A DNA stretch of 64,000 nt from Ignavibacteriales bacterium (GTDB lineage: Bacteria > Bacteroidota > Ignavibacteria > Ignavibacteriales > Ignavibacteriaceae), in assembly GCA_015709675.1 (NCBI GenBank), contig CP054182.1:310001-374000 (forward strand), written 5' to 3'. A program made the translations under genes and the position numbers. Under the pieces are notes generated by a model, which saw only the letters and a program-made list of their open reading frames with translations, had not been told where the DNA came from and did no database searches. Shown here in pieces: positions 1 to 64,000 of the stretch; position 1 is the stretch's first letter, and every line of letters starts with the position of its first letter.

Positions 1-1375
1 TCCACGGTCCTGTTATCGCCAGCGTAATACCGGGATTCTGTATGTTTACAAACAGCCATTTGCCGTCAGGTGAAAAACAGCAGCCGCAGAGTTCTTTTTC
101 ATTAAGAGCATTCTTGCCGAACTTAAAGATCTCTCCGGCGGGAGTTACGATATCCAGATACTGCACGCCGGGGCCATCCTCGCAGATCACCAGATCGCCG
201 TTTGGTGCAACAGTGATGTTATCAGCATTCTCAATTAAATCAGCGGAAGGGGATTCAATAAAGAGTTCAAGCCGTCCCGGTTTTTCCTTTTCTTTTGCCG
301 TGCCTTCATAGATACTCGGTATATACTTAAATATCTGGCCAACTTTTTTTGCTCCGCCGTTGGTGCAGGCAAAGAACACTGCATCGTTGCCGTACCACAT
401 TCCCTCTCCGCGGGCGAAGCGTGCTGCTCCTGCCGCATATCCGCGGTAGCGGAGATCATCTTTTGGTGCCTCAACATCATCAAGATCAATCCATTCTGTT
501 TCATATATCTCTCCCTGGGTAACCACTGCCCCTTCCCAGTTGCGGGTATCAAGTCCGGGCCTGCCTTTCACTGCAAGCGCCTGAAGTTTTCCTCCTGAGC
601 GGAGATTCTGCTTTTCATTCGGAATAAAACGGTAAAGCAGTCCGTCTCCAATATCTTCGGTCAGATAGACAACTGAGGAATAGGGGTCAACCGCGATCGC
701 CTCATGATTAAATCTTCCCATTTCCTTAATCGGATACGGTTCCGCAAGCGAGGGATTCATGGTCGCGGGCACTTCAAACACATATCCGTGGTCATGCTCG
801 TATATATCATCCTTCAGGATAACGGTTTCTTCGCAGGTAACCCAGGTGTTCCATGGTGTGGGGCCTCCGGCGCAGTTACGCAGAGTTCCGGCCAGACTCA
901 GGAATTCCTTCTCTTTTTCACCAGTTTCATTGTTAATAACTAATGTTGTGGTACCGCCGAGCGCCGGTTTTTTGCCCCGGGCGTAGTCGTAAAACCATTT
1001 TTTGTCCAGTTTCGGCAAAAGTTCGTTATCTGCCCCGAAAGCGCCGAGAGAGTTATCCGAAGTCGGGTTAATCTCATGATTCCGTATCAGGATGGTTCTG
1101 CCGTTCTCCCCTGGGAATGCAGCCATGCCGTCGGGCAGTCCGGGCACAATAAAGCCGTCTGACATCTTATCGCCGGAACGGGAAAGTATTTTATAGGTGA
1201 ATCCCTTAGGAAGATCAAACACTCCTTTGGGGTCCGGAATCAGCTCTCCATACCCAAGTGCCTGCCGTAACGGGGCCTGAGTAATAGCTGAGTATGCCAT
1301 CAGTTTGCTTAATCCGCTGAAACCCAGGGTTACCGCGGCAGCTCCTTTTAAGAAATTTCGCCGGGAAATTGACAC
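1..1375 (-). CDS. PhoX-like (DUF839) protein, Tat-exported, 3' end cut by window edge
   Basis: Reading leftward from a GTG at 1375 gives one open frame to the window edge (about 458 residues). An in-frame TAA lies six bases upstream of the GTG and a GGAG box precedes it, so GTG is the only reasonable start. The N-terminus carries a twin-arginine signal (SRRNFLKGAAAVTLGFSG), predicting export of a folded protein. Family signatures seen: NHEINP, GGTTTLV, NCAGGPTPWNTWVTCEE, YGNDAVFFACTNGG and near the end NPGITLAITGPW, which sits close to the C-terminus in PhoX relatives, so only a few residues should be missing. PhoX proteins are calcium/iron phosphatases; whether this one is an alkaline phosphatase or another DUF839 member cannot be decided here. 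It is divergent from the tricorn gene across about 244 bases. Confidence 0.88.
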   Translation of the reverse strand, partial: MSISRRNFLKGAAAVTLGFSGLSKLMAYSAITQAPLRQALGYGELIPDPKGVFDLPKGFTYKILSRSGDKMSDGFIVPGLPDGMAAFPGENGRTILIRNHEINPTSDNSLGAFGADNELLPKLDKKWFYDYARGKKPALGGTTTLVINNETGEKEKEFLSLAGTLRNCAGGPTPWNTWVTCEETVILKDDIYEHDHGYVFEVPATMNPSLAEPYPIKEMGRFNHEAIAVDPYSSVVYLTEDIGDGLLYRFIPNEKQNLRSGGKLQALAVKGRPGLDTRNWEGAVVTQGEIYETEWIDLDDVEAPKDDLRYRGYAAGAARFARGEGMWYGNDAVFFACTNGGAKKVGQIFKYIPSIYEGTAKEKEKPGRLELFIESPSADLIENADNITVAPNGDLVICEDGPGVQYLDIVTPAGEIFKFGKNALNEKELCGCCFSPDGKWLFVNIQNPGITLAITGPW

Positions 1376-1574
1376 GCTTTACATCTCCAATAATTATTTT
1401 ACGCAAGATACACAACTCCCCCAGATTGAAAAGGAAAAGAAGTGTTATATTTCCGTTATTTCCGCGCAAAAACCGCGTTTTATAATCCTCCGTCCGTCCC
1501 AATGTTCCCCCGTTCTTGTTTTTTCTCTTCCGGTTATCCTTTCCTTACCGGATAAAGTCTGTATTTTTGTTAAA

Positions 1575-1582
1575 TAACTTTG
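1575..1582 (+). promoter_or_regulatory. Possible Bacteroidota-type -7 promoter element (TAACTTTG)
   Basis: TAACTTTG matches the TAnnTTTG -7 consensus of Bacteroidota housekeeping promoters and lies 38 bases before the tricorn ATG. No clear TTG -33 box is seen at the usual spacing, so this is a weak call. Confidence 0.3.
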
Positions 1583-1619
1583 TTAATTCTTCTAAAAATA
1601 AAACAAACGGATAAACTCC

Positions 1620-4600
1620 ATGAAAAATTTCCCGGTAATGTTTTTCCTGCTGGTTCTTTCGGCAGGTACATTGTTTGCCCAGCAGCAGGAGGCGCGGTTG
1701 CTCCGCTTTCCCGCTATTCACGGCGATCAGATCGTGTTCACCTATGCTGGTGACCTCTATACTGTCAGTGCCTCAGGCGGAACCGCCCGTAAACTGACCA
1801 ATGATGAGGGTGTTGAGCTTTTCCCGAAATTCTCCCCGGATGGCAGGCAGATCGCTTTCACCGGCCAGTATGACGGAAACTCAGAAGTATATATAATCCC
1901 CGCCTCAGGCGGAGTGCCCAAGCGCGTCACCTGGACCGCCACTCTCGGAAGAGACGACGTGTCAGACAGAATGGGGCCTAACAACATTGTAATGGACTGG
2001 AAGAATAACGAGGAAATCCTCTTCCGCTCCCGCTGGCAGGAATTTAACGACTGGAAAGGCAAGCTTTACCTGGCAAAAACAGACGGCTCCATGGCTGAGC
2101 AGCTTCCTTTACCCCGCGGCGGATTCAGCAACTACTCCCCCGACGGCCAGAAACTCGTATATAACAGAATGTTCCGCGAATTCAGAACCTGGAAGCGCTA
2201 CCGCGGAGGTCAGGCAGATGAAGTGTGGATATATGACTTTAAGACAAAAAAGCATGAACAGCTGACCAATAACCCCGCGCAGGATATCATTCCGATGTGG
2301 GGCAGCAATAATAAAATCTATTTTATCTCCGACCGCGACAGCCGCATGAATCTCTTCTCCTATGATCTGGGAACCAAAGAGACCAAAAAACTGACCAATT
2401 ATGATGACTTTGACATTAAATACCCCTCTATGGGAGACAAAGCTCTCGTTTTTGAAAAAGGGGGATACATATACAAAATGGATCTGGCCTCAGAAAAGCC
2501 GGAAAAAGTAACCATTTATATCAATGAAGATTTCTCCTCAGGCAGGGGCGGATGGATTGATGTAAGCAAGAATGTTTACAACTTTGAAATTTCTCCCGAC
2601 GGCAAACGCGCGCTCTTTGGAGCGAGAGGCGAGCTGTTCACCGTTCCGGTAAAAAGCGGCCAGACCCGCAACCTGACCAACAGCTCAGGCGTTCATGAAA
2701 GAAATTCCAAATGGTCACCTGACGGAAAGTATATTGCATTCATCTCCGATGAAAGCGGCGAAGATGAAATTTACATCATTCCGCAGGATGGCAGGGGCGA
2801 AAAGATCCAGCTGACCAAAAATTCGAAGAACTATAAATATCAGATCCTCTGGTCCCCTGACAGCAAAAAAATTATGTGGGGAGACAGAAATCAGAGCATT
2901 CATTATGTTGATATTGAATCAAAATCAGTCACCAAAGTTGATGAGTCTCAGTACTGGGAAATCACTTCATATGACTGGTCCCCTGACAGCAGATGGATCA
3001 CCTATGGCAAACCTGTCAATGGCGATATCAACGGCGTCTATGTATATTCCCTTGATTCAAAGAAGAGCACGCTGGTTACGGATACCTGGCATAACGCATC
3101 AGGCCCGGCTTTCAGCGATGACGGAAAATATCTCTTCTTTACATCAGAAAGAACCTACAGCCCCACTTACGGCTGGACTGAATGGAATCATATATATTCA
3201 GACATGACAAAGATCTACTTTGTTACGCTGAGCAAGGATGCAAAATCCCCCTTCGAACCCAAGAGTGACGAAGTAACCATTAAGGATGATGCAAAGAAGG
3301 ACGAAAAGAAGGACGAAAAGAAAGATGATAAGAAAGCAGACGCGAAATCAGTAACCGTTGCCATTGATTTTGACGGCATCACTGACCGCGTTATTGAACT
3401 CCCCTCCCCGGCCGGACAGTTCTTTAACATCACTGTTACAGGAAGCAAAGTATATTACATGAAGCGCAAGAGCGGAGACCGCAGCGCCAAGATATGGATG
3501 TATGACCTCGAAAAACAAAAAGAAACCGAAATTACCGATGCCGGCGGATATGAAATCTCTGCCGATAAAAAGAAAATGCTCGTCGGTAATATGGGCAGTT
3601 ACTATATTATAGACCTCCCTTCGGCAAAAGCAGAACTGAAAGACAAACTTGACCTTTCAGACATGAAAATGAATCTTGACCGCAAAGCTGAGTGGACCCA
3701 GATATATAACGAAGCATGGCGCCAGATGCGCGACTTCTTCTACGCCCCGAATATGCACGGCGTTGACTGGGAAAAAATGAAGAAAACTTATGCTCCGCTG
3801 GTTGAGCACGTTAATCACCGCATTGATCTGACCTATATCATCGGCGAACTGATCGGTGAACTGAATGCTGGTCACGCCTATGTTGGCGGCGGCGACTACC
3901 CGAAAGCTGAAAGAATTAACCTCGGCCTCCTTGGCGCGCAGATTAACCGCGACGGCTCCGGCTATTACAAGATCAGCAAAATCTATAAAGGACGCAACTG
4001 GGATAAATCACTCCGTTCACCTCTGACTGAAATCGGCGTGAGCGCAAAAGAAGGTGATTTCATCGTTGCGGTTAACGGCGTTTCAACCAAAGGCATGAAG
4101 AATATCTACGAAGCACTGGTAGGCACTGCCGGCAAACAGGTAATGATCTCGCTTAACAGCAAAGCTTCTGAAGACGGCGCCCGCGAAGTGATTGTTATCC
4201 CCGTTGAGAGCGAACATGATCTTCTCTATTATAACTGGGTGCAGAACAATATCGAGAAAGTATCAAAAGCCACCGACGGAAAAGTAGGATATATACACAT
4301 CCCTGATATGGGTGTCCCTGGTCTTAACGAATTCGTTAAGTACTATTATCCTCAGCTTGAAAAAGAAGGTCTCATCATTGACGTTCGCGGCAATGGCGGC
4401 GGAAACGTATCCCCGATGATTATTGAACGCTTTCAGAGAAAACTCACCATGGTTGATATGGCAAGAAACGGTATGCCGGGCACCAATCCAAGCGGAATGC
4501 ACTTCGGACCTAAAGTAGCACTTGCTGATGAGTTCTCAGCATCAGACGGAGATATCTTCTCCTACCGCTTTAAGTTCCACAAACTCGGAAAGCTGATCGG

Positions 4601-4883
4601 AAAACGCACCTGGGGCGGCGTTGTGGGAATCCGCGGAACCCTGCCGTTTGTTGACGGCGGTTTCCTGAACAGGCCGGAATTCAGCCGCTATGATGTGGAT
4701 GGCAAAGAGTGGATTATGGAAGGATACGGAGTTGATCCCGATATCTATGTTGATAATGATCCGGCTCTTGAGTTCGAAGGCATTGACCAGCAGCTTGACC
4801 GCGCGATTGAAGAAATCAAGCTTGAGCTGAAAAACAGAACCAAGCTTCCTGAACCGCCTCCTTATCCTAATAAGAGCAAGTAA
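1620..4883 (+). CDS. Tricorn protease homologue (S41 family), secreted
   Basis: A 1087-residue protein with a cleavable signal peptide (about residues 1-20), close in size to archaeal tricorn (about 1070). Order: TolB/WD40-like propeller repeats with repeated SPDG/SPDS motifs (about 25-550), a K/D/E-rich linker (about 555-580), a second propeller (about 585-690), a helical bundle, a PDZ domain (about 775-860) and an S41 catalytic domain. By alignment to tricorn motifs the catalytic set is His752 (NAGHAYVGG), Ser975 (SASDGD) and Glu1034 (MEGYGVDPD). The serine that precedes the histidine in archaeal tricorn is Gly751 here. It probably degrades peptides in the periplasm or outside the cell. It is monocistronic, followed by a good terminator and divergent from the PhoX-like gene. 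The linker DNA consists of short near-exact repeats (gaaaagaaggac), suggesting expansion by slippage. Confidence 0.93.
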   Translation: MKNFPVMFFLLVLSAGTLFAQQQEARLLRFPAIHGDQIVFTYAGDLYTVSASGGTARKLTNDEGVELFPKFSPDGRQIAFTGQYDGNSEVYIIPASGGVPKRVTWTATLGRDDVSDRMGPNNIVMDWKNNEEILFRSRWQEFNDWKGKLYLAKTDGSMAEQLPLPRGGFSNYSPDGQKLVYNRMFREFRTWKRYRGGQADEVWIYDFKTKKHEQLTNNPAQDIIPMWGSNNKIYFISDRDSRMNLFSYDLGTKETKKLTNYDDFDIKYPSMGDKALVFEKGGYIYKMDLASEKPEKVTIYINEDFSSGRGGWIDVSKNVYNFEISPDGKRALFGARGELFTVPVKSGQTRNLTNSSGVHERNSKWSPDGKYIAFISDESGEDEIYIIPQDGRGEKIQLTKNSKNYKYQILWSPDSKKIMWGDRNQSIHYVDIESKSVTKVDESQYWEITSYDWSPDSRWITYGKPVNGDINGVYVYSLDSKKSTLVTDTWHNASGPAFSDDGKYLFFTSERTYSPTYGWTEWNHIYSDMTKIYFVTLSKDAKSPFEPKSDEVTIKDDAKKDEKKDEKKDDKKADAKSVTVAIDFDGITDRVIELPSPAGQFFNITVTGSKVYYMKRKSGDRSAKIWMYDLEKQKETEITDAGGYEISADKKKMLVGNMGSYYIIDLPSAKAELKDKLDLSDMKMNLDRKAEWTQIYNEAWRQMRDFFYAPNMHGVDWEKMKKTYAPLVEHVNHRIDLTYIIGELIGELNAGHAYVGGGDYPKAERINLGLLGAQINRDGSGYYKISKIYKGRNWDKSLRSPLTEIGVSAKEGDFIVAVNGVSTKGMKNIYEALVGTAGKQVMISLNSKASEDGAREVIVIPVESEHDLLYYNWVQNNIEKVSKATDGKVGYIHIPDMGVPGLNEFVKYYYPQLEKEGLIIDVRGNGGGNVSPMIIERFQRKLTMVDMARNGMPGTNPSGMHFGPKVALADEFSASDGDIFSYRFKFHKLGKLIGKRTWGGVVGIRGTLPFVDGGFLNRPEFSRYDVDGKEWIMEGYGVDPDIYVDNDPALEFEGIDQQLDRAIEEIKLELKNRTKLPEPPPYPNKSK

Positions 4884-4904
4884 TCAGCGGTTACTGATTT
4901 ATAC

Positions 4905-4938
4905 AAGCCCTGCCGGTGAAAACCGGCGGGGCTTTTTT
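4905..4938 (+). terminator. Rho-independent terminator of the tricorn gene
   Basis: AAGCCCTGCCGG pairs with CCGGCGGGGCTT (one G-U pair) around a four-base loop, followed by a run of Ts, 21 bases after the tricorn stop. Confidence 0.88.
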
Positions 4939-4957
4939 GTATATATAAAATTATTTT

Positions 4958-5121
4958 TTGTAGGGACAGCTCGCGAGCTGTCCTATACCCGTTAATGTTA
5001 TTGAGATAAAACTTCCTCTGCCTTCGTTAGGACAGGTCACGACCTGTACCTACGGTTCTAAAATTCAACACAAGAAATTTGTAGGGACAGCTCGCGAGCT
5101 GTCCTATACCCGTTAATGTTA
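4958..5121. repeat. Palindromic intergenic repeats (three copies, two identical)
   Basis: Two identical 43-base copies (4958-5000 and 5079-5121) each contain the perfect palindrome GACAGCTCGCGAGCTGTC. Between them (about 5028-5053) is a related palindrome with other arms: ACAGGTC, two bases, GACCTGT. All share the outer frame TAGG.AC...GT.CCTA. They sit between the 3' ends of two convergent genes. Related elements occur at 28585, 38133 and 43225. Confidence 0.85.
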
Positions 5122-5150
5122 GGCCACTAATTACTATACAAGAAAACGAA

Positions 5151-5849
5151 TCACGAAGTATAAATCAAATACACACCACCCAGAATAACAAGAATCCCGC
5201 ATATCCGTTTGATCCAGAGAATGACATTTGACCCTTCCGCCCAGTTCATATAACTCTGCACTTTGCCCGCAAGCGTTCCGGCTCCGGCAATCACTGCGCA
5301 ATGGCCCGTTGCGAATGCGGCAAGCAGCAATATGGAGGTGAGATACTCTGTCTGTGCAGTCTGGAATACAACACCCAGCACCGGCGCCATATAAGCAAAA
5401 GTGCACGGACCAAGAGCGATACCAAAAATCAAACCAAGCAGCAGGGGAGCAAGAAGCCCTTCAGCTTTTGTTTTGCCAAACCCTATAGCGTTAAAGTTAA
5501 CAGAGATAATATCAAGAAGATAAAGGCCTGTGAGAAAGAAAATAAGCGCTACAAAATAATTTCCGTATTCACCCACATCACCCATCAGCCGGCCGAGTGA
5601 GGCAGTAATTAATCCTATCGCTGCAATTGTGATCAGAATTCCGAGAGAAAATACCAGCGCTATGACAAATACCCGTTTTGTTTTTAGTCTGCCCCGGGAT
5701 GTTATATATCCGATGACCAGCGGAATGCTCGACAAATGGCAGGGTGAAAGGATAATACTCAGCACACCCCAGGCAAATGATGCGGCGACAGCAAGCCAGA
5801 CCGATTGGGTCATTGCCTGGTATAGGGCCGTAAACAGTTCCTCTAGCAT
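5151..5849 (-). CDS. ccdA: CcdA/DsbD-type transmembrane thiol-disulfide transporter
   Basis: A 232-residue, strongly hydrophobic protein with about six membrane segments. The two cysteines of the CcdA core are present in their conserved contexts, Cys37 (ILSPCHLSS) and Cys149 (ALGPCTFAY). CcdA proteins pass reducing equivalents from cytoplasmic thioredoxin to thioredoxin-fold proteins outside the membrane. It is the last gene of the ArsR-led operon, 31 bases after a secreted CIPC thioredoxin-like protein that is its likely partner. Confidence 0.92.
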   Translation of the reverse strand: MLEELFTALYQAMTQSVWLAVAASFAWGVLSIILSPCHLSSIPLVIGYITSRGRLKTKRVFVIALVFSLGILITIAAIGLITASLGRLMGDVGEYGNYFVALIFFLTGLYLLDIISVNFNAIGFGKTKAEGLLAPLLLGLIFGIALGPCTFAYMAPVLGVVFQTAQTEYLTSILLLAAFATGHCAVIAGAGTLAGKVQSYMNWAEGSNVILWIKRICGILVILGGVYLIYTS

Positions 5850-5880
5850 TGCGAAGATCTTTTATTCAATGATATATCTT

Positions 5881-6258
5881 TCAGACGGCAGGCCTTAGTC
5901 CCTTGCTCTTCAGAATTTTATCAATCTCCTCCTCCGGATAAAATCCCTCATGACGGTGAAACTCTTTGCCGTTTTTGTCAAGAAAAACCTGCGTCGGAAT
6001 CAGCCGGATTTTATACATTGAAGCATAGTGCTTCTGTTCTTTTGTCCAGACATCATAAAAAATCACCTTAATTTGAGAACCGTACCGCTTCTCCAGTGAT
6101 TTCATAACGGGGACCATCTGCTTGCAGGGAATACAGTTTACAGATCCAAGCTCAATAAAGGTTACCAGAGGTTTGTCATCTTTCCTTAGTGTTGCTTCGG
6201 CTTCATCCTGCTGAAGCGGCAGCAATGCCAAAAGAATGAGGAATACAACTTTTTTCAT
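5881..6258 (-). CDS. Thioredoxin-family protein, exported (CIPC)
   Basis: A 125-residue protein with an N-terminal hydrophobic signal (about residues 1-16) and a thioredoxin fold. The active site is Cys42-Ile-Pro-Cys45 in the context GSVNCIPCKQM, and a cis-proline motif IPTQVF follows at the usual distance. A charged stretch after it (GKEFHRHEGF) matches periplasmic thioredoxins of the TlpA/DsbD-C type. Being exported and adjacent to ccdA, it is the natural acceptor of electrons from CcdA. The upstream small thioredoxin gene ends only 3 bases before its start, indicating translational coupling. Confidence 0.9.
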   Translation of the reverse strand: MKKVVFLILLALLPLQQDEAEATLRKDDKPLVTFIELGSVNCIPCKQMVPVMKSLEKRYGSQIKVIFYDVWTKEQKHYASMYKIRLIPTQVFLDKNGKEFHRHEGFYPEEEIDKILKSKGLRPAV

Positions 6259-6261
6259 ACT

Positions 6262-6498
6262 CTATCCTTTCAGCCAGTTTAACAGCTGAGCTTCTTTAGG
6301 AATAACGCCATAGCTTACAACTTTTTCATTCACCACAAGACCGGGAGTCATCATTATTCCGTACTCAACCATTTGGTTAATATCTGTAACCTTCTCAACA
6401 ATTGCATCTATCTGATGCTTTTCGATAAGCGCGCGGACGTTAGCTTCGAGTGTGTGGCACTTTTTGCATCCCGTGCCTAATATTTTAACTGAAATCAT
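6262..6498 (-). CDS. Small thioredoxin-like protein, MTH895/TM0996 type (CKKC)
   Basis: A 78-residue cytoplasmic protein. The active site Cys11-Lys-Lys-Cys14 lies right after the first strand (ILGTGCKKC), and MMTPGLVVN supplies the cis-proline segment. This is the MTH895/TM0996 family of minimal redox proteins, common next to CSC-type permeases and in arsenic/metal resistance loci. It is a paralogue of the gene at 7181-7423 in the same operon, with the same MMTPGLVVN block. Confidence 0.92.
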   Translation of the reverse strand: MISVKILGTGCKKCHTLEANVRALIEKHQIDAIVEKVTDINQMVEYGIMMTPGLVVNEKVVSYGVIPKEAQLLNWLKG

Positions 6499-6515
6499 AG
6501 TAATAGTCTGCTGAT

Positions 6516-7142
6516 TTATAAATGTGATGTGATATACTCTTCAAGGAGCGCTTTCATGTTTTCGTCGTAGACAATCTTGTGCATCAGGCGGTTATCACCG
6601 TCAAAAAGCAGAACGGTCGGTGTAAACAATGCATCGTAGAATATCTGGAGATCGCAGTTATCGTAACTATCAATAATCCAGTAGTACATGGAATGTCTCC
6701 TGCCGAAATCAATTATATCAAGGCTCTGCTTCCTTGCCATCTCCATCGTGCAGGGGCAGGAAAGCGAGGCACTGAAAAGAATAATTTTGATGCCCCGGTG
6801 ATTAAAGAACTCATCATAACCAGCCTGATAAAACATCGCGGAGAACTGCAGGTACCACAGATTAAACAGTACCAGAGATGAATCTGTTGTAATCATTTTT
6901 GAAGCAGTTTGATATCCTTCCAGATCTCTGATAAGCGAATCAATTTTTTGATTCTCATCCTCAGCGGCTGATAAAGCCAGGAGGTGTGAAGAAAGCCCGG
7001 TAAGTTTTTCTTCAGCAGAAGGTTCATACCGGGAAAGTGAGAGGAAATAATCCCCGGCTTTTTCCTTGATGCTGCTGTAACTCTGTGCAGGCATGAGGCA
7101 CTGCATGAGAAGTATTAATGCACTGATAATGCGTAGTTTCAT
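6516..7142 (-). CDS. Exported thioredoxin-fold protein with a CPC motif
   Basis: A 208-residue protein with an N-terminal signal (about residues 1-19). Residues 20-115 are mostly helical and unrecognised. From about 118 a thioredoxin-like fold can be traced: strand IKIILFSA, then Cys129-Pro-Cys131 in SLSCPCTME, a strand YYWIIDSYD, and a cis-proline candidate FTPTVLLFDG. The active site is thus CxC instead of CxxC, which usually changes redox potential. The family is not one I can name. Its position between two small CxxC thioredoxins argues that it works in the same electron relay outside the inner membrane. Confidence 0.78.
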   Translation of the reverse strand: MKLRIISALILLMQCLMPAQSYSSIKEKAGDYFLSLSRYEPSAEEKLTGLSSHLLALSAAEDENQKIDSLIRDLEGYQTASKMITTDSSLVLFNLWYLQFSAMFYQAGYDEFFNHRGIKIILFSASLSCPCTMEMARKQSLDIIDFGRRHSMYYWIIDSYDNCDLQIFYDALFTPTVLLFDGDNRLMHKIVYDENMKALLEEYITSHL

Positions 7143-7180
7143 GGGAGAAGCAAATATCGCGCTGATCTCAGTTTCACAGT

Positions 7181-7423
7181 TTAAACCATTTCCGTCAGCC
7201 AGTGAGTAAGTGTCGATTTAACAGGGATTTTCCCGCTGACAAGCACTTTGCCGTTCACCACTAAGCCTGGTGTCATCATAATGCCAAAATCTGCAAATTT
7301 TTCCCGGTCAGTTATTTTTTCTATCTGTGCTTCAAGATTGTTTTCAGTAACTACTTCTTTAACCAGCCCTTCAAGTCTCACGCAGTTTGCGCATCCCGGA
7401 CCTAATACTTTAATGTCTAACAT
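7181..7423 (-). CDS. Small thioredoxin-like protein, MTH895/TM0996 type (CANC)
   Basis: An 80-residue protein. The open frame extends further upstream into the permease gene, but the ATG at 7423 follows a good AAGGA ribosome site and gives a family-length protein starting just before the first strand, so the long version is rejected. The active site is Cys11-Ala-Asn-Cys14 (VLGPGCANC) with MMTPGLVVN as cis-proline segment. It immediately follows the permease gene, the standard arrangement for this family, and presumably exchanges thiols with the permease's cytoplasmic face or its cargo. Confidence 0.92.
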   Translation of the reverse strand: MLDIKVLGPGCANCVRLEGLVKEVVTENNLEAQIEKITDREKFADFGIMMTPGLVVNGKVLVSGKIPVKSTLTHWLTEMV

Positions 7424-7464
7424 GATCTTTTCCTTTAAATATATAAGTCTAATAATTTCTGCTG

Positions 7465-8769
7465 CTAAAAAAATGCTCCAAACACCATTCCGCTTATGGT
7501 AGCCATAACTACTACCAGCGACACATATACAACGGTTTTTTGCGTTCCGATAACGCTTTGTATAACCAGCATGTTCGGAAGTGAAAGTGCCGGACCCGCA
7601 AGCAGAAGTGCGAGCGCCGGGCCTTTGCCCATACCGCTGTTCAGAAGCCCCTGAATGATGGGGATTTCCGTCAGCGTCGCGAAATACATAAATGCTCCGG
7701 CGAAGGATGCAAAAAAGTTTGCCCAGACTGAGTTTCCGCCGAGTAAACTTTGTATCCATTCCTTCGGAATAATTCCGCCGTTTCCTTCAGCGCTTCCGAG
7801 AAAAAATCCGGCAACCAAAACACCTGCACCCAGCAGCGGCATAATCTGGCGTGCAAAGCCCCATGTCTCGCCAAGCCACTGATTTGGTTCATCCTTGCTC
7901 AGGCTGAGCGCAATAGTTGTGGCAATGACTGCGGTTATGAAAGGAACTTCCGGAGTATCATAAAAAAAGTAACCCGCCAGGGTGACAAGCAGCGTCCCGG
8001 CAATAACATGCCATTTGTTTATTTTGATGATATATATCATTGAAGCGGCAAAGGCAAGTCCGAATGCAGCCGTGATGAACCACTTAGCGGCGAACATATA
8101 ATACCAGAAGCCCCCGGTATCACCGGCTGGTTTTCCCCAGTTTACAAATACCAGAATGGCAACAAGGATGAAAAAATGAAGTGTGATCTGCCAGAACGGC
8201 CGTTCCTCCTCAATTTCGGGCAGCAATAACTGCGCCGCTGACTTTTCCTTTTCTTCATCACGGTATATATAGGCCATAATCGAGCCGATCACGATGCTGA
8301 AGGTGACTGCGCCTATAACGCGGGCAACGCCAAGCTCAAAACCCAGGATGCGCGCGGTGAGTATAATAGCAAGGATATTGATAGCCGGTCCTGAATAGAG
8401 AAATGCTATAGCCGGCCCCAGCCCCGCGCCCCGCTTGTGAATGCTTGAGAAAAGCGGAAGGATAGTGCACGAACAGACAGCAAGCACCGTTCCGGATACC
8501 GCTGCAACGGAATATGCTGCCCACCTCTTTGCTTTTGCGCCGAAGTATTTTATTACAGCATTCTGGCTGATAAATACTGCTATTACTCCGGCGATGAAGA
8601 ATGCCGGAACCAGGCAGAGAAGAACATGCTCCCGGGCATACCACTTTGCAAGTGAAAAGGCATCAATGACCGCATTCCTGAAGACCTCCCCTTCAACAGG
8701 CATGAAATAAGCAAAGAGGAAAAATCCTGTTATCCAGAGAAACGATTTGTATTGTGCTTTCCAGTCCAT
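7465..8769 (-). CDS. CSC-type permease (DUF318/ArsP/SO_0444-like)
   Basis: A 434-residue polytopic membrane protein. The hallmark Cys99-Ser-Cys101 lies in AVCSCTILPLF, followed by HKRGAGLGPAIAFLYSGPA, and a second half-repeat contains TEIPIIQGLL and AGPALSLPNML. This architecture is shared by ArsP (trivalent organoarsenical efflux) and SO_0444-type metal exporters; which substrate is moved here cannot be read from sequence. Cysteines in the membrane core fit a soft metal(loid) ligand. It is the first structural gene after the ArsR-like regulator (60-base gap) and is followed by four thioredoxin-fold genes and ccdA. Confidence 0.9.
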   Translation of the reverse strand: MDWKAQYKSFLWITGFFLFAYFMPVEGEVFRNAVIDAFSLAKWYAREHVLLCLVPAFFIAGVIAVFISQNAVIKYFGAKAKRWAAYSVAAVSGTVLAVCSCTILPLFSSIHKRGAGLGPAIAFLYSGPAINILAIILTARILGFELGVARVIGAVTFSIVIGSIMAYIYRDEEKEKSAAQLLLPEIEEERPFWQITLHFFILVAILVFVNWGKPAGDTGGFWYYMFAAKWFITAAFGLAFAASMIYIIKINKWHVIAGTLLVTLAGYFFYDTPEVPFITAVIATTIALSLSKDEPNQWLGETWGFARQIMPLLGAGVLVAGFFLGSAEGNGGIIPKEWIQSLLGGNSVWANFFASFAGAFMYFATLTEIPIIQGLLNSGMGKGPALALLLAGPALSLPNMLVIQSVIGTQKTVVYVSLVVVMATISGMVFGAFF

Positions 8770-8829
8770 CCGAGATGCCGGTTTCTGATTAAAAAATTTG
8801 TTAAAGTATCTTTTCGTCCCCGGCCTTAT

Positions 8830-9141
8830 TTATCCGGTACTTTGCAGATCGTCCTGATGAAGTGTTTTTTCCGCTTTATCGAGGAGATCCAGAATCAGCG
8901 GATCTGCAATTTTATAGTTGGTTCTGACTCCGTCTTTCCATCGGATGAGAACTCCGGCATCGGCCAGGGTGCTCAGGTGACGGGAAAGATTGGACTGCTC
9001 AAGATTAAGCTTATTCTGCATTTCGCAGGCACAGAGTACAGGATCCTGGCGAAGGAGGTTGAGAATTCTTATCCGGTTGGGCTGCCCCAGAGCCAGAAAA
9101 AGTTCAGCGATTTTATGTTCATTATATGTATTCATGCTCAT
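8830..9141 (-). CDS. ArsR/SmtB-family metalloregulator
   Basis: A 103-residue winged-helix protein with the ArsR core ALGQPNRIRILNLL and recognition helix LEQSNLSRHLSTLADAGVL. Cys37-Ala-Cys39-Glu sits at the start of the first HTH helix, equivalent to the ELCVCD metal/arsenite site of ArsR. Such repressors leave DNA when the metal(loid) binds. It heads the permease-thioredoxin-CcdA operon and should autoregulate. The start is uncertain: ATGs at 9141 and 9135 both fit, neither has a Shine-Dalgarno, and both lie inside a palindrome likely to be the operator. Confidence 0.93.
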   Translation of the reverse strand: MSMNTYNEHKIAELFLALGQPNRIRILNLLRQDPVLCACEMQNKLNLEQSNLSRHLSTLADAGVLIRWKDGVRTNYKIADPLILDLLDKAEKTLHQDDLQSTG

Positions 9142-9148
9142 GAATACA
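9127..9148. promoter_or_regulatory. Perfect 10-2-10 palindrome, likely ArsR-type operator over the start codon
   Basis: Arms TGTATTCATG and CATGAATACA are separated by CT and fully complementary. Size and symmetry match the 12-2-12 operators of the ArsR/SmtB family. It covers codons 1-5 of the annotated regulator, so transcription probably starts within or just upstream of it and the message may be near-leaderless. Confidence 0.65.
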
Positions 9149-9311
9149 CAATTACCATGCCGTACCGGAAAACCTTGTTTTTGAGCGAAAACCGGGGAAA
9201 GTGGATCTTTAAGAGATTCTCAGTAATAAGAATGCCAGGGTACCCGTGATAGGCGTGCCAAGGATCAAGAGGGATTGGGCCGGTTTCCTCTGTCAGGCAC
9301 GGCGAGTCCCC

Positions 9312-9346
9312 AAAATAAAGCCGCCCCCCGTTTCCGGAGGACGGCC
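9312..9346 (-). terminator. Terminator of the beta-helix/esterase gene
   Basis: Read leftward, GCCGTCCTCCG pairs with CGGGGGGCGGC (two G-U pairs), followed by TTTATTTT, 39 bases after the stop at 9385. Confidence 0.8.
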
Positions 9347-9384
9347 GTCTTATGCGTTACGAATCAGGTGCCGGAACTGGCGGC

Positions 9385-11865
9385 TTACTTCACCAGCAGC
9401 ATCTTCTTCGTAAAGAGAATTGTATTATCTGCAGCCATGCGGCAGATATATATACCTCCGGCATATTTTCCAGCGTCAAACTTTACCGTGTAGATGCCCG
9501 GCTGCTGCTCAGCATCAACAAGTGTTGCTACTTCGCGGCCGAGGATATCATAAACCTTGAGAGAAATGCGCACCGCTGACCCCTGACTGCCGCTTCCGGG
9601 TATTGCATAGCGGATATTGGTTGAAGGGTTGAAAGGATTGGGAAAATTCTGCTCCAGTGAAAATGTTCCGGGTAGGGGAGCGGGGGTATCATCCACACCA
9701 ACGATTATGCGTTTAATGAAATTGATTGCCTCAACCCTGATATCAATATCTCTGCTTACCGTGCCTGAACCAAAGATTACAGGGCCGCCGGGGTAATTAT
9801 GCCCGCCGCCGGTAATTCTGTAATATCGTACCATTTCCCTTCCTGTGGAGTCATTATATATCATTCTGTCAGTATATGTGCCGTCACCGCTGTTGCCGTT
9901 TATCCGCACTGAGTCATAGAGCACTGTTGCTTTGTTCTTATTTCTCCACCAGGATACTGTTTGCGGTATGCTCCAGAATCCGCTGCCTCCTGAATAGGTT
10001 ACCTGATTGTCGGATGTTCCGTTTACAAGCATGATGGGCGCGGTTGTTGAAGCAAGGGTACCTCCGGTCATTAGTGACGTAAGTGTGGCAACGTTTGATA
10101 TTACTGCCCTGAACTTGTCCCCGGCAGCAGCAAGAGCTTTCTGAACCATGAAGCCGCCGTTAGAAGTACCAAACAGGAAGACGTTATTGGGATCAATACG
10201 ATACTTTACTTTAAGAGTGTCAATAAGTTTCAGAATAAAATCAACATCATTAATACTGGGAGCCGGGTATCCGGAATTTGCACTTATGCCGCTGTTCCAA
10301 ACCAGATCATAGGCCTCAGGATATACGGTATAGAAGCCAAGTGTGTCGCAGTACTTAAAAAGTTCAAGAATATTCATCTCCCAGTCAATACCGCAGCCGT
10401 AACAATTAAGGTGCAGCATGACTGGCCGGCCGCTGTCTCCGGCGAAAAACTTTGGAGGAATAACAACATAGTTTCTTTGTAAGCCGTCATGGCTGAAACT
10501 GTGTAATATTCCTCTTGGCAGTTCAGGTGCTGATCCAATGGAGTCATCCTCTTCAATAGCTCCCAAATCAGGCCTGCTGAATGAATTCCTCGGCCGGGCA
10601 TTACCCAGAAGATCTGTTGGCGGCGCGGTCATGTTCACATTATTGATATTTGCTGACATTGTTCCGGCGCCAAGACAGGGGCTTGAGGGAGAGAGACGGT
10701 ATGAAATAGTATCAATAAAAACCGGATCTCCTTTTATATTATTCTTCCCCCGGGATGATTCCCCTCTGATAAGATTATTATGCAATTTGTCCCACCTAAT
10801 GCCGTCTATATCATGATTGAACGGACCGTGGTTCCAGAAAATATTATTAAAACCGTATACCTGAGACATGGTTGATACAGGAGTAACAGCGAGCAAACCC
10901 GAACCCCATGAGCCATAATTCTGCACAATCGTATTATTAACGAGTTCAATGATTGCCCTGCGGTAGGTATATATTCCTCCGCCTCCATCGGGTGCATAGT
11001 TTTTAGCGATAATATTATTATAGATATAATAGCGGTGATTCCAGACCGTTGTTGCGTTCCAAACGGTGATTCCTCCTCCGATCTGATTTGCAGTATTTCC
11101 CTTGATAATATTATTCTCTATCCTGATGTTAGAGGAAAGACCTGCTTCTCCCCCGAAATGCAAACCGCCTCCTCTGCCAAAATGATACGTTCCGTATGCC
11201 TCATTTTTTTCAACAGTATTATTTTTGATGACACCGTTGCCGCCGTAAATCGCACAGCCGCCTCCCCAGGGGCGGTAATTTTCAGTTGCGGTTGATCTGA
11301 CACTGTTATTCCTAATGATATTATATTCAATGATCCAGTGGCTAATAGCACTGTTTTGCGGATAAAGCGCAATTCCTCCCCCTTCAGTACCGTAGTTGGT
11401 ATTTAATGAATTGCCGGCTATGATATTGCGGCTTATTCTGGCACCCCCGCCTGAGATGTAGATGCCGCCCCCCAATTTAAATGTAGCAGTACCTAATCCT
11501 AACTTAGTACCTGTCCCTCCGGTTATGGTAAATCCTTTGACGATAGTCGTGGTATCGGAGGTCCCGTATATATGAATTACCGAACCTGAATCTGGATGGG
11601 AGGGAACCGCCCCGCTGATAATGGTTCTTGAGATATGAGCCGTATCGCCGTCAACAATATACTGACTGGCGAGCACCAGTTTTTTTGGTATCCGGAGATT
11701 TTCACTGTAAGTTCCTTCTGATACCAGAATAGTATCTCCCGGCTGGGCTGCATTAATGGCAAGTTGGATTTTGGAATAATCCTGCGGAACTCTTAAAATT
11801 GCCGCTTCCGCAAAGGAAACGATGCTAACTAAAAGCATCATGGTAAAAAAGTACCTGTGTCGCAT
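9385..11865 (-). CDS. T9SS cargo: beta-helix domain fused to a PHB-depolymerase-like esterase
   Basis: 826 residues from the ATG at 11865, chosen over an upstream ATG because AGGAGTTCTT directly precedes it, the same leader as its two paralogues. Order: signal peptide (about 1-22), a right-handed parallel beta-helix introduced by RVPQDYSKIQLAINAAQPGD with many NNII/NNTI turns (to about 465), an alpha/beta hydrolase resembling secreted polyhydroxybutyrate depolymerases/feruloyl esterases with nucleophile Ser568 in GTSNGG (about 480-720), and a C-terminal T9SS domain with QNFPNPFNPST. It is probably a surface or secreted polysaccharide-binding esterase. Its paralogues downstream of 12 kb have a second beta-helix where this one has the esterase. 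Confidence 0.9.
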   Translation of the reverse strand: MRHRYFFTMMLLVSIVSFAEAAILRVPQDYSKIQLAINAAQPGDTILVSEGTYSENLRIPKKLVLASQYIVDGDTAHISRTIISGAVPSHPDSGSVIHIYGTSDTTTIVKGFTITGGTGTKLGLGTATFKLGGGIYISGGGARISRNIIAGNSLNTNYGTEGGGIALYPQNSAISHWIIEYNIIRNNSVRSTATENYRPWGGGCAIYGGNGVIKNNTVEKNEAYGTYHFGRGGGLHFGGEAGLSSNIRIENNIIKGNTANQIGGGITVWNATTVWNHRYYIYNNIIAKNYAPDGGGGIYTYRRAIIELVNNTIVQNYGSWGSGLLAVTPVSTMSQVYGFNNIFWNHGPFNHDIDGIRWDKLHNNLIRGESSRGKNNIKGDPVFIDTISYRLSPSSPCLGAGTMSANINNVNMTAPPTDLLGNARPRNSFSRPDLGAIEEDDSIGSAPELPRGILHSFSHDGLQRNYVVIPPKFFAGDSGRPVMLHLNCYGCGIDWEMNILELFKYCDTLGFYTVYPEAYDLVWNSGISANSGYPAPSINDVDFILKLIDTLKVKYRIDPNNVFLFGTSNGGFMVQKALAAAGDKFRAVISNVATLTSLMTGGTLASTTAPIMLVNGTSDNQVTYSGGSGFWSIPQTVSWWRNKNKATVLYDSVRINGNSGDGTYTDRMIYNDSTGREMVRYYRITGGGHNYPGGPVIFGSGTVSRDIDIRVEAINFIKRIIVGVDDTPAPLPGTFSLEQNFPNPFNPSTNIRYAIPGSGSQGSAVRISLKVYDILGREVATLVDAEQQPGIYTVKFDAGKYAGGIYICRMAADNTILFTKKMLLVK

Positions 11866-11894
11866 AAGAACTCCTGGGAATAAGTTATTGATGA

Positions 11895-12038
11895 TCATGT
11901 TTTCATGCACGGAGCATATAATAAAAGCGGCAACACATAATTTCCTGCAAAGGCCTGCCTCTTCAAACCTGCCGCACTCTTGCAGCAGTCTTTCTCCTCT
12001 TCGCTTAGGAGATCAAAAAGCCATTTGCTTTGATTCAT
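11895..12038 (-). CDS. Possible 47-residue small ORF in the spacer (doubtful)
   Basis: An ATG-to-TGA frame encodes 47 residues with a charged N-terminal part (SEEEKDCCK) and a hydrophobic tail (YVLPLLLYA). It ends 29 bases before the beta-helix/esterase start. No ribosome site is visible and it overlaps a 12-base inverted repeat, so it may be chance or a leader peptide. Confidence 0.2.
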   Translation of the reverse strand: MNQSKWLFDLLSEEEKDCCKSAAGLKRQAFAGNYVLPLLLYAPCMKT

Positions 12039-12049
12039 GTTGCCGCTTT
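11924..12049. repeat. 126-base element bounded by a perfect 12-base inverted repeat
   Basis: AAAGCGGCAACA at 11924-11935 and TGTTGCCGCTTT at 12038-12049 are exactly complementary. Inside, further short stems can be drawn (ATCAAA/TTTGAT, CTCCT/AGGAG). It could be a structured RNA, a processing or termination structure for the gene ending at 12120, or a small non-autonomous insertion. No target duplication is evident. Confidence 0.5.
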
Positions 12050-12119
12050 ACTTTCCGGTGTACGTTAGGAGAGCATACATCCGGTTTTATATTTTTGTTT
12101 TAATAAATAATGTCCGTCT

Positions 12120-15038
12120 CTATTTAGCCATCAGCATTTTCTTTGTAAGCATAATCTTGCTGCCTGCTGTGAGTCGGCAGATATAAACACCTCCGGAAAG
12201 TTTTCCGGCTTCAAATTTTACCGTGTAGATACCCGGCTCCTGCTCTGCGTCAACAAGCGTTGCCACTTCGCGCCCGAGGATATCGTAAATCTTAAGGATT
12301 ACCCTGATCATCATACCATCTCCGCCTGTCTGCGGTATGGTATAACGAATATTGGTGGAGGGGTTGAAGGGATTAGGGTAATTCTGCATAAGTGAAAACT
12401 CTGTTGGCAGCGATTGATCTTTTTGAGCATCTGTCAGAATATTTTCGTTCGCACCCATGTCAGGATTTGCATAACCCAACGGCCATTGCCTTACGTTGCC
12501 GAGGAAGTCCCGCTCCGGGGCTTTAAGGATGGCGCCCCCAACGGTATATTGCATCATTCCTGCGCCAAGCAGAGGGCTGTTATATTCAAGACGGTAGTAC
12601 GGATCACCGGCTGCAAACTTAGGCGTATCAGTCATATTTCCGAATCCGCTGAACCCGCCATATACACAATTGAAATTTGCGTTTGCCTCTGAACTAACTG
12701 AACCGTTTATGAACCGAATCTGATTATTACCAACAGCGGTATTCCAGAGAATATTGTTCATTAACCGTACCCTGCTTGGGCTATTAGAAACACCAACTCC
12801 ATAATTTCCATCGTTATCTGCAATTGTGTTGTTTATCAGGTGGCTGGTTGTCATATGCAAAAAAACGGTACCATAGTAGGGCCTTGAGGAAGTTGATTCA
12901 TAAGAGGAATTCTTCACGATAATATTATTCTGCAGAGTTGCCGTGGGATAGTTGTAAGTAACTGAACTGTTATGCGCAATATGGACGGCACTTCCGTTTG
13001 GGGTAGCATGATTACCGGAAAAAAGATTTCCGTCGAGAAGAACATTTGCTGTATTAACTGAACCAGTCCAGATTTCAACACCTCCTCCGCCTGAACTGTA
13101 GTCCGCTGTTTGTGTTACTTTGTTATCAATAAACCTGTTGTGCATAAGTAATCCACTTCCTGTGATGGAAGCACCCCCACCGCTGCTGGCCCTGAGATAT
13201 CCAGCGGTTTCATTATTGCGTATTTCATTGTCAGCAAGTATCCAGTAATTGTTTGACGGGTTATCCGGCCAAATGCAGATGCCCCCTCCTATGGTTCTGG
13301 GATATATAGAGGTCCCGATTGTTTTATTGTTAATAATTCTGTTGGCAATAATGCTTACACCCTGGGCGCTGACCATAATTCCTCCCCCGGCCCGCCAGTA
13401 ACGGCTGTTTCTAATTTCAAAGTATCTTGTTCCGGTTCCGTTCATGAGAGTAAATCCGGTTATGACCGTGCCCGTATCGCATGGCGGTTTTACCACAATA
13501 ACGCTCGCGGTATCCGGATACCAGGGCACTCCGCCGCTGATAATAGTGCGTGATATATGGGATGTGTCTCCGTCTGTATAGTAGAGACTTGCAAGAGTAA
13601 TTTTTTTACTGATAACCACATTTTCATTATATAAGCCCTCCGATACCAGAACAACGCATCCCGCCTGGGCTGCATTAACCGCATCCTGAATTTTTGCATA
13701 ATCCTGCGGCACACGGATAATGGCTGAAGAGCAGGAAGCACCCAGAGGATTTTCAATGGCGCCAAGATCCGGCTTTGTATATGACGGACAGCATCTCGGC
13801 ATGCCAAGGTAGTCTGCCGAGGGCGCATCAAGGCGGGTGACGTCAAATGTGTAGGTTAATAATCCTTTTCCTATAGCGGGACTTTGTGGTGTGAGGCGGA
13901 AAAGGGTATCCGGGTTGGCGAAGAGCGGGTCAGCATTAATGATATTTGTTCCGGCGGTAAAGCCGCCCCGTATCAGACAATTTGCCGCAAAGGTATGGTT
14001 AGTCAAATCTGATATTTCAACTGTTGCTGCAGGATTCCAGATGATGTTGTTAATCATATATTTCCAGTGGATCACGCCGGAAGGCGTATATATTGAAGTT
14101 GTCCCGACCCCATGAACCAGAGTATTGTTAATCAGCTTATAATTGCCTGCTGAAAAGCGAATTTGTGAGCCGTTTGTTGCACTGTTGCGGTAAAATATAT
14201 TATTTTCAAGAGTAATGGAAGGAGATCTTCCGTTATAAATCATCGTTGTCAGTCCGCCGCCGGCTCCGGTATTGAGAGCAACTGTATTGAAAGCAATATA
14301 ATTATCTGACACATTGACAATTGCCCTGTCTCCTATGGCGATACCCCCGCCTATGTTTCGTGATTCATTATAAACAATGGTATTTCCGGTTATCCTGCCG
14401 GTCGACCAGAATTCAACTCCCCCTGCCTCAGTATTGCCCATGGTGGAAAAGTTTGAATATACTTTGTTGTATTCAAAAATGATATAATGAGGAATGTTGT
14501 TTTCAAGCAGGGTTCCGGTTGTACTGAATCCGCCTCCCCAGTTGTTGGTTACACCGTTTCGTGGATTGGTGGAATTATGATGAATAATGTTGTGAGATAC
14601 TCTCAGGCCGGTAACATTAATAAGATCAATGCCGCCGCCGCTGATGCCATAAGCGTTGTCGCTGGGATAAAATCTTATGTTCCCCCAGCCCTGGGTTATG
14701 GTGAAGCCGCAGATGCCTGAAAGAGTATCCAGATCGCCGCTGAAGGTAACAACGGATCCTGAATCAGTATGGGTTCTTTGGCTGCCGTTGATGATGGTGT
14801 TGGCGATGTGTGATTCATTCCTGTCAATAATGAACTGGCTTGCCAGAAGAATCCGTTTCCTGATCGTCAGATTTTCATAATAGGTGCCCTCCGAAACCAG
14901 CACGGTATCACCCGGCTGCGCGGAATTAATAGCAATCTGAATTTTTGGATAGTCCTGCGGAACTCTGATGATGGCAGCTTCCGCGAGGGAAACGATGCTG
15001 ACAAAAAGCATCAAGCGAAAAAAGAAACTAAGTCGCAT
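12120..15038 (-). CDS. T9SS cargo: tandem double beta-helix protein
   Basis: 972 residues. AGGAGTTCTT directly precedes the ATG. After a signal peptide (about 1-21) come two pectate-lyase-like right-handed beta-helices, each opened by the same cap (IIRVPQDYPKIQIAINSAQ and IIRVPQDYAKIQDAVNAAQ) and each closed by a PDLGAIE/PDMGANE tail. The T9SS sorting domain contains QNYPNPFNPST. Such helices usually bind or cleave polysaccharides; no catalytic residues can be assigned. It is the middle of three adjacent paralogues (9385, 12120, 15135) that arose by tandem duplication, with the most similar DNA in the sorting domain and the signal peptide. Confidence 0.88.
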   Translation of the reverse strand: MRLSFFFRLMLFVSIVSLAEAAIIRVPQDYPKIQIAINSAQPGDTVLVSEGTYYENLTIRKRILLASQFIIDRNESHIANTIINGSQRTHTDSGSVVTFSGDLDTLSGICGFTITQGWGNIRFYPSDNAYGISGGGIDLINVTGLRVSHNIIHHNSTNPRNGVTNNWGGGFSTTGTLLENNIPHYIIFEYNKVYSNFSTMGNTEAGGVEFWSTGRITGNTIVYNESRNIGGGIAIGDRAIVNVSDNYIAFNTVALNTGAGGGLTTMIYNGRSPSITLENNIFYRNSATNGSQIRFSAGNYKLINNTLVHGVGTTSIYTPSGVIHWKYMINNIIWNPAATVEISDLTNHTFAANCLIRGGFTAGTNIINADPLFANPDTLFRLTPQSPAIGKGLLTYTFDVTRLDAPSADYLGMPRCCPSYTKPDLGAIENPLGASCSSAIIRVPQDYAKIQDAVNAAQAGCVVLVSEGLYNENVVISKKITLASLYYTDGDTSHISRTIISGGVPWYPDTASVIVVKPPCDTGTVITGFTLMNGTGTRYFEIRNSRYWRAGGGIMVSAQGVSIIANRIINNKTIGTSIYPRTIGGGICIWPDNPSNNYWILADNEIRNNETAGYLRASSGGGASITGSGLLMHNRFIDNKVTQTADYSSGGGGVEIWTGSVNTANVLLDGNLFSGNHATPNGSAVHIAHNSSVTYNYPTATLQNNIIVKNSSYESTSSRPYYGTVFLHMTTSHLINNTIADNDGNYGVGVSNSPSRVRLMNNILWNTAVGNNQIRFINGSVSSEANANFNCVYGGFSGFGNMTDTPKFAAGDPYYRLEYNSPLLGAGMMQYTVGGAILKAPERDFLGNVRQWPLGYANPDMGANENILTDAQKDQSLPTEFSLMQNYPNPFNPSTNIRYTIPQTGGDGMMIRVILKIYDILGREVATLVDAEQEPGIYTVKFEAGKLSGGVYICRLTAGSKIMLTKKMLMAK

Positions 15039-15079
15039 AAGAACTCCTGTAAAGTTGGTTGTTATAAATATTTTTTTAG

Positions 15080-15115
15080 TGTGAAGGAGAAGTCACTGAT
15101 TCATTCTCCTTCACA
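15080..15115 (-). terminator. Perfect 12-bp hairpin after a T9SS gene, no U-tract
   Basis: TGTGAAGGAGAA pairs exactly with TTCTCCTTCACA across a 12-base loop, 20 bases after the stop at 15135. On the gene's strand it is followed by an A-rich stretch, so it is not a classical terminator; RNA processing or protection are alternatives. Confidence 0.5.
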
Positions 15116-15134
15116 CCTGTTTCTCCTGCAATAA

Positions 15135-18059
15135 TTATTTAATGAACATCATTTTTTTCGTAATAACCAAGCCGCTGCCTGATCTGATCTGGTATATATA
15201 AATGCCTCCGGCAAGCTTTCCGGCTTCAAACTTCACGGTATAGATGCCCGGCTCCTGCTCCGCGTCAACAAGCGTTGCCACTTCACGGCCGAGGATATCG
15301 TAAACCTTCAGTGTTACCTTCACCATCATACCATCTCCGCCGGTCTGCGGTAAGGCATAACGTATATTGGTGGAGGGGTTGAAAGGATTGGGGTAATTCT
15401 GCATGAGGGTGAATTCTGCCGGAATAGTTCCGTCTTCAATCAGATTAGTGAGAGAGTTTTCGGTAGCACCAAGATCAGGATTAGCATAATTGGTTGGCCA
15501 AGGACGGACATTACCGAATATATCACGCTCAGGTGCAGTGAGCAGCTGATCCCCCACTGTCCATTGCTGCGATCCCGCGCCCAGTGCAGGACTGCTGCTG
15601 TTCAGCCTGTAATAAGGATCATCAGGTACAAACTGAGGATCTGCTGAGATATTACCAAAGCCCTCATACCCCCATTGAATACAATTAAAATCAGCAGAAA
15701 GAACAGCCGGACTTGTTTCCAGTCTGAATTTAATTTGTGTGCTGCCTGACGTTGGATTCCAGATAATGTTATTCATCAGGGAAACTTTTTGAGGAAGGGT
15801 CCCAATATATATGGCATAGTTTCCGAGATTATCAGCCATCGTATTATTTATAAAATAAGAATATGTACCCCGAAGATGAATTAGTCCGGTATCTTTATTG
15901 GTAGCCGCGTAATTCGGCGGGAAAGCTATATTTTTAACCATGATATTATTCTGGATTGTCAGCTGCGGGACCCGCTCTGGAGGTAAATTTTCCGCACCGT
16001 AGGAACGCAGTACGCTTCCATAGCTGCTCCTGTTACCGGTAAAAAAGTTTCCATCCATCAGGACTTTTGCGGTACTGGATAAGTTGGAATAAATGCCAAT
16101 TGCACCTGAGTAACTCCCCAAAGGGACGCTTGCCCCTGTTATCACCAGCCAGCGCGAAGAGTTATTAACAAATTGATTCCTCACGATCTTTCCGCTGCCG
16201 GTCAGATAAATGCCTCCGCCGTTCGCCCCTGTTCCGTTTGCATCATTTTCTTTAATCAGATTGTCAGATATCTCATAACCGGTAATTTCTCCGTTTGCAT
16301 TATCTATGTTTATTCCCGCTCCTGCCGTAACTGGCAAAGCAACAGTCCCGGAGACCTGGTTATTTATTATCCGGTTGTAACGAATTGAGGCCCCGCCGGC
16401 AAGAATATTTATTCCACCCCCTCCAATATAGTAGTACCCGTCCTGTGCCAAATACTTCGTTCCGGTTCCGTTTGTTATTGTAAGACCCGTGACGACTGTA
16501 TTTGTATCGGATCCAAGACCGATATTTATCACACTCCCTGAATCAGGATTCTCCAGCCCGGCTCCGGAAATTATTGTTCCGGATATGTGTGAAGTATCGC
16601 CGTCAATAAGATACTGGCTTGCCAGGGTAATTTTTTTATTTATACTCAGATTTTCATAGTATATACCGTCAGAAACCAGAATGGTGTTTCCTTCTGCCGC
16701 TGCATTGATGGCGGCCTGAATGGTGCCGTAATCCTGCGGAACGCGGATTGTTGTTGCCAAAGCTGGTGCACCGAGAGGATGCTCAATGGCGCCTATATCC
16801 GGATTTGAGTAAGCGGGGTTAGGACGGGGGAGCCCGAGATAATCATTACCAGGTGCATGCAGTATATATGAGGAAAGAGCAGCAGATAATACCCCAGCTC
16901 CAATTGCAGGGCTTGCCGAGGTGAGCCGGAAGAGTGTATCACCCGTGATAAACAAGGGATCGGAATTAACAATATTGGTTCCCCCGCTATATCCTCCGCG
17001 TATCAGGCAGTTAACAGCAAATACGGTGTTTGCCGGTGCCTGAATGTCATTTACTATTAAAGGGTTCCACAAAATGTTGTTCATCAGATAGACAAAAGCA
17101 AAATTGATGCTTGGAATAATGAGGGCTTTGTGATTGCCTCCGTTTACAAAAGTATTGTTTACCACTGTTACTTTGCCTGCCTGTACATAAAGATGAGATG
17201 CTACTGCATTATTCCCGCTGAAAATATTGTTTGTAATTATTACTTCCGGATCTCTTTCCTGGCTTCTGTAAACAGAGATACCCCCGCCGTATCCTTCCGG
17301 CGCAGTGTTGTTTGATATATAGTTTTCAGCTATGAGAACATTTGCTTTATCACCTATATGGATGCCCGCCCCCTTGTTTTTTGCTGCATTGCCCGTGATG
17401 ATGTTTCCAACGATTCTTCCGTTGCTCCAAAAGTCAACACCGCCCCCTTCACCACTGCCAAGTGATGAAGTGTTATTATATACACGATTGTATTCAAAAA
17501 TGATGAAATGTTCAAAGAACGGCTGTTTAAATGATCCGCCCGTTGAGAATCCGCCTCCCCAGTTGTGGTTAATAGTATCCCGTGAATTAGATGAGTTGTT
17601 TTTGATAATATTGTGTGAAACACGCAGCCCTGATACCTGGTAGAGGTCAATCCCTCCGCCGCTGATAGCAAAAAAATTTCCATCAGGATAGAATCGGATG
17701 TTTCCCGTGCCTCCTGTCACCGTAAATCCGCAGATGCCTGAAAGAGTATCCAGATTTCCGTCAAAGGTAACAGCAGACCCTGAGTCGGTGTGAGTCCTCT
17801 GGCTGCCGTTAATGATGGTATTGGTGATGTGGGATTCATTCCTGTCAATAATGAACTGACTTGCCAGAAGAATCTTTTTTGTAATTTTCAGATTCTCATA
17901 GTAGGTGCCTTCTGCAACCAGCACGGTATCACCGGGCTGGGCTGCATTGATGGCAAGCTGAATTTTTGCATAGTCCTGCGGAACTCTGATGATGGCAGCT
18001 TCCGTAAGGGAAATGATGCATAAGAAAAGCATCACACGAAAAAAGAAACCAGGTCGCAT
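15135..18059 (-). CDS. T9SS cargo: tandem double beta-helix protein
   Basis: 974 residues from the ATG at 18059, preceded by AGGAGTTCTT; an upstream in-frame ATG would add 21 residues ahead of a perfectly good signal peptide and is rejected. The architecture equals that of its neighbour at 12120: signal peptide, first beta-helix (about 25-430), second beta-helix beginning at IRVPQDYGTIQAAINAAAEG, and a T9SS domain with QNYPNPFNPST. Probably a surface polysaccharide-binding or -modifying protein. It is the first of three paralogues in transcription order, following a 736-base spacer that likely carries the promoter. Confidence 0.88.
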   Translation of the reverse strand: MRPGFFFRVMLFLCIISLTEAAIIRVPQDYAKIQLAINAAQPGDTVLVAEGTYYENLKITKKILLASQFIIDRNESHITNTIINGSQRTHTDSGSAVTFDGNLDTLSGICGFTVTGGTGNIRFYPDGNFFAISGGGIDLYQVSGLRVSHNIIKNNSSNSRDTINHNWGGGFSTGGSFKQPFFEHFIIFEYNRVYNNTSSLGSGEGGGVDFWSNGRIVGNIITGNAAKNKGAGIHIGDKANVLIAENYISNNTAPEGYGGGISVYRSQERDPEVIITNNIFSGNNAVASHLYVQAGKVTVVNNTFVNGGNHKALIIPSINFAFVYLMNNILWNPLIVNDIQAPANTVFAVNCLIRGGYSGGTNIVNSDPLFITGDTLFRLTSASPAIGAGVLSAALSSYILHAPGNDYLGLPRPNPAYSNPDIGAIEHPLGAPALATTIRVPQDYGTIQAAINAAAEGNTILVSDGIYYENLSINKKITLASQYLIDGDTSHISGTIISGAGLENPDSGSVINIGLGSDTNTVVTGLTITNGTGTKYLAQDGYYYIGGGGINILAGGASIRYNRIINNQVSGTVALPVTAGAGINIDNANGEITGYEISDNLIKENDANGTGANGGGIYLTGSGKIVRNQFVNNSSRWLVITGASVPLGSYSGAIGIYSNLSSTAKVLMDGNFFTGNRSSYGSVLRSYGAENLPPERVPQLTIQNNIMVKNIAFPPNYAATNKDTGLIHLRGTYSYFINNTMADNLGNYAIYIGTLPQKVSLMNNIIWNPTSGSTQIKFRLETSPAVLSADFNCIQWGYEGFGNISADPQFVPDDPYYRLNSSSPALGAGSQQWTVGDQLLTAPERDIFGNVRPWPTNYANPDLGATENSLTNLIEDGTIPAEFTLMQNYPNPFNPSTNIRYALPQTGGDGMMVKVTLKVYDILGREVATLVDAEQEPGIYTVKFEAGKLAGGIYIYQIRSGSGLVITKKMMFIK

Positions 18060-18795
18060 AAGAACTCCTGTAAAAAAAGTTAAATGATTCCTCCGTGTTC
18101 TTTGCATTTGCCGGTTCCGCAAACGGGGTGTGGCAGATCCGGCGGTCGGGCTTGCTCCCGGCCGGGAAAGGATGAGTACTGAGAGTGCGGCCTATGCCGG
18201 AAGTCTCTCCCCCTTGTTATGCCCATTAAGAAACTGTGAAGAAATGCAGGAAAGGATAATATCAGCCAGCCGGATTCGCTTCCTCCGTTTTGCTGACGGC
18301 TCCGGTTTTCTGGCGATAGTCTGTTTTGCCGGTTTAATACTGCTGATGATTTCATTGCCTGTAGCACAATTTTTTAAAACTCTGTGTCAGAGGGGGCTAA
18401 TTAACTGAAAAAGCAGGGGCAGGCGTTAACACAAATCTTTCATTTTATACCACAAATCTTTCATTTTTTCAAAAAGTCATAATTTTCAGCCCGGAGACGT
18501 GCTAAAACATGTACTGGGAAGGTATCAGGAACGGAAAAATCTGAAAAAATGCGGGAACAGAATGATGATGAGAATATTCAGGCGAATGGTCTGAGACAAA
18601 GAGAAAATGAACTCCTGAGCGGCTGGATTCGGAGAGGTGTCTGATAAAAACACCCGCTCAGCAGGAATTATAAATCAGCGGGGTATCGTAAGGGGACTTT
18701 TAATGAGGAAGAACCATCATCAGCGGAGGCGAAGATGCCCTGTCCTTTCAGAACAGTACATCCTCGTCTCCGCGAAAATCGTCTTGGGAGATTAC
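18060..18795. other. 736-base spacer with a 17-base direct repeat and a 3' hairpin
   Basis: No convincing gene. The two open frames of about 92-95 codons (18130-18408 plus, 18080-18367 minus) lack ribosome sites and family features. CACAAATCTTTCATTTT occurs twice (18430-18446 and 18451-18467), 21 bases apart, the kind of spacing expected for two protein sites on one DNA face. A hairpin at 18723-18773 belongs to the gene on the right. Confidence 0.5.
18723..18773 (-). terminator. Long hairpin after the carboxypeptidase gene
   Basis: On the gene strand GCGGAGACGAGGATG pairs with CATCTTCGCCTCCGC (two G-U pairs), with an inner stem CTGTTC/GGACAG. It starts 23 bases after the stop at 18796 and has no clean U-run. 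Confidence 0.55.
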
Positions 18796-21486
18796 CTATT
18801 TGAGCAGCATTAACTTGCGGCTTTCACGGTAATTCCCTGCTTCAAGGCGGTAAATGTAAACACCGCTCGGAAGGTTCGATGCTTCAAACTGCACTTCATG
18901 GCGGCCTGCCTCACGGGTACCGCTTGCTAAAACCGCTACTTCGCTTCCCTGTGCATCAAAGACCCTGAGTGAAACATCTGACTTCTCAGGCAGCGCGAAT
19001 CTGATTGTTGTAACCGGATTAAACGGATTCGGATAATTCTGCCCGAGTGAAAACTCTGTAACAGCCCCTATCTCAGCTGTTTCGGGTCCGTATATACGCA
19101 TACTGCCGTCATAGTCATACTGCAGCAGACGGTAATAAACGGTTCCTTCAGGTGCGCTGTTGTCTGACCAGCGGTATTCGGTCAACTCAGTTGTGGTGCC
19201 TGCGCCGGCTTTCCAGCCGAGGGTTATCCATTCAGCTCCGTTCACCGAGCGCTGAACCTCAAAGCCCCGGTTATTGGTTTCCGAGGCGGTTATCCATCTC
19301 AGTTCTGCTGAGGTGCCTATGCCTGAAGCCGTGAACGATGTCAGTTCAACCGGAACTACTCCCCACGTATATATACCGATATCGTCAATATACCAGCCGT
19401 CCTGATTCAAACTGCCGTCTGTGCCAAGTTCAAAACGGAGTTTAATATTTTGTCCTGAATAGGAGCCGAGATCAATTTCTTCCTGAACCCATCCGCTCAT
19501 CGTACCTTCATAGACAGGCGCTCCGGCGGGGACCTGTTTCCCCTGTCCAGCCGCAGGTTTGGTATATCTTCCGGCAAGCGGAGTCCAGGTTGATCCGTTA
19601 TTGGTTGAGATTTTTACAAATCCGGCATCCCAGTCTGCTTCTATGAACCAGCGGGTCCAGAACGTCAGACGCGGATTCGGAAGTCCGGTCATTTCAATCG
19701 GATTGGTTGAGGTCATGGTCACCGTTGCATTGGATACATAGTTGCCGTCCTTGCTGTCGGCATAAGAGTTTGGTGAACTGTTATAGCTTTGCGTGGTTGC
19801 TTCCCATCTCGGTGTTGAAGGACTTGCCGCAATGGTCCACAGTGCCGCCGGATTATTGGTTGTATCAAAAAATGTATATACCGGCATACCGATTACGATG
19901 CGCACCGTATCGCTGCTCATCAGAACTCCCTGTGAATTGATTCTGATAACCAGTTTATGCTCAGAGCCGATTGCCGCATCCGGTGCAATGGTAAACGGCA
20001 GTGGTGCTGTGACCTGATAATCGCCTCTTGCGCTGATAGAGTCAATCTGCACGGTTCCGCTTCCGGTGGTTATCTGGGCAGATGCGCTGGCAAGGGAAAG
20101 ACTCAGATTATAGGCTGCAGAGAGTCCCTTGTTTTTTAACTGCACAAACATCTGCGCTGTTTCCCCCTGACCGAAATACTGCCGGTCGTAACTGACATTC
20201 TTCTTTGAAACATAGTCCCCCGCAACCCATGCGTAATAAAGATTTGGAAAAAGATTTTCCTGCACGTGAGGATATATACGTGACTGCGGCGGCCAGAATC
20301 CGTCTGATGTGGTTCCCACTTCCGGAGTCATCGCCAGTACTTTTCCTCTGGTGGTAAGATCGCCGTCATACATATAATCGTCACTGTTGCCGCGCGTTGA
20401 ATAGCCCACGGTCTGCATATCCGTTCCGGGGGAGTATCCGTTAAACTGCGTCATCTCTGCCGCATATTCACGGAAGATCATTGAGTCGGGGGTTTCGCGT
20501 GAAAGCGCCCCGTAAGGATAAATCAGCAGATTGCTGTAGGTATGATAGTTAAGCGCAACCCTGAATCTGCGGCTGTTCACCAGATCACGCATTGCCTGAG
20601 TTTCCGGTTCGGAAAATGGCGAAGGTCCCCGGTAGGTATCTGAAGATGGTGAAGTGCTTGAACCGCCGTTAGGAGCGTTCCAGTATGCCTGTGGTCCGTA
20701 ATTACGGTTAAGATCAATGCCAAATGAGCCGCCGTTATTCTTGCGGTTCTTGCGCCACATTCCGCCGCCGTTTGGGCTGGTGTTGCGGTTATATTCATAT
20801 CCGTCAGGATTAACAACAGGAATAAAATACAACTGGCGGTTATCCACCAGATATTTCACCGAAGGATTTGTCGCATAGTTTTCGAGAAGATAATACATAA
20901 AGTATATGACGGTCATCATTCCCCCCGGTTCGCGCGCGTGATGCATCGCGGTGTAAAGCGCTTCCGGCTCCGGTTCATCCATATCAGGATTGTCGGAGAT
21001 TTTAACCATATATATCGGACGGTTCTCAACGGTGGTGCCGACCTGCATCTTCGAAGTTATCAGGTTCGGATACTTCGCCTTCATACTGTCAAGCTGGGCC
21101 ATTGCTTCGGCAAAAGTATAGTATCCCGCAAGGCTGCCAAATCCAAATCCCTCAACGCCGTATTTTTCCTTACTCTCCTGTTTAAGCGCGGCAGTTTCCG
21201 TTTCGCTCATCCGGGGGAGTTTTTCAAAATACTCAGCCCAGTCATCTATCAGTACGTCCATCCGGTAACCGCGCCGGTTCAGCTCCTGGTAAGCATAGTC
21301 ATCCATAAAAATAACATAACTGCCGTCTTTTTCAACGATAGCATGTTCAACATCGGCGCCGAGCTCCTCCATTTCACGGAGCTGGGTCTGGGGGTTCGGC
21401 ACAAATACCTTCACCTGCTTAAAGACCTGGCTCTGGGCAGTAAAGGAAATCAACAATAAAAACAAGGCGGCTAAAAAGCGGCTCAT
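18796..21486 (-). CDS. T9SS cargo: M14-family zinc carboxypeptidase
   Basis: 896 residues with a signal peptide (about 1-19). The M14 domain (about 115-425) shows the zinc ligands His183 and Glu186 (MHHAREPGG) and His315 (LNYHTYS), the arginine/asparagine site in DLNRNYG and the catalytic Glu389 (MTPEVGT), so it should be active. Then follow a CARDB-like domain (about 430-520), a jelly-roll module rich in aromatic residues (about 560-710, KISTNNGSTWTPL, GWYIDDIG), an FN3-like VELTSFTASG module shared with the protein at 38342, and a T9SS domain with QNYPNPFNPVT. The length and modular tail are typical of secreted Bacteroidota/Ignavibacteriota carboxypeptidases. Confidence 0.94.
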   Translation of the reverse strand: MSRFLAALFLLLISFTAQSQVFKQVKVFVPNPQTQLREMEELGADVEHAIVEKDGSYVIFMDDYAYQELNRRGYRMDVLIDDWAEYFEKLPRMSETETAALKQESKEKYGVEGFGFGSLAGYYTFAEAMAQLDSMKAKYPNLITSKMQVGTTVENRPIYMVKISDNPDMDEPEPEALYTAMHHAREPGGMMTVIYFMYYLLENYATNPSVKYLVDNRQLYFIPVVNPDGYEYNRNTSPNGGGMWRKNRKNNGGSFGIDLNRNYGPQAYWNAPNGGSSTSPSSDTYRGPSPFSEPETQAMRDLVNSRRFRVALNYHTYSNLLIYPYGALSRETPDSMIFREYAAEMTQFNGYSPGTDMQTVGYSTRGNSDDYMYDGDLTTRGKVLAMTPEVGTTSDGFWPPQSRIYPHVQENLFPNLYYAWVAGDYVSKKNVSYDRQYFGQGETAQMFVQLKNKGLSAAYNLSLSLASASAQITTGSGTVQIDSISARGDYQVTAPLPFTIAPDAAIGSEHKLVIRINSQGVLMSSDTVRIVIGMPVYTFFDTTNNPAALWTIAASPSTPRWEATTQSYNSSPNSYADSKDGNYVSNATVTMTSTNPIEMTGLPNPRLTFWTRWFIEADWDAGFVKISTNNGSTWTPLAGRYTKPAAGQGKQVPAGAPVYEGTMSGWVQEEIDLGSYSGQNIKLRFELGTDGSLNQDGWYIDDIGIYTWGVVPVELTSFTASGIGTSAELRWITASETNNRGFEVQRSVNGAEWITLGWKAGAGTTTELTEYRWSDNSAPEGTVYYRLLQYDYDGSMRIYGPETAEIGAVTEFSLGQNYPNPFNPVTTIRFALPEKSDVSLRVFDAQGSEVAVLASGTREAGRHEVQFEASNLPSGVYIYRLEAGNYRESRKLMLLK

Positions 21487-21560
21487 GGGCAGTATTCCGG
21501 ATTAAATAAGAAGATAAACAGGTAAAATAGGGGAAATTCAGGAAAAAAGCAGGGGTAATC

Positions 21561-21611
21561 TGAGGCAGAGGAACTTTTTCCCTTCCGGGAGCACAGGTCT
21601 CCTCTGCCTCA
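21561..21611 (-). terminator. Perfect 12-bp hairpin after the glycosidase gene
   Basis: TGAGGCAGAGGA at 21561-21572 is exactly complementary to TCCTCTGCCTCA at 21600-21611, with a 27-base loop. It begins 8 bases after the stop at 21620; no U-tract follows directly. Confidence 0.55.
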
Positions 21612-21619
21612 CAAAACCG

Positions 21620-24064
21620 CTACCTGAGCAGACTCATCTTACGGCTGATGCTCATCCCGCCGTTCAGAGTGAGGGTATATATATAAACCCCGGAGGCAAA
21701 GCGTTTTCCGCTGAAACGCACGGTATGCCTTCCCTGATCGTAGAGTCCGTCCGCAAGTTTAACAATCTCCCTGCCGAGCGTATCGTGAACTTTGAGCAGT
21801 ACATGGCTTCTGTTCTTCAGTACGAATGAGATTTCCGTGTTCGGATTAAAGGGATTCGGATAATTCTGCAGCAGCTCGAATGAATCGGGTATTTCGTGCA
21901 AATCTTCAACCCCGGTGAAGGGAGGATACTTCGTGCGGATGTTGTCGGTATGCAGATATCCGGTATATATATTGCCCGGAACACCGGAACTTCCCATCAC
22001 AAGGGTTACCGCCTTAAGCCTGAGAGGATAAACAACTGATGCATTCTTCGGCAGCGTTGCCCGGATGGTTTCAAAGATATTCGGGTTTGAAAGAGTTTTA
22101 TGCCCCATCGTGCGGTATTTTGCTCCGTTCACATCCTCAAAGTCAAAGAAAATCCGGTGCGAAGGCCCGTCCCCCTTCACATCAATCAGAATAGAGTCGG
22201 GTACGCCGAATATCTCCCTGTCGGTTTTCAGATAAATATAATTATACATCCCCTGCACAAAGGTAAACCGGTAATCAAGCCGGAGCGAACTGCCTCCCGA
22301 TGAAGAAAGGGTATCAGCAAGTGAAATGGCTGTATATATTGAATCGTAATTATCACCCCCGACCGTCCAGCCGGCAAGTGACTCAACTGAATCAACCGAA
22401 TGATATCCCATCCCCACCTCAACCCGCACTGTGGCGGTATCAGCAAAGTTCTGGAAACGGGCAATAATCCTGGTTGTTCCGGGCGATAATCCCTTAAACT
22501 GTCCAACTCCGTCAATTTTCCCGACAAGAGTGTCAGTCGAGGTCCAGGTATAGTTCTGCTGCGGAATTACCTGCTCTACTGAATCGGTGTCAAACGCTTT
22601 GGCGGTGAATGCAAGCAGGCGGGTTACATCAGTGACCGCCATCTTCGGTACCACCTGGATATAGTTGAGTGCCTTTGAGATTATCAGCGCGCTGTCTTTT
22701 ATTCCGCCGTAGGAGACTATAAGGTAACCCGTGTCTGCCACTGCTCCCGCGGTATATATACCCCCCTGCGTTACCGTTCCGAGAGTCGGCTTGCTCAGGG
22801 TATACCCTATCGTGCCCGGAGGTATGGGAATGGGATTATAATATTCATCCGTAGCAGAAGCTGAAAAAGTAACACTGTTGCCCGCGAACACCTTTGCCAT
22901 CTTCGGGAAGATCTCGATGTGGCTCAGTGATCCTGAAGGTGCATCAGAGATTACCAGAAGAGCATTGGCAACAGAGCGTTCTCCTCCGGGATCAGACGGG
23001 GAGTTCATAATCTCACCGCGTACCACCATTGCAGTGGAACCTCCGCCATCCAGATTGATTCCCTGATGAACGCCATGCCTGATCATCAGATTTGCAAATT
23101 CAGTCAGATTCATCCCGGCGCTCAGTCCTACCTGTCTGCCGTCAACGGTGAAGAGAAAGAGAGTTGTGGTGTCTGCATTAAAACCAACACCGGTTCTTGG
23201 ATGGCGCGCTGTTACAAAAGGATCTCCAAGATTCAGGTTTGCAACTGCTCCGTCTTCAACAATCACCGGCCTGCCGCCAACCATTCCGATCAGATTTTTT
23301 ACGGAAGGCATCAGATTCATAATCAGCTTAACCGTATCTCCTTTAGCGGAACGCCCTGCAAGCAGTGCAGAAGTGGTTCCGGCTCCTGAAAGGACGATGT
23401 GATTTGACAAAGGATGACTTCCCCTGCCGGTGGCAACTGAATCAATCACGCATAGAACCGTGTCATTCATTCTCCAGCCGCCGATTGGGCGGAGCATCAC
23501 TTCAGTACCGTTTCCGTCAGTACCGGTTGTCACGCCATAGTAGGTATTGTAATAGTAAATCTTTCCGGTATCACGCGCCGTATTTATATCGCTGAAGTTT
23601 GAACTGCTGCCGTTTCTGAAAATTACCTTACCGCCGAAAACCGGTACCGTAATGCTCAGATTATTGTTATTGTTAAAACCAAAAGCAGGCCAGCCGTTCT
23701 CCCGTTTTGTCATCAGTCCGTTCCCCACATGTGTATTTACGGTAGCTCCGTTAGCTTCAAAAAAATCCGCATTAACGGCACCCACCACCCAGTGGCCTGA
23801 AAAATTACGCCGGGCAGCCATGGCGCTTGTAAGCTCCCGTCCGCCTGAAATCCGCTCAAGCGCTTTTACTGCTTCAAGCTTGATATATGGATTCGTGAGA
23901 TCAACTCTGAGGAGATCAATGCTCCAGGGAATAAGGGAATCAACCAGCTTCGTATAAGTTACGCCGGGACCCACCGTCCGGTGGACAATAGTATCCTGCT
24001 GATTCTGGGGAAAGAGTCCTGAGACCATCAGAACAAGAAGAAGAGGTATAGCCGAAAGTTTCAT
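21620..24064 (-). CDS. T9SS cargo: phosphodiester glycosidase (NAGPA/DUF2233) protein
   Basis: 814 residues with a signal peptide (about 1-19). The central domain (about 60-380) has NAGPA-family signatures: NADFFEANG, RHPRTGVGFN, LFLFTVDGRQ, GINLDGGGSTAMVVRGE and ERSVANALLV. Relatives remove N-acetylglucosamine from phosphodiester-linked sugars, as in the uncovering enzyme or bacterial envelope glycopolymers. A bacterial Ig-like region follows (about 390-570, including LSPGTTRIIARF), then a beta-sandwich and a T9SS domain with QNYPNPFNPNT. The likely role is cleavage of glycan phosphodiesters at the cell surface or in secreted material. Confidence 0.9.
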   Translation of the reverse strand: MKLSAIPLLLVLMVSGLFPQNQQDTIVHRTVGPGVTYTKLVDSLIPWSIDLLRVDLTNPYIKLEAVKALERISGGRELTSAMAARRNFSGHWVVGAVNADFFEANGATVNTHVGNGLMTKRENGWPAFGFNNNNNLSITVPVFGGKVIFRNGSSSNFSDINTARDTGKIYYYNTYYGVTTGTDGNGTEVMLRPIGGWRMNDTVLCVIDSVATGRGSHPLSNHIVLSGAGTTSALLAGRSAKGDTVKLIMNLMPSVKNLIGMVGGRPVIVEDGAVANLNLGDPFVTARHPRTGVGFNADTTTLFLFTVDGRQVGLSAGMNLTEFANLMIRHGVHQGINLDGGGSTAMVVRGEIMNSPSDPGGERSVANALLVISDAPSGSLSHIEIFPKMAKVFAGNSVTFSASATDEYYNPIPIPPGTIGYTLSKPTLGTVTQGGIYTAGAVADTGYLIVSYGGIKDSALIISKALNYIQVVPKMAVTDVTRLLAFTAKAFDTDSVEQVIPQQNYTWTSTDTLVGKIDGVGQFKGLSPGTTRIIARFQNFADTATVRVEVGMGYHSVDSVESLAGWTVGGDNYDSIYTAISLADTLSSSGGSSLRLDYRFTFVQGMYNYIYLKTDREIFGVPDSILIDVKGDGPSHRIFFDFEDVNGAKYRTMGHKTLSNPNIFETIRATLPKNASVVYPLRLKAVTLVMGSSGVPGNIYTGYLHTDNIRTKYPPFTGVEDLHEIPDSFELLQNYPNPFNPNTEISFVLKNRSHVLLKVHDTLGREIVKLADGLYDQGRHTVRFSGKRFASGVYIYTLTLNGGMSISRKMSLLR

Positions 24065-24102
24065 TTGTCAACCAAATTGAAGGAAATAGTAAACACAAAA
24101 AT

Positions 24103-24268
24103 AAGTATGAAATCTGAATTATGAAGTATGAAATCCGGATTATGAATTAAGCAGAGTTACATTTTCACGCGGCTATGCATTTGTTAAGCCCGTGAAAAGT
24201 CTCGCCTGATTTCGAATTTAAACACTGAAATCATTACTAATTACTGACTGCTCATTACCAATTAGTTA
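24103..24268. repeat. AT-rich intergenic repeats (ATGAATTATGAAG and TAGTAATGAG types)
   Basis: Imperfect tandem units of the type tatgaattatgaag occupy 24103-24150; a second type (attactaattactgactgctc...) occupies 24231-24268 and contains the stop codon of the gene ending at 24262. Both families recur elsewhere in the window. Confidence 0.8.
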
Positions 24269-26403
24269 CTGAGCCGGTAATTAACCTTTAAGACTATCTG
24301 TTTTTGTTCAACAGAGGGGGAAGGCGTCATGGTCGTGGCAACATCATTCACCACGATATATATATACGAAAGGGGCTTAAACTCAAAGGACGCCCGTATG
24401 TTAAATGCCGCTGTTTTTGTTAATGAGTTATACTGATAAAACAAATTCAGATGAGCACGCGGGTTCATTGAAATCCTCAGCTCAGGGGCAATAACGGAAA
24501 CATCCTTGTTTTCCCTCAGAGCTCCCAGTTCCTTAAACTGATAATAGTCCCAATTCGACGCAACCACCAGATGCGGCACCGGATTATATCTGAACTTCAC
24601 GTTATAATGCCTCAGGGTTCCGTTATAAAATGCACCGTCATCATACTGAACACTTGCTCCTATAAAATACGACTGATCCGAAGTCAGTTTAAGGGCGTAC
24701 CGGAAATATTCATATTCCCCCTCGTTTATAATGATGTTGCTTAACCGGAAGCTTCTCTGTGCCCTCTGCACATTATAGTTTATGTATGACTCAAACAGCG
24801 TGTTATCCTGAAGCCGCACCGTTAACGGCACAAGCGATATATACCCCTCGCTCAGTTTTCCGCTTCCCGCCTCATAATAAAACTGCGCGAAGCCCCCCGG
24901 TTCGAATGACCGTATATACCCCGGCTTCCATCCGGGGCGGAGGTTAAAGAATGCATAGGGATACGCCATCATCATATTGCTGCCTATCTGGTAACCTGCT
25001 TCAGCAAGATAATTGGCTGAAATAAGATTGGTAACAAGCCCGAGCGCCCCCCATGACGCGGTATTGGCAATTGAGTGATAAAGAGCAAAGCCGTCTCCCT
25101 TCCCGTGCCAGGTTTTTGATCCGGAAAGAGTAAACTCCGTGGAGAGCGTTTTCCCGATGCGAAAAAATCCGTCCGCTGAAAGCGTTGCGTTGGTTTTTCC
25201 CTGCGGAGCCGCGGCGGATGCCTCATCACTTCTCACCGTCATCAGCGCTCCGAGTGTTGACCGGTTTCCGGTGAACTCTTTCAGGCGAAGCACTCCGAAG
25301 TGGGAGCCGGGCTGTAAGGCTGATGCCTCCTGATGTATATACAGCGCTCCTATATTCCTGTCCGTTGATTTACTCACATACCGGGCTCCTCCCGTTACCG
25401 GTACCGGATTCCCGGTTGCGTCAAGCCCAATTCTCCTGCTGAAAAAAGGATAAAACGAATTGCTCCATCCTGTTGTGAACAGTCTTTCGTTCTCCAGAAA
25501 AAATCCCCGCTTCTCAGGAAAGAACAGCGAAAACCTGGTAAGATTAATCACCTGATTATCCACTTCCGCCTGAGCAAAATCGGTATTATAGGTAAGATCA
25601 AGCACTGAGAACGGATTAATTGCCCACTTCACATCAACTCCCGCCTCGGCGGTATAGCCCTTAATATCAGAGTAACGGTTATCGGATGCCAGTATATATG
25701 GCTGAATATCAACATTCAGCGGAGCCGGAGGCGGCTGTATGCCGGTGAGTTTGCCCGCGTAATCCATCCGGTAGCCGGAAAATGCACGCGGATAAAGCGA
25801 CCACGCGGTGAACTGGTTTATCCTTCTGATTGATCTGGTGAAATTGATTCCCCATTCTTCTTTTTCCGATGGATAGCGGAGCGATTTCCAGGGGATGATA
25901 ATTTCTGCGTTCCAGCTTGAATCGTTAATTGACGTCCGCGCATCCCATACAGCATTCCAGTTCCTTTCAAACAGCAGGTCCTCAAATACCCGTATATCAC
26001 GCAGCGCGCCGTATGGATTTAACTGAAAGGAAAGAGATGTTTTTTCATCAAGAAAGGTATCAAAATTGATTCCGAAGAAGTCAGTTTCAAAGAATTCAAA
26101 ATCCCGCCTGAATCCCTGAGTGCGTATTCCTTTTCCCCCGGGTTCATCATAACAGACCGCGCCAATATATATTGCCTCATCATCAAAAAACACGCGGACA
26201 TCGGTCTGAAACGCGGGGGGCGCTCCCTGCTGCGGATCTATCTGAAAAAATTCCCCCGCCCCCGGGGTCATTTTCCATACTTCCTCATTCAGAATACCGT
26301 CTAATACTATTTGTGCCGTCTGCCGCAAAACATGATAACTGCGTTTCTCTTTCGGCGGCGGAAAAACCTCACTATTCTGCGCAAAAAAAGCCGAGGCAGT
26401 CAT
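24262..26403 (-). CDS. DUF5916-type outer-membrane protein with CBM9-like N-terminus
   Basis: 713 residues from the only ATG. The N-terminal part (about 25-215) resembles a CBM9-like domain (LDGILNEEVWKM, DVRVFFDDEAIYIG), followed by a long region of alternating strands typical of an outer-membrane barrel (FSLFFPEKRGFFLENERLF, DNQVINLTRFSLF). The ATG start leaves a hydrophobic stub with no basic residues. The frame continues upstream to an in-frame TAA at 26458 and would encode a full signal peptide beginning at one of two ATC codons (26439 or 26436) placed after GGAG. A non-ATG start or a sequence error is likely. The stop lies in an AT-rich repeat. Confidence 0.86.
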   Translation of the reverse strand: MTASAFFAQNSEVFPPPKEKRSYHVLRQTAQIVLDGILNEEVWKMTPGAGEFFQIDPQQGAPPAFQTDVRVFFDDEAIYIGAVCYDEPGGKGIRTQGFRRDFEFFETDFFGINFDTFLDEKTSLSFQLNPYGALRDIRVFEDLLFERNWNAVWDARTSINDSSWNAEIIIPWKSLRYPSEKEEWGINFTRSIRRINQFTAWSLYPRAFSGYRMDYAGKLTGIQPPPAPLNVDIQPYILASDNRYSDIKGYTAEAGVDVKWAINPFSVLDLTYNTDFAQAEVDNQVINLTRFSLFFPEKRGFFLENERLFTTGWSNSFYPFFSRRIGLDATGNPVPVTGGARYVSKSTDRNIGALYIHQEASALQPGSHFGVLRLKEFTGNRSTLGALMTVRSDEASAAAPQGKTNATLSADGFFRIGKTLSTEFTLSGSKTWHGKGDGFALYHSIANTASWGALGLVTNLISANYLAEAGYQIGSNMMMAYPYAFFNLRPGWKPGYIRSFEPGGFAQFYYEAGSGKLSEGYISLVPLTVRLQDNTLFESYINYNVQRAQRSFRLSNIIINEGEYEYFRYALKLTSDQSYFIGASVQYDDGAFYNGTLRHYNVKFRYNPVPHLVVASNWDYYQFKELGALRENKDVSVIAPELRISMNPRAHLNLFYQYNSLTKTAAFNIRASFEFKPLSYIYIVVNDVATTMTPSPSVEQKQIVLKVNYRLSN

Positions 26404-26619
26404 GAGGAAAACTGCTATGTGAAATACTTTAAGGATGATCTCTCCGGGTTTACCAGTTTAAAATTTACCCTTATCCATGAACAACCCTTGCAAATATTGC
26501 AGGAAATTATGAAATAACCAAATGTGCAGTACGTGTAAAATCGTGAAATTCGCCCCGTTCTTCCGTATCTTAGGGGTTGAAATTTTCAGATATTCTTAAC
26601 CAAGAGCAATGTAATTACT

Positions 26620-28305
26620 ATGCGTCAGAGTAAAATATTCATCCCGACCCTAAAAGAAGTGCCAAACGATGCCGTGGTGCCAAGTCATGTGTTTATGCTG
26701 CGTGCAGGCATGATGCGCCCTCTGGGTGCGGGTATTTACTCCTTCCTCCCCCTCGGATACCGTGTAGCCAAAAAGGTCATGGAAATTATCCGGGAGGAAA
26801 TGGATGCCATCGGCGGCCAGGAGTTCCACCTCCCCGCGCTTAACCCAAAAGAAATCTGGGAGGAAACAGGAAGAGTAGCCGCATTCGGTGATATCCTTTT
26901 CACCGTTAAGAATCGTGATTACGTCCTTGCTCCCACCCATGAAGAAATTATAACCTATCATGCACGCAAGGTTGTCCGCTCTTATAAGGAAATGCCGCAA
27001 ATCTGGTATCAGATCCAGACTAAGTTCCGCAATGAACCCCGTCCTAAAAGCGGTGTTCTCCGCGGCCGTCAGTTTACCATGAAAGATGCCTATTCACTTG
27101 ATTCTTCTTGGGAAGGGCTGGATAAGTCATATCAGCTGCACGACCAGGCATACCGGAATATTTTTACCCGGTGCGGACTGAAATTCTTTGTTGTGGGTGC
27201 TTCAAGCGGAGCAATGGGAGGAAGCGGTTCGGAAGAGTTTATGGTTAACGCTCAGGCCGGAGAAGATACCGTAGCACACTGTGAGCACTGCGGATATGCT
27301 GCCAACGTCGAAGTGGCAGCTTCCCGGGCTGCATCAGTGGCTCGCCATCCCGAAAGCAAAGCCAACGAACTGATTTATACTCCGAATGTAAAGTCTATTG
27401 ACGAACTCTCAGCATTCCTTAGAATCCGCGAGGAAGAATGCGCGAAGTCCCGCGTATATATCGCCGACGGTAAAGCCGTGCTTGTTCTGATGTGCGGTAA
27501 TGATGAGGTGAACGAAACCAAATTGCAGAAGGTGCTCGGCTCGGAGCCGCGCCCAGCGCATCCTGAAGAACTGCTTGAAATCACCGGGGCAGATGCCGGT
27601 TCTATCGGGCCGGTCGGCTTTAAGGGGAGAATCATTGCTGATATCCGCCTGAAAGACGGCAACAATCTCTACAGCGGCGCCAATAAAAACGATTACCACA
27701 TCGGCGGTATTGACCTGATGCGTGATGCTGAAGGAATTGAGTATTTTGACCTGCGTACCGTTAAATCCGGTGAAGGATGCCCCTCCTGCGGAAAAGAAAT
27801 GCAGGTATTCACCGCAATTGAACTCGGCCACATCTTTAAGCTCGGCACCAAGTATTCCGACTCCATGGGCGCTACATTCCTTGATGAAGACGGTACTGAG
27901 AAACCGATTATCATGGGCAGTTACGGCATCGGCGTTGAGCGTGTGATGGCATGCTATATCGAGCAGCATCATGACGAGCGGGGCATTATCTGGAATAAAG
28001 CCCTGGCTCCGTTCCACATTCATCTGCTTGGTCTTAATATGAAGAAAGAAGGAGTGCAGAAGGCATCAGAAGAACTATATACCAGACTTGCTGCTGCAGG
28101 TTATGAAGTACTCTTTGATGACCGTGAAGCACAGGCAGGATTTAAGTTTAATGACGCAGACCTTCTCGGTATGCCGGTTCAGGTTATCGTGGGAGAAAAG
28201 AAACTTGCTGAAGGCAAGGTTGAAGTAAAACTGCGCGCCACCGGAGAACGGGAAGATGTTTCGATCACAGAGCTTGAATCATATCTACAGAAAGTGCTTC
28301 GCTGA
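26620..28305 (+). CDS. proS: Prolyl-tRNA synthetase, bacterial type
   Basis: 561 residues, close to the bacterial length of about 570. Class II signatures: motif 1 region RPLGAGIYSFLPLG, motif 2 FRNEPRPKSGVLRGRQFTMK and motif 3 GSYGIGVERVMACYIEQ. The insertion between motifs 2 and 3 (about 220-390) is the YbaK-like editing domain that removes alanine from tRNA-Pro, containing CGYAANVE and YHIGGIDLM. The C-terminal anticodon-binding domain is present (VLFDDREAQAGFKFNDADLLG). It catalyses charging of tRNA-Pro in the cytoplasm. It is co-transcribed with a small downstream gene. Confidence 0.98.
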   Translation: MRQSKIFIPTLKEVPNDAVVPSHVFMLRAGMMRPLGAGIYSFLPLGYRVAKKVMEIIREEMDAIGGQEFHLPALNPKEIWEETGRVAAFGDILFTVKNRDYVLAPTHEEIITYHARKVVRSYKEMPQIWYQIQTKFRNEPRPKSGVLRGRQFTMKDAYSLDSSWEGLDKSYQLHDQAYRNIFTRCGLKFFVVGASSGAMGGSGSEEFMVNAQAGEDTVAHCEHCGYAANVEVAASRAASVARHPESKANELIYTPNVKSIDELSAFLRIREEECAKSRVYIADGKAVLVLMCGNDEVNETKLQKVLGSEPRPAHPEELLEITGADAGSIGPVGFKGRIIADIRLKDGNNLYSGANKNDYHIGGIDLMRDAEGIEYFDLRTVKSGEGCPSCGKEMQVFTAIELGHIFKLGTKYSDSMGATFLDEDGTEKPIIMGSYGIGVERVMACYIEQHHDERGIIWNKALAPFHIHLLGLNMKKEGVQKASEELYTRLAAAGYEVLFDDREAQAGFKFNDADLLGMPVQVIVGEKKLAEGKVEVKLRATGEREDVSITELESYLQKVLR

Positions 28306-28307
28306 CC

Positions 28308-28562
28308 ATGAATGATCTGCACAACTATTCAGATGATAATCTGCTCGCGCAGATTGAAAACAGCACGTATGAACTCGGTTTTTACCGGGTAAAGTTCTAT
28401 ACGAAAAACGGGCTCCCCTCTGATCAGCCGACAGATACCATAGAGGAGTTTTATCTCTACCCAAGCGGCGGCACTCTCAGAGATAAAAAGTTCAATATTA
28501 TCTTCTACAGTTCAAAGTTTGACACCTACCGCGGATTTGTACCGCCCCATTTGAAGTCCTAA
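28308..28562 (+). CDS. Hypothetical 84-residue protein downstream of proS
   Basis: The ATG lies 2 bases after the proS stop, so expression is probably by translational coupling; there is no separate ribosome site. The protein is small, slightly acidic and rich in aromatic residues (ELGFYRVKFYT, EEFYLYPSGG, FDTYRGFVPP). No signal peptide or membrane segment. I do not recognise the family. Regular codon use and the tight spacing support a real gene. Confidence 0.68.
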   Translation: MNDLHNYSDDNLLAQIENSTYELGFYRVKFYTKNGLPSDQPTDTIEEFYLYPSGGTLRDKKFNIIFYSSKFDTYRGFVPPHLKS

Positions 28563-28584
28563 TTCTCCCAACCCCTTTAAAACC

Positions 28585-28612
28585 GTAGAGACACGCCGCG
28601 GCGTGTCTCTAC
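28585..28612. repeat. Perfect 28-base palindrome of the TAG-GAC family
   Basis: The arm GTAGAGACACGCCG is followed directly by its exact complement. It shares the outer GTAGAGAC/GTCTCTAC frame with the palindromes at 38133-38156 and, less closely, 4963-5105, but with other central bases. Confidence 0.85.
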
Positions 28613-28718
28613 TTTGCTTTAGCATTTCTTTTTCTTTGCACTTTTGCGCGAACGTTGCAGATGGTTGAAATGAAGGACATAAACCACGCCATCTATTTTT
28701 GCAAATGCATTTAAAACA

Positions 28719-28749
28719 ACAGAGGCATGCCGCTATGACATGCCTCTGT
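28719..28749. terminator. Bidirectional terminator between proS operon and FN3-like gene
   Basis: ACAGAGGCATG pairs exactly with CATGCCTCTGT around a 9-base loop. T-rich sequence follows on the plus strand (TTGTATATATTTT) and TTGTTTT follows on the minus strand, serving both converging genes. Confidence 0.7.
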
Positions 28750-28789
28750 TTGTATATATTTTCGCTTATTGAAAACGAAGTGCGAATCC

Positions 28790-28872
28790 TTTCAATTCAT
28801 ACTTCATAATTCATACTTCATAATTCATACTTCGTAATTCGTAATTCGTAATTCATACTTCTAATTTATAAT
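28790..28872. repeat. AT-rich TTCATAATTCATAC repeat
   Basis: About six imperfect units of ttcatacttcataa type. It ends 2-3 bases from the stop codon of the FN3-like gene at 28875. Confidence 0.85.
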
Positions 28873-28874
28873 TC

Positions 28875-31800
28875 TTACTTCAGATAAACCATCTTTTTGG
28901 TCTGAACGAAGTTACCTGCAGTAATGCGGTAGAGATAGGTTCCGGCTGCTACAACGCTTCCTGCGTTGTCATCGCCTGCCCACTGAATTGCATAGCTCCC
29001 GGCTGATTTGGTATCAGCTATCAGAGTCTTCACTTCTCTTCCGAGCATGTCATATATCTTTATCGTGACATACATCTCCTGAGGCAGATTGAATCTGATA
29101 ACCGTTGCTGGGTTAAACGGATTCGGATAGTTCTGCTCAAGGGAGAACTCAGAAGGAATAACCGCCGGCTCTTCAGTGCTGGTTGGTGTATTCGGGATGA
29201 ATCTCTCTGCCTTTGAATATGCTGAGTATAATCCTTCTGTATTCTTGGAGCGCACTCTCCAGTAAACCGGAGCGCCTGAAGGCAGTGCATTAGCCATATA
29301 TGAGGTTGCAGATATATTACCGACAGTTACCGCATTGCTGAAGTCACTGTTCTGTGAATACTGCACTTCATAAGTAAGTCCGCTTGCCAGTGATGGCAGG
29401 AACCATGAGAGCTGAGCATCATTGCTGGTAAGAGAAACGCTGTTAACCGGTGAACCGCCCATCGGACGAACCGGGCTTGAGCCTGCCTGTGTGGCAAAGG
29501 TCTCGGTGTTTGACCATGCTGAATATGTGGTTCCGTTATTGCTTCTGACCTTCCAGTAGTAGATAACACCCGGAACAAGGCCTGTCAGCTGAGTTGAAGT
29601 ACTGCTTCCGGCATTGACCGTTACCGCGTTGCTGAAGTCAGATTCACTTGCATACTGAACCTGGTAAGAAACACTCGGTGAAGTGCCGTTTATATACCAG
29701 TAAAGATCAACCGTTGTACCGGTAGCTGCACCTCCGAGAGGCCAGGTAAGTATTGGTACTAAGGTTCCTGCATTTCCGGTTACTTCAAAGGTTTCAACAT
29801 CGGTCCAATCTGAATAAGCGTTTCCATTAAAGGAACGCACTCTCCAGAAGTAGGTTGTACCAGCCTGAAGTCCGCTCACTGTATAAGAAGTTGTGTCAAG
29901 AGTAACTGTTGAACTGAAGTTTGAATCATTAGCTTTATACTGCAGTTCATAGGTTACGGTATCAGCAGAACCGACCATATACCAGCTCAATGTAGTTGAA
30001 ACTGAATAGAGTATCTGGCCTCCGGTCGGGAAAGCGAGAATCGGTCTGATATCTCCGGTGACACCAAAGGTCACAAATGATTCATACCCTGACCATGCTG
30101 ATGTTGTAGTTCCATTGTTGCTTCTCACCCGGAAGTAGTAGGTTTTTCCCGGCAGAAGTGGTAATGAATGCTGATAATTAATATCTGTAATTCCGGTTAC
30201 GCTATAAACAGTATTACCCGGAGCTGTAGTATCAATTTCTACCTCAAAGGTAAGTCCGGCATGTGACTGCCCGATCCACCAGTACAGTGTCGGCATAAGT
30301 GTATATACCATAACTCCGCTGGTCGGATATGAAATATAGGGCTGAACCGCAGTTACCGCGGAAGTGCTGTAGGTGGTAAACAGCGCTGAAGCTGACCAGT
30401 CAGATGTATCAACTCCGTTTAGCGACCGTACCTGCCATTCATATTCTGTTCCGGCGGTAAGTCCGCTCAGTCCGTACGTGAGTGATGTTCCTGCGCTTAA
30501 TGCAGATGACCAGGTGCCCGATGAAACTTCCTTGTAACGGATTTCGTAAGTATATCCGAATGACGTTGTCCCGAGATACCAGTAGAGATCCGGTGATAAA
30601 CTGTAAACAGTTGCTCCGCCGATCGGCCAGCTCTGAGTCGGAATGGTGTTAACCTCTCCGAAGGTGGTAAAGCTGTTATGAGCTGAGTAAGTAATAATCG
30701 CATTTGTGTTCTTGCTTCTTACTCTCCAGAAATACTGGGTAGCCGGAAGCAGCCCGCTCAGGGTATCGGTAATTGCCGCACCTGCGTCAAGTGTGGTTGT
30801 CAGTGCAGACGGGAAGGTGCTGTCAACTGAATACTGGACATCATAGCTGATGCCGGCACCTGAGACATTAATGTTCCAGTGCAGTGTCGGGCTCAGGGTA
30901 TATACCAGATGATTGTTAATCGGATGTGTCAGATACGGAATAACTTCGGTAACTGTTCTGAACACGCTTGATGACCAGGGGGAAACATCCGGATTTGCAT
31001 TTTCAGCATACACTCTCCAGTAGTAGAGGGTGTTGTTTGCCAGAATGCTGTCAATATATAAAGTAGTATCAGTCAGCACGCTGTCATACATCAGAACGGA
31101 GAAATCTGAGAGAGCCGAGAACTGAGCGCGGTAATTATCAGCGCCGTCCACGGTGTTCCAGACCAGGGTCGGATGTATTGAGTTGCCCGGTGAGAGGTAT
31201 CCCGGTGAAACCAGATCCGGAGCATCAATTTCGGTCTCAAATGACCAGACTGATGAGAAAACAGTTTCATGAGGACCGTCAAATGCGCTTACTCTCCAGT
31301 AATACACTGTGTAATAATCAAGCGCTGCTGAAAGCGTATGACCGCTTGAGCTGATACCGGGGATGTTTCTTACAATGTTTGTGAAAGCCGCATCGGTTGC
31401 AACCTGCAGGCGGTAACTTGTAGCACCTGTTACGTCATCCCAGTCAAACACGGTGTTAACGGGCTGAACAACTGCCGCATCAGCAGGTGAGCTGAGGTCA
31501 GGAGTGGTGATGAGTGTTCTGAAACGGAATGGTGTTGAATAACCCGTTGTTTCAGATCCGTCTGTAGCGCGGACTCTCCAGTAAAAAACCGTGTAGTGGG
31601 CTAAGGGACCGTTCAGTGTATATGAAGTTCCGGTTTCACCGGTGTGACTTAATGCAATTCCCACAAAGTTACTATCTCCGGAAATCTGAAGATCGTAGGC
31701 AGTTGCACCGGGCACTGCATTCCAGCTGATGGTCGGAGTCACCGAAACAAAAATACTGCTGTCTGCCGGAGTGCTGAGCACCGGAGAAGCAAGAAGCGTT

Positions 31801-32435
31801 CTGAATGAGTATGCTGCAGAAAAAGCCCCTTCTTCAGCGCCGTCAATTGCTTTCACGCGCCAGAAGTAGTTGGTGTAGTTTGCCAGCGGTGTATATACAC
31901 TATAACCAAGTGCCGCCGTAACGGTATCTTTAGTAATCGCGGTAAATGCGGCATCTGTGGCAAGCTGCAGGCGGTATTCTGTTGCGCCTGAAACCGCACC
32001 CCAGCTCAAAGCCGGAGTAAGCAGCTGCGCCGTAGCATTGTTGACCGGAGATGCCAGTGCAGGCACATCAAGTTCGGTTCTGAATGAAAACGAAGTTGAA
32101 AACGCACTTGAATCTGTTCCGTCAAATGCTTTAACCCTCCAGTAGTATTGAGTAAAATTGGAAAGACCGGTATAAACAGCATAGGAGGTTGCCGCAGTTA
32201 CTGTATCAGTCAGCACTGAAACAAATCCGGCATCAGAAGCAAGCTGCACACGGTACTCAGTTGCACCCAAAACTGAACCCCAGCTTAAAGCGGGAGTTAA
32301 CGATTGCCCTGTGGCAAGATCAGCAGGCGCAGTGAGCGTTGGAACTGCCGGCTGAGCCAGCAATCCTGTGTTTGCTGCAAACACAAGCCCAAGCACCAAA
32401 ACTGCTCTGGAGAAATTTATAAAAAAGCTATTCAT
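28875..32435 (-). CDS. T9SS cargo: eleven FN3-like repeats
   Basis: 1186 residues with a signal peptide (about 1-28). I count eleven fibronectin-III-like repeats, each with a TPxLSW strand, a YxVQxAxD strand and a YYWRVRA strand; five compact copies (about 90 residues) come first and six longer ones with NGTTYSAWS motifs follow. The T9SS domain ends with QNYPNPFNPATVIRF and KKMVYLK. No catalytic domain is visible, so it is best seen as a surface adhesin or scaffold. The first repeats are very alike in DNA, indicating recent expansion. A leader of several hundred bases precedes it. Confidence 0.9.
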   Translation of the reverse strand: MNSFFINFSRAVLVLGLVFAANTGLLAQPAVPTLTAPADLATGQSLTPALSWGSVLGATEYRVQLASDAGFVSVLTDTVTAATSYAVYTGLSNFTQYYWRVKAFDGTDSSAFSTSFSFRTELDVPALASPVNNATAQLLTPALSWGAVSGATEYRLQLATDAAFTAITKDTVTAALGYSVYTPLANYTNYFWRVKAIDGAEEGAFSAAYSFRTLLASPVLSTPADSSIFVSVTPTISWNAVPGATAYDLQISGDSNFVGIALSHTGETGTSYTLNGPLAHYTVFYWRVRATDGSETTGYSTPFRFRTLITTPDLSSPADAAVVQPVNTVFDWDDVTGATSYRLQVATDAAFTNIVRNIPGISSSGHTLSAALDYYTVYYWRVSAFDGPHETVFSSVWSFETEIDAPDLVSPGYLSPGNSIHPTLVWNTVDGADNYRAQFSALSDFSVLMYDSVLTDTTLYIDSILANNTLYYWRVYAENANPDVSPWSSSVFRTVTEVIPYLTHPINNHLVYTLSPTLHWNINVSGAGISYDVQYSVDSTFPSALTTTLDAGAAITDTLSGLLPATQYFWRVRSKNTNAIITYSAHNSFTTFGEVNTIPTQSWPIGGATVYSLSPDLYWYLGTTSFGYTYEIRYKEVSSGTWSSALSAGTSLTYGLSGLTAGTEYEWQVRSLNGVDTSDWSASALFTTYSTSAVTAVQPYISYPTSGVMVYTLMPTLYWWIGQSHAGLTFEVEIDTTAPGNTVYSVTGITDINYQHSLPLLPGKTYYFRVRSNNGTTTSAWSGYESFVTFGVTGDIRPILAFPTGGQILYSVSTTLSWYMVGSADTVTYELQYKANDSNFSSTVTLDTTSYTVSGLQAGTTYFWRVRSFNGNAYSDWTDVETFEVTGNAGTLVPILTWPLGGAATGTTVDLYWYINGTSPSVSYQVQYASESDFSNAVTVNAGSSTSTQLTGLVPGVIYYWKVRSNNGTTYSAWSNTETFATQAGSSPVRPMGGSPVNSVSLTSNDAQLSWFLPSLASGLTYEVQYSQNSDFSNAVTVGNISATSYMANALPSGAPVYWRVRSKNTEGLYSAYSKAERFIPNTPTSTEEPAVIPSEFSLEQNYPNPFNPATVIRFNLPQEMYVTIKIYDMLGREVKTLIADTKSAGSYAIQWAGDDNAGSVVAAGTYLYRITAGNFVQTKKMVYLK

Positions 32436-33020
32436 GCTATAACCCTTCGATGAATATATTACAGTTATTAAAAAAATCGTGATCGAATCAGGAAAAGGCA
32501 GCCCTCACTCTAAGCATACAGATAACCCGCCGGACAGTCTGGGCATAATGCGCTCTGCTGAATCCGGATACTGAAGCTTTGGTAGATCGGGGAAAACCCG
32601 CCCTCTGAACGGCTCCCGGTGGGGAACCCTCTTTTTGAAAGTATGGTGTTCGTGTGGTTAAACCGGACTGACAAGCTCTCATCACCAGACCGGTTGTGCG
32701 GTAACCGTATAATAATATATTTTACCGCAAAATGGATAGGCAAGATACAGAATTTTAAATATTGGGCAAGGAAATTCGGCTTTTACTGCTGAGTTTTTGA
32801 ACAACAGACGGCGGGGTGTGATTAAAATCTCATCAGCCGGGGTTCGGAGACAGAATAATGGTTTCAGCGGGCTGACCGCAGCCCTTTTGCCAGGCCAATG
32901 GCACGACTGTCTTAAAAGGAGGTTGAGGCAACGCTGATCTTTACGGATCGGAAAAATCTGATGTAATTTGCCCTCCACCACGATGGACTATGGAAAATTT
33001 TTCATGTACCCCTCAGATTC
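32436..33020. other. Non-coding spacer upstream of the FN3-like gene
   Basis: Frames of up to 99 codons on the minus strand show no family features or ribosome sites. It probably holds the promoter and a long 5' leader. I looked for riboswitch consensus segments and found none that hold together. Confidence 0.45.
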
Positions 33021-33161
33021 ACAATTCACAATTCACAATTCATACTTCATAATTCATACTTCATACTTCATAATTCATACTTCATACTTCATAATTCATA
33101 ATTCATACTTCATAATTCATACTTCATACTTCATACTTCATAATTCATACTTCATACTTCA
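33021..33161. repeat. AT-rich TTCATAATTCATAC repeat, longest copy
   Basis: About ten units of ttcatacttcataa type over 140 bases. The stop codon and last few residues (LKYEV) of the metallophosphoesterase gene are encoded by this repeat. A plus-strand open frame across it is an artefact of the repeat. Confidence 0.9.
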
Positions 33162-34617
33162 GAACGTGTTTTTTGCCGGAGGGTTCAAGTGCCTCAACGG
33201 TATAGGTGCCTTTTTCACCGGTTATCTCTTTCACAAAAAGATGATCGGTCATATAGGCCCCGACCCACGGATGCTTTGCAGGCATACCGTCTCCGTCAAA
33301 AAGATCAACTGCCCGGCTGTCCTTAGCCAGTTCCCGGGTCATCAGCCCCAGAGAGTCAGCTCCCTTATACAGGCTAATCTCCCAGCCGCTGTCTGCCGCC
33401 CAGACGTTAGCAGCCAGATACTTCCTGCCATCCCTTGAATATACCATCGCTTCCATCTGGTAGCCGTCAGGTTTGCCGGTTCCTTTGTAACGCCGGTTAA
33501 GGGTACTGCCGTTCACCTCATAGACAGCATAACCGTTTGGTGTACCGTCACCGCAGATATCGGAAGTCCACCACGCTCCGCAGACCGCCCCAATAATATC
33601 AATACTGCATCCGCCGTCCTGTATATACTCGCTTTCGTGAGTATGGCCGCAAATGATGGTTGTCTTATAGGGTTCAAGAATCCGGTAGAGCATCTCCCGG
33701 TTGGTGACCACAAGGGAGTTTGAGGGGGATTTTTTGTCATTCCGTTCGTGCTGTCTGCAGTACACCGGGATGTGGGTAAATATCACCACCCTGCTTCCTT
33801 TTTCAAGATGCTGCAGATCCCGCTGCAGCCAGCGCAGCTGATGATCCGGTATATATCCTATATATCCGCTGAACCAGAAAACATCATCCAGCACCACGTA
33901 ATGCACTTCCCCCCGGTTAAAGGAGTAGTAGGCCGGACCGAACTTCTCCTCAAAGCCGGCTGCTGACATTTCATCACTCTTTGAGCCGGGCACCACATCA
34001 TGGTTCCCCAGCACCTGAAGGAAAGGCAGCCCCGTTCCTGCAACTCCTTCTATATAATCGGGGTACAAATCAGGCTTGTCAAAAACGATATCACCAACGG
34101 TAACGCCAAACATCCCCATGCCGGCATACTTCTTTACCGATGCGGCAATATCCGGAACCGACTCTTTATGAAACCGCTCCATATCCTGCTTATCAAGCAT
34201 CTGTGTATCACCTAAAGCAAAAAAGACATGATTACGGTCATCAGCCGGATTTTTTGCCAGGTCAAAGGACGCGGTGAACTCCCCGTTGCTGCGCGGGGTT
34301 ATCCGCCGGTAATGCTGAGCTATTCCTTTCTCATTAACCGGAAGTATATATCCTGATGGCACTGAGCAGTGGACAAAACGCGCGTCTGAGGATGTAACAA
34401 GTTCATAGGTGCCATCGGAGGAGGTTACCGCGGTCTGAAAACCGTCAGAAACCACTGCTCCCTTTACCGGAAGCGCTCCGGAGGAAACTTTCCCGCGAAT
34501 TCTGATTCTGCCTTCCGTTTCGCTTAGCGGGCGAAGGCGGGCAAATACGTCTGACGGCAGAAATGCGGCTGCTGAGCCAAGAAGTGAATATTTAAGAAAA
34601 TCGCGGCGTGATGCCAT
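33145..34617 (-). CDS. Tat-exported calcineurin-like metallophosphoesterase
   Basis: 490 residues from the ATG at 34617, preceded by CCGGAG; an upstream start would add nine residues before the twin-arginine signal (SRRDFLKYSLLGSAAAF) and is rejected. An N-terminal beta-domain (about 35-120) is followed by the phosphoesterase core with all metal motifs in order: GDTQM, GDIVFDKPD, LGNHDV, IFTHIPVY and ICGHTHE. The C-terminal region (about 360-490) corresponds to the calcineurin-like C-terminal domain. It likely hydrolyses phosphate esters in the periplasm using two metal ions. The final residues fall in an intergenic repeat, suggesting repeat insertion has rewritten the C-terminus. Confidence 0.92.
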   Translation of the reverse strand: MASRRDFLKYSLLGSAAAFLPSDVFARLRPLSETEGRIRIRGKVSSGALPVKGAVVSDGFQTAVTSSDGTYELVTSSDARFVHCSVPSGYILPVNEKGIAQHYRRITPRSNGEFTASFDLAKNPADDRNHVFFALGDTQMLDKQDMERFHKESVPDIAASVKKYAGMGMFGVTVGDIVFDKPDLYPDYIEGVAGTGLPFLQVLGNHDVVPGSKSDEMSAAGFEEKFGPAYYSFNRGEVHYVVLDDVFWFSGYIGYIPDHQLRWLQRDLQHLEKGSRVVIFTHIPVYCRQHERNDKKSPSNSLVVTNREMLYRILEPYKTTIICGHTHESEYIQDGGCSIDIIGAVCGAWWTSDICGDGTPNGYAVYEVNGSTLNRRYKGTGKPDGYQMEAMVYSRDGRKYLAANVWAADSGWEISLYKGADSLGLMTRELAKDSRAVDLFDGDGMPAKHPWVGAYMTDHLFVKEITGEKGTYTVEALEPSGKKHVLKYEV

Positions 34618-34919
34618 GGGAAAATACTCCGGATATTTTCTCAAAACTTACGGAAATCCATGATACCGGAGAATTATTTTTTTGTTAAAAGAGCTTGTTT
34701 TGCCGGCTATGTGGATAGTAATCTGCCTCGACTGATCTCAGACTATTTTTGTCCCTGTCTGCCTGCAGTCCTTATCGTCCTTAAAGTCCTTGCTGTCCTT
34801 CTTTTACTCTTTGTGGCTTAGCGTCTATGCGCGGGGTATAATAAAAAAAAGCGGAGTACCTGCTCCCGTGGCGGGGAGCCGGCATCCGCTTTATCGTATA
34901 TATAAGAGAATTTTTTAGA
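34618..34919. other. 302-base spacer with a strong terminator
   Basis: Contains a fragment of the rcgtctatgcgcgg-type intergenic repeat (about 34795-34840) and the terminator of the YceI-family gene (34843-34892). No gene seen. Confidence 0.6.
34843..34892 (-). terminator. Strong terminator of the Crp/pirin/YceI group
   Basis: On the minus strand AAAGCGGA...TCCGCTTT closes a long hairpin with an inner GGCTCCCC/GGGAGC stem, followed by eight Ts; 28 bases after the stop at 34920. Confidence 0.9.
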
Positions 34920-35450
34920 TTACTTCTTTACAACCTGAACTTCGCAGAGGAGCTTTACTTCATCTGAAACCAGAACTCCGCCGGTCTCCAGAGCGGCATT
35001 CCAGGTAAGACCAAAATCTTTTCTGTTGATCTTTCCGCTCAGAGAAAATCCTGCCTTGGTGTTTCCCCAGGGATCTTTCATCAGTCCGCTGTATTCAGCG
35101 TCAAGAGTGATTTTTTTTGTCACGTCACGGATAGTGAAGTCACCGTTTATTTTATACTGATTGTCATCAACCTTGGTAATGCCGGTTGAAACAAATGTGA
35201 GCTTTGGAAATTTTTCAACTTCAAAGAAGTCTCCGCTTCTGAGATGATTATCGCGGTCTGCGTTCGCGGTATCAATGCTGTTTACATCAGCACTGAAGCT
35301 GATTGCGGAAGTTTCAAATTTGTCATCTTCATTTTCGACAGATGCGTCAAATGAACTGAATTTACCGGAAACGTTGGTAAACATCATGTGTTTTACCTTA
35401 AATCCGATTTCTGAGTGAGTCGGGTCAATTGCCCATACTGATTTTGCCAT
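34920..35450 (-). CDS. YceI-family lipid-binding protein
   Basis: 176 residues, the usual YceI size. Family motifs: WAIDPTHSEIGFKVKHMM, ISFSADVNSIDTANADRDNHL, FFEVEKFPKLTF and NRKDFGLTWN. YceI proteins form lipocalin-like barrels that hold isoprenoid or quinone-like molecules. No signal peptide is present, so this copy is likely cytoplasmic, unlike E. coli YceI. It lies 36 bases after the pirin gene in the Crp-pirin-YceI group, which suggests a joint role in redox or quinone-related stress. Confidence 0.94.
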   Translation of the reverse strand: MAKSVWAIDPTHSEIGFKVKHMMFTNVSGKFSSFDASVENEDDKFETSAISFSADVNSIDTANADRDNHLRSGDFFEVEKFPKLTFVSTGITKVDDNQYKINGDFTIRDVTKKITLDAEYSGLMKDPWGNTKAGFSLSGKINRKDFGLTWNAALETGGVLVSDEVKLLCEVQVVKK

Positions 35451-35486
35451 TGTGTTATCCTTTCGTTATATATATGTTCTTGTTTA

Positions 35487-36206
35487 TTAATTCTGTTTTG
35501 TCATCGGAACTTCCATCAGCAGGAAGGAAGCATCCGTTTCCGCGGTAATTTCCGCGCTGTCTGTTTCCCAGATACCGTAACCGTCTCTGGTCTCAAGTTT
35601 TTGGCCGTTTACGGTAAGAGAGCCCTTCAGATTGAATATATAGAGCCCGTTTCCTTCTGCCTTAAACCGGTATTCCGTCCGCATGCCCTTGTCAAAATCC
35701 GCCAGATGGAACCATGCGTTCTGATGGATCCACACACCGGCATCATCGCGGTCGGGAGAAAGTACCTGCTGAAGTTTATTTTTTCTTTCAGCCGGATCAA
35801 GGGTTATCTGATCATAGCGCGGCGCAACATTCCGGGTATGGGGGAAAACCCAAATCTGCAGGAATTTAACCTCACGGTCAGCATTCTTATTATACTCACT
35901 GTGCAGCACTCCGGTCCCGGCACTCATTACCTGAATATCGCCATATTTAATAACCGTTGTGTTCCCCATGCTGTCCTTATGCTCAAGATCTCCTTCAAGG
36001 GGTATGGATATGATTTCCATATTGTTGTGCGGGTGGGTGCCAAATCCCATTCCCGGCGCAACGATATCATCATTCAGCACCCGGAGAACTCCGAACTGAA
36101 CCCTCTCGGGATTAAAGTATTCCGCAAAGCTGAACGTATGCCTGCTTTTCAGCCAGCCGTGGTCAGCTTTTCCGCGGCTCTCTGATGTATGTAACACGGA
36201 TTTCAT
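35487..36206 (-). CDS. Pirin-family protein (YhhW-like)
   Basis: 239 residues from the ATG at 36206, which follows AAAGGA at good spacing; an upstream in-frame start adding 12 residues is rejected. A bicupin with pirin signatures: the N-terminal DHGWLKSRHTFSFAEY and metal-binding cluster HPHNNMEIIS, plus GVLHSEYN with the remaining ligands. YhhW-type pirins are iron proteins with quercetinase activity in vitro; the in vivo role is unclear. The neighbours, a Crp/Fnr regulator upstream and YceI downstream, form a conserved Bacteroidota-type group. Confidence 0.94.
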   Translation of the reverse strand: MKSVLHTSESRGKADHGWLKSRHTFSFAEYFNPERVQFGVLRVLNDDIVAPGMGFGTHPHNNMEIISIPLEGDLEHKDSMGNTTVIKYGDIQVMSAGTGVLHSEYNKNADREVKFLQIWVFPHTRNVAPRYDQITLDPAERKNKLQQVLSPDRDDAGVWIHQNAWFHLADFDKGMRTEYRFKAEGNGLYIFNLKGSLTVNGQKLETRDGYGIWETDSAEITAETDASFLLMEVPMTKQN

Positions 36207-36469
36207 TGTTCTTGTTCCTTTAATCAAAAATTTATGATACAAAATTACGGGGGTGGAAACTGGTGCGGAATAAACCAGCTTAAGAAATTATCTTAAACTA
36301 GATTAAGAGGTTTTCGGGGAACTGGGGAACTGTGTGTGAAAAACTATGCTCCGCCGATGGTACGCTGATTTTATACGGATGCTAAAGCAGCGCAGATGAG
36401 CACGGATCGAAACCTTTGCGGAACTTTGCTTACTTTGTGTTTAACCTTGTGCGGCTATGCGGGGGCAAT

Positions 36470-36497
36470 TGTACATTGTTCATTGTACATTGTACAT
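36470..36497. repeat. AT-rich TGTACATTGTTCATTG repeat
   Basis: Three units of gtacattgt type directly abutting the stop codon of the Crp-like gene. Related runs at 37086-37112, 38008-38045, 60050-60080 and 60306-60345. Confidence 0.8.
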
Positions 36498-37076
36498 TTA
36501 TTTCAGAGCTTCTCCTCTGATCTTGCTTAAAAACTCCGGCGTTATTCCTATATACGATGCAATAAGTTTTTGCGGAAGCGTATTGATGAGTCCCGGATAG
36601 GTACCGCAAAACTTTTCATATCTCTGCCGTGCTGTGGTACTCAGATTATCCATCAGCCGCTGCTGTGTGCTCACCAGAGCTTTCTCAGTAATCACACGGA
36701 AATAATGCTCAAGCTGTGGAATTTTTCCGCATAGTTCCTGCTGATCTTCCCTGCTAAGGATAAGCACTTCCGTATCAACAAGCGCATCCACGTTCAGATA
36801 ACTTTCCTTTCCTGAGATAAAGCTGAACATATCGGTAATCCACCAGTTCTCCGGAGCGAATTGCAAGATGTGTTCGAACCCGTTCCGGTCAATGGAGTAT
36901 GAACGCAGACAGCCGGTGATTACAAAGGCAGCAACTTTGGCTATCTGATGTTCATGAAGCAGAAACTGTCTCTTGCGGATAGTCTGCGGCACCAGAACAC
37001 CGGTTATCATCTTCTCATCCTCCTGAGAAAGCTGCGTCAGGTTTTTTATGTGAGATAACAGTTTGCTTGCAGGCAT
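36498..37076 (-). CDS. Crp/Fnr-family transcriptional regulator
   Basis: 192 residues. The cyclic-nucleotide-binding-type beta-roll spans about 25-115 (FLLHEHQIAKVAAFVITGCLR, FAPENWWITDMFSF) and the C-terminal helix-turn-helix about 150-190 (QKLIASYIGITPEFLSKIRGE). It lacks the cysteines of Fnr and the arginine/glutamate pair for cAMP, so its ligand is unknown, as for most Bacteroidota members. It probably controls the downstream pirin and YceI genes. The TGA stop is directly followed by an AT-rich tgtacaatg-type repeat and a similar repeat begins about 10 bases upstream of the start. Confidence 0.92.
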   Translation of the reverse strand: MPASKLLSHIKNLTQLSQEDEKMITGVLVPQTIRKRQFLLHEHQIAKVAAFVITGCLRSYSIDRNGFEHILQFAPENWWITDMFSFISGKESYLNVDALVDTEVLILSREDQQELCGKIPQLEHYFRVITEKALVSTQQRLMDNLSTTARQRYEKFCGTYPGLINTLPQKLIASYIGITPEFLSKIRGEALK

Positions 37077-37314
37077 AAATCAATTAAGAATGTACAATTT
37101 ACAATTAACAACAGGGGAAAGATAATCAGAAGTATTGAATATTGCAGAACTAAAACCCCCTATCCCGCGCTGATCTTATACGGATGCTAAAGCAGCGCTG
37201 ATTTTATTACGGATCGAAATCAGAGGAAAAAATCATCTTAGCGCCTTTGCGGGATATTACTTTTAGCGTTAGAAATTTTTTAGCATCTCCGCACCGTACT
37301 GTTATGTACCAAAC

Positions 37315-37986
37315 CTACATGAGCAGGACACTTAGCGGCACAGACATTCCAATACTTACCTGATCATCGAATGATACAATCGAATAATAGTAGTCCGCAT
37401 ATAAGCCTCCGAGCTGGTTCCCTTCTCTTATTTGCAGTCCGAGATTATAGTCATCAGATTTCCCTTTTCTGATCGCTTTTTGCAGCACGGGCAGCACTGA
37501 AAAGCCGTCTGATATATCAATCCGAGCCGAAGCCCCGAGCAGATAAGAGACTTCATAAATCATCGGTGTTTCCGGATCATCCGGGTCTGCCTGCGGGTCT
37601 TCGGGCGTACGCATCACACGCACGAGTGCATACATACTGAACAGATCTAGCCGGAACCCGTAATGAATATCAGCAGTATACCATAAAGCCGTCTTTTCAT
37701 TTACGGCCTTCCCCGCAAAAAGACCGATGCCTAAGCCGACGAACAGGTTGTTATAAACACTATTCAGAGTATCCCGCAGACCATAAAGCGAGTCAAAAGG
37801 CACTTCGCTGCTGTCCTGCGTGATCTTATCCATTATGTAAACCTGAGTATCCGGGGAAATTGTTTGCTGCGGGTTATAACAGTGGGGAGAATAACCGGTG
37901 ACAGGATGCCTGAATAGTTCCTGAAACCTGACCTGAGGCAGTATGACCATACAATGAAACAGAAGAAGAAGCATAACTCTGACCAT
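37315..37986 (-). CDS. Hypothetical exported protein, 223 residues
   Basis: The ATG at 37986 lies 6 bases after AAGGG and is preferred over an in-frame TTG two codons upstream. A short hydrophobic N-terminus looks like a signal peptide. The rest has alternating hydrophobic residues and aromatic ends (GLGIGLFAG, YTADIHYGFRLDLFSMYALVRV, QLGGLYADYYYSIVSF), suggesting an outer-membrane beta-barrel or envelope protein. The family is not recognised. An acidic loop DPQADPDDPETP may bind calcium. Confidence 0.72.
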   Translation of the reverse strand: MVRVMLLLLFHCMVILPQVRFQELFRHPVTGYSPHCYNPQQTISPDTQVYIMDKITQDSSEVPFDSLYGLRDTLNSVYNNLFVGLGIGLFAGKAVNEKTALWYTADIHYGFRLDLFSMYALVRVMRTPEDPQADPDDPETPMIYEVSYLLGASARIDISDGFSVLPVLQKAIRKGKSDDYNLGLQIREGNQLGGLYADYYYSIVSFDDQVSIGMSVPLSVLLM

Positions 37987-38132
37987 GACCAACCCTTACA
38001 CAAAATTGTTCAATTGACATTGTATAATTTTCAATGTACAATTTACGGAAGAATCTGCTCATCTGCTCAAATGATGCATCGGTAAAAATAATGCGGCGGC
38101 AAAATGATGAAATTGTAATGGGAAAAAATTGC

Positions 38133-38156
38133 AGAGACGATTCATGCATCGTCTCT
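38133..38156. repeat. Palindrome AGAGACGAT/ATCGTCTCT
   Basis: Nine-base arms with a 6-base loop, within CAGAGAC...GTCTCTAC. It shares outer bases with the palindrome at 28585 but has a different core. Confidence 0.75.
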
Positions 38157-38167
38157 ACAGAGCACAA

Positions 38168-38210
38168 ATAAAAAAATCCCCTTCTCTCACTCACGCAAAA
38201 GAAGGGGATT
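38168..38210 (-). terminator. Terminator of the large BNR-type T9SS gene
   Basis: AATCCCCTTCT pairs exactly with AGAAGGGGATT, followed on the minus strand by seven Ts. It lies about 130 bases after the stop at 38342, with the AT-rich repeat in between. Confidence 0.9.
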
Positions 38211-38249
38211 AATAGTTATAATACAGAATTATTTACGTATAAAAGTCCA

Positions 38250-38343
38250 ATTCATAATTCATACTTCATAATTCATACTTCATAATTCATACTTCATAAT
38301 TCATACTTCATAATTCATACTTCATAATTCATAATTCATAATT
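38250..38343. repeat. AT-rich TTCATAATTCATAC repeat
   Basis: About seven near-perfect units, abutting and including the stop codon of the gene at 38342. Confidence 0.9.
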
Positions 38344-41300
38344 ATTTAAGCATCATCATCTTTCTGACCTGAACAAAACTTCCGCTCTGCAGTTTGTAGA
38401 AATACACACCGCTGGAAAGTCTGCTTCCGTCAAATGATATTTCATGTTTACCGGCTTCAAATGCGCCTTCAGCCACGGTAGCGACTTCCGCGCCGAGCTG
38501 ATCATATATCTTGAGCGATATATCAGATGCAACAGGAAGACCGAATGTAATAACCGTTGATGGGTTAAACGGATTCGGATGATTCTGATAGAGTGCAAAT
38601 TCACTTACTGAGAAATCAATGGTAAGCGATGTTACCGGCGAATATGCATATCTGCCGTCATAATCAGTCTGCTTCAGGCGGTAAGAAACTGCTCCGCTGA
38701 AATTTGATCCTCTGTAGTTATCAGTAAATGAGTAGGTGCTTATTTCGGTAGTGGTACCGTTGCCTGAAACAAATCCGACAGGTGACCATGTACCGTTAAT
38801 GTTTTTCTGCACTTCAAATCCGCGGTTGTTAAATTCAGTTGCGGTTGACCAGTTAAGAACCACTTTATCTTCAACCACTGAGGCGGTGAAGGAAGTAAGT
38901 TCAACCGGAATAACAGGGCTTCCCGTTTTGCGCAGAAGCAGTCCGGCGCTTCCGCCTGAGAGAGCAATGTTTCCGCTCGGTGAAAAACGCACCACATTCA
39001 GGTTAAACGCGCCTGCCGGAATTTCATCAAGCGCCCAGGTTAAGCCGCCGTCGGTTGTTTTGAAGAGGCCGGTTGTAGTTGCAGCCCAGGCAAAATCAGT
39101 ACCGCGCAGAAATTCAAATCCGTGAACGCTGCCAACTGTTGCGTTAACTGCAGTCCAGGTTGTTCCGCCGTTGGTGCTGCGGTTAATCTGATTGGTAACC
39201 TGCCAGAATCCTACTAATCCGGTTCCGGCTCCTGATTTAAATGCCATCGAACCGGTGAACTGCGCCGTAGCGGTTGAGAAGGTCCACGGGCCGTCAACAC
39301 CATTTACTGATTTATATACACGGTTTGCAAGAGTAGCTCCGCTTGCACCTCCGGTACCGAACCAGAGTGTATCTCCGATGCTGTAATAGGAATCATTCGC
39401 GCCGAAGACGTTGGTAGCCGGTGCTGCCGGTCTGTTATTGGTAAGCGTCCAGGTAGCGCCGTTATCGGTTGATTTAATAATATGGAAGGTGCCTCCGATC
39501 GGGTCACTCTGCGCCCAGAGCACGCCGCTTGGCAGTCTGTCAACAAAGTTGAACCATGCTCCGGAGGTAGTATATACCTGAGTCCAGTTGGTTCCGCCGT
39601 TGGTGGTTCTGTATATAGCGCCGTTTCCACTTGACGGACCGGTTGATACCACAGCGGTCTGCGCGTCGATAACTGCTACTGAGTAAGCGCCTTCAGCCGC
39701 GAAGCCCGCAGCCGACCAGGTTTCTCCTCCGTTGGTTGATTTCTTCACGTCACCTGATGCTGCTGAAAGCCACACAACGTTTTCATCAACCCAGGAGATT
39801 GACCATATATCTCCGCTGGTGCCGGAAGTGACTGACTGCCATCCCTGCGGCGCGCCGATGGTAAATACTCCGTTGCTTTCATCAACTACCGCACCGTTTG
39901 ATGCATCGGAGATTCTTACTTTACACTGTGTTGATGGTGTGTTGGGAATATTCCATGCATACTGTCCGGTGGCTGCCGGTACTGATGCTGCTACCACGCT
40001 CCATGATGTTCCGTTATTGGTTGAGTATTCAATTTTTACGTTGGTAACATTTGAGCTTGACCAGATGATATTCTGGTTTGAAGAGATAGGCCATACTTCT
40101 CCGCCGTTCGGCTGATTAACTGCAACCAGCGCTGCAGTGGTTGAGAATGCAAGCTCGCCAACCCATGAGCCCCAGGTATTGGTTGAGGCAACATATTCGG
40201 TTAAGAGCCAGACATTTCCTGTTGCCGGATCAACCGATGCACCGTTATAATCACCCCAGCGGTTTCTTGTTCCGCCGAAGGTTTTTACATAGTATCCGTT
40301 TCCTGCTTTAAGTGATCTGCTTCCGGTAAGTCCGGCGAATGATGCCGGCTTAGAGGTAAAGAATGCACCTGCATACTGCGTTGTGCCTGAGCGTGTATAT
40401 GTGATAGCCACATTCCCCTGCGGGTCAACTGCAAGAGCGGGATAAAAATGCCAGTAGGTATCCTGCCCCTGTGCATAATCGCTTACCACAGTGTTATTGG
40501 TTACATCAATGGAAAGATAGCGAACTGCTGAATAAAGCCCCCCTGTGCCGCTTCTTACTGAATGCGCAAAGTGGAGTTTGTTGTCACGGAGTATAGGTTC
40601 ATGACGCAGGTTGCTTCCGCCGGCTTCAAGTACGGTTGAACCGCCGAGCTGTCCCGCGTTATCAGGATCACTGTAAGCCGTAACCGGAACATTCACGGCA
40701 GTCATTACCGGATTGGTTGTCGGGTTGGTGATCTTATATACGGTGAAATACGTTCCCGTTACAAAAGGAGAACGAGCTACCAGATAAAAGTCCGATGAGT
40801 TGGAATAGGAAAGCACCGGACGCACGCCGAAGCCGACTTCATTTCCGCCCGGATGGCGTATATCCCATATATCCTTCCAGGTTACCTGACCCGGTGTTGC
40901 TGCATAAAGATCAGTAAAAGGAATGATTCTTAATTTCTGATAATTATAGGAACCGGCAAAAGAAAACTGATTCGCGGTGATAAAGAGTCCGTCTTTATTG
41001 AACCCGACGCCCTGATAATCACCCCAGTTGCCTGATGCAGTTGAGCCGTTAAGCGCTGAGGACATTGCCCAGTTATGCCATACTCCGGTCGGGATGGAGT
41101 CATCCGATACGGAGATAAGAAAATGAGCGGTTGAAGTTCCTACGTTAAGCCATACCATCACCCATCTTTTATTGTGGTGATCATAAACCACTTTCGGGTC
41201 AAACGGGTCAGCGCCGGGGAGAACGCTGTTATACCAGCTTGATGCTTCGATGGTTTTAAGGATATTACCCTGCTTGTCAAAAATACGGAAGCGGCTGTTT

Positions 41301-41695
41301 ACCACGCCAACAATATGCTGCGGACCAACGGCCAGATACGGATCAGGCGGAATGTAGAAACCCTGATCAGGTATGCCATTAAAATCGCGGACGAGCGAAA
41401 AGTCCCCCGTCAGATGGAGACCCAGCCGCGGGTTATAGCCCTGATCTTCGGTATAGTTTGATCCTTCCGGTCCGGATGCAGCCGGCATTCTGGCGTTATC
41501 AGGAAGATGGGAGTTGACAAAAAGATTTTTCATTGGTTTTACCGGGAAGTTTCCTTCCGGACCAGCGTCGGTAAAGTTATTGGTGTTAACCACCAGACCG
41601 CTGGGGATTGATCCGTTAGCCGGTCCCTGATAGAGCTGTGCATTCAGCAGGGTGCCAAGCAACGTAAAGGCTGCAATAAGTAGCCGCAGGCGCAT
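38342..41695 (-). CDS. T9SS cargo: BNR/Ycf48-type propeller protein
   Basis: 1117 residues with a signal peptide (about 1-19). A large N-terminal region (about 100-520) contains propeller-like repeats (YLAVGPQHIVGVVNSRF, DPKVVYDHHNKRWVMVW). A KRE9/KNH-like module follows (PNGGEVWPISSNQNIIWSSS, KIEYSTNNGTSWS). Then BNR/Ycf48 repeats (STNGGETWSAAG, TTNGGTNWTQV, TTDGGLTWALD), the same VELTSFTAS module as the M14 protein, and a T9SS domain with QNHPNPFNPST. No sialidase active site is evident, so I call it a surface binding or adhesion protein. Confidence 0.88.
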   Translation of the reverse strand: MRLRLLIAAFTLLGTLLNAQLYQGPANGSIPSGLVVNTNNFTDAGPEGNFPVKPMKNLFVNSHLPDNARMPAASGPEGSNYTEDQGYNPRLGLHLTGDFSLVRDFNGIPDQGFYIPPDPYLAVGPQHIVGVVNSRFRIFDKQGNILKTIEASSWYNSVLPGADPFDPKVVYDHHNKRWVMVWLNVGTSTAHFLISVSDDSIPTGVWHNWAMSSALNGSTASGNWGDYQGVGFNKDGLFITANQFSFAGSYNYQKLRIIPFTDLYAATPGQVTWKDIWDIRHPGGNEVGFGVRPVLSYSNSSDFYLVARSPFVTGTYFTVYKITNPTTNPVMTAVNVPVTAYSDPDNAGQLGGSTVLEAGGSNLRHEPILRDNKLHFAHSVRSGTGGLYSAVRYLSIDVTNNTVVSDYAQGQDTYWHFYPALAVDPQGNVAITYTRSGTTQYAGAFFTSKPASFAGLTGSRSLKAGNGYYVKTFGGTRNRWGDYNGASVDPATGNVWLLTEYVASTNTWGSWVGELAFSTTAALVAVNQPNGGEVWPISSNQNIIWSSSNVTNVKIEYSTNNGTSWSVVAASVPAATGQYAWNIPNTPSTQCKVRISDASNGAVVDESNGVFTIGAPQGWQSVTSGTSGDIWSISWVDENVVWLSAASGDVKKSTNGGETWSAAGFAAEGAYSVAVIDAQTAVVSTGPSSGNGAIYRTTNGGTNWTQVYTTSGAWFNFVDRLPSGVLWAQSDPIGGTFHIIKSTDNGATWTLTNNRPAAPATNVFGANDSYYSIGDTLWFGTGGASGATLANRVYKSVNGVDGPWTFSTATAQFTGSMAFKSGAGTGLVGFWQVTNQINRSTNGGTTWTAVNATVGSVHGFEFLRGTDFAWAATTTGLFKTTDGGLTWALDEIPAGAFNLNVVRFSPSGNIALSGGSAGLLLRKTGSPVIPVELTSFTASVVEDKVVLNWSTATEFNNRGFEVQKNINGTWSPVGFVSGNGTTTEISTYSFTDNYRGSNFSGAVSYRLKQTDYDGRYAYSPVTSLTIDFSVSEFALYQNHPNPFNPSTVITFGLPVASDISLKIYDQLGAEVATVAEGAFEAGKHEISFDGSRLSSGVYFYKLQSGSFVQVRKMMMLK

Positions 41696-42087
41696 GGAGT
41701 CTCCGTTGTTTATTTGTATGGAAATAGTGAGTGAAAATAGTGAAAAGAATTATGAAATCTGAAATATCAATTATGAAATTTTTAACAGATTTTTTCCCCG
41801 GAATATCCTTTTTTTTAATCAACCGTTTGCCGCTTCTACCCCTCCACAGCCCGCGGATTTTATACGTATGCTCCGCATCACTGATGAATACTGATCGGAA
41901 ATCGTCTCCTGAATTTCTGCGGCAATCTGCGAAATCTGCGGGAAATAACTCTTCGATTAACTTCTTTTACTTTGCGTTAAAAACCCCTGTGGTTTATTGC
42001 GAGATTCGGAAGTACTGGTCTTTACAATCTATAGCGGACTAATTATTTGACAATTTAAAGATAATCTCCCCCAAACAGATAAACGGA
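41696..42087. other. 392-base spacer with an intergenic repeat unit
   Basis: Contains an AT-rich run (41747-41782) and a copy of a roughly 155-base unit (about 41846-42003) that recurs at 43040-43200; it begins near cgcggattttatac and runs through tctgcggcaatctgcg. No gene. Confidence 0.7.
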
Positions 42088-42270
42088 TTATCTTTGTTTT
42101 TCCGGGGATCTTTTAAGCTTCTTATTTTCCAAAGCTTTCTTTTTGATTATTTTGGATTTTTGCAGTTTAAAAAATTCACTTAATGCCTTTTCTTCTGATT
42201 CGGTTAACTGCACATTACCGCCAATATAATCAACATCAAGTTCAGTTTTCTTTTTCTTTTTATTCCTCAT
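42088..42270 (-). CDS. Small lysine-rich protein, partner of the GNAT-like gene
   Basis: 60 residues, very basic (KKKKK near the N-terminus, KSKIIKKKALENKKLKRS near the C-terminus) with a short acidic segment between (TESEEKALSEFF). It starts 15 bases after the upstream GNAT-like gene, so the two form an operon. Not recognised. Size, charge and pairing recall an antitoxin or nucleic-acid-binding partner, but no antitoxin fold is evident. Confidence 0.6.
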   Translation of the reverse strand: MRNKKKKKTELDVDYIGGNVQLTESEEKALSEFFKLQKSKIIKKKALENKKLKRSPEKQR

Positions 42271-42285
42271 ATTCCATCCGGCTTT

Positions 42286-42807
42286 CTAAAAATATTTGTT
42301 AATTAACCTGAGAGCTGCAGCATTATCTATGATCATCAGTCGGCCTCCAAAATGTTTAGCCCCGAGAGTTTCTTCATAATGCCTTATTAATTTCGTCTTT
42401 GCAATGAATGCGATATTTCCATCATGTCCTCTTTCAAACGAAAGTTTTGCGGCAAACGCAACCAGATTCCCTGGCACTCCGGCATAAACTTTTTCTTTCC
42501 CCTTGTTAAAATAAGCACTTTCAAGCAAATGAATAAAAACATGATCTGATTTCACTTCAACACTTATTAAACCCTGAAAGATTTCCGGATTATTAAAGAT
42601 TGTCAGTTTATAAACCGCTCTCTCGGGTCTTTTATATTCAGATATCCAGTCAAACACCCATCCGTTTTTGGAGGTAAGCAGTTTTAGTTCGGTTTTCGAT
42701 ACTACTGATACAATCGTAGGGAAAGCATCACCGGTAATTACATTTTCGATAGAATTTGTAAGTTTATCAACAATAAAATCAAGGGCGTATGTTTGCTTCT
42801 TTTTCAT
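42286..42807 (-). CDS. Putative GNAT-fold protein
   Basis: 173 residues, no signal peptide. The C-terminal half reads like a GNAT acetyltransferase: a strand with HLLESAYFN, a loop-helix GVPGNLVAFAAKLSF in the place of the acetyl-CoA phosphate loop, a strand DGNIAFIAKT, and HYEETLGAKHFG matching the FYEKLGF motif. The N-terminal half (about 1-75) is unrecognised. Acetyltransferase activity is inferred only. Together with the small basic gene downstream it resembles a two-gene toxin-antitoxin cassette, in reverse of the classical order. The pair is isolated between repeat-rich spacers. Confidence 0.65.
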   Translation of the reverse strand: MKKKQTYALDFIVDKLTNSIENVITGDAFPTIVSVVSKTELKLLTSKNGWVFDWISEYKRPERAVYKLTIFNNPEIFQGLISVEVKSDHVFIHLLESAYFNKGKEKVYAGVPGNLVAFAAKLSFERGHDGNIAFIAKTKLIRHYEETLGAKHFGGRLMIIDNAAALRLINKYF

Positions 42808-43344
42808 ATCACAAAATTACAAAAAATGGATAAAAGTTTAACTGCTTTCAGAGATGCATCAGCGTGTTTATTATCAGCCGGAAGTTTCACATCGCGAACT
42901 TTGCTCAGCTTTTTTTACAATACCGCTTATCGTCTTTGCGCGAACTTAAAACTCCCAATAATTTAAAACTCTGCGTCACACTTCTTTTATACTGCGTTAA
43001 ATTTTTTCTGTTTACCGTAGCCTGTAACTCCCCTTACTGTCCGCGGATTTTATACGGATGCTCCGCAGCACGGATTAATACGGATCGGAAATCGTTTGAT
43101 GAATTTCTGCGGCAATCTGCGAAATCTGCGGGAAACAACTCTGCGATACACTTCATTTACTTTGCGTTAAAAATCCCTTTGCGTTCTTGCATCTTTGCGA
43201 GTGTTAATTGGCTGTTGCAGGGGAAGACAGATTGTCATCTGTCTGTACGAATTTGAGAAGAACGAAATACATTCTTCACCATTCACAATTCACCATTCAC
43301 AATTCACAATTCATACTTCATACTTCATAATTCATAATTATATA
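42808..43344. other. 537-base spacer of intergenic repeats
   Basis: Contains the second copy of the 155-base unit (about 43040-43200), a palindrome AGACAGAT/ATCTGTCT (43225-43244) and an AT-rich repeat (43272-43344) that abuts the stop of the GDYXXLXY gene. The open frame 42864-43256 on the plus strand is carried by the repeats. Confidence 0.75.
43272..43344. repeat. AT-rich TTCATAATTCATAC repeat
   Basis: Units change from attcaca to ttcatacttcataa; it ends at the stop codon of the gene at 43345. Confidence 0.85.
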
Positions 43345-43905
43345 TCATTTCCCCTCAAGCGGCGTACCATTAATCATTACGCTCTCAAGAATACCGGTTC
43401 CTGATTTCACCCGGACCTGTGCATAGACCACGGCAGCGGAATCACTCACCGCAGCAAAGTACCGCTGTTCAGCCCGCTCCGCTTTTTCGGCCGGAAGGAA
43501 ATACTGATCAAACGAATAGCGAATCCGTATCTGCCTCCGCTTTTCAGCATCGGTATATTCATGATCAATAAATGCGGATACATAATCCGCCGTATCCCCC
43601 GGCTGATCATAGGTCACCTTTCTGATTGCGGCAAAACCCGCGCTGTCTTCCTCAAGCCACACATAAATGCGTCTGCTCCGGTTCTCCCTGCTGCCGGTCA
43701 GGATATCCCAGTGATTTTGCCTGAACTGCAGCTGTATATATGCACCGCGGAACGGATCCGACGGATCAGCCGGCGCAGTGCGGAACTTATATATCTTACC
43801 CTCTTCCAGCACACCGTTCCACCGGATAATCAGACCCACCGGGACCAGAAGCTGTGCGGCAATAACAATCACCAGACCAATCAGTAAAATTTTCTTATGC
43901 TTCAC
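43345..43905 (-). CDS. GDYXXLXY-family membrane-anchored protein
   Basis: 186 residues with one N-terminal membrane segment (about 6-26) and an exported domain. The family's name motif appears in the variant FRGAYIQLQF, and the C-terminal INGTPLEGK matches the conserved end. These proteins nearly always accompany DUF2157 membrane proteins; the start overlaps the DUF2157 gene by 11 bases. Function unknown. The D to A change in the name motif is noted. Confidence 0.85.
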   Translation of the reverse strand: MKHKKILLIGLVIVIAAQLLVPVGLIIRWNGVLEEGKIYKFRTAPADPSDPFRGAYIQLQFRQNHWDILTGSRENRSRRIYVWLEEDSAGFAAIRKVTYDQPGDTADYVSAFIDHEYTDAEKRRQIRIRYSFDQYFLPAEKAERAEQRYFAAVSDSAAVVYAQVRVKSGTGILESVMINGTPLEGK

Positions 43906-45175
43906 GGCTGCGCCTCCTTTTAATCATAAGGTAATTCGCTCCGAAGAATGCCGCGCCGGTGATGATAAACATCACTCCGCGGGTGAGGAAACTTAAGTCA
44001 AAATCAAAGAACCGCGAAATAATCAGTGCGGCTACTACCACCAGCCCGAAATTAAGCGCTCCCAGGTTATCCTCTTCCAGTCCCCGCCTCACAATACCGA
44101 CTCCCGCTGTCACAACCATGATATTCACCGCGACAACCGGAATCATATAATCAATCAGCGTGAGCGGATAAAGCAGAAGCAGTATAATCCATGCAGCATC
44201 CGCTGTCTGTTCGCCTTTGCCGGGGAGTGATTTTCTTCCGGCATACAGAAGAAAGACCGCGGCGGCAAGCAGCAGTGAGCCGTAAATGATTTCCCCCTGA
44301 TATATAAGACGGTTTCCGTTTTCATAATCATTCACTATTTCAACCCAGTGGAAATCAAAACTGAACAGGATAAGCATGATGAATATCCCCGCGGTTCCCA
44401 GTGTATAAAAACCATTCGCGGCTTTTCTCCCCCTGCTTAACATACCTGAACTTAATCGAAGCACGGTAAACAACAGAAAAATCACCAGAAAAAGCACGGT
44501 TCCGTTTGGCTGCCCCACAAGCCCCATCAGTGATATGATAATACTCAGCGGCAAAAACCAGCTGTGGAAAAATGTAAAGAGGGAGGTTTTTTCCTTTGCT
44601 TCAAGCATCAGATAATGGGGAATCACTCCGGCAAGCAGCAGCCAGTACCACTGCTCATGCATCGCGGAATAAACTCCGTAGCCGGTTTCCATGGCATACC
44701 AGGTAATAGCCGCCGTCTCAAGCAGAGAAAGAGCCGAAGAGCGGAGTATATATATCACCGGGAGCGTCAGCAGAATCCACACAAGCGCAAACTGCCCCGG
44801 ATCTCCGGCGACATGAAATATCTGGCTGATCAGCGCTATGCATGCACCCACGCTGAAGAAAAGAAATACACTCACCCCTTCACGCCATGCCGCGCTTTCT
44901 TTTCTCTTCAGATAAACCCAGACTGCTGTGATCTGGGACAGTATAAGCGGAAGAAACGCAAAAAGCGTTTTAACTCCGCGGCTGAAGTTATCCCAGTTGT
45001 GCGCTATTATCAGTATAACGCCAAGCCCGGTAAGAAGCGCGCCCAGCGAAGAGAATGCAATCAGCAGTTTATTCTGCGGCTCATTACCCTGTTTCTGGTA
45101 ATAGGCTTCAATCTCCTGCTTTTTTCCCTCATCAAGAATTCCCGCGTTAACCAGTTCATCAAGATTAATTTTCAT
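43895..45175 (-). CDS. DUF2157 membrane protein
   Basis: 426 residues. A short cytoplasmic N-terminus (ELVNAGILDEGKKQEIEAYY) is followed by about 12 membrane segments; the family signature LGVILIIAHNWDNFSRGVKTL and the later SQIFHVAGDP are present. DUF2157 proteins are of unknown function and are usually linked to GDYXXLXY proteins as here. It overlaps both neighbours by 11 bases, so the three genes form a translationally coupled operon. Confidence 0.93.
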   Translation of the reverse strand: MKINLDELVNAGILDEGKKQEIEAYYQKQGNEPQNKLLIAFSSLGALLTGLGVILIIAHNWDNFSRGVKTLFAFLPLILSQITAVWVYLKRKESAAWREGVSVFLFFSVGACIALISQIFHVAGDPGQFALVWILLTLPVIYILRSSALSLLETAAITWYAMETGYGVYSAMHEQWYWLLLAGVIPHYLMLEAKEKTSLFTFFHSWFLPLSIIISLMGLVGQPNGTVLFLVIFLLFTVLRLSSGMLSRGRKAANGFYTLGTAGIFIMLILFSFDFHWVEIVNDYENGNRLIYQGEIIYGSLLLAAAVFLLYAGRKSLPGKGEQTADAAWIILLLLYPLTLIDYMIPVVAVNIMVVTAGVGIVRRGLEEDNLGALNFGLVVVAALIISRFFDFDLSFLTRGVMFIITGAAFFGANYLMIKRRRSREA

Positions 45176-45653
45176 CTGTCTCCTTCTTTTTCCCCAGAGA
45201 TTCCATTCTCAGGTCATACATCCTTTTTACCAGCGGATGCATTCCTTCCCTGTCCAGATCAAGCAGACGTCTCTTCCCCGTCCTCCGGTCAAGCATGGCA
45301 AAAGCACGGATGAGAGGATTGGGGCTGTTAAACGATTCATCAATGCTCTGGTTTATATACTGCAGACAGGAGTCGGCAAGCTCCCATTGAGCGAACTCCC
45401 CCTTCTCGGCAGCTTTCCCGGCGGTACGCTCCTCCGGTTTAATTCTTTCATCAAATTCAGGGGAGGAGTGTCCGAAGCGGGCGTGATTATCCGGTGTGGA
45501 AAAATTGGCGATCTCCTCTTGATCAATGGTGATCCACCCCCTCACCATAAAGTTGCTCCCCGCGGTATATTTCGTGGTATATATATGCACTCTTCCCTTC
45601 ACCTCCGGGGCGAAATACTCCTCCATGGTATGTTTGAGTTTACTCCATTTCAT
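45165..45653 (-). CDS. SF0329-family protein
   Basis: 162 residues, soluble. The N-terminus MKWSKLKHTMEEYF, the block KGRVHIYTTKY and the phrase RGWITIDQEEI match the SF0329 family as I remember it. The C-terminal half contains QYINQSIDESFNSPNPLIRAFAMLDRR with RTGKRRL. No function is known. It overlaps the DUF2157 gene and lies 50 bases after the pseudouridine synthase. Confidence 0.8.
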   Translation of the reverse strand: MKWSKLKHTMEEYFAPEVKGRVHIYTTKYTAGSNFMVRGWITIDQEEIANFSTPDNHARFGHSSPEFDERIKPEERTAGKAAEKGEFAQWELADSCLQYINQSIDESFNSPNPLIRAFAMLDRRTGKRRLLDLDREGMHPLVKRMYDLRMESLGKKKETDEN

Positions 45654-45703
45654 ATTCCGCTCAGTTCAGCAGGCAGTGCCCGGTTCTTTCCGCCCGGAGT
45701 ATC

Positions 45704-46429
45704 TCAGGCAAAAACGCTGTTCTTTTCATCTTCGGTAAGCAGTCTTCCCTCTCCGCGGGGCAGATCACCAAGCTGAAGCCCGCCGAGCTGTATCCGCTGA
45801 ATCTGGAAAATTCTGAACTGAAACACCGCCAACATCCGGCGTATCAGTTTCACTCTTCCTCCGCCGGTCAGGGTAATCTTCAGGACGAGAGTTTTGCTGC
45901 TCTGCTTTTCAAATTCAGCATCATCAAACTTCAGCAGATCCCCCATATCCAGCACTCCCTCCTTCATTTCAGCGAGAGATTCTTCCATAATGTTTCCTTC
46001 ACCCCGCACCAAATATATCTCCTTGCCTTTATCCTCAACTTCAATCACTTTTGATGACCACTTGGTATCGTTGGTATATAGAAACAACCCTTCGGCATTG
46101 GTATCAAGCCGGCCCGCGGGAACCATGTGATGAATTTCAGGAGGAAGGTCTTTGAAAACCGTTTGTCTGGTACGTTCATTTACAAAAAGATGGGTCTGCC
46201 CTTTTACCTTATGTGCCATCATATATACATGCTCCGGTACGGCAACAGGGTTATCGTCAATGGTGATAACATCCGATGAAATATCGACCGGATAAAAATG
46301 GCTGGAGATTACCTTTCCGTTCACTTTCACCCGCTTCTTATCAATCAGATAGCGCATTTTATTGCGTGAAAGCACCCCAAGCTTGGACAGTGCCCTTTCG
46401 AGGGGGACAGTATTTTTTTCGCTTTCCAC
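45704..46429 (-). CDS. RsuA/RluB-type pseudouridine synthase
   Basis: 241 residues with an N-terminal S4 RNA-binding domain (LERALSKLGVLSRNKMRYLIDKKRVKVNG is in the expected place) and a RsuA-family catalytic domain. The catalytic aspartate is in PAGRLDTNAEGL. The C-terminal motif QLGDLPRGEGRLLTEDE matches the family's end. It converts a specific uridine in ribosomal RNA to pseudouridine; which one (16S or 23S) cannot be decided. The K-V-K-G insertion in place of the usual KP start is slightly divergent. Confidence 0.9.
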   Translation of the reverse strand: MESEKNTVPLERALSKLGVLSRNKMRYLIDKKRVKVNGKVISSHFYPVDISSDVITIDDNPVAVPEHVYMMAHKVKGQTHLFVNERTRQTVFKDLPPEIHHMVPAGRLDTNAEGLFLYTNDTKWSSKVIEVEDKGKEIYLVRGEGNIMEESLAEMKEGVLDMGDLLKFDDAEFEKQSSKTLVLKITLTGGGRVKLIRRMLAVFQFRIFQIQRIQLGGLQLGDLPRGEGRLLTEDEKNSVFA

Positions 46430-46637
46430 TGGTTCAGCTCCGTTTTTTGGACAGGACTAAAATACACATTTTCAAACCCAAAAACCGCCTAAAATAAGAG
46501 GAAAACAGGGCGATTTTATCGTTTTTTACAGTTTCTGAAGGGCTATTTTCTGCTCTGCGCCAAACTGCGTGATCTGCGGGAAACCTAAAAGAATTATGAA
46601 ATCTGAAATATGAATTATGAATTTTTTTCGAGTCCCT

Positions 46638-46929
46638 CCCTTTGCGGCTTAGCGCCAATGCGCTGGGTATGGGTCTTAGAACACGATTTAAGGATGAACA
46701 GGATGGACAGGATAAATCATATTCTCCCTCTGCGCCTAAGCGTCTTTGCGCGGGTTTACGGTCTTAGAACACGATTCAAGGATGAACAGGATGGACAGGA
46801 TTACACATCCCCGCCCCGGAGGGGCGAAATATTAATAACGAATAATACAAACCCACCACCAAAGGCCCATCGGGGCGGCAAAAAAATCCGTGTTAATCCG
46901 CGCTGCCCCGCATCCGTTTACAATCCGCG
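46638..46929. repeat. Composite intergenic repeat, left part (interrupted by the IS)
   Basis: Modules in order: ccctttgcggcttagcg-type, two copies of an aggatgaacaggatggacag unit (46679-46712 and 46765-46802), a gaggggcgaaatatt...cggggcggc segment, and tccgtgttaatccgcgctgc...atccgcg. The order is the same at 57058-57325 and 60108-60508. The remainder resumes at 48499. Confidence 0.85.
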
Positions 46930-46941
46930 ATAAATTAGAAA

Positions 46942-47026
46942 AGCGGTTTCACTTAATTTAAGGTGTAGTAAAAGTGAATTTTATTCACCATAACAGTTGA
47001 CATCTCATTAAACTAAGGAAACCGCT
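46942..47026 (+). promoter_or_regulatory. Inverted repeat ahead of the transposase start
   Basis: AGCGGTTTCACTTAATTTAA (46942-46961) is almost complementary to TTAAACTAAGGAAACCGCT (47008-47026; one change, one missing base), with an inner GTGAAttttaTTCAC hairpin. It ends 1 base before the ATG and could sequester the start or serve as a transposase or RNA site. Confidence 0.55.
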
Positions 47027-47027
47027 C

Positions 47028-48086
47028 ATGAAACTTATAAAAAAACAACTGACCGGCAAAAGTTATTCAGTGGTCAACAAATATGCAGGATACGATAATT
47101 ATCTTGCCGTTGACTGGTCGCAAAGCACCATGGCAATTGCAATGATAAGAGCACCCTATCAGAACCGTATCCGGGTAACCGAGCACCCAAGCTCTCTGAA
47201 GCAGCTTCAGCAACTGCTCAAGAGTCTGTCCGGTAAAACCATTATTGCCTTAGAGGAAAGCTCTCCGGCTCACTGGCTCTTTGTCAATTTGTACGATTAC
47301 GCTGCAAAAGTGGTTATCTGTGATCCTTATCAGAACCGACTGTTAACCCAGGGGCCAAAGACTGATCCTATTGATGCTCAAAAACTCAGCACCTTGCTTT
47401 ATAACGGCATGCTCAAGGAAACTTACCATGCAAAGAAAGAAGAATTTGAGTTGCGAAAATATATCAGCGCTTACAGTGATCTGATAAAACGAGGGGTAAG
47501 GCTCCAGAATCAGAAAACAGCATTTCTTGGGCAGGACGGACTTTCCCGGAAAACCCGGAATCTTTCTAAAGCAGAGAAAGAAAGTACAAAGTTTATCCTC
47601 AACCAACTGGAAGAAGATATTCAGCAGTATGAGAAGCAGAAGAAGGATTTTGAAGTTCTCTTCACCGGGCTGTGTAAGAAAAACAAAACTCTGAAAAACC
47701 TGATGAGCATACCTGGTATCGGTATAATTGGTGCAGTAACCATCCTCGGAACGGTTATAGATGTTAAACGCTTCGACAGTGTTGGAAAATTTCTTGCCTA
47801 CTCCGGATTGGTTACTCACGTTAAACAGAGCGGAGGAAAGACTTACGGGCACAGGAAAGGTCGATACAGCAGAATCCTCAAACAGGCATTTAAGGTTGCT
47901 GCTTCAACTTGCATTAACGGTGAGAATGAATTATCGGCTCTTTACAAGGATCTGCTAAAAAGAGGTGTAAGCCAGCACAATGCAAGGAATGCTGTAGCAC
48001 GGTATGTTGCAAGGGTTACTTTTGGCATTCTCAAAACAGAAAAACCATTTATCAGTAAAAAAACAAAGGTGAAATCCAAGAAGTAA
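47028..48086 (+). CDS. IS110-family transposase (DEDD)
   Basis: 352 residues, intact. The N-terminal RuvC-like DEDD domain has the acidic residues in LAVDWSQ, ALEES and KTDPIDAQKL; the C-terminal transposase_20 domain has SIPGIGIIGAVTILG and the serine region LAYSGLVTHVKQSGGKT. IS110 enzymes are RNA-guided recombinases that use a bridge or seeker RNA from the non-coding end. A coiled coil (about 165-225) separates the domains. It is the only gene of the element. A plus-strand gene in a minus-strand region supports acquisition. Confidence 0.96.
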   Translation: MKLIKKQLTGKSYSVVNKYAGYDNYLAVDWSQSTMAIAMIRAPYQNRIRVTEHPSSLKQLQQLLKSLSGKTIIALEESSPAHWLFVNLYDYAAKVVICDPYQNRLLTQGPKTDPIDAQKLSTLLYNGMLKETYHAKKEEFELRKYISAYSDLIKRGVRLQNQKTAFLGQDGLSRKTRNLSKAEKESTKFILNQLEEDIQQYEKQKKDFEVLFTGLCKKNKTLKNLMSIPGIGIIGAVTILGTVIDVKRFDSVGKFLAYSGLVTHVKQSGGKTYGHRKGRYSRILKQAFKVAASTCINGENELSALYKDLLKRGVSQHNARNAVARYVARVTFGILKTEKPFISKKTKVKSKK

Positions 48087-48498
48087 ACATATCCAATTAG
48101 ATACCATTCTGTTTACCGGCAAAGAACATTCTCATGGAGACAGTAAACACGCTTACTAGAGTATTAAGGAAGAGAGCATTCACAATGGCCCGTTGCAAAA
48201 GAATAATTTCTTTATAGCACATATCCGCGATTAATCCTCTTCCGGTTTAATTCTGGAATTTATCGTAGCAGCCTGAAACATTGGCATGGCTCAAATAGAC
48301 GCATAGAAAAACTTATAAAGTAAAAGCGAATAAAGAAAGCAGTTGAAGAACCCATGAACCCAAGGGGGAAACTCTGAGTTGGTACATTTTGGTTGGCATT
48401 TTCAAGAACGTGGCTTGTGAAACCCCAAGTCAGAGACTGAATTTTGTAAAATTCTTTACAGGATTACTGTTTTCTCTTGACTTTCTTTTCTATAGACG
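48087..48498 (+). ncRNA. Candidate bridge/seeker RNA region of the IS
   Basis: The 412 bases after the transposase stop encode nothing. They contain stems TGTTTAC/GTAAACA (about 48108-48146) and CTCTGAGTTGG/CCAAGTCAGAG (48372-48382 and 48425-48435, one mismatch) enclosing a CAAG/CTTG stem. In IS1111-type elements the guide RNA comes from this end. Exact RNA limits and guide loops were not resolved. Confidence 0.4.
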
Positions 48499-48632
48499 GG
48501 CCAATTTACGGGTACAAAGACATTAACGACTTTAAGGACATGAAGGACTATATATCTGAAGGGTCATTCTTCATTTTTCATTTTTCATTTTTCATTCTTC
48601 ATTTTTCATTCTTCATTTTTCATTCTTCATTA
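48499..48632. repeat. Composite repeat, right part, and TTTTTCATTCTTCAT run
   Basis: Resumes the repeat interrupted by the IS (ggccaatttacgggtac, then acgactttaaggacatgaagg, as at 60380-60440), followed by a pyrimidine-rich ttcatttttcattc run (48565-48632) that contains the stop codon of the response-regulator gene. Confidence 0.85.
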
Positions 48633-49271
48633 GTTCCCCCCGTTTTCCGCGAACATCTTTAAGGCATATTTAAGCAATGCTGAGTTACCCGTAATCCCGA
48701 GTTTTTTGCAGATGTTGCTCCGGTGATTTTCCACCGTCTTGCGGGCGACAAACATCTCCTGCGCAATCTCCTCGCTGCTCTTTCCCTTGCTTATCAGAAA
48801 GAGAATGTTCCTTTCTGCCGGAGTCAGATTCCCCTCCCGTTCGGTTTCCTGCTGGCTTTCGAGCAGCACCTGAGAAACTTCGGGACTTAAGTAAAAGTTA
48901 TCCTCATACACCGCTTCCACGCATTTCAGTATATCCAGCACCGCGCTTTCTTTAAGTATATATCCTTTTACCCCCAGGTCAAAGACTTTTTTAATCAGCG
49001 CGGCTTCCTTAAACATGGTCAGGAAAATAATGCGGGTTTTATGGTGTTCCGAAAGAATAATCTTCGCGGCCTCAAAGCCGTCCATATCGGGCATCTGTAT
49101 ATCTAGAATGGCAATGTCAGGTTTCACACTCCGCACCAGTTCAATTGCCTCGCGGCCGTTATCCGCCTGCCCCGCTACGGTAACACGACCGCTTGCGGTA
49201 AGCACCTGGGAAACCGCCTGCCTGATTAGCGGATGATCATCAGCAAGGATTACACGGATTTCTTCTTTCAT
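48630..49271 (-). CDS. NarL/LuxR-type response regulator
   Basis: 213 residues. Receiver domain with acidic pair Asp11/Asp12 (LADDHPL), phospho-acceptor Asp57 (AILDIQMPDMDG) and the conserved lysine in GYILKES; output domain is a LuxR-type helix-turn-helix (about 149-205, LTPAERNILFLISKGKSSEE and TVENHRSNICKKLGI). The ATG overlaps the stop of the kinase gene by four bases (ATGA), so the two are a coupled pair. The stop TAA is the first part of an AT-rich repeat. Targets are unknown. Confidence 0.95.
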   Translation of the reverse strand: MKEEIRVILADDHPLIRQAVSQVLTASGRVTVAGQADNGREAIELVRSVKPDIAILDIQMPDMDGFEAAKIILSEHHKTRIIFLTMFKEAALIKKVFDLGVKGYILKESAVLDILKCVEAVYEDNFYLSPEVSQVLLESQQETEREGNLTPAERNILFLISKGKSSEEIAQEMFVARKTVENHRSNICKKLGITGNSALLKYALKMFAENGGN

Positions 49272-51532
49272 TTTACCTCAAAAGGGACGGAAATATCAAT
49301 CACGGTTCCGTTTCCCGGCGATGTGTTAATTAGTATGGCGCCCCTCACAAATTCTGCACGGTTTATAATGCTTCTCAGCCCGAATCCTTCCGATTCTTTC
49401 ATGGTTTTTTCATAGTCAAATCCTCTGCCGTTATCACGGATAAGGATGTGCACATAATCCTCCCGCTTATGCAGTCCCATATATACATCCAGTGCATCGG
49501 AATATTTGATGATGTTGTTAAGTGCTTCCTGATAGATTCTGAACAGATTTACCTCGCTCTCAACTGAAAAAAGTCCGGAGATATCATCTACATCGCAGAC
49601 GATATTTTTCTGCGAAGCCTGTCTTAGCCGTTCAGCTGTCCCCTTAAGCACCTCAGCAAGGCCAATCCGCTCAATGTGAACGGGCCGCAGATCAAAAGAA
49701 ATCGCACGCAGAGTATCCAGCACAGTCGAAGCAGTCGCGCTGATTTCGTTAATCTGGGTATAGGCAAAGGAATCAATCTGCTGGTTCTGCAGTGCAAGCA
49801 GCGCCCGGTTTTTAATGAGCAGAAGATCCTGCCCGAGTCCGTCATGCAGTTCTCCGGCTATTTTTTTCCGCTCTTCTTCCTGATAGCCGATAAGCTGCCG
49901 TGTATATGATTTCTGTTCTGCGATTTTAATTTTATTCTCTTCTTCGATTTTTTGTTCTGTAATATCCTGCACCGTTCCGTACATTTTTATCACCTCCCCG
50001 TTTTCATTTTTTCTGATAAACTTTTTTATCCGTATCCAGTGCACCGTGTGATCTGGAATGATTCTGAATTCCATCTCCCTGATATTCAGCAGTTCCTGCC
50101 CTGCATCAAGGAATCTCCTCAGTCTGGGAGCATCCTCCTTGTGGCAGAGTGCGGGTATAATCTTCTCAAACGCCTGCATACCCGGTTCAATATATACCCC
50201 TCTGAATATCGAGGGGAACTGATCGGAATAGGTCACCGATTTAGCGGCAAAATCCATCTCCCAGTTAGCAAGATGGGCGGTTGCCTGTGCATCCTTCAGG
50301 TTTTTTTCACTCTCGGTTAGAATTTTGTTCAGGCTTGAAAGCTCTTCCTGTTTGCGCAGGATTTCAGCGTTGCGGGTATCAAGCTGGGCATTCATTTTTT
50401 TAAGCTTTCTGTTCCCCACATATACCACTCCCAGCGCCGCGGCTATAATCAGGGTCAGTGCAGCGAGCAGTTTGTTTAGATTTTTTTCAGCATCCGCAAT
50501 CTGAGAAAGCCGCTCACTTTCGGTTTTTAAGTATTTGTTTTCAAGTTCTTTTCTTTCTGATTCATATTTAACCCTCATTTCGCTTATCTGGCTGTTAATC
50601 TGCTCAAGATACAGGCTTTCCATTACCAGAATCATCAGCTGCATATATACCGTTGATTTGCGGTGATCGCCCATAAGCCGGTACACCCGGGCAGTATTTT
50701 CAAACCCGTTCCTCAGAAGAGTTTTAAACCTCCCCTCTTTACTAAGCGCAACCGACCTCTGAAACACCCTGAGCGCCTGCTGATAGCTCCCCTCCCGAAC
50801 CATCCGGGCCCCCTGGTTATTCAGCAGGAGCACCAGAAGCCAGTTGTCTCCTGATTTTTCAGCCGACTTTACCGCAAGATCGTATCTGCCCGCCAAATTA
50901 TACGAAGAAGCAAGTGCCGAATGATAATCTTTATTCTGAGGATGTTCCATGACCAGTCGTTCCTGCATCGCGGTCGCTTTTTGCAGGTATTCAGCACGCT
51001 CATCAGCTGATTTGCCGTTTATAGCGGAAATATAATAATAATAAGAAAGCAGAAAATTATCAGATGAATTTTTAAGAACGCTGCCTGCCTCCGAATAATA
51101 ATCGGTTGCAGGATCAATATCGGCAAAGTAATGTACGCGCCCCAGTTTCAGTTTTACAAACGCCGCCATAAGTGAGTCTTGCCCCTTTTCATAGAGCCGG
51201 AGAGCAGTAAAATAATAGCTGAGTGCCCTGTTATAATCGGAGGAGCGGAAATAAATATCCCCGATTCTGATGTTTGCCCAGGCTTTTACCGCGTAATCAG
51301 TATCGGCCGCTCTGTGTATTTCATCAGAATACTCTAAAACTTTTTCGCTGTACTCCCTGCCAAGGGTGGAGAACTCACTCTTGATTATTCTCCTGATCTT
51401 TTCTGTCTGAGTAAAAGGATCATAGAGCTCAAGACTGTCCAGCGAAGACTGTGCGATCAGTGAGACCGAAAGCACGAAAAAGACGAATACGAATTTGTTA
51501 TGTATGGTAATTATACTTACTCCTGATTTCAT
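49268..51532 (-). CDS. Hybrid TPR-PAS sensor histidine kinase (HisKA_3)
   Basis: 754 residues. Signal/anchor (about 10-28), a periplasmic tetratricopeptide region (about 50-300), a coiled coil, a membrane segment (about 355-373), a second coiled coil, a PAS domain (about 415-530, HLANWEMDFAAKSVTYSDQFP and a PAC-type MYGTVQDITEQ) and a NarX/DegS-type core: His563 (GELHDGLGQD), N-box QEALNNIIKYS and G-boxes DNGRGF and GFGLRSI. It should autophosphorylate and pass phosphate to the overlapping response regulator. TPR input suggests sensing of an exported or peptide signal; the ligand is unknown. Confidence 0.95.
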   Translation of the reverse strand: MKSGVSIITIHNKFVFVFFVLSVSLIAQSSLDSLELYDPFTQTEKIRRIIKSEFSTLGREYSEKVLEYSDEIHRAADTDYAVKAWANIRIGDIYFRSSDYNRALSYYFTALRLYEKGQDSLMAAFVKLKLGRVHYFADIDPATDYYSEAGSVLKNSSDNFLLSYYYYISAINGKSADERAEYLQKATAMQERLVMEHPQNKDYHSALASSYNLAGRYDLAVKSAEKSGDNWLLVLLLNNQGARMVREGSYQQALRVFQRSVALSKEGRFKTLLRNGFENTARVYRLMGDHRKSTVYMQLMILVMESLYLEQINSQISEMRVKYESERKELENKYLKTESERLSQIADAEKNLNKLLAALTLIIAAALGVVYVGNRKLKKMNAQLDTRNAEILRKQEELSSLNKILTESEKNLKDAQATAHLANWEMDFAAKSVTYSDQFPSIFRGVYIEPGMQAFEKIIPALCHKEDAPRLRRFLDAGQELLNIREMEFRIIPDHTVHWIRIKKFIRKNENGEVIKMYGTVQDITEQKIEEENKIKIAEQKSYTRQLIGYQEEERKKIAGELHDGLGQDLLLIKNRALLALQNQQIDSFAYTQINEISATASTVLDTLRAISFDLRPVHIERIGLAEVLKGTAERLRQASQKNIVCDVDDISGLFSVESEVNLFRIYQEALNNIIKYSDALDVYMGLHKREDYVHILIRDNGRGFDYEKTMKESEGFGLRSIINRAEFVRGAILINTSPGNGTVIDISVPFEVK

Positions 51533-51625
51533 GCTCCATGAATTATGGAGCTGAAATCTAAGCAGTTTCCCGCAAATTTTTTGTGATTTCTGCTTTTCCG
51601 GTTAACCCGGTTATCCGTTCCACAA

Positions 51626-52402
51626 TTATTTGAGCAAATTCATTTTTATTACCCTGCTGCTTTTGCCTGCAGTCAGACGGCTGAAATAAATCCCCGCCGG
51701 AAGATTATCTCCGCTGAAATCATAAGAATATGAACCGGCAGCAAGCTCTCCTTCTTCAAGAAGAGCAGCTCTTTCACCCGAGAGGGTAAATACCTCAAGC
51801 TTAACCTGATTCCCTTCAGCAAGTTCAAATGAAATGCGGGTCGAAGGGTTAAACGGATTCGGATAATTCTGACGGAGTGTGAACGAAGATACACCCTCTG
51901 CATCCTCGTTCAGTCCCGTCGTCCCCTGAACGGTAATACTGCCGTTCTGCGGGGTAAATGTTACCTGCTGATTACTTCCGTTGCGAAGATCAAGCAGGAC
52001 AAAATTCAGCGGTGAAGTACCTTCCTGAAGTGCCTTAAATCTGATTTCAAACAGCCCCCCGCTTCCGGCTGCTGTTCCTGTGCCGAGGATCGCCTCGTCA
52101 ACCTGAACAACTCCGTTTGCGGAGTCCGCTTTCGAAAAAAAGAAGGTGGAAAAAGGTCCGCTCAGGAATTCCATCTTTTTGATCGAAATACAGCGGAGCA
52201 TCTCCGTCTGATAAGAAACCTTTACGGAATAAACCTTCAGCTCTGCCGCATTACTTACGAGTATTCTCACCGCCGCCGTATCACCAACTGAAACCACCGC
52301 GGGCGAGGCAGATACCGTAATCTGCTGAGCTGTCAATGAAGAAGTAAACAGCAACAGAGCCGAAAGAAAAATCCAGGAAAAAAGCTTTTTAGATATATTC
52401 AT
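51626..52402 (-). CDS. T9SS cargo: cohesin-like domain protein
   Basis: 258 residues with a signal peptide (about 1-25). One cohesin-like domain (about 27-155): the opening VSVGDTAAVRILVSNAAEL, the middle GVVQVDEAILG and SGGLFEIRFKAL match the cohesin fold. A T9SS domain with QNYPNPFNPST follows. Cohesins bind dockerins; three neighbouring proteins carry dockerin-like pairs, which suggests a partner. It is last in the row of T9SS genes and follows a hairpin. Confidence 0.85.
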   Translation of the reverse strand: MNISKKLFSWIFLSALLLFTSSLTAQQITVSASPAVVSVGDTAAVRILVSNAAELKVYSVKVSYQTEMLRCISIKKMEFLSGPFSTFFFSKADSANGVVQVDEAILGTGTAAGSGGLFEIRFKALQEGTSPLNFVLLDLRNGSNQQVTFTPQNGSITVQGTTGLNEDAEGVSSFTLRQNYPNPFNPSTRISFELAEGNQVKLEVFTLSGERAALLEEGELAAGSYSYDFSGDNLPAGIYFSRLTAGKSSRVIKMNLLK

Positions 52403-52419
52403 GTCTCGCTGAAATTTTT

Positions 52420-52449
52420 GCGGAGAGAACCAGTGTGTGTCCTCTCCGC
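52420..52449 (-). terminator. Hairpin GCGGAGAG/CTCTCCGC after a T9SS gene
   Basis: Perfect 8-base stem with a 14-base loop, 14 bases after the stop at 52463, followed by AAAAA on the gene strand. Not a classical terminator. Confidence 0.5.
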
Positions 52450-52462
52450 TTTAACTGCAATA

Positions 52463-54316
52463 TTATTTAATAAACATCATTTTTCTTACTGAGGTAAAAC
52501 CGCCGGCGGTAATTTTGTACATATATACACCGCTGGTCAGTTCTGATGCGTCAAAGTTTCTGGTGTGAACTCCGGCATCAAGCATCTCATTGTTCACCAG
52601 AACAGCTACTTCTTTACCCAGACTGTTATATACCTGAAGCGTTACCTGTGAAGCTGAAGGAAGCGCGAAAGAGATAACGGTTGACGGGTTGAACGGATTC
52701 GGGTAGTTCTGTGAAAGTTCATACGCATCAGGAGTGATGCTGAGCGCTGAGCTGCCCTTCATCAGAACAGGGATATCCTGGTTAAAGCTGTTTCTTGCGA
52801 TTACTGCTTCAAGTTCAAGTGATGACTTGTTCTCAAATACCAGATATGCAACAATTCCCTCAGCGGAGATTGCCTTTTTATCAGCACCGATTACCGCTGC
52901 GTCAATCTGTACCAGATCACCTTCCTGACGGAAGATTACAAAGCCGTTTTCATTATTCAGTCCGCCTGCTTTTTCAACTCCTTTGAGTGTCATTCCGGTT
53001 CTGAAGCTGAAGGAAAGTCCGCGCACATCTTCAACACTTCCTGAGAGATAGACAGGAACACGTACCGTACTTCCAACGATTTCTTCACCGAGAGTAACGT
53101 TAATCGGATTAACTTTAACCTTCGGCAGTTCGTTGCCGGCTGATTTACCATAACCAACGGAGAAGATAATCAGGTCTTCAAAGTTGATGTTACCGTCAGC
53201 GGTCGGTAAAGCAAAGTAGTTACCGGATGCATTGGTAGGACCAACGTCAAACTTTGATTTATAAAGAGTGCTAACCTGAGCGTGATTGCTCCAGTATGCA
53301 GATGCAAATAAACTGAGGTCGTTAATGTTGATAAGACCGTCACCGGTTGTTTCAACTGATGCACTTGCAAAGTCACCGAGATAGAATTTTACATCTGCTG
53401 CAAAATCTTCGGTTTCAACTTCTACCTGCTCATTGTTAGTAACATCATACTGACGGAAGTCGAGTGAATCAATGGTGATTTCCATGTGACCCGGCTTCAG
53501 CATGGTAAAGATCAGGCGTGCAAGATATTTGCCTGAACCCGGAGTTACGTTAATAGCTGAAGAGATATTTGAAGCATTAACTTTCAGTCTTCCTGCACCG
53601 GTTGCCTGGGTATAGAAGATACCGCTTTCAAAAAGGTTGTTGTCACCTGCTGAAGCTGTAAGAGTTGCTTTGGTTGCATCAAAATTAACAACAAAACTGG
53701 AAGCTACCAGACCATCATCACCGGTTGGCACTACATAAAGAGTGCATTTAGGGGCATTGTAGGTCCAGTCAGGGCTGGTTGGAGTCCAGCTGAATGGTGA
53801 AGTGATCGGCGAACCGAAGCCAACTTTTGGATATGCAATGTTCGCATCAACATCTGAACTGTTTTCAGTAAGATATACACCTGTTGCACTTGAAGCAAAA
53901 GTTCCTCCGCTCACAGTCAGTGTATAGTTTGCTGTACCAAACATGGGGGCAGATACCACGACTATATAGTATCTTGCAGGATTTAGGGCCATAACAAACG
54001 GATTACTTGCATTACCATCTCCGTCTCTCTGATAACCGACTGATCCGCAGTTAGCATCTGTATGGGAGAAAACTTCAAAAAAAGTTCCCGTAGCCGCAAT
54101 GGTTACTGTACCGGATGTACCAGGCGCAATATACCAGTAGTCGTACCCATCAACAAACTCTTCGACAGAACCGCTGTAAACAGTATTGGCATCTATAAAT
54201 TTAATGCCCGCCTGACCGCAACTATTGTTAGGTTCGGTTTCTGTTACCTGTCCGAAAAGGTTGTTTGTGCCGAGCAGCATGAACCCGCAAAGCAGAAGAA
54301 AAGAAAGTTTTTTCAT
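52463..54316 (-). CDS. T9SS cargo: PPC-like + cohesin/dockerin/cohesin-like protein
   Basis: 617 residues with a signal peptide (about 1-22). After TETEPNNSCGQA a PPC-like beta-sandwich (about 25-135) is seen. A cohesin-like region (about 150-310) is followed by two dockerin-like calcium loops, GDGLININDLSLF (about 330) and DGNINFEDLIIF (about 380), a second cohesin-like domain (about 405-525, TLGEEIVGSTVRVPVYLSG) and a T9SS domain with QNYPNPFNPST. The C-terminal 430 residues are nearly identical to those of the two genes upstream; only the N-terminal module differs. It is likely a secreted or surface scaffold component. Confidence 0.9.
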   Translation of the reverse strand: MKKLSFLLLCGFMLLGTNNLFGQVTETEPNNSCGQAGIKFIDANTVYSGSVEEFVDGYDYWYIAPGTSGTVTIAATGTFFEVFSHTDANCGSVGYQRDGDGNASNPFVMALNPARYYIVVVSAPMFGTANYTLTVSGGTFASSATGVYLTENSSDVDANIAYPKVGFGSPITSPFSWTPTSPDWTYNAPKCTLYVVPTGDDGLVASSFVVNFDATKATLTASAGDNNLFESGIFYTQATGAGRLKVNASNISSAINVTPGSGKYLARLIFTMLKPGHMEITIDSLDFRQYDVTNNEQVEVETEDFAADVKFYLGDFASASVETTGDGLININDLSLFASAYWSNHAQVSTLYKSKFDVGPTNASGNYFALPTADGNINFEDLIIFSVGYGKSAGNELPKVKVNPINVTLGEEIVGSTVRVPVYLSGSVEDVRGLSFSFRTGMTLKGVEKAGGLNNENGFVIFRQEGDLVQIDAAVIGADKKAISAEGIVAYLVFENKSSLELEAVIARNSFNQDIPVLMKGSSALSITPDAYELSQNYPNPFNPSTVISFALPSASQVTLQVYNSLGKEVAVLVNNEMLDAGVHTRNFDASELTSGVYMYKITAGGFTSVRKMMFIK

Positions 54317-54345
54317 TGTGTCCTTTATTTTGTTGTTTTTAATTC

Positions 54346-54400
54346 TGTCCTGCTGGCCTTTTACCGGTTTGCCCTCCGGCTGACAGAGTTCAGCAGGACA
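54346..54400 (-). terminator. Hairpin TGTCCTGCTG/CAGCAGGACA between two T9SS genes
   Basis: Perfect 10-base stem with an inner CCGG/CCGG stem, 30 bases after the stop at 54430 and about 30 bases before the next ATG. Confidence 0.5.
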
Positions 54401-54429
54401 TAATTTATTAGTTCTTCATTAGTTAAAGA

Positions 54430-56850
54430 TTACTTGTTTAAGATCATTTTATGCGCAGCTGAGAATTTTCCGGCGCTCAGTTTGTAGATATATACTCCGC
54501 TGGTGAGCTTGCCCGCGTCAAATGCTTTGGTGTGAACTCCCGCTTCCATCATCTCGCCATTGATCAGTACCGCCACTTCTTGGCCGAGTGTGTTGTAGAT
54601 CTTCAGCGTTACCTCTGAAGCCTGAGGCAGAGCAAAGCTGATTGCCGTTGACGGGTTGAACGGATTCGGGTAGTTCTGTGAAAGAGCATATGCGTCAGGT
54701 GTAATGCTCAGAGCTGAGTTGCCCTTCATCAGAACCGGGATATCCTGGTTAAAGCTGTTTCTTGCGATTACTGCTTCAAGTTCAAGTGATGACTTGTTCT
54801 CAAATACCAGATACGCAACAATGCCCTCAGCCGAGATTGCTTTTTTATCAGCACCGATTACCGCTGCGTCAATCTGTACCAGATCACCTTCCTGACGGAA
54901 GATTACAAAACCGTTTTCATTATTCAGTTCACCAGCTTTTTCAACTCCTTTGAGTGTCATTCCAGTTCTGAAGCTGAAGGAGAGTCCTCTTACATCTTCA
55001 ACACTTCCTGAGAGATATACTGGTACACGTACAGTGTTTCCAACAATCTCTTCTCCGAGTGTAACGTTAATCGGATTAACTTTAACTTTCGGCAGTTCGT
55101 TGCCGGCTGATTTACCATAACCAACGGAGAAGATAATCAGGTCTTCAAAGTTGATGTTGCCGTCAGCGGTCGGTAAAGCAAAGTAGTTTCCTGATGCATT
55201 GGTCGGACCAACGTCAAATTTTGATTTATAAAGAGTGCTTACCTGAGCGTGGTTGCTCCAGTATGCGGTTGCAAATAAGCTGAGATCGTTAATGTTGATA
55301 AGACCGTCACCGGTGGTTTCGCTGCCTGAAGAAGCGAAATCGCCAAGATAGAATTTAATATCTGCATCCCCGGGATCGGTTGCAATGGAAACCTGCTCGT
55401 TGGCTGCGATATCATACTGTCTGAAATCGAGTGAGTCAAGGGTGATTTCCATGTGACCTGGTTTGAGCATGGTGAAGATCAGGCGTGCAAGATATTTACC
55501 TGAACCCGGAGTTACGTTAATAGCTGAAGAGATATTTGATGCATTAACTTTCAGTCTTCCTGCTCCGGTTGCCTGTGTATAGAAGATACCGCTGTCAAAC
55601 AGGTTATTGTCACCTGCTGAGGCGGAAAGAGTTGCTTTGGTTGCATCGTAATTCACAACAAAGCTTGTTGCCACGATGTCTTCGCTTCCGGCAGGCACAA
55701 TATATACGGTACATTTCGGCGCGTTATAAGTCCAGTCAGGGCTTACCGGTGTCCAGCTGAAAGGCGAGGTAATAGGAGAACCGAATCCCACTTTAGGATA
55801 TAAAACGTTTGCGCCGTTATCATTATTGTTCTGCGTAATATATACTGGTATAACAGGCAGACGTGAATTGTTCCTCAGGTCAGGATAGTCTCCGCTGATC
55901 TGCCATACAGTGGTGAAATCCCATCCGGTGTACGTTCCCTGCGTTTTCATCTGTGCAGTGGTTTTTCCGGTTCCTCCTGCTGAAGAAGCCTGGCCGGAGG
56001 TTTCTGTATCCCAGAAGCAGTTGGTTGCTGATGCTGTCATCATGCTGCCAATAAGGCCTCCCACCAAAGACGAACCGCTGACAGCACCGGTTGAATAGCA
56101 GTTAACGAGATTTGTTGATACAATACGACCTGCAAATCCCCCCGTCTGTCCTGATGTGGAAGTTACACTTCCGGTTGCATAACAGTTAGTGATAGTGTTA
56201 TTTGAACCGCTAAATCCAATAAACCCGCCCGTATATAACCCGGTCGTAGTAACAGTACATGTAGAATAACTTTCAGATATAGTACTGTTGGAAGGCGCCC
56301 ATCCTATCAATCCCCCCATATACTCCACACCCGTAACCGAACCTGTTGAAGAACATTTACTGATAGTAGCTTTAGTTATTTTTCCTGCAAGCGCACCGCA
56401 CACCCAGTTTGAGGTGATTGAGACAGAAACAAGTTTAACATTTGATATGACCGGTGTAACTATATCATCCCCGACATAGGCAAACAGCCCGATATAATGC
56501 TGGCCGGGTCTGTTTATGGTTAACCCGGTAATACTATACCCCTGACCATTGTAGCTCCCCAAAAACGAAGTTGCCTCGGTAGCTCCAATAGGATTCCATC
56601 CCAAACCGCCATTCCAATAAGCACCGCCGGAGTTTCCGGTTTCATGGCTCAGATCAATATCAGCAGTCTGGATAAAATGGGAAGTCCGATAATCACGAAC
56701 ATTATTCAGATGTGCCGCTGTGGCAACCTGATACGGATTACCTGAAGTTCCGTCACCCCCTGCAAATGACTGGGCGGAGACGGTAATGGCTGCTGCAAAA
56801 AACAGCGCCGAAGCAAGAAAGAAACGAAGGACTTTCAAGGTACCTCTCAT
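54430..56850 (-). CDS. T9SS cargo: GLUG repeats + cohesin/dockerin/cohesin-like protein
   Basis: 806 residues with a signal peptide (about 1-26). Repeated GLUG motifs (GGLIGWAPSNSTISESYS, GGFIGFSGSNNTITNCYATG) span about 110-300. Then cohesin-like 1 (about 345-505), the dockerin-like pair (about 515-570), cohesin-like 2 (about 590-705) and the T9SS domain (about 715-806). There is no ribosome site before the ATG at 56850; codon 5 is TTG here and GTG in the paralogue, each four bases after AGAGG, so translation may start there. GLUG repeats occur in adhesins and IgA-protease-like proteins. The 3' half is nearly identical to that of the genes at 52463 and 57433. Confidence 0.9.
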   Translation of the reverse strand: MRGTLKVLRFFLASALFFAAAITVSAQSFAGGDGTSGNPYQVATAAHLNNVRDYRTSHFIQTADIDLSHETGNSGGAYWNGGLGWNPIGATEATSFLGSYNGQGYSITGLTINRPGQHYIGLFAYVGDDIVTPVISNVKLVSVSITSNWVCGALAGKITKATISKCSSTGSVTGVEYMGGLIGWAPSNSTISESYSTCTVTTTGLYTGGFIGFSGSNNTITNCYATGSVTSTSGQTGGFAGRIVSTNLVNCYSTGAVSGSSLVGGLIGSMMTASATNCFWDTETSGQASSAGGTGKTTAQMKTQGTYTGWDFTTVWQISGDYPDLRNNSRLPVIPVYITQNNNDNGANVLYPKVGFGSPITSPFSWTPVSPDWTYNAPKCTVYIVPAGSEDIVATSFVVNYDATKATLSASAGDNNLFDSGIFYTQATGAGRLKVNASNISSAINVTPGSGKYLARLIFTMLKPGHMEITLDSLDFRQYDIAANEQVSIATDPGDADIKFYLGDFASSGSETTGDGLININDLSLFATAYWSNHAQVSTLYKSKFDVGPTNASGNYFALPTADGNINFEDLIIFSVGYGKSAGNELPKVKVNPINVTLGEEIVGNTVRVPVYLSGSVEDVRGLSFSFRTGMTLKGVEKAGELNNENGFVIFRQEGDLVQIDAAVIGADKKAISAEGIVAYLVFENKSSLELEAVIARNSFNQDIPVLMKGNSALSITPDAYALSQNYPNPFNPSTAISFALPQASEVTLKIYNTLGQEVAVLINGEMMEAGVHTKAFDAGKLTSGVYIYKLSAGKFSAAHKMILNK

Positions 56851-56975
56851 GAATTAGTTGTAAAAGGACAATTGTAGTGCTGATTTCCGGCTTAAACTCT
56901 CGAATTTCTCAACACACTGACAGAACTGCCGGAGATTCACGGTGTCAAATTAGCCCTTACCTGAGAAGGGGAAAA

Positions 56976-57016
56976 TAGGGGCTGGCTCTCATTTTTTGGG
57001 GCTTCTAGGGGCTGGC
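56976..57016 (-). promoter_or_regulatory. Tandem GCCAGCCCCTA sites upstream of a GLUG gene
   Basis: Two copies of the same 11-mer 30 bases apart, about 126 bases before the start codon. The arrangement is repeated before the paralogous gene (59976-59986 and 60007-60017, 31 bases apart). Spacing of about three helical turns suits two copies of a DNA-binding protein. Confidence 0.45.
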
Positions 57017-57057
57017 ACCTAGATAATTAGTAATGAGTAATGAGGAATTAGTAATAC

Positions 57058-57325
57058 TTTAGAACATGATTAAAGGATGGACAGGATGAGCAGGATAGAC
57101 AGGATTATATCACAATATCCCTTTGCGTCAAAGCGCCTTTGCGCGAGGGTAAGGTATTAGAACACGATTTAAGGATAGACAGGATGAGCAGGATCACCAA
57201 AGCAGCTCCGAAGGAGCGAAATATTAATAACAATGCGTTCTAAAAATATGTCCAAGCCCTGTAGGGGCGGCACAAAAATCAGCGTTCATCCGCGCTGCCC
57301 TGCATTCGTTTAATCCGCGGCCCGT
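57058..57325. repeat. Composite intergenic repeat, second copy
   Basis: Two aggatgacaggatgagcagg-type units, ctttgcgtcaaagcgcctttgcg, gaaggagcgaaatatt...aggggcggcac, and atccgcgctgccctgc...taatccgcggcc, in the same order as at 46.6 and 60.1 kb. The trailing ggacatcaaggac module is missing. Confidence 0.85.
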
Positions 57326-57372
57326 TGGCGAAGAACATGCAGATCGTCCTTGCACAATACAGCCTGGCATAA

Positions 57373-57409
57373 AATAAAAAACCCCGCCTCCTTTTCAGAA
57401 GACGGGGTA
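57373..57409 (-). terminator. Rho-independent terminator of the second GLUG gene
   Basis: Read leftward, ACCCCGTCTTC pairs with GGAGGCGGGGT (two wobbles) and is followed by TTTTTTATTTT; 24 bases after the stop at 57433. Confidence 0.9.
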
Positions 57410-57432
57410 CCTCCTAAAAATCTGTCTGACTC

Positions 57433-59850
57433 TTACTTCAGAAGATTCATCTTTTTAACTGCTGAGAAGCTTCCTGCAGTCAGTTTATATATATAAACTC
57501 CGCTGGTCAGATTTCCTGCGTCAAATGCTTTGGTGTGAATTCCTGCTTCCATCGTCTCGCCATTGATCAGTACTGCCACCTCCTGGCCGAGTGTGTTGTA
57601 GATCTTCAGCGTTACTTCTGATGCCTGGGGCAGTGCAAAAGAGATCGCTGTTGACGGATTGAACGGATTCGGATAGTTCTGTGAAAGAGCATATGCATCA
57701 GGTGTGATGTTCAGAGCTGAGTTGCCCTTCATCAGAACAGGGATATCCTGGTTAAAGCTGTTTCTTGCGATTACTGCTTCAAGTTCAAGTGATGACTTGT
57801 TCTCAAATACCAGATATGCAACAATTCCCTCAGCGGAGATTGCCTTTTTATCAGCACCGATTACCGCTGCGTCAATCTGTACCAGATCACCTTCCTGACG
57901 GAAGATTACAAAACCGTTTTCATTATTCAGCTCACCAGCTTTTTCAACTCCTTTGAGGGTCATTCCGGTTCTGAAGCTGAAGGAAAGTCCTCTTACATCT
58001 TCAACACTTCCTGAGAGATAGACAGGAACACGAACGGTGTTTCCAACAATCTCTTCTCCGAGTGTAACGTTAATTGGATTAACTTTAACCTTCGGAAGTT
58101 CGTTACCGGCTGATTTACCATAACCAACAGAGAAGATAATCAGGTCTTCAAAGTTGATGTTACCGTCTGCGGTAGGAAGTGCAAAGTAGTTTCCTGATGC
58201 ATTGGTAGGACCAACGTCAAATTTTGATTTATAAAGAGTGCTAACCTGAGCGTGATTGCTCCAGTATGCAGATGCAAATAAACTGAGGTCGTTAATGTTG
58301 ATAAGACCGTCACCGGTGGTTTCATCACCTGAACTTGCGAAGTCACCGAGATAAAATTTAATATCAGCTTCATGTTCTGTGGCTGATAAAGCAACCTGCT
58401 GATTCTCATCTGTATCATACTGTCTGAAATCAAGATCAGAAAGCGTAACTTCCATATGGCCGGGTTTCAGCATGGTAAAGATCAGGCGGGCAAGATATTT
58501 ACCAGAGCCGGGTGTTACATTTATTGCCGAGGATATATTTGAGGTATGAATCTCTAAACTGCCTGCACCGGCTTCCTGTGTATAGAATATACCGCTCTCA
58601 AACAGGTTGTTATCACCTGCTGCGGCTGAAAGCGTTGCTTTGGCTGCGTCAAAGTTTACGGTAAAGCTGGAAGCAACAATTCCTTCACTTCCGGTTGGTA
58701 CAACATAGATGGTGCACTTTGGTGCATTGTAGGTCCAGTCAGGGCTGACCGGAGTCCAGCTAAACGGTGAAGTGATTGCTGAGCCGAATCCAACTTTCGG
58801 ATATAAAACATTTGCATTAACATCGCTGCTGTTGCGGGTAAGGAAAACAGAAACAGCAGGGAGTCTGGAATTAAGCCGGAGATCCGGATAGTCACCGCTG
58901 ATCTGCCATATGGTGGTGAAATCCCATCCGGTATACGTACCCTGCGTTTTCATCTGTGCAGTGGTTTTTCCGGTTCCGCCTGATGAAGAAGCCTGACCGG
59001 AGGTTTCTGTATCCCAGAAGCAGTTATTTGCAGAAGATGCGTGAAAAACACCGCCAAATCCGCCAACAGGGGCGGGGCTGCTTACTGCACCGGTAGAATA
59101 GCAGTTGGTAAGTGTGCTTGAACGGGGCTGACCGATAAATCCTCCGGTTGTTCCTGCTGTTGAAGTAACATTTCCGGTAGAATAACAATTCGTTATTTCA
59201 TTATACACATCAGCATATCCCACAAAACCGCCGTTCTGGTGCTGTGATGAAAATACCGTTACATTAGAAAAGCTTTCTGTAACAATGCAGCCGTTTATCA
59301 GGGAGCCGATCAGTCCGCCTGTAAATCCGGTACCTGATACAGAACCTGATGCTGAAGATTTACTGATGTTGGTTTTTATTGCTCTGCCAACAAGTGCTCC
59401 GCAGTCACCGCCTCCGGTTATATCAACATCAATGAGTTTAACATTTGAAATGGACGGCGTTACAACATCATTCCCGGCATAACCAAACAAACCAATGGTC
59501 CAGGTTGCCGGTCTGTTAATAAAAAGACCCGTGATGCTGTATCCGTTTCCGTTATAGCTGCCCAGAAAACGGCTGGCGTTATTGCCGATCGGATTCCATC
59601 CGGAACCGCTGTTCCAGAATGCACCGCCGGATGTTCCGGTCTCTGTGGTCAGATCAATGTCTGCAGTCTGGATAAAATAGGATGAAAGATAGTTGCGGAC
59701 ATCATTAAGCTGTGCCGCTGTGGCAACCTGATACGGATTACCTGAAGTTCCGTCACCCCCTGCAAATGACTGGGCGGAGACGGTAATGGCTGCTGCAAAA
59801 AACAGCGCTGAAGCAAGAAAGAATCGAAGAACTTTCACAGTACCTCTCAT
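57433..59850 (-). CDS. T9SS cargo: GLUG repeats + cohesin/dockerin/cohesin-like protein, paralogue
   Basis: 805 residues with the same plan as the gene at 54430: signal peptide, GLUG repeats (GGLIGSLINGCIVTESFS, GGFVGYADVYNEITNCYSTG), cohesin-like 1, dockerin-like pair (GDGLININDL and DGNINFEDL), cohesin-like 2 and T9SS domain with QNYPNPFNPST. Signal peptides are the same except for the L/V at residue 5, and the upstream 150 bases are also shared, so the gene and its promoter were duplicated together. GLUG regions have diverged more than the C-terminal 430 residues, implying gene conversion or selection for a constant C-terminal block. Probably a surface or secreted scaffold with an alternative binding face. 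Confidence 0.9.
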   Translation of the reverse strand: MRGTVKVLRFFLASALFFAAAITVSAQSFAGGDGTSGNPYQVATAAQLNDVRNYLSSYFIQTADIDLTTETGTSGGAFWNSGSGWNPIGNNASRFLGSYNGNGYSITGLFINRPATWTIGLFGYAGNDVVTPSISNVKLIDVDITGGGDCGALVGRAIKTNISKSSASGSVSGTGFTGGLIGSLINGCIVTESFSNVTVFSSQHQNGGFVGYADVYNEITNCYSTGNVTSTAGTTGGFIGQPRSSTLTNCYSTGAVSSPAPVGGFGGVFHASSANNCFWDTETSGQASSSGGTGKTTAQMKTQGTYTGWDFTTIWQISGDYPDLRLNSRLPAVSVFLTRNSSDVNANVLYPKVGFGSAITSPFSWTPVSPDWTYNAPKCTIYVVPTGSEGIVASSFTVNFDAAKATLSAAAGDNNLFESGIFYTQEAGAGSLEIHTSNISSAINVTPGSGKYLARLIFTMLKPGHMEVTLSDLDFRQYDTDENQQVALSATEHEADIKFYLGDFASSGDETTGDGLININDLSLFASAYWSNHAQVSTLYKSKFDVGPTNASGNYFALPTADGNINFEDLIIFSVGYGKSAGNELPKVKVNPINVTLGEEIVGNTVRVPVYLSGSVEDVRGLSFSFRTGMTLKGVEKAGELNNENGFVIFRQEGDLVQIDAAVIGADKKAISAEGIVAYLVFENKSSLELEAVIARNSFNQDIPVLMKGNSALNITPDAYALSQNYPNPFNPSTAISFALPQASEVTLKIYNTLGQEVAVLINGETMEAGIHTKAFDAGNLTSGVYIYKLTAGSFSAVKKMNLLK

Positions 59851-60508
59851 GAATTGTTGGAATTTGATAAGTGCGATGTTGCTTCCGGCTGTAAATTCAG
59901 ACTGCTGTTAAAATCACTGACAGAATTGCCGGAGAATCACGGTACCAAATTAGTCCTTACCTGAGAAGGGGAAAATAGGGGCTGGCTCTCATTTTTCTGG
60001 GGCGTCTAGGGGCTGGCACCTAGATAATTAGGAATTAGGAATTAGTAATCAATGTACAGTTTACAATGTACAATGAACAGACATACTGAGAAATTATAAT
60101 TTGAATTCCCTTTGCGTCTTTGCGACATTGCGCGAGACTAGGGTATCAGAACACGATTTAAGGATGAGCATGATTAACAGGATTACATTAAACAGCTCCC
60201 AAAGAGCGAGATATTAATAGCATATGATTTCCAACTACTCCCAAGAGCCCTAGAGGGACGAAAAAAATCCCCGGACCATGGACGGAATTTATTTTTTTGA
60301 GATAAAATTGTACATTGTTCATTGTTAATTGTACATTGATTTTCCGATCCGTGTTAATCCGCGCTGCCCTGCATCCGTTTAATCCGCGGCCATTTGGGGG
60401 TATAAGGACATCAAGGACTTTAAGGACCGCAAGGACTATATACCAGCAGATCATTCTTCATTCTTCATTCTCTCCCATTACTAATTAATAATTACTCATT
60501 ACTAATTA
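59851..60508. other. 658-base spacer of repeats
   Basis: Promoter region duplicate (about 59900-60021), AT-rich runs (60024-60080), the third composite repeat (60108-60440) with a tgtacattg-type insert (60306-60345), and a ttcattcttc plus attactaatta run (60452-60508) abutting the stop of the dGTPase gene. The open frame 60188-60454 on the minus strand is made of repeat. Confidence 0.8.
60108..60508. repeat. Composite intergenic repeat, most complete copy
   Basis: Modules in order: ccctttgcgtctttgcg, one aggatgagcatgattaacagg unit, agagcgagatatt...gagggacg, an inserted gtacattg run, gttaatccgcgctgccctgc...atccgcggcc, ggacatcaaggactttaagg, and ttcattcttcatt. Shows the uninterrupted junction used to define the IS ends. 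Confidence 0.85.
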
Positions 60509-61861
60509 TCAAAGGCTGATTCCCGAGAGTTTCCTGTATGTCTCAACCGCATAACTGTCCGTCATGCCGCCGACATACATTGTGATATTCAGTATCAGTT
60601 TGTAATCATGATCCGGATCGTCTTTATCCACCTGCAGGTACCGCTGCGGAATTAACCGGCGTGTTTTCTTCCCGTAATTCCCCTTGTCATGATCAAACGC
60701 CGCATGAAGGAATGCATCCAGCAGTCCGGAGAGCACCACATAACCGGCTGCTTCAATCTCAATCACCGGCTTGCTGTTATATATCTTCTCCACGCTGGTT
60801 TTCCTGATCTGCTCAAGTTCGCCAAAAGCAATGGTCTCAGCAAAAAGATGTTTGTCATAGCTGCCGGCAAGTATCCCTTCGCAGTTCCGCAGAAAAGCCG
60901 ATGCGGTATCCTGCACCAGCGATCCGATTGCACGCGAACGGAGGTACCCGATTTTTTCGTCATGGTTCCTGATTTTCTCTATCTCTTTCCTGTGAGTGTC
61001 CGTATAGCGTGAGACGATGCTGTCCAGCAGCGTATATATCTCATCATAGGAAACCAGCTTCAGTTTATACCCGTCTTCAAAATCAACGAGGATATAACTG
61101 ATATCATCCGCTGCCTCAACCAGAAAAGCCAGCGGATGCCGGCGGTATATACGGCTGCCGGACTGTTCCTCATATTCCAGCCCCAGATATTCTGCTGTTC
61201 TCTCAAACACTTCTTTATCCGCCTGAAAATAGCCAAACTTCTTCTGCGAGACGCGCCCGCTCTTGCGCAAATCAGGCAGTGACTCCTTCGGATATTTGGT
61301 GAATACGCCGAGCGTGGAATAGGTAAGGGAGAGTCCCCCTTTTCTGTCAGTATCGTGCAGATAGGAGTTTGTCAGCAGACGGAATCCTGCCGCGTTTCCT
61401 TCAAAGGCCTGCAGATCATGTTTTTGCTTTTCATTAAGCCGGCTGATAAATGATGCCGCCTTGCTGCTCCGGAAATACTCTGATATTGCATCCTCCCCCG
61501 AGTGGCCGAACGGCGGATTTCCTATATCATGCGAAAGACAGGCGGCAGCCACAAGCGCTTCAATATCATATTCGGAAACATCGCGCAGTTCATCCTTATA
61601 TAAACTCTTTAACTCAACTCCGCACAGATGACCCAGCGAGCGACCTACACAGGAGGATTCTATGCTGTGCGTCAGCCTGGTATGGATAAAATCCGTTTCA
61701 GGCAGCGGTATTACCTGCGTTTTGTTCTGCAGCCGCCTGAATGCCTCAGAAAAAACAATGCGGTCAAAATCTTTCTGATATTCGTTTCTTCCGTCAAAGG
61801 CTGCCGTTCCTGTGCTTTCTTTTCCGCAGCGCTGCGGTGTAATTAGTTTCTGCCAGTTCAT
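60509..61861 (-). CDS. dgt: Deoxyguanosinetriphosphate triphosphohydrolase (dGTPase)
   Basis: 450 residues from the ATG at 61861, which overlaps the upstream gene's stop as ATGA; an in-frame start 17 codons earlier lies inside that gene and is rejected. HD-domain ligands: His65 (RLTHSIE), His111-Asp112 (LSHDIGNPPFGH) and His120. The N-terminal RNEYQKDFDRIVFSEAFRRLQNKTQV is a conserved dGTPase block. It hydrolyses dGTP to deoxyguanosine and triphosphate, and may control nucleotide pools or phage defence. The C-terminal part is complete (YVGGMTDSYAVETYRKL). The stop TGA is directly followed by an AT-rich repeat. Confidence 0.93.
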   Translation of the reverse strand: MNWQKLITPQRCGKESTGTAAFDGRNEYQKDFDRIVFSEAFRRLQNKTQVIPLPETDFIHTRLTHSIESSCVGRSLGHLCGVELKSLYKDELRDVSEYDIEALVAAACLSHDIGNPPFGHSGEDAISEYFRSSKAASFISRLNEKQKHDLQAFEGNAAGFRLLTNSYLHDTDRKGGLSLTYSTLGVFTKYPKESLPDLRKSGRVSQKKFGYFQADKEVFERTAEYLGLEYEEQSGSRIYRRHPLAFLVEAADDISYILVDFEDGYKLKLVSYDEIYTLLDSIVSRYTDTHRKEIEKIRNHDEKIGYLRSRAIGSLVQDTASAFLRNCEGILAGSYDKHLFAETIAFGELEQIRKTSVEKIYNSKPVIEIEAAGYVVLSGLLDAFLHAAFDHDKGNYGKKTRRLIPQRYLQVDKDDPDHDYKLILNITMYVGGMTDSYAVETYRKLSGISL

Positions 61862-62997
61862 TTCTTGGTTCCGAAAAATTGTAAAAGAGGAAGATGAAAC
61901 CGTTCTGCCCACGCTTTCTCATTATGAAGCGCGTCAGGGAATTTCTTCCAGACAAACGTGCCACTCTCTTCATAACCCTGTTTTTTCAGTGCAAGCAGCA
62001 TCTCATCAATGCCCGGCTGAAGCCGTTCTTCAAGCCCGAGACCGCCATTGTCTAAATAGATTTGTAGATTCCGCGGGGGATCAGGGTCGGTATATACCGG
62101 CTGGACGTAGTCTATATTGTAAATCTTAAACGCGGGAGAAAGAGCCGCCACCATTAAATAAACATCATCATACTCCCACGCCAGGCGGAAAGAGATCAGC
62201 CCCCCGCCTGAGCTCCCGGCAACCGCGGTGTTTTCCCTGCCAGGAAGCGTGCGGTAGTTTTCATCTATAAATTTCTTCAGCACTCTTGAGCAGAATTCCA
62301 TATATGCATCAGTCGTATCCCCCCGTGTATATTCAGGATAACGGTTGCGGGTGTTGTTAATTGCCACGATGATAATTTTTTTCATCTCACCCGCACGGAT
62401 AAGACTGTCAGCAATATCATCTGCCCGCCAGTCAAAACCCATGGTGGAAGTTGCCGGATCAAATACATTCTGTCCGTCATGCATATATAAGACCGGATAT
62501 CGCTCATCTTCCTCATCATAACCGGGCGGCAGCCATACATGCACATCACGGGGGAGCAGTTTCGGATACTCCATATTCTTATGGGTAATAACTTTCCCCA
62601 CTACGCTGCCATAATTCGTTCTTGGCATATCTGCATCACTTTTCCAGAAGGGAACAAATATTTCCAGCGTAGTATCCTTCGTCATCCGGAGTGCAAAGTT
62701 TTGCGGAACGGTACCCTGCTCATAAATTGCTTCCCTAGCCCAGGATCCTCCAGTTATTTTAAATTCAACTGTCTCCCCTGCGTTAAACCGTATATCTCTT
62801 ACCCAGTGCAGAGCGCCGATTGGTTCAAGCTCCACGGCGGAAGGATTCCACCCTCCGGTGCTCTGCGTGCTGCCTGATATATATACTTTTCCCCCTTCCG
62901 GTAGCATTGCGGCTTTAACTGAAACCCGCAATGTTACCTCCTGCGCCTGCAGAAGCAGGGGAAGAACTATTAAAAGACTTACAAAAAACCTTTTCAT
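61858..62997 (-). CDS. Secreted esterase with an N-terminal starch-binding-like domain
   Basis: 379 residues with a signal peptide (about 1-19). Residues 20-115 resemble a CBM20/E-set domain (LRVSVKAAMLPEGGKVYISG, TGGWNPSAVELEP). The C-terminal esterase belongs to the IroE/EstD (alpha/beta hydrolase) group: VLYMHDGQNVFD, nucleophile Ser263 in AGSSGGG and a likely histidine in DALHNEKAW. It probably cleaves an ester of a sugar or siderophore outside the cell. The following dGTPase gene overlaps by four bases, though the functions appear unrelated. The preceding gene ends four bases upstream. Confidence 0.9.
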   Translation of the reverse strand: MKRFFVSLLIVLPLLLQAQEVTLRVSVKAAMLPEGGKVYISGSTQSTGGWNPSAVELEPIGALHWVRDIRFNAGETVEFKITGGSWAREAIYEQGTVPQNFALRMTKDTTLEIFVPFWKSDADMPRTNYGSVVGKVITHKNMEYPKLLPRDVHVWLPPGYDEEDERYPVLYMHDGQNVFDPATSTMGFDWRADDIADSLIRAGEMKKIIIVAINNTRNRYPEYTRGDTTDAYMEFCSRVLKKFIDENYRTLPGRENTAVAGSSGGGLISFRLAWEYDDVYLMVAALSPAFKIYNIDYVQPVYTDPDPPRNLQIYLDNGGLGLEERLQPGIDEMLLALKKQGYEESGTFVWKKFPDALHNEKAWAERFHLPLLQFFGTKK

Positions 62998-63001
62998 GCC
63001 A

Positions 63002-64000
63002 TCACCTGAGAAGAATCATTTTTTTCGTTTCATTTATTCCTGTCCCCTGAATCCGGTAAAAATACTGTCCTGAAGGAACCGGCTCAGCCGCCTCATTTTC
63101 CCCGTCCCATTGCCTCTTGTGGGTACCCGGCTCAAAATATCCTTCCGCAACCGTTCTGATAATCTCTCCCAGATTGTTATATATCCTCAGGGTAATATAG
63201 GAACCCTTATCCAGACGGAATTCAATCATCGTAAGAGGATTAAAGGGATTTGGATAGTTATTTGACAGTTCATACCCCGGCACCTCTCCGGCTGTTTCAT
63301 TCTGTATCGAGGTAAAGGGAGCTGTATATTTATATATTGAATCGCCAAAGGCGTAGGCAAGATGACTGTTAATAATTCTGAAACGGTTAACCCTTCTGCC
63401 AAGCGTAAGCGGTGACCAGGTCTCGCCTCCGTTGGTGGTCTGCCACATCGGATTGGCACTGTTGCCCCCGGCCCAGCCCAGCGAGCCGTTAATAAAACCC
63501 ATCCCCTGAACAAAGTAATAGCTGTTGCTGAAAAGTTTTTCCTCCCAGGTGAATCCCGCGTCGGTGGTCTTCAGAAAATAGATGGGAGAAAGTGAATTCC
63601 TCTGCAGTGATATATATCCTGTATCAGGTGTCGGGAACTGTATCTTCCAGCACCACTCCCCCTGCCGCGAGGTGGTAATCTGCGGAGACCAGGTATTGCC
63701 TCCGTCACTGGTATAAAGCACAATGCCGCTTGAGTTTGCGTGGGTAATATTCGTCAGTCCCACTATCCATCCGGTCAGCGGAGTGGTGAAGTATATATCA
63801 ATAAGCCCCGGAGCAATGCTGCTTAGTTCTTTGGCCGTCCAGGTCTGGCCGCGGTTGGTGGTTTTGTAAAACCAGCCCGGCCCGCGCACTCTGCCAACTC
63901 CCACGATAACCGAATCATTCACCACCTGCATTCCGCAGAAGCCCCTCTTGATAACCGAACTGCTCAGCTGCGGTTCCGGAACCCAGGTTGTCCCTCCGTT
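63002..64000 (-). CDS. T9SS cargo: BNR/Ycf48-type protein, 5' end beyond the window
   Basis: The frame is open to the right edge (333 codons); an internal ATG at 63931 is not the start, since NGGTTWVPEPQ upstream is a further repeat. Ycf48/BNR repeats seen: TTNRGQTWTAKE, TSDGGNTWSPQI, TTDAGFTWEEKL and TTNGGETWSPL. The T9SS domain has NNYPNPFNPLT and ends KKMILLR. Probably a surface or secreted propeller. The stop lies four bases before the esterase start, so the two may be co-transcribed. Confidence 0.9.
   Translation of the reverse strand, partial: NGGTTWVPEPQLSSSVIKRGFCGMQVVNDSVIVGVGRVRGPGWFYKTTNRGQTWTAKELSSIAPGLIDIYFTTPLTGWIVGLTNITHANSSGIVLYTSDGGNTWSPQITTSRQGEWCWKIQFPTPDTGYISLQRNSLSPIYFLKTTDAGFTWEEKLFSNSYYFVQGMGFINGSLGWAGGNSANPMWQTTNGGETWSPLTLGRRVNRFRIINSHLAYAFGDSIYKYTAPFTSIQNETAGEVPGYELSNNYPNPFNPLTMIEFRLDKGSYITLRIYNNLGEIIRTVAEGYFEPGTHKRQWDGENEAAEPVPSGQYFYRIQGTGINETKKMILLR

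Follow-up and report, generated by a model that had tools for sequence, protein, structure and literature searches.

Cohesin–dockerin–cohesin proteins with T9SS sorting tails and a neighbouring lone cohesin in an Ignavibacteriales bacterium

In the window (the whole 64,000-nt stretch of DNA that was analysed), a cluster of minus-strand genes encodes the proteins A, B, C and D; B, C and D share a cohesin–dockerin–cohesin core followed by a T9SS sorting tail, and A carries one cohesin and a T9SS tail. The cluster is tentatively read, with a probability of about 0.4, as a non-cellulosomal cohesin–dockerin display cassette of T9SS cargo, in which the dockerin of B, C or D would dock onto the lone cohesin A.

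Protein A (258 aa; ORF 51626..52402) has an N-terminus that resembles a signal peptide by eye, a single cohesin at 51917-52327 (PF00963, E 6.9e-7; 30 bits, above the cut-off of 24.1) and a T9SS type A tail at 51629-51886 (Por_Secre_tail, PF18962, E 2.4e-6). In protein B (617 aa; ORF 52463..54316), the first cohesin (coh1) was located at 53387-53860, the dockerin at 53141-53386, the second cohesin (coh2) at 52748-53134 and the tail at 52466-52726 (Por_Secre_tail, E 3.8e-11). The same modules were found in protein C (806 aa; ORF 54430..56850) at 55354-55827, 55108-55353, 54715-55101 and 54433-54693 (tail E 2.2e-9), and in protein D (805 aa; ORF 57433..59850) at 58357-58830, 58111-58356, 57718-58104 and 57436-57696 (tail E 2.9e-10). 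The arrangement described in the first-pass annotation, with the three modules before the sorting domain in three proteins and only a cohesin in the fourth, was thus borne out by the ORFs, motifs, profiles and AlphaFold2 fold search. As for the head labels that it had assigned, GLUG was recovered by Pfam in C (E 8.4e-10) and D (E 1.9e-6), and the PPC-like label of the B head is without Pfam support, no match having been obtained up to E = 1. A fourth paralogue with the same core lies at 891 kb in the same genome. Directly downstream of A, on the same strand, Pfam identified a TPR/HisKA_3 histidine kinase (49268..51532) and beside it a LuxR-type response regulator (48630..49271). The Por_Secre_tail was above the Pfam cut-off in all four proteins, and the genome contains at least 150 sorting-tail matches and a PorU sortase (972 bits). 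With this C-terminal tail and a sortase in the genome, A to D are T9SS type A cargo as judged from sequence, in agreement with the earlier proposal.

No Pfam cohesin or dockerin match was obtained for B, C or D up to E = 1, and the modules of these proteins were therefore shown by profile–profile comparison, AlphaFold2 modelling with a fold search, and PDB profiles. In the profile–profile comparison, coh1 and coh2 matched the lone-cohesin family at 96.8% (E 3e-10) and 97.4% (E 1e-11), respectively. Both were found to have the cohesin beta-sandwich fold in the model of the D core, with Z scores of 13.9 (coh1) and 12.0 (coh2) against solved cohesins by VIA-align; among the 50 VIA matches listed, the entry titles of 47 mention a cohesin, and the remaining three matches (3kcp, 4fl4 and 2o4e) were cellulosome or C. 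perfringens interaction-module entries. Chance matches to the motifs were ruled out because entire modules recur across phyla. Since the coh2 of two relatives (L066 and L068) scored above the PF00963 cut-off, and the counterpart of B in the related genome G007 fell under it (E 0.0014), the miss in B, C and D reflects, at the sequence level, the detection threshold and not a defining trait.

The two dockerin loop motifs reported earlier were present in each of the three proteins, namely GDGLININDL (58285..58314) and ADGNINFEDL (58141..58170) in D, and the first and second motifs at 55282..55311 and 55138..55167 in C and at 53315..53344 and 53171..53200 in B, all on the minus strand. A duplicated loop–helix repeat with acidic ligands is present (two repeats). 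The loop spacings are n+18 and n+24, against the canonical n+11, with inserts of 7 and 13 residues, and the canonical 12-residue calcium loops are absent from the window dockerins. Because of these noncanonical loops, the module is named, by its sequence, only an atypical, insert-bearing dockerin. In 20 aligned rows, the second loop was n+23 in 13, n+24 in 5 and n+25 in 2, and the first loop was n+18 in 10, of other length in 8, canonical (n+11) in L067 and unmeasurable in L060. All six loop aspartates were kept in 19 of these rows, across phyla; the exception, L060, has R at one aspartate position, its first position lying outside the aligned slice. When the profile of the middle module (A8) was compared with the PDB up to E = 10, all six matches were dockerin-bearing chains (E 3.4e-4, 1.3e-3, 1.9e-3, 0.47, 0.53 and 0.90; three under 0.01), five of them assigned from entry titles and the sixth, 4fl4_A, being one that we take to be dockerin-bearing. 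NCBIfam dockerin_GC gave sub-threshold matches to B, C and D (E 0.015-0.085), and PF00404 was not reached by the window proteins. Modelled alone with AlphaFold2, the dockerin showed helices at 24-36, 43-48 and 72-87 at low confidence (pLDDT 54), and the absence of a Foldseek match in the PDB for such a model says nothing against a dockerin. As regards the possibility that the loops are packed inside one domain, the domains flanking them match separate cohesins.

Of the 18 clusters that could be assessed, those with 1 kb or more of sequence downstream, 9 are followed by a lone-cohesin gene (a cohesin gene without this inserted-loop dockerin), and they span Ignavibacteria, Rhodothermia and KSB1. 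Among the 14 clusters in which cohesins are also recognised in the dockerin protein, the number is again 9; the training set of the counting profile took in members of four of the nine positive clusters (the window, L048, L057 and L059). Counted by gene, 13 of 22 are followed by a lone cohesin, versus 2 of 25 other T9SS-tail genes, and both positive control genes sit within cohesin-gene clusters. The order in G007 (core, core, lone cohesin, histidine kinase, regulator) is that of the window. A match in G010 was left out of the core count, as it lay inside a cohesin-X protein and not in a core; none were found in a scan of viral contigs. The recurrence of this neighbour provides another candidate partner for the dockerin besides the self-assembly proposed in the first-pass annotation. 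In the preferred reading, B, C, D and the 891-kb copy carry different heads, all lacking a catalytic Pfam domain, on one coh1–dockerin–coh2 connector before the T9SS type A tail, and the neighbouring gene A supplies a lone cohesin with a tail of its own. The four proteins would be exported and anchored at the outer membrane, the two inserted loops would bind calcium, and A, or a cohesin like it, would receive the dockerin of B, C or D in trans; A may in this way bring several heads together at the cell surface, with adhesion as the probable role.

The dockerin may instead pack on its own coh1 or coh2, the three modules then forming a rigid rod that raises the head, with no intermolecular assembly; we regard this as somewhat unlikely. 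In the AlphaFold2 model of the D core, the last strand of coh1 ends at residue 159 and the dockerin (LGD) starts at 161, leaving hardly any linker between them, which favours pairing in cis, as do the recognised cohesins on both sides in 22 of 28 dockerin genes examined. The dockerin block of this model has a pLDDT of 46-65, so no firm packing is predicted, weakly against a rod. The search for dockerins in other T9SS cargo of the genome yielded the four inserted-loop copies and three BNR proteins at 3645-3652 kb, the latter being the only PF00404 matches above the cut-off (two more fell below it). In the third BNR protein the dockerin lies between Pfam cohesins; the second protein matches most of these three modules (41%, over residues 5-294 of 329), and in the first the match is confined to the dockerin and the beginning of the domain after it. 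The order is repeated with ordinary dockerins in at least two of the BNR proteins, again in favour of a rod, and cohesin support was found in six of the seven dockerin proteins of the genome. All four inserted-loop dockerins are on cohesin-bearing chains, an observation that speaks against docking onto A and equally fits pairing in cis or chains. A is moreover not needed as an anchor, since A and B, C and D each have their own tail. No lone cohesin follows in the other half of the assessable clusters (9 of 18, the 891-kb copy included), which agrees with a rod and counts against docking onto A; the recurring neighbour is left unexplained by a rod. Proteins with a cohesin, an X domain (no NCBIfam name) and a dockerin-like end, without a T9SS tail, were found in L048, L055 (two), L059, L061 and L064; a search of this genome gave no full-length homologue of them, its single match being the A cohesin (25% identity).

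The coh2 DNA is 91-96% identical among the paralogues of this genome (G000), versus 58-60% to G007, and the second dockerin repeat is also near-uniform among them; the heads differ, in support of the earlier view of varying heads on a shared connector. Such uniformity would be expected if every copy must fit all others, the dockerin binding coh1 or coh2 of another copy to give mixed-head surface polymers that A caps or seeds, and each chain has one plug and two sockets. Polymers of this kind are nevertheless unlikely, as gene conversion without selection yields the same pattern, part of the T9SS tail is homogenised too, and a tail on each chain argues against long free chains. It is quite improbable that the modules are relicts, in which the inserts of 7 and 13 residues disabled cohesin binding and left a calcium-stabilised spacer spreading with the T9SS tail by recombination: the usual acidic/Asn residue at loop position 3 is absent from the window dockerins (by eye), and heads and tails do recombine between paralogues (e.g., F at 891 kb), but the six aspartates are kept across phyla, the second repeat is the best-conserved part, and the R. 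flavefaciens ScaA dockerin is reported to bind calcium and cohesin with a 12-residue insert (PMC5934362).

The ScaA and CttA dockerins of R. flavefaciens are described as carrying 12 or 13 additional residues in the second calcium loop (n+23 in ScaA; PMC5934362), which resembles the enlarged second loop found here (n+23 to n+25); unlike in R. flavefaciens, the first loop here is usually enlarged too, two cohesins flank the dockerin and the proteins come from a bacterium with a T9SS. The cellulosome-like system of Ca. Stygibacter (Cloacimonadota) is described with a large scaffoldin of tandem cohesins and dockerins on separate enzymes, the cohesin protein having, as here, a conserved C-terminal domain, described there as serving attachment to its own surface with citation of a T9SS review (PMC8542988). 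In contrast, B, C and D carry both modules per chain, and a Pfam search found no catalytic domain in A to D. A cellulosome was rejected for the window on this ground and because the inserted-loop dockerins are all on cohesin-bearing chains. That cohesins and dockerins are normally on different proteins, as the first-pass annotation had stated, is only half true; single proteins with both were already known. Pseudobacteroides cellulosolvens scaffoldins combine a single cohesin with a single dockerin, some with PPC modules, and differ from the window set in belonging to a cellulosome with many dockerin enzymes (PMC5590126). ANME archaeal proteins, with one dockerin and up to five cohesins, likewise join both modules on one chain and are unrelated to cellulose; they are archaeal, and the section on them does not mention a T9SS tail, a lone-cohesin gene pair or loop inserts (PMC9012536). 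No earlier report of the present arrangement was found in the openly licensed papers searched. Peer et al. (2009) reportedly treated noncellulosomal cohesins and dockerins, and may already list such proteins.

The role of cohesins and dockerins beyond cellulosomes has been termed unknown or unclear in print (PMC5244752; PMC9012536). The present set links these modules to T9SS display through a dockerin class that escapes Pfam recognition, and it is compact: the four proteins are encoded in a single cluster that includes one candidate partner gene and has its counterpart in a related genome. With so few modules, a small number of recombinant domains would suffice to test who binds whom. It is possible, though we hold this with reserve, that a widespread T9SS surface-assembly system exists apart from cellulosomes, in which dockerins with inserts in both loops would couple interchangeable adhesin heads to a dedicated lone cohesin or to each other, through species-specific coh2 connectors that gene conversion may keep uniform within each genome.

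The four genes lie on the reverse strand in the order protein D (57433-59850), protein C (54430-56850), protein B (52463-54316) and protein A (51626-52402), and their coordinates leave intergenic gaps of 582 (D/C), 113 (C/B) and 60 (B/A) bases. Protein A consists of a Pfam cohesin and a T9SS sorting tail. The tail also scored above the Pfam cut-off in B, C and D, in which it follows a head and a core of two cohesin-like domains (coh1 and coh2) on either side of a dockerin; no Pfam cohesin or dockerin match was obtained in these three proteins up to E = 1, and the NCBIfam dockerin_GC match was sub-threshold only. The two calcium-loop motifs reported by the first-pass annotation were found in B, C and D where it had placed them. 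A TPR histidine kinase (49268-51532) directly after A and the adjoining LuxR-type regulator (48630-49271) are in the same order in G007, a family-level relative, and possibly represent dedicated regulation. About 540 bases beyond the regulator is an ORF (47028-48086) that we take to resemble an IS110-type transposase.

Profile-profile matches and a fold search placed coh1 and coh2, which the first-pass annotation had called cohesin-like, among the cohesins, and we regard both as cohesins. Both a profile of the core (12 sequences), through its coh1 part (96.8%, E 3e-10), and a separate profile of coh2 (97.4%, E 1e-11) matched the family of lone cohesins. When PDB sequences were searched with the core profile, seven matches were found up to E = 10, six of them cellulosomal by name, headed by the cellulosome-anchoring cohesin 3ul4 (E 0.0011) and the X-dockerin chain 4wi0_B (E 0.016). 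The AF2 model of the core (15 rows) had a mean pLDDT of 74 and a pTM of 0.59; per ten-residue block, pLDDT was 41-62 in the first 40 residues, 75-93 in the remaining coh1, 46-65 in the dockerin and 80-89 in coh2 except for blocks of 68, 74 and 49. The top 27 Foldseek rows with this model were cohesin entries, and other beta proteins (e.g., SspB/BspA, integrin) occupied seven of the best 50 rows, at rank 28 or lower. By VIA-align, coh1 was superposed on 5nrm_A (Z 13.9, 124 residues, 2.1 A) and coh2 on 1ohz_A (Z 12.0, 122 residues, 2.4 A). Moreover, coh2 of two relatives (L066 and L068) exceeded the Pfam cohesin cut-off.

The middle module is very likely a dockerin: all six PDB sequences matched by its profile (20 rows) up to E = 10 were dockerin-bearing chains, three of them below E 0.01 (best 4wi0_B, 3.4e-4). 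Modeled alone by AF2, it gave a low-confidence structure (pLDDT 54; helices 24-36, 43-48 and 72-87), with which Foldseek found no match. The dockerin is atypical. A normal dockerin calcium loop spans n+11; loops 1 and 2 of the window dockerins span n+18 and n+24. All six key aspartates were conserved in 19 of 20 aligned rows (three being the window's own); in the exception, L060, R replaces the second aspartate and the first position falls outside the aligned slice. Loop 2 spans n+23 in 13 of the 20 rows, n+24 in five and n+25 in two. Loop 1 spans n+18 in ten rows; in the others its span varies between n+11 (the canonical length, in L067) and n+29. An ordinary 12-residue first loop with an insert-bearing second loop was seen in L052:3-9230 (G386; loop lengths read by eye) and L067:4940-10717, which may be intermediates between ordinary and double-insert dockerins. 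The second-loop insert has precedent in R. flavefaciens: the ScaA dockerin, with a 12-residue insert (n+23), still binds calcium and cohesin, and the CttA dockerin has a 13-residue insert (PMC5934362); the passages of that article covered here describe no dockerin in which both loops are enlarged.

The occurrence of the core is sporadic. Among close relatives, 4 of 116 genomes (G000, the genome of the window, included) matched at E <= 0.001, and as one of them (G010) holds a cohesin-X protein, the core is present in 3 of 116. Eight of the 395 genomes in the phylum sample matched, among them G000 and G386; the G386 match is confined to the dockerin and a portion of coh2. The genome_contigs scan gave 15 loci, with titles naming Ignavibacteriae, Rhodothermia, Balneolales, Bacteroidota, KSB1, Neomarinimicrobiota, Eisenbacteria, a Nitrospira MAG and others. 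In 22 of 28 mapped dockerin genes the dockerin has recognized cohesins on both sides, and in one on the downstream side only; five had none, including L067, which is truncated at the end of its contig.

A lone-cohesin gene recurs next to the core. The G007 cluster (core, core, lone cohesin, kinase, regulator) has the gene order of the window; the head of its first core resembles that of B, and the head of its second resembles that of the G000 core paralog outside the window, the 891-kb copy. The 28 dockerin genes formed 24 clusters after duplicate removal, six ending at a contig edge; contigs C99 and C33 of G459, which also held matches, stood outside this count. A same-strand cohesin gene without this dockerin was found within 5 kb downstream in 9 of the 18 clusters whose contig extends at least 1 kb further (the window, L048, L057, L059, L061, L062, L063, L064 and L066), four of the nine having members in the training set of the lone-cohesin profile and most of the other five having supplied rows to the coh1/coh2 profiles also used in the count. 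It was absent from L015, L051, L052, L053, L056, L065, L068, L069 and L071, and in L052, L053, L056 and L069 the dockerin protein itself also lacks a recognized cohesin. Per gene, 13 of 22 dockerin genes had a downstream lone cohesin, eight of the 22 within 200 bases; among control T9SS-tail genes without these modules, 2 of 25 had a cohesin neighbor, both inside cohesin-gene clusters. The lone-cohesin profile, which can match other cohesins too, hit 32 of 395 phylum-sample genomes at E <= 1e-5, including six of the eight core genomes.

From these sequences we infer that B, C and D would be exported by the T9SS, anchored at the surface, bind calcium and dock. Our tentative preference (probability of about 0.4) is that their dockerin docks in trans onto the cohesin of A. 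A stalk formed in cis instead of trans docking is a less likely alternative, homotypic chains are somewhat less likely still, and that the modules are relicts is unlikely. Non-cellulosomal proteins with cohesin and dockerin on one chain have been described before, so arrangements of this kind have precedent. The openly licensed literature searched gave no earlier report of a double-insert dockerin, of such a dockerin between two cohesins in T9SS proteins, or of the linked lone cohesin.

Cohesin-X proteins begin with a cohesin, continue with a middle domain X and end in two dockerin-like repeats, without a T9SS tail; they adjoin lone-cohesin genes at five loci (L048:7660-9039; L055:5068-6192 and 7321-8460; L059:15338-16501; L061:8541-9707; L064:5408-6601). 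The L059 end scored just under the Pfam dockerin cut-off (E 3.8e-4, 21.0 bits vs 22.9), and those of L048 and L064 gave no Pfam dockerin match. The Pfam and NCBIfam scans performed gave no match to domain X, and five of the six proteins carry the motif [RK]HRNH[LI] in it. A homologue search found no cohesin-X protein in G000.

G000, a single contig of 4.21 Mb, has four core copies; besides those of B, C and D there is one in a 1146-aa protein at 891 kb. The head of this protein is read as beta-helix-like, although its one Pfam match, to Chlam_PMP, is sub-threshold. The first-pass annotation had proposed searching for dockerins on other T9SS cargo; the search returned these four cores, one match of the dockerin profile at E 0.16, and ordinary Pfam dockerins in three tandem BNR/YCF48-propeller T9SS proteins (L014:5277-14495, G000 ~3643-3652 kb), at least two of which also show the cohesin-dockerin-cohesin order. 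Cohesin support was obtained for six of the seven dockerin proteins. At least 150 T9SS-tail matches (150 of 241 candidates scored) and one PorU sortase above cut-off were found, so profile-detectable dockerins are not spread over the T9SS cargo. Further T9SS-type tails occur on seven large ORFs of the window (9385-41695), again indicating a genome very rich in such cargo.

Coh2 DNA identity was 91-96% within G000 (six paralog pairs) and 92.5% within G007 (one pair), whereas it was 58-60% between the two genomes (three pairs computed). Dockerin repeat 2 behaved likewise (92-96% and 91% within, 75-76% between), and coh1, its halves compared separately, showed little contrast (68-84% within G000 vs 64-77% between). 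The tail is partly homogenized among paralogs, that of B less so. The heads of B and the 891-kb copy share 55% and 73% amino-acid identity with their G007 counterparts, and a lower 16-23% with other G000 heads. A core relative in L065 has a GDSL-lipase head, so heads are not always non-enzymatic. A GLUG-head-like T9SS protein at 893 kb of G000 (L015:8118-9686) has a head 89% amino-acid identical to that of C and lacks the cohesin-dockerin block, which on our reading suggests that heads may be swapped between connectors. This pattern of concerted evolution, with uniform coh2 and dockerin repeat 2 beside differing heads, fits a shared connector that carries exchangeable heads; as an alternative, gene conversion without selection would suffice to explain the uniform connector.
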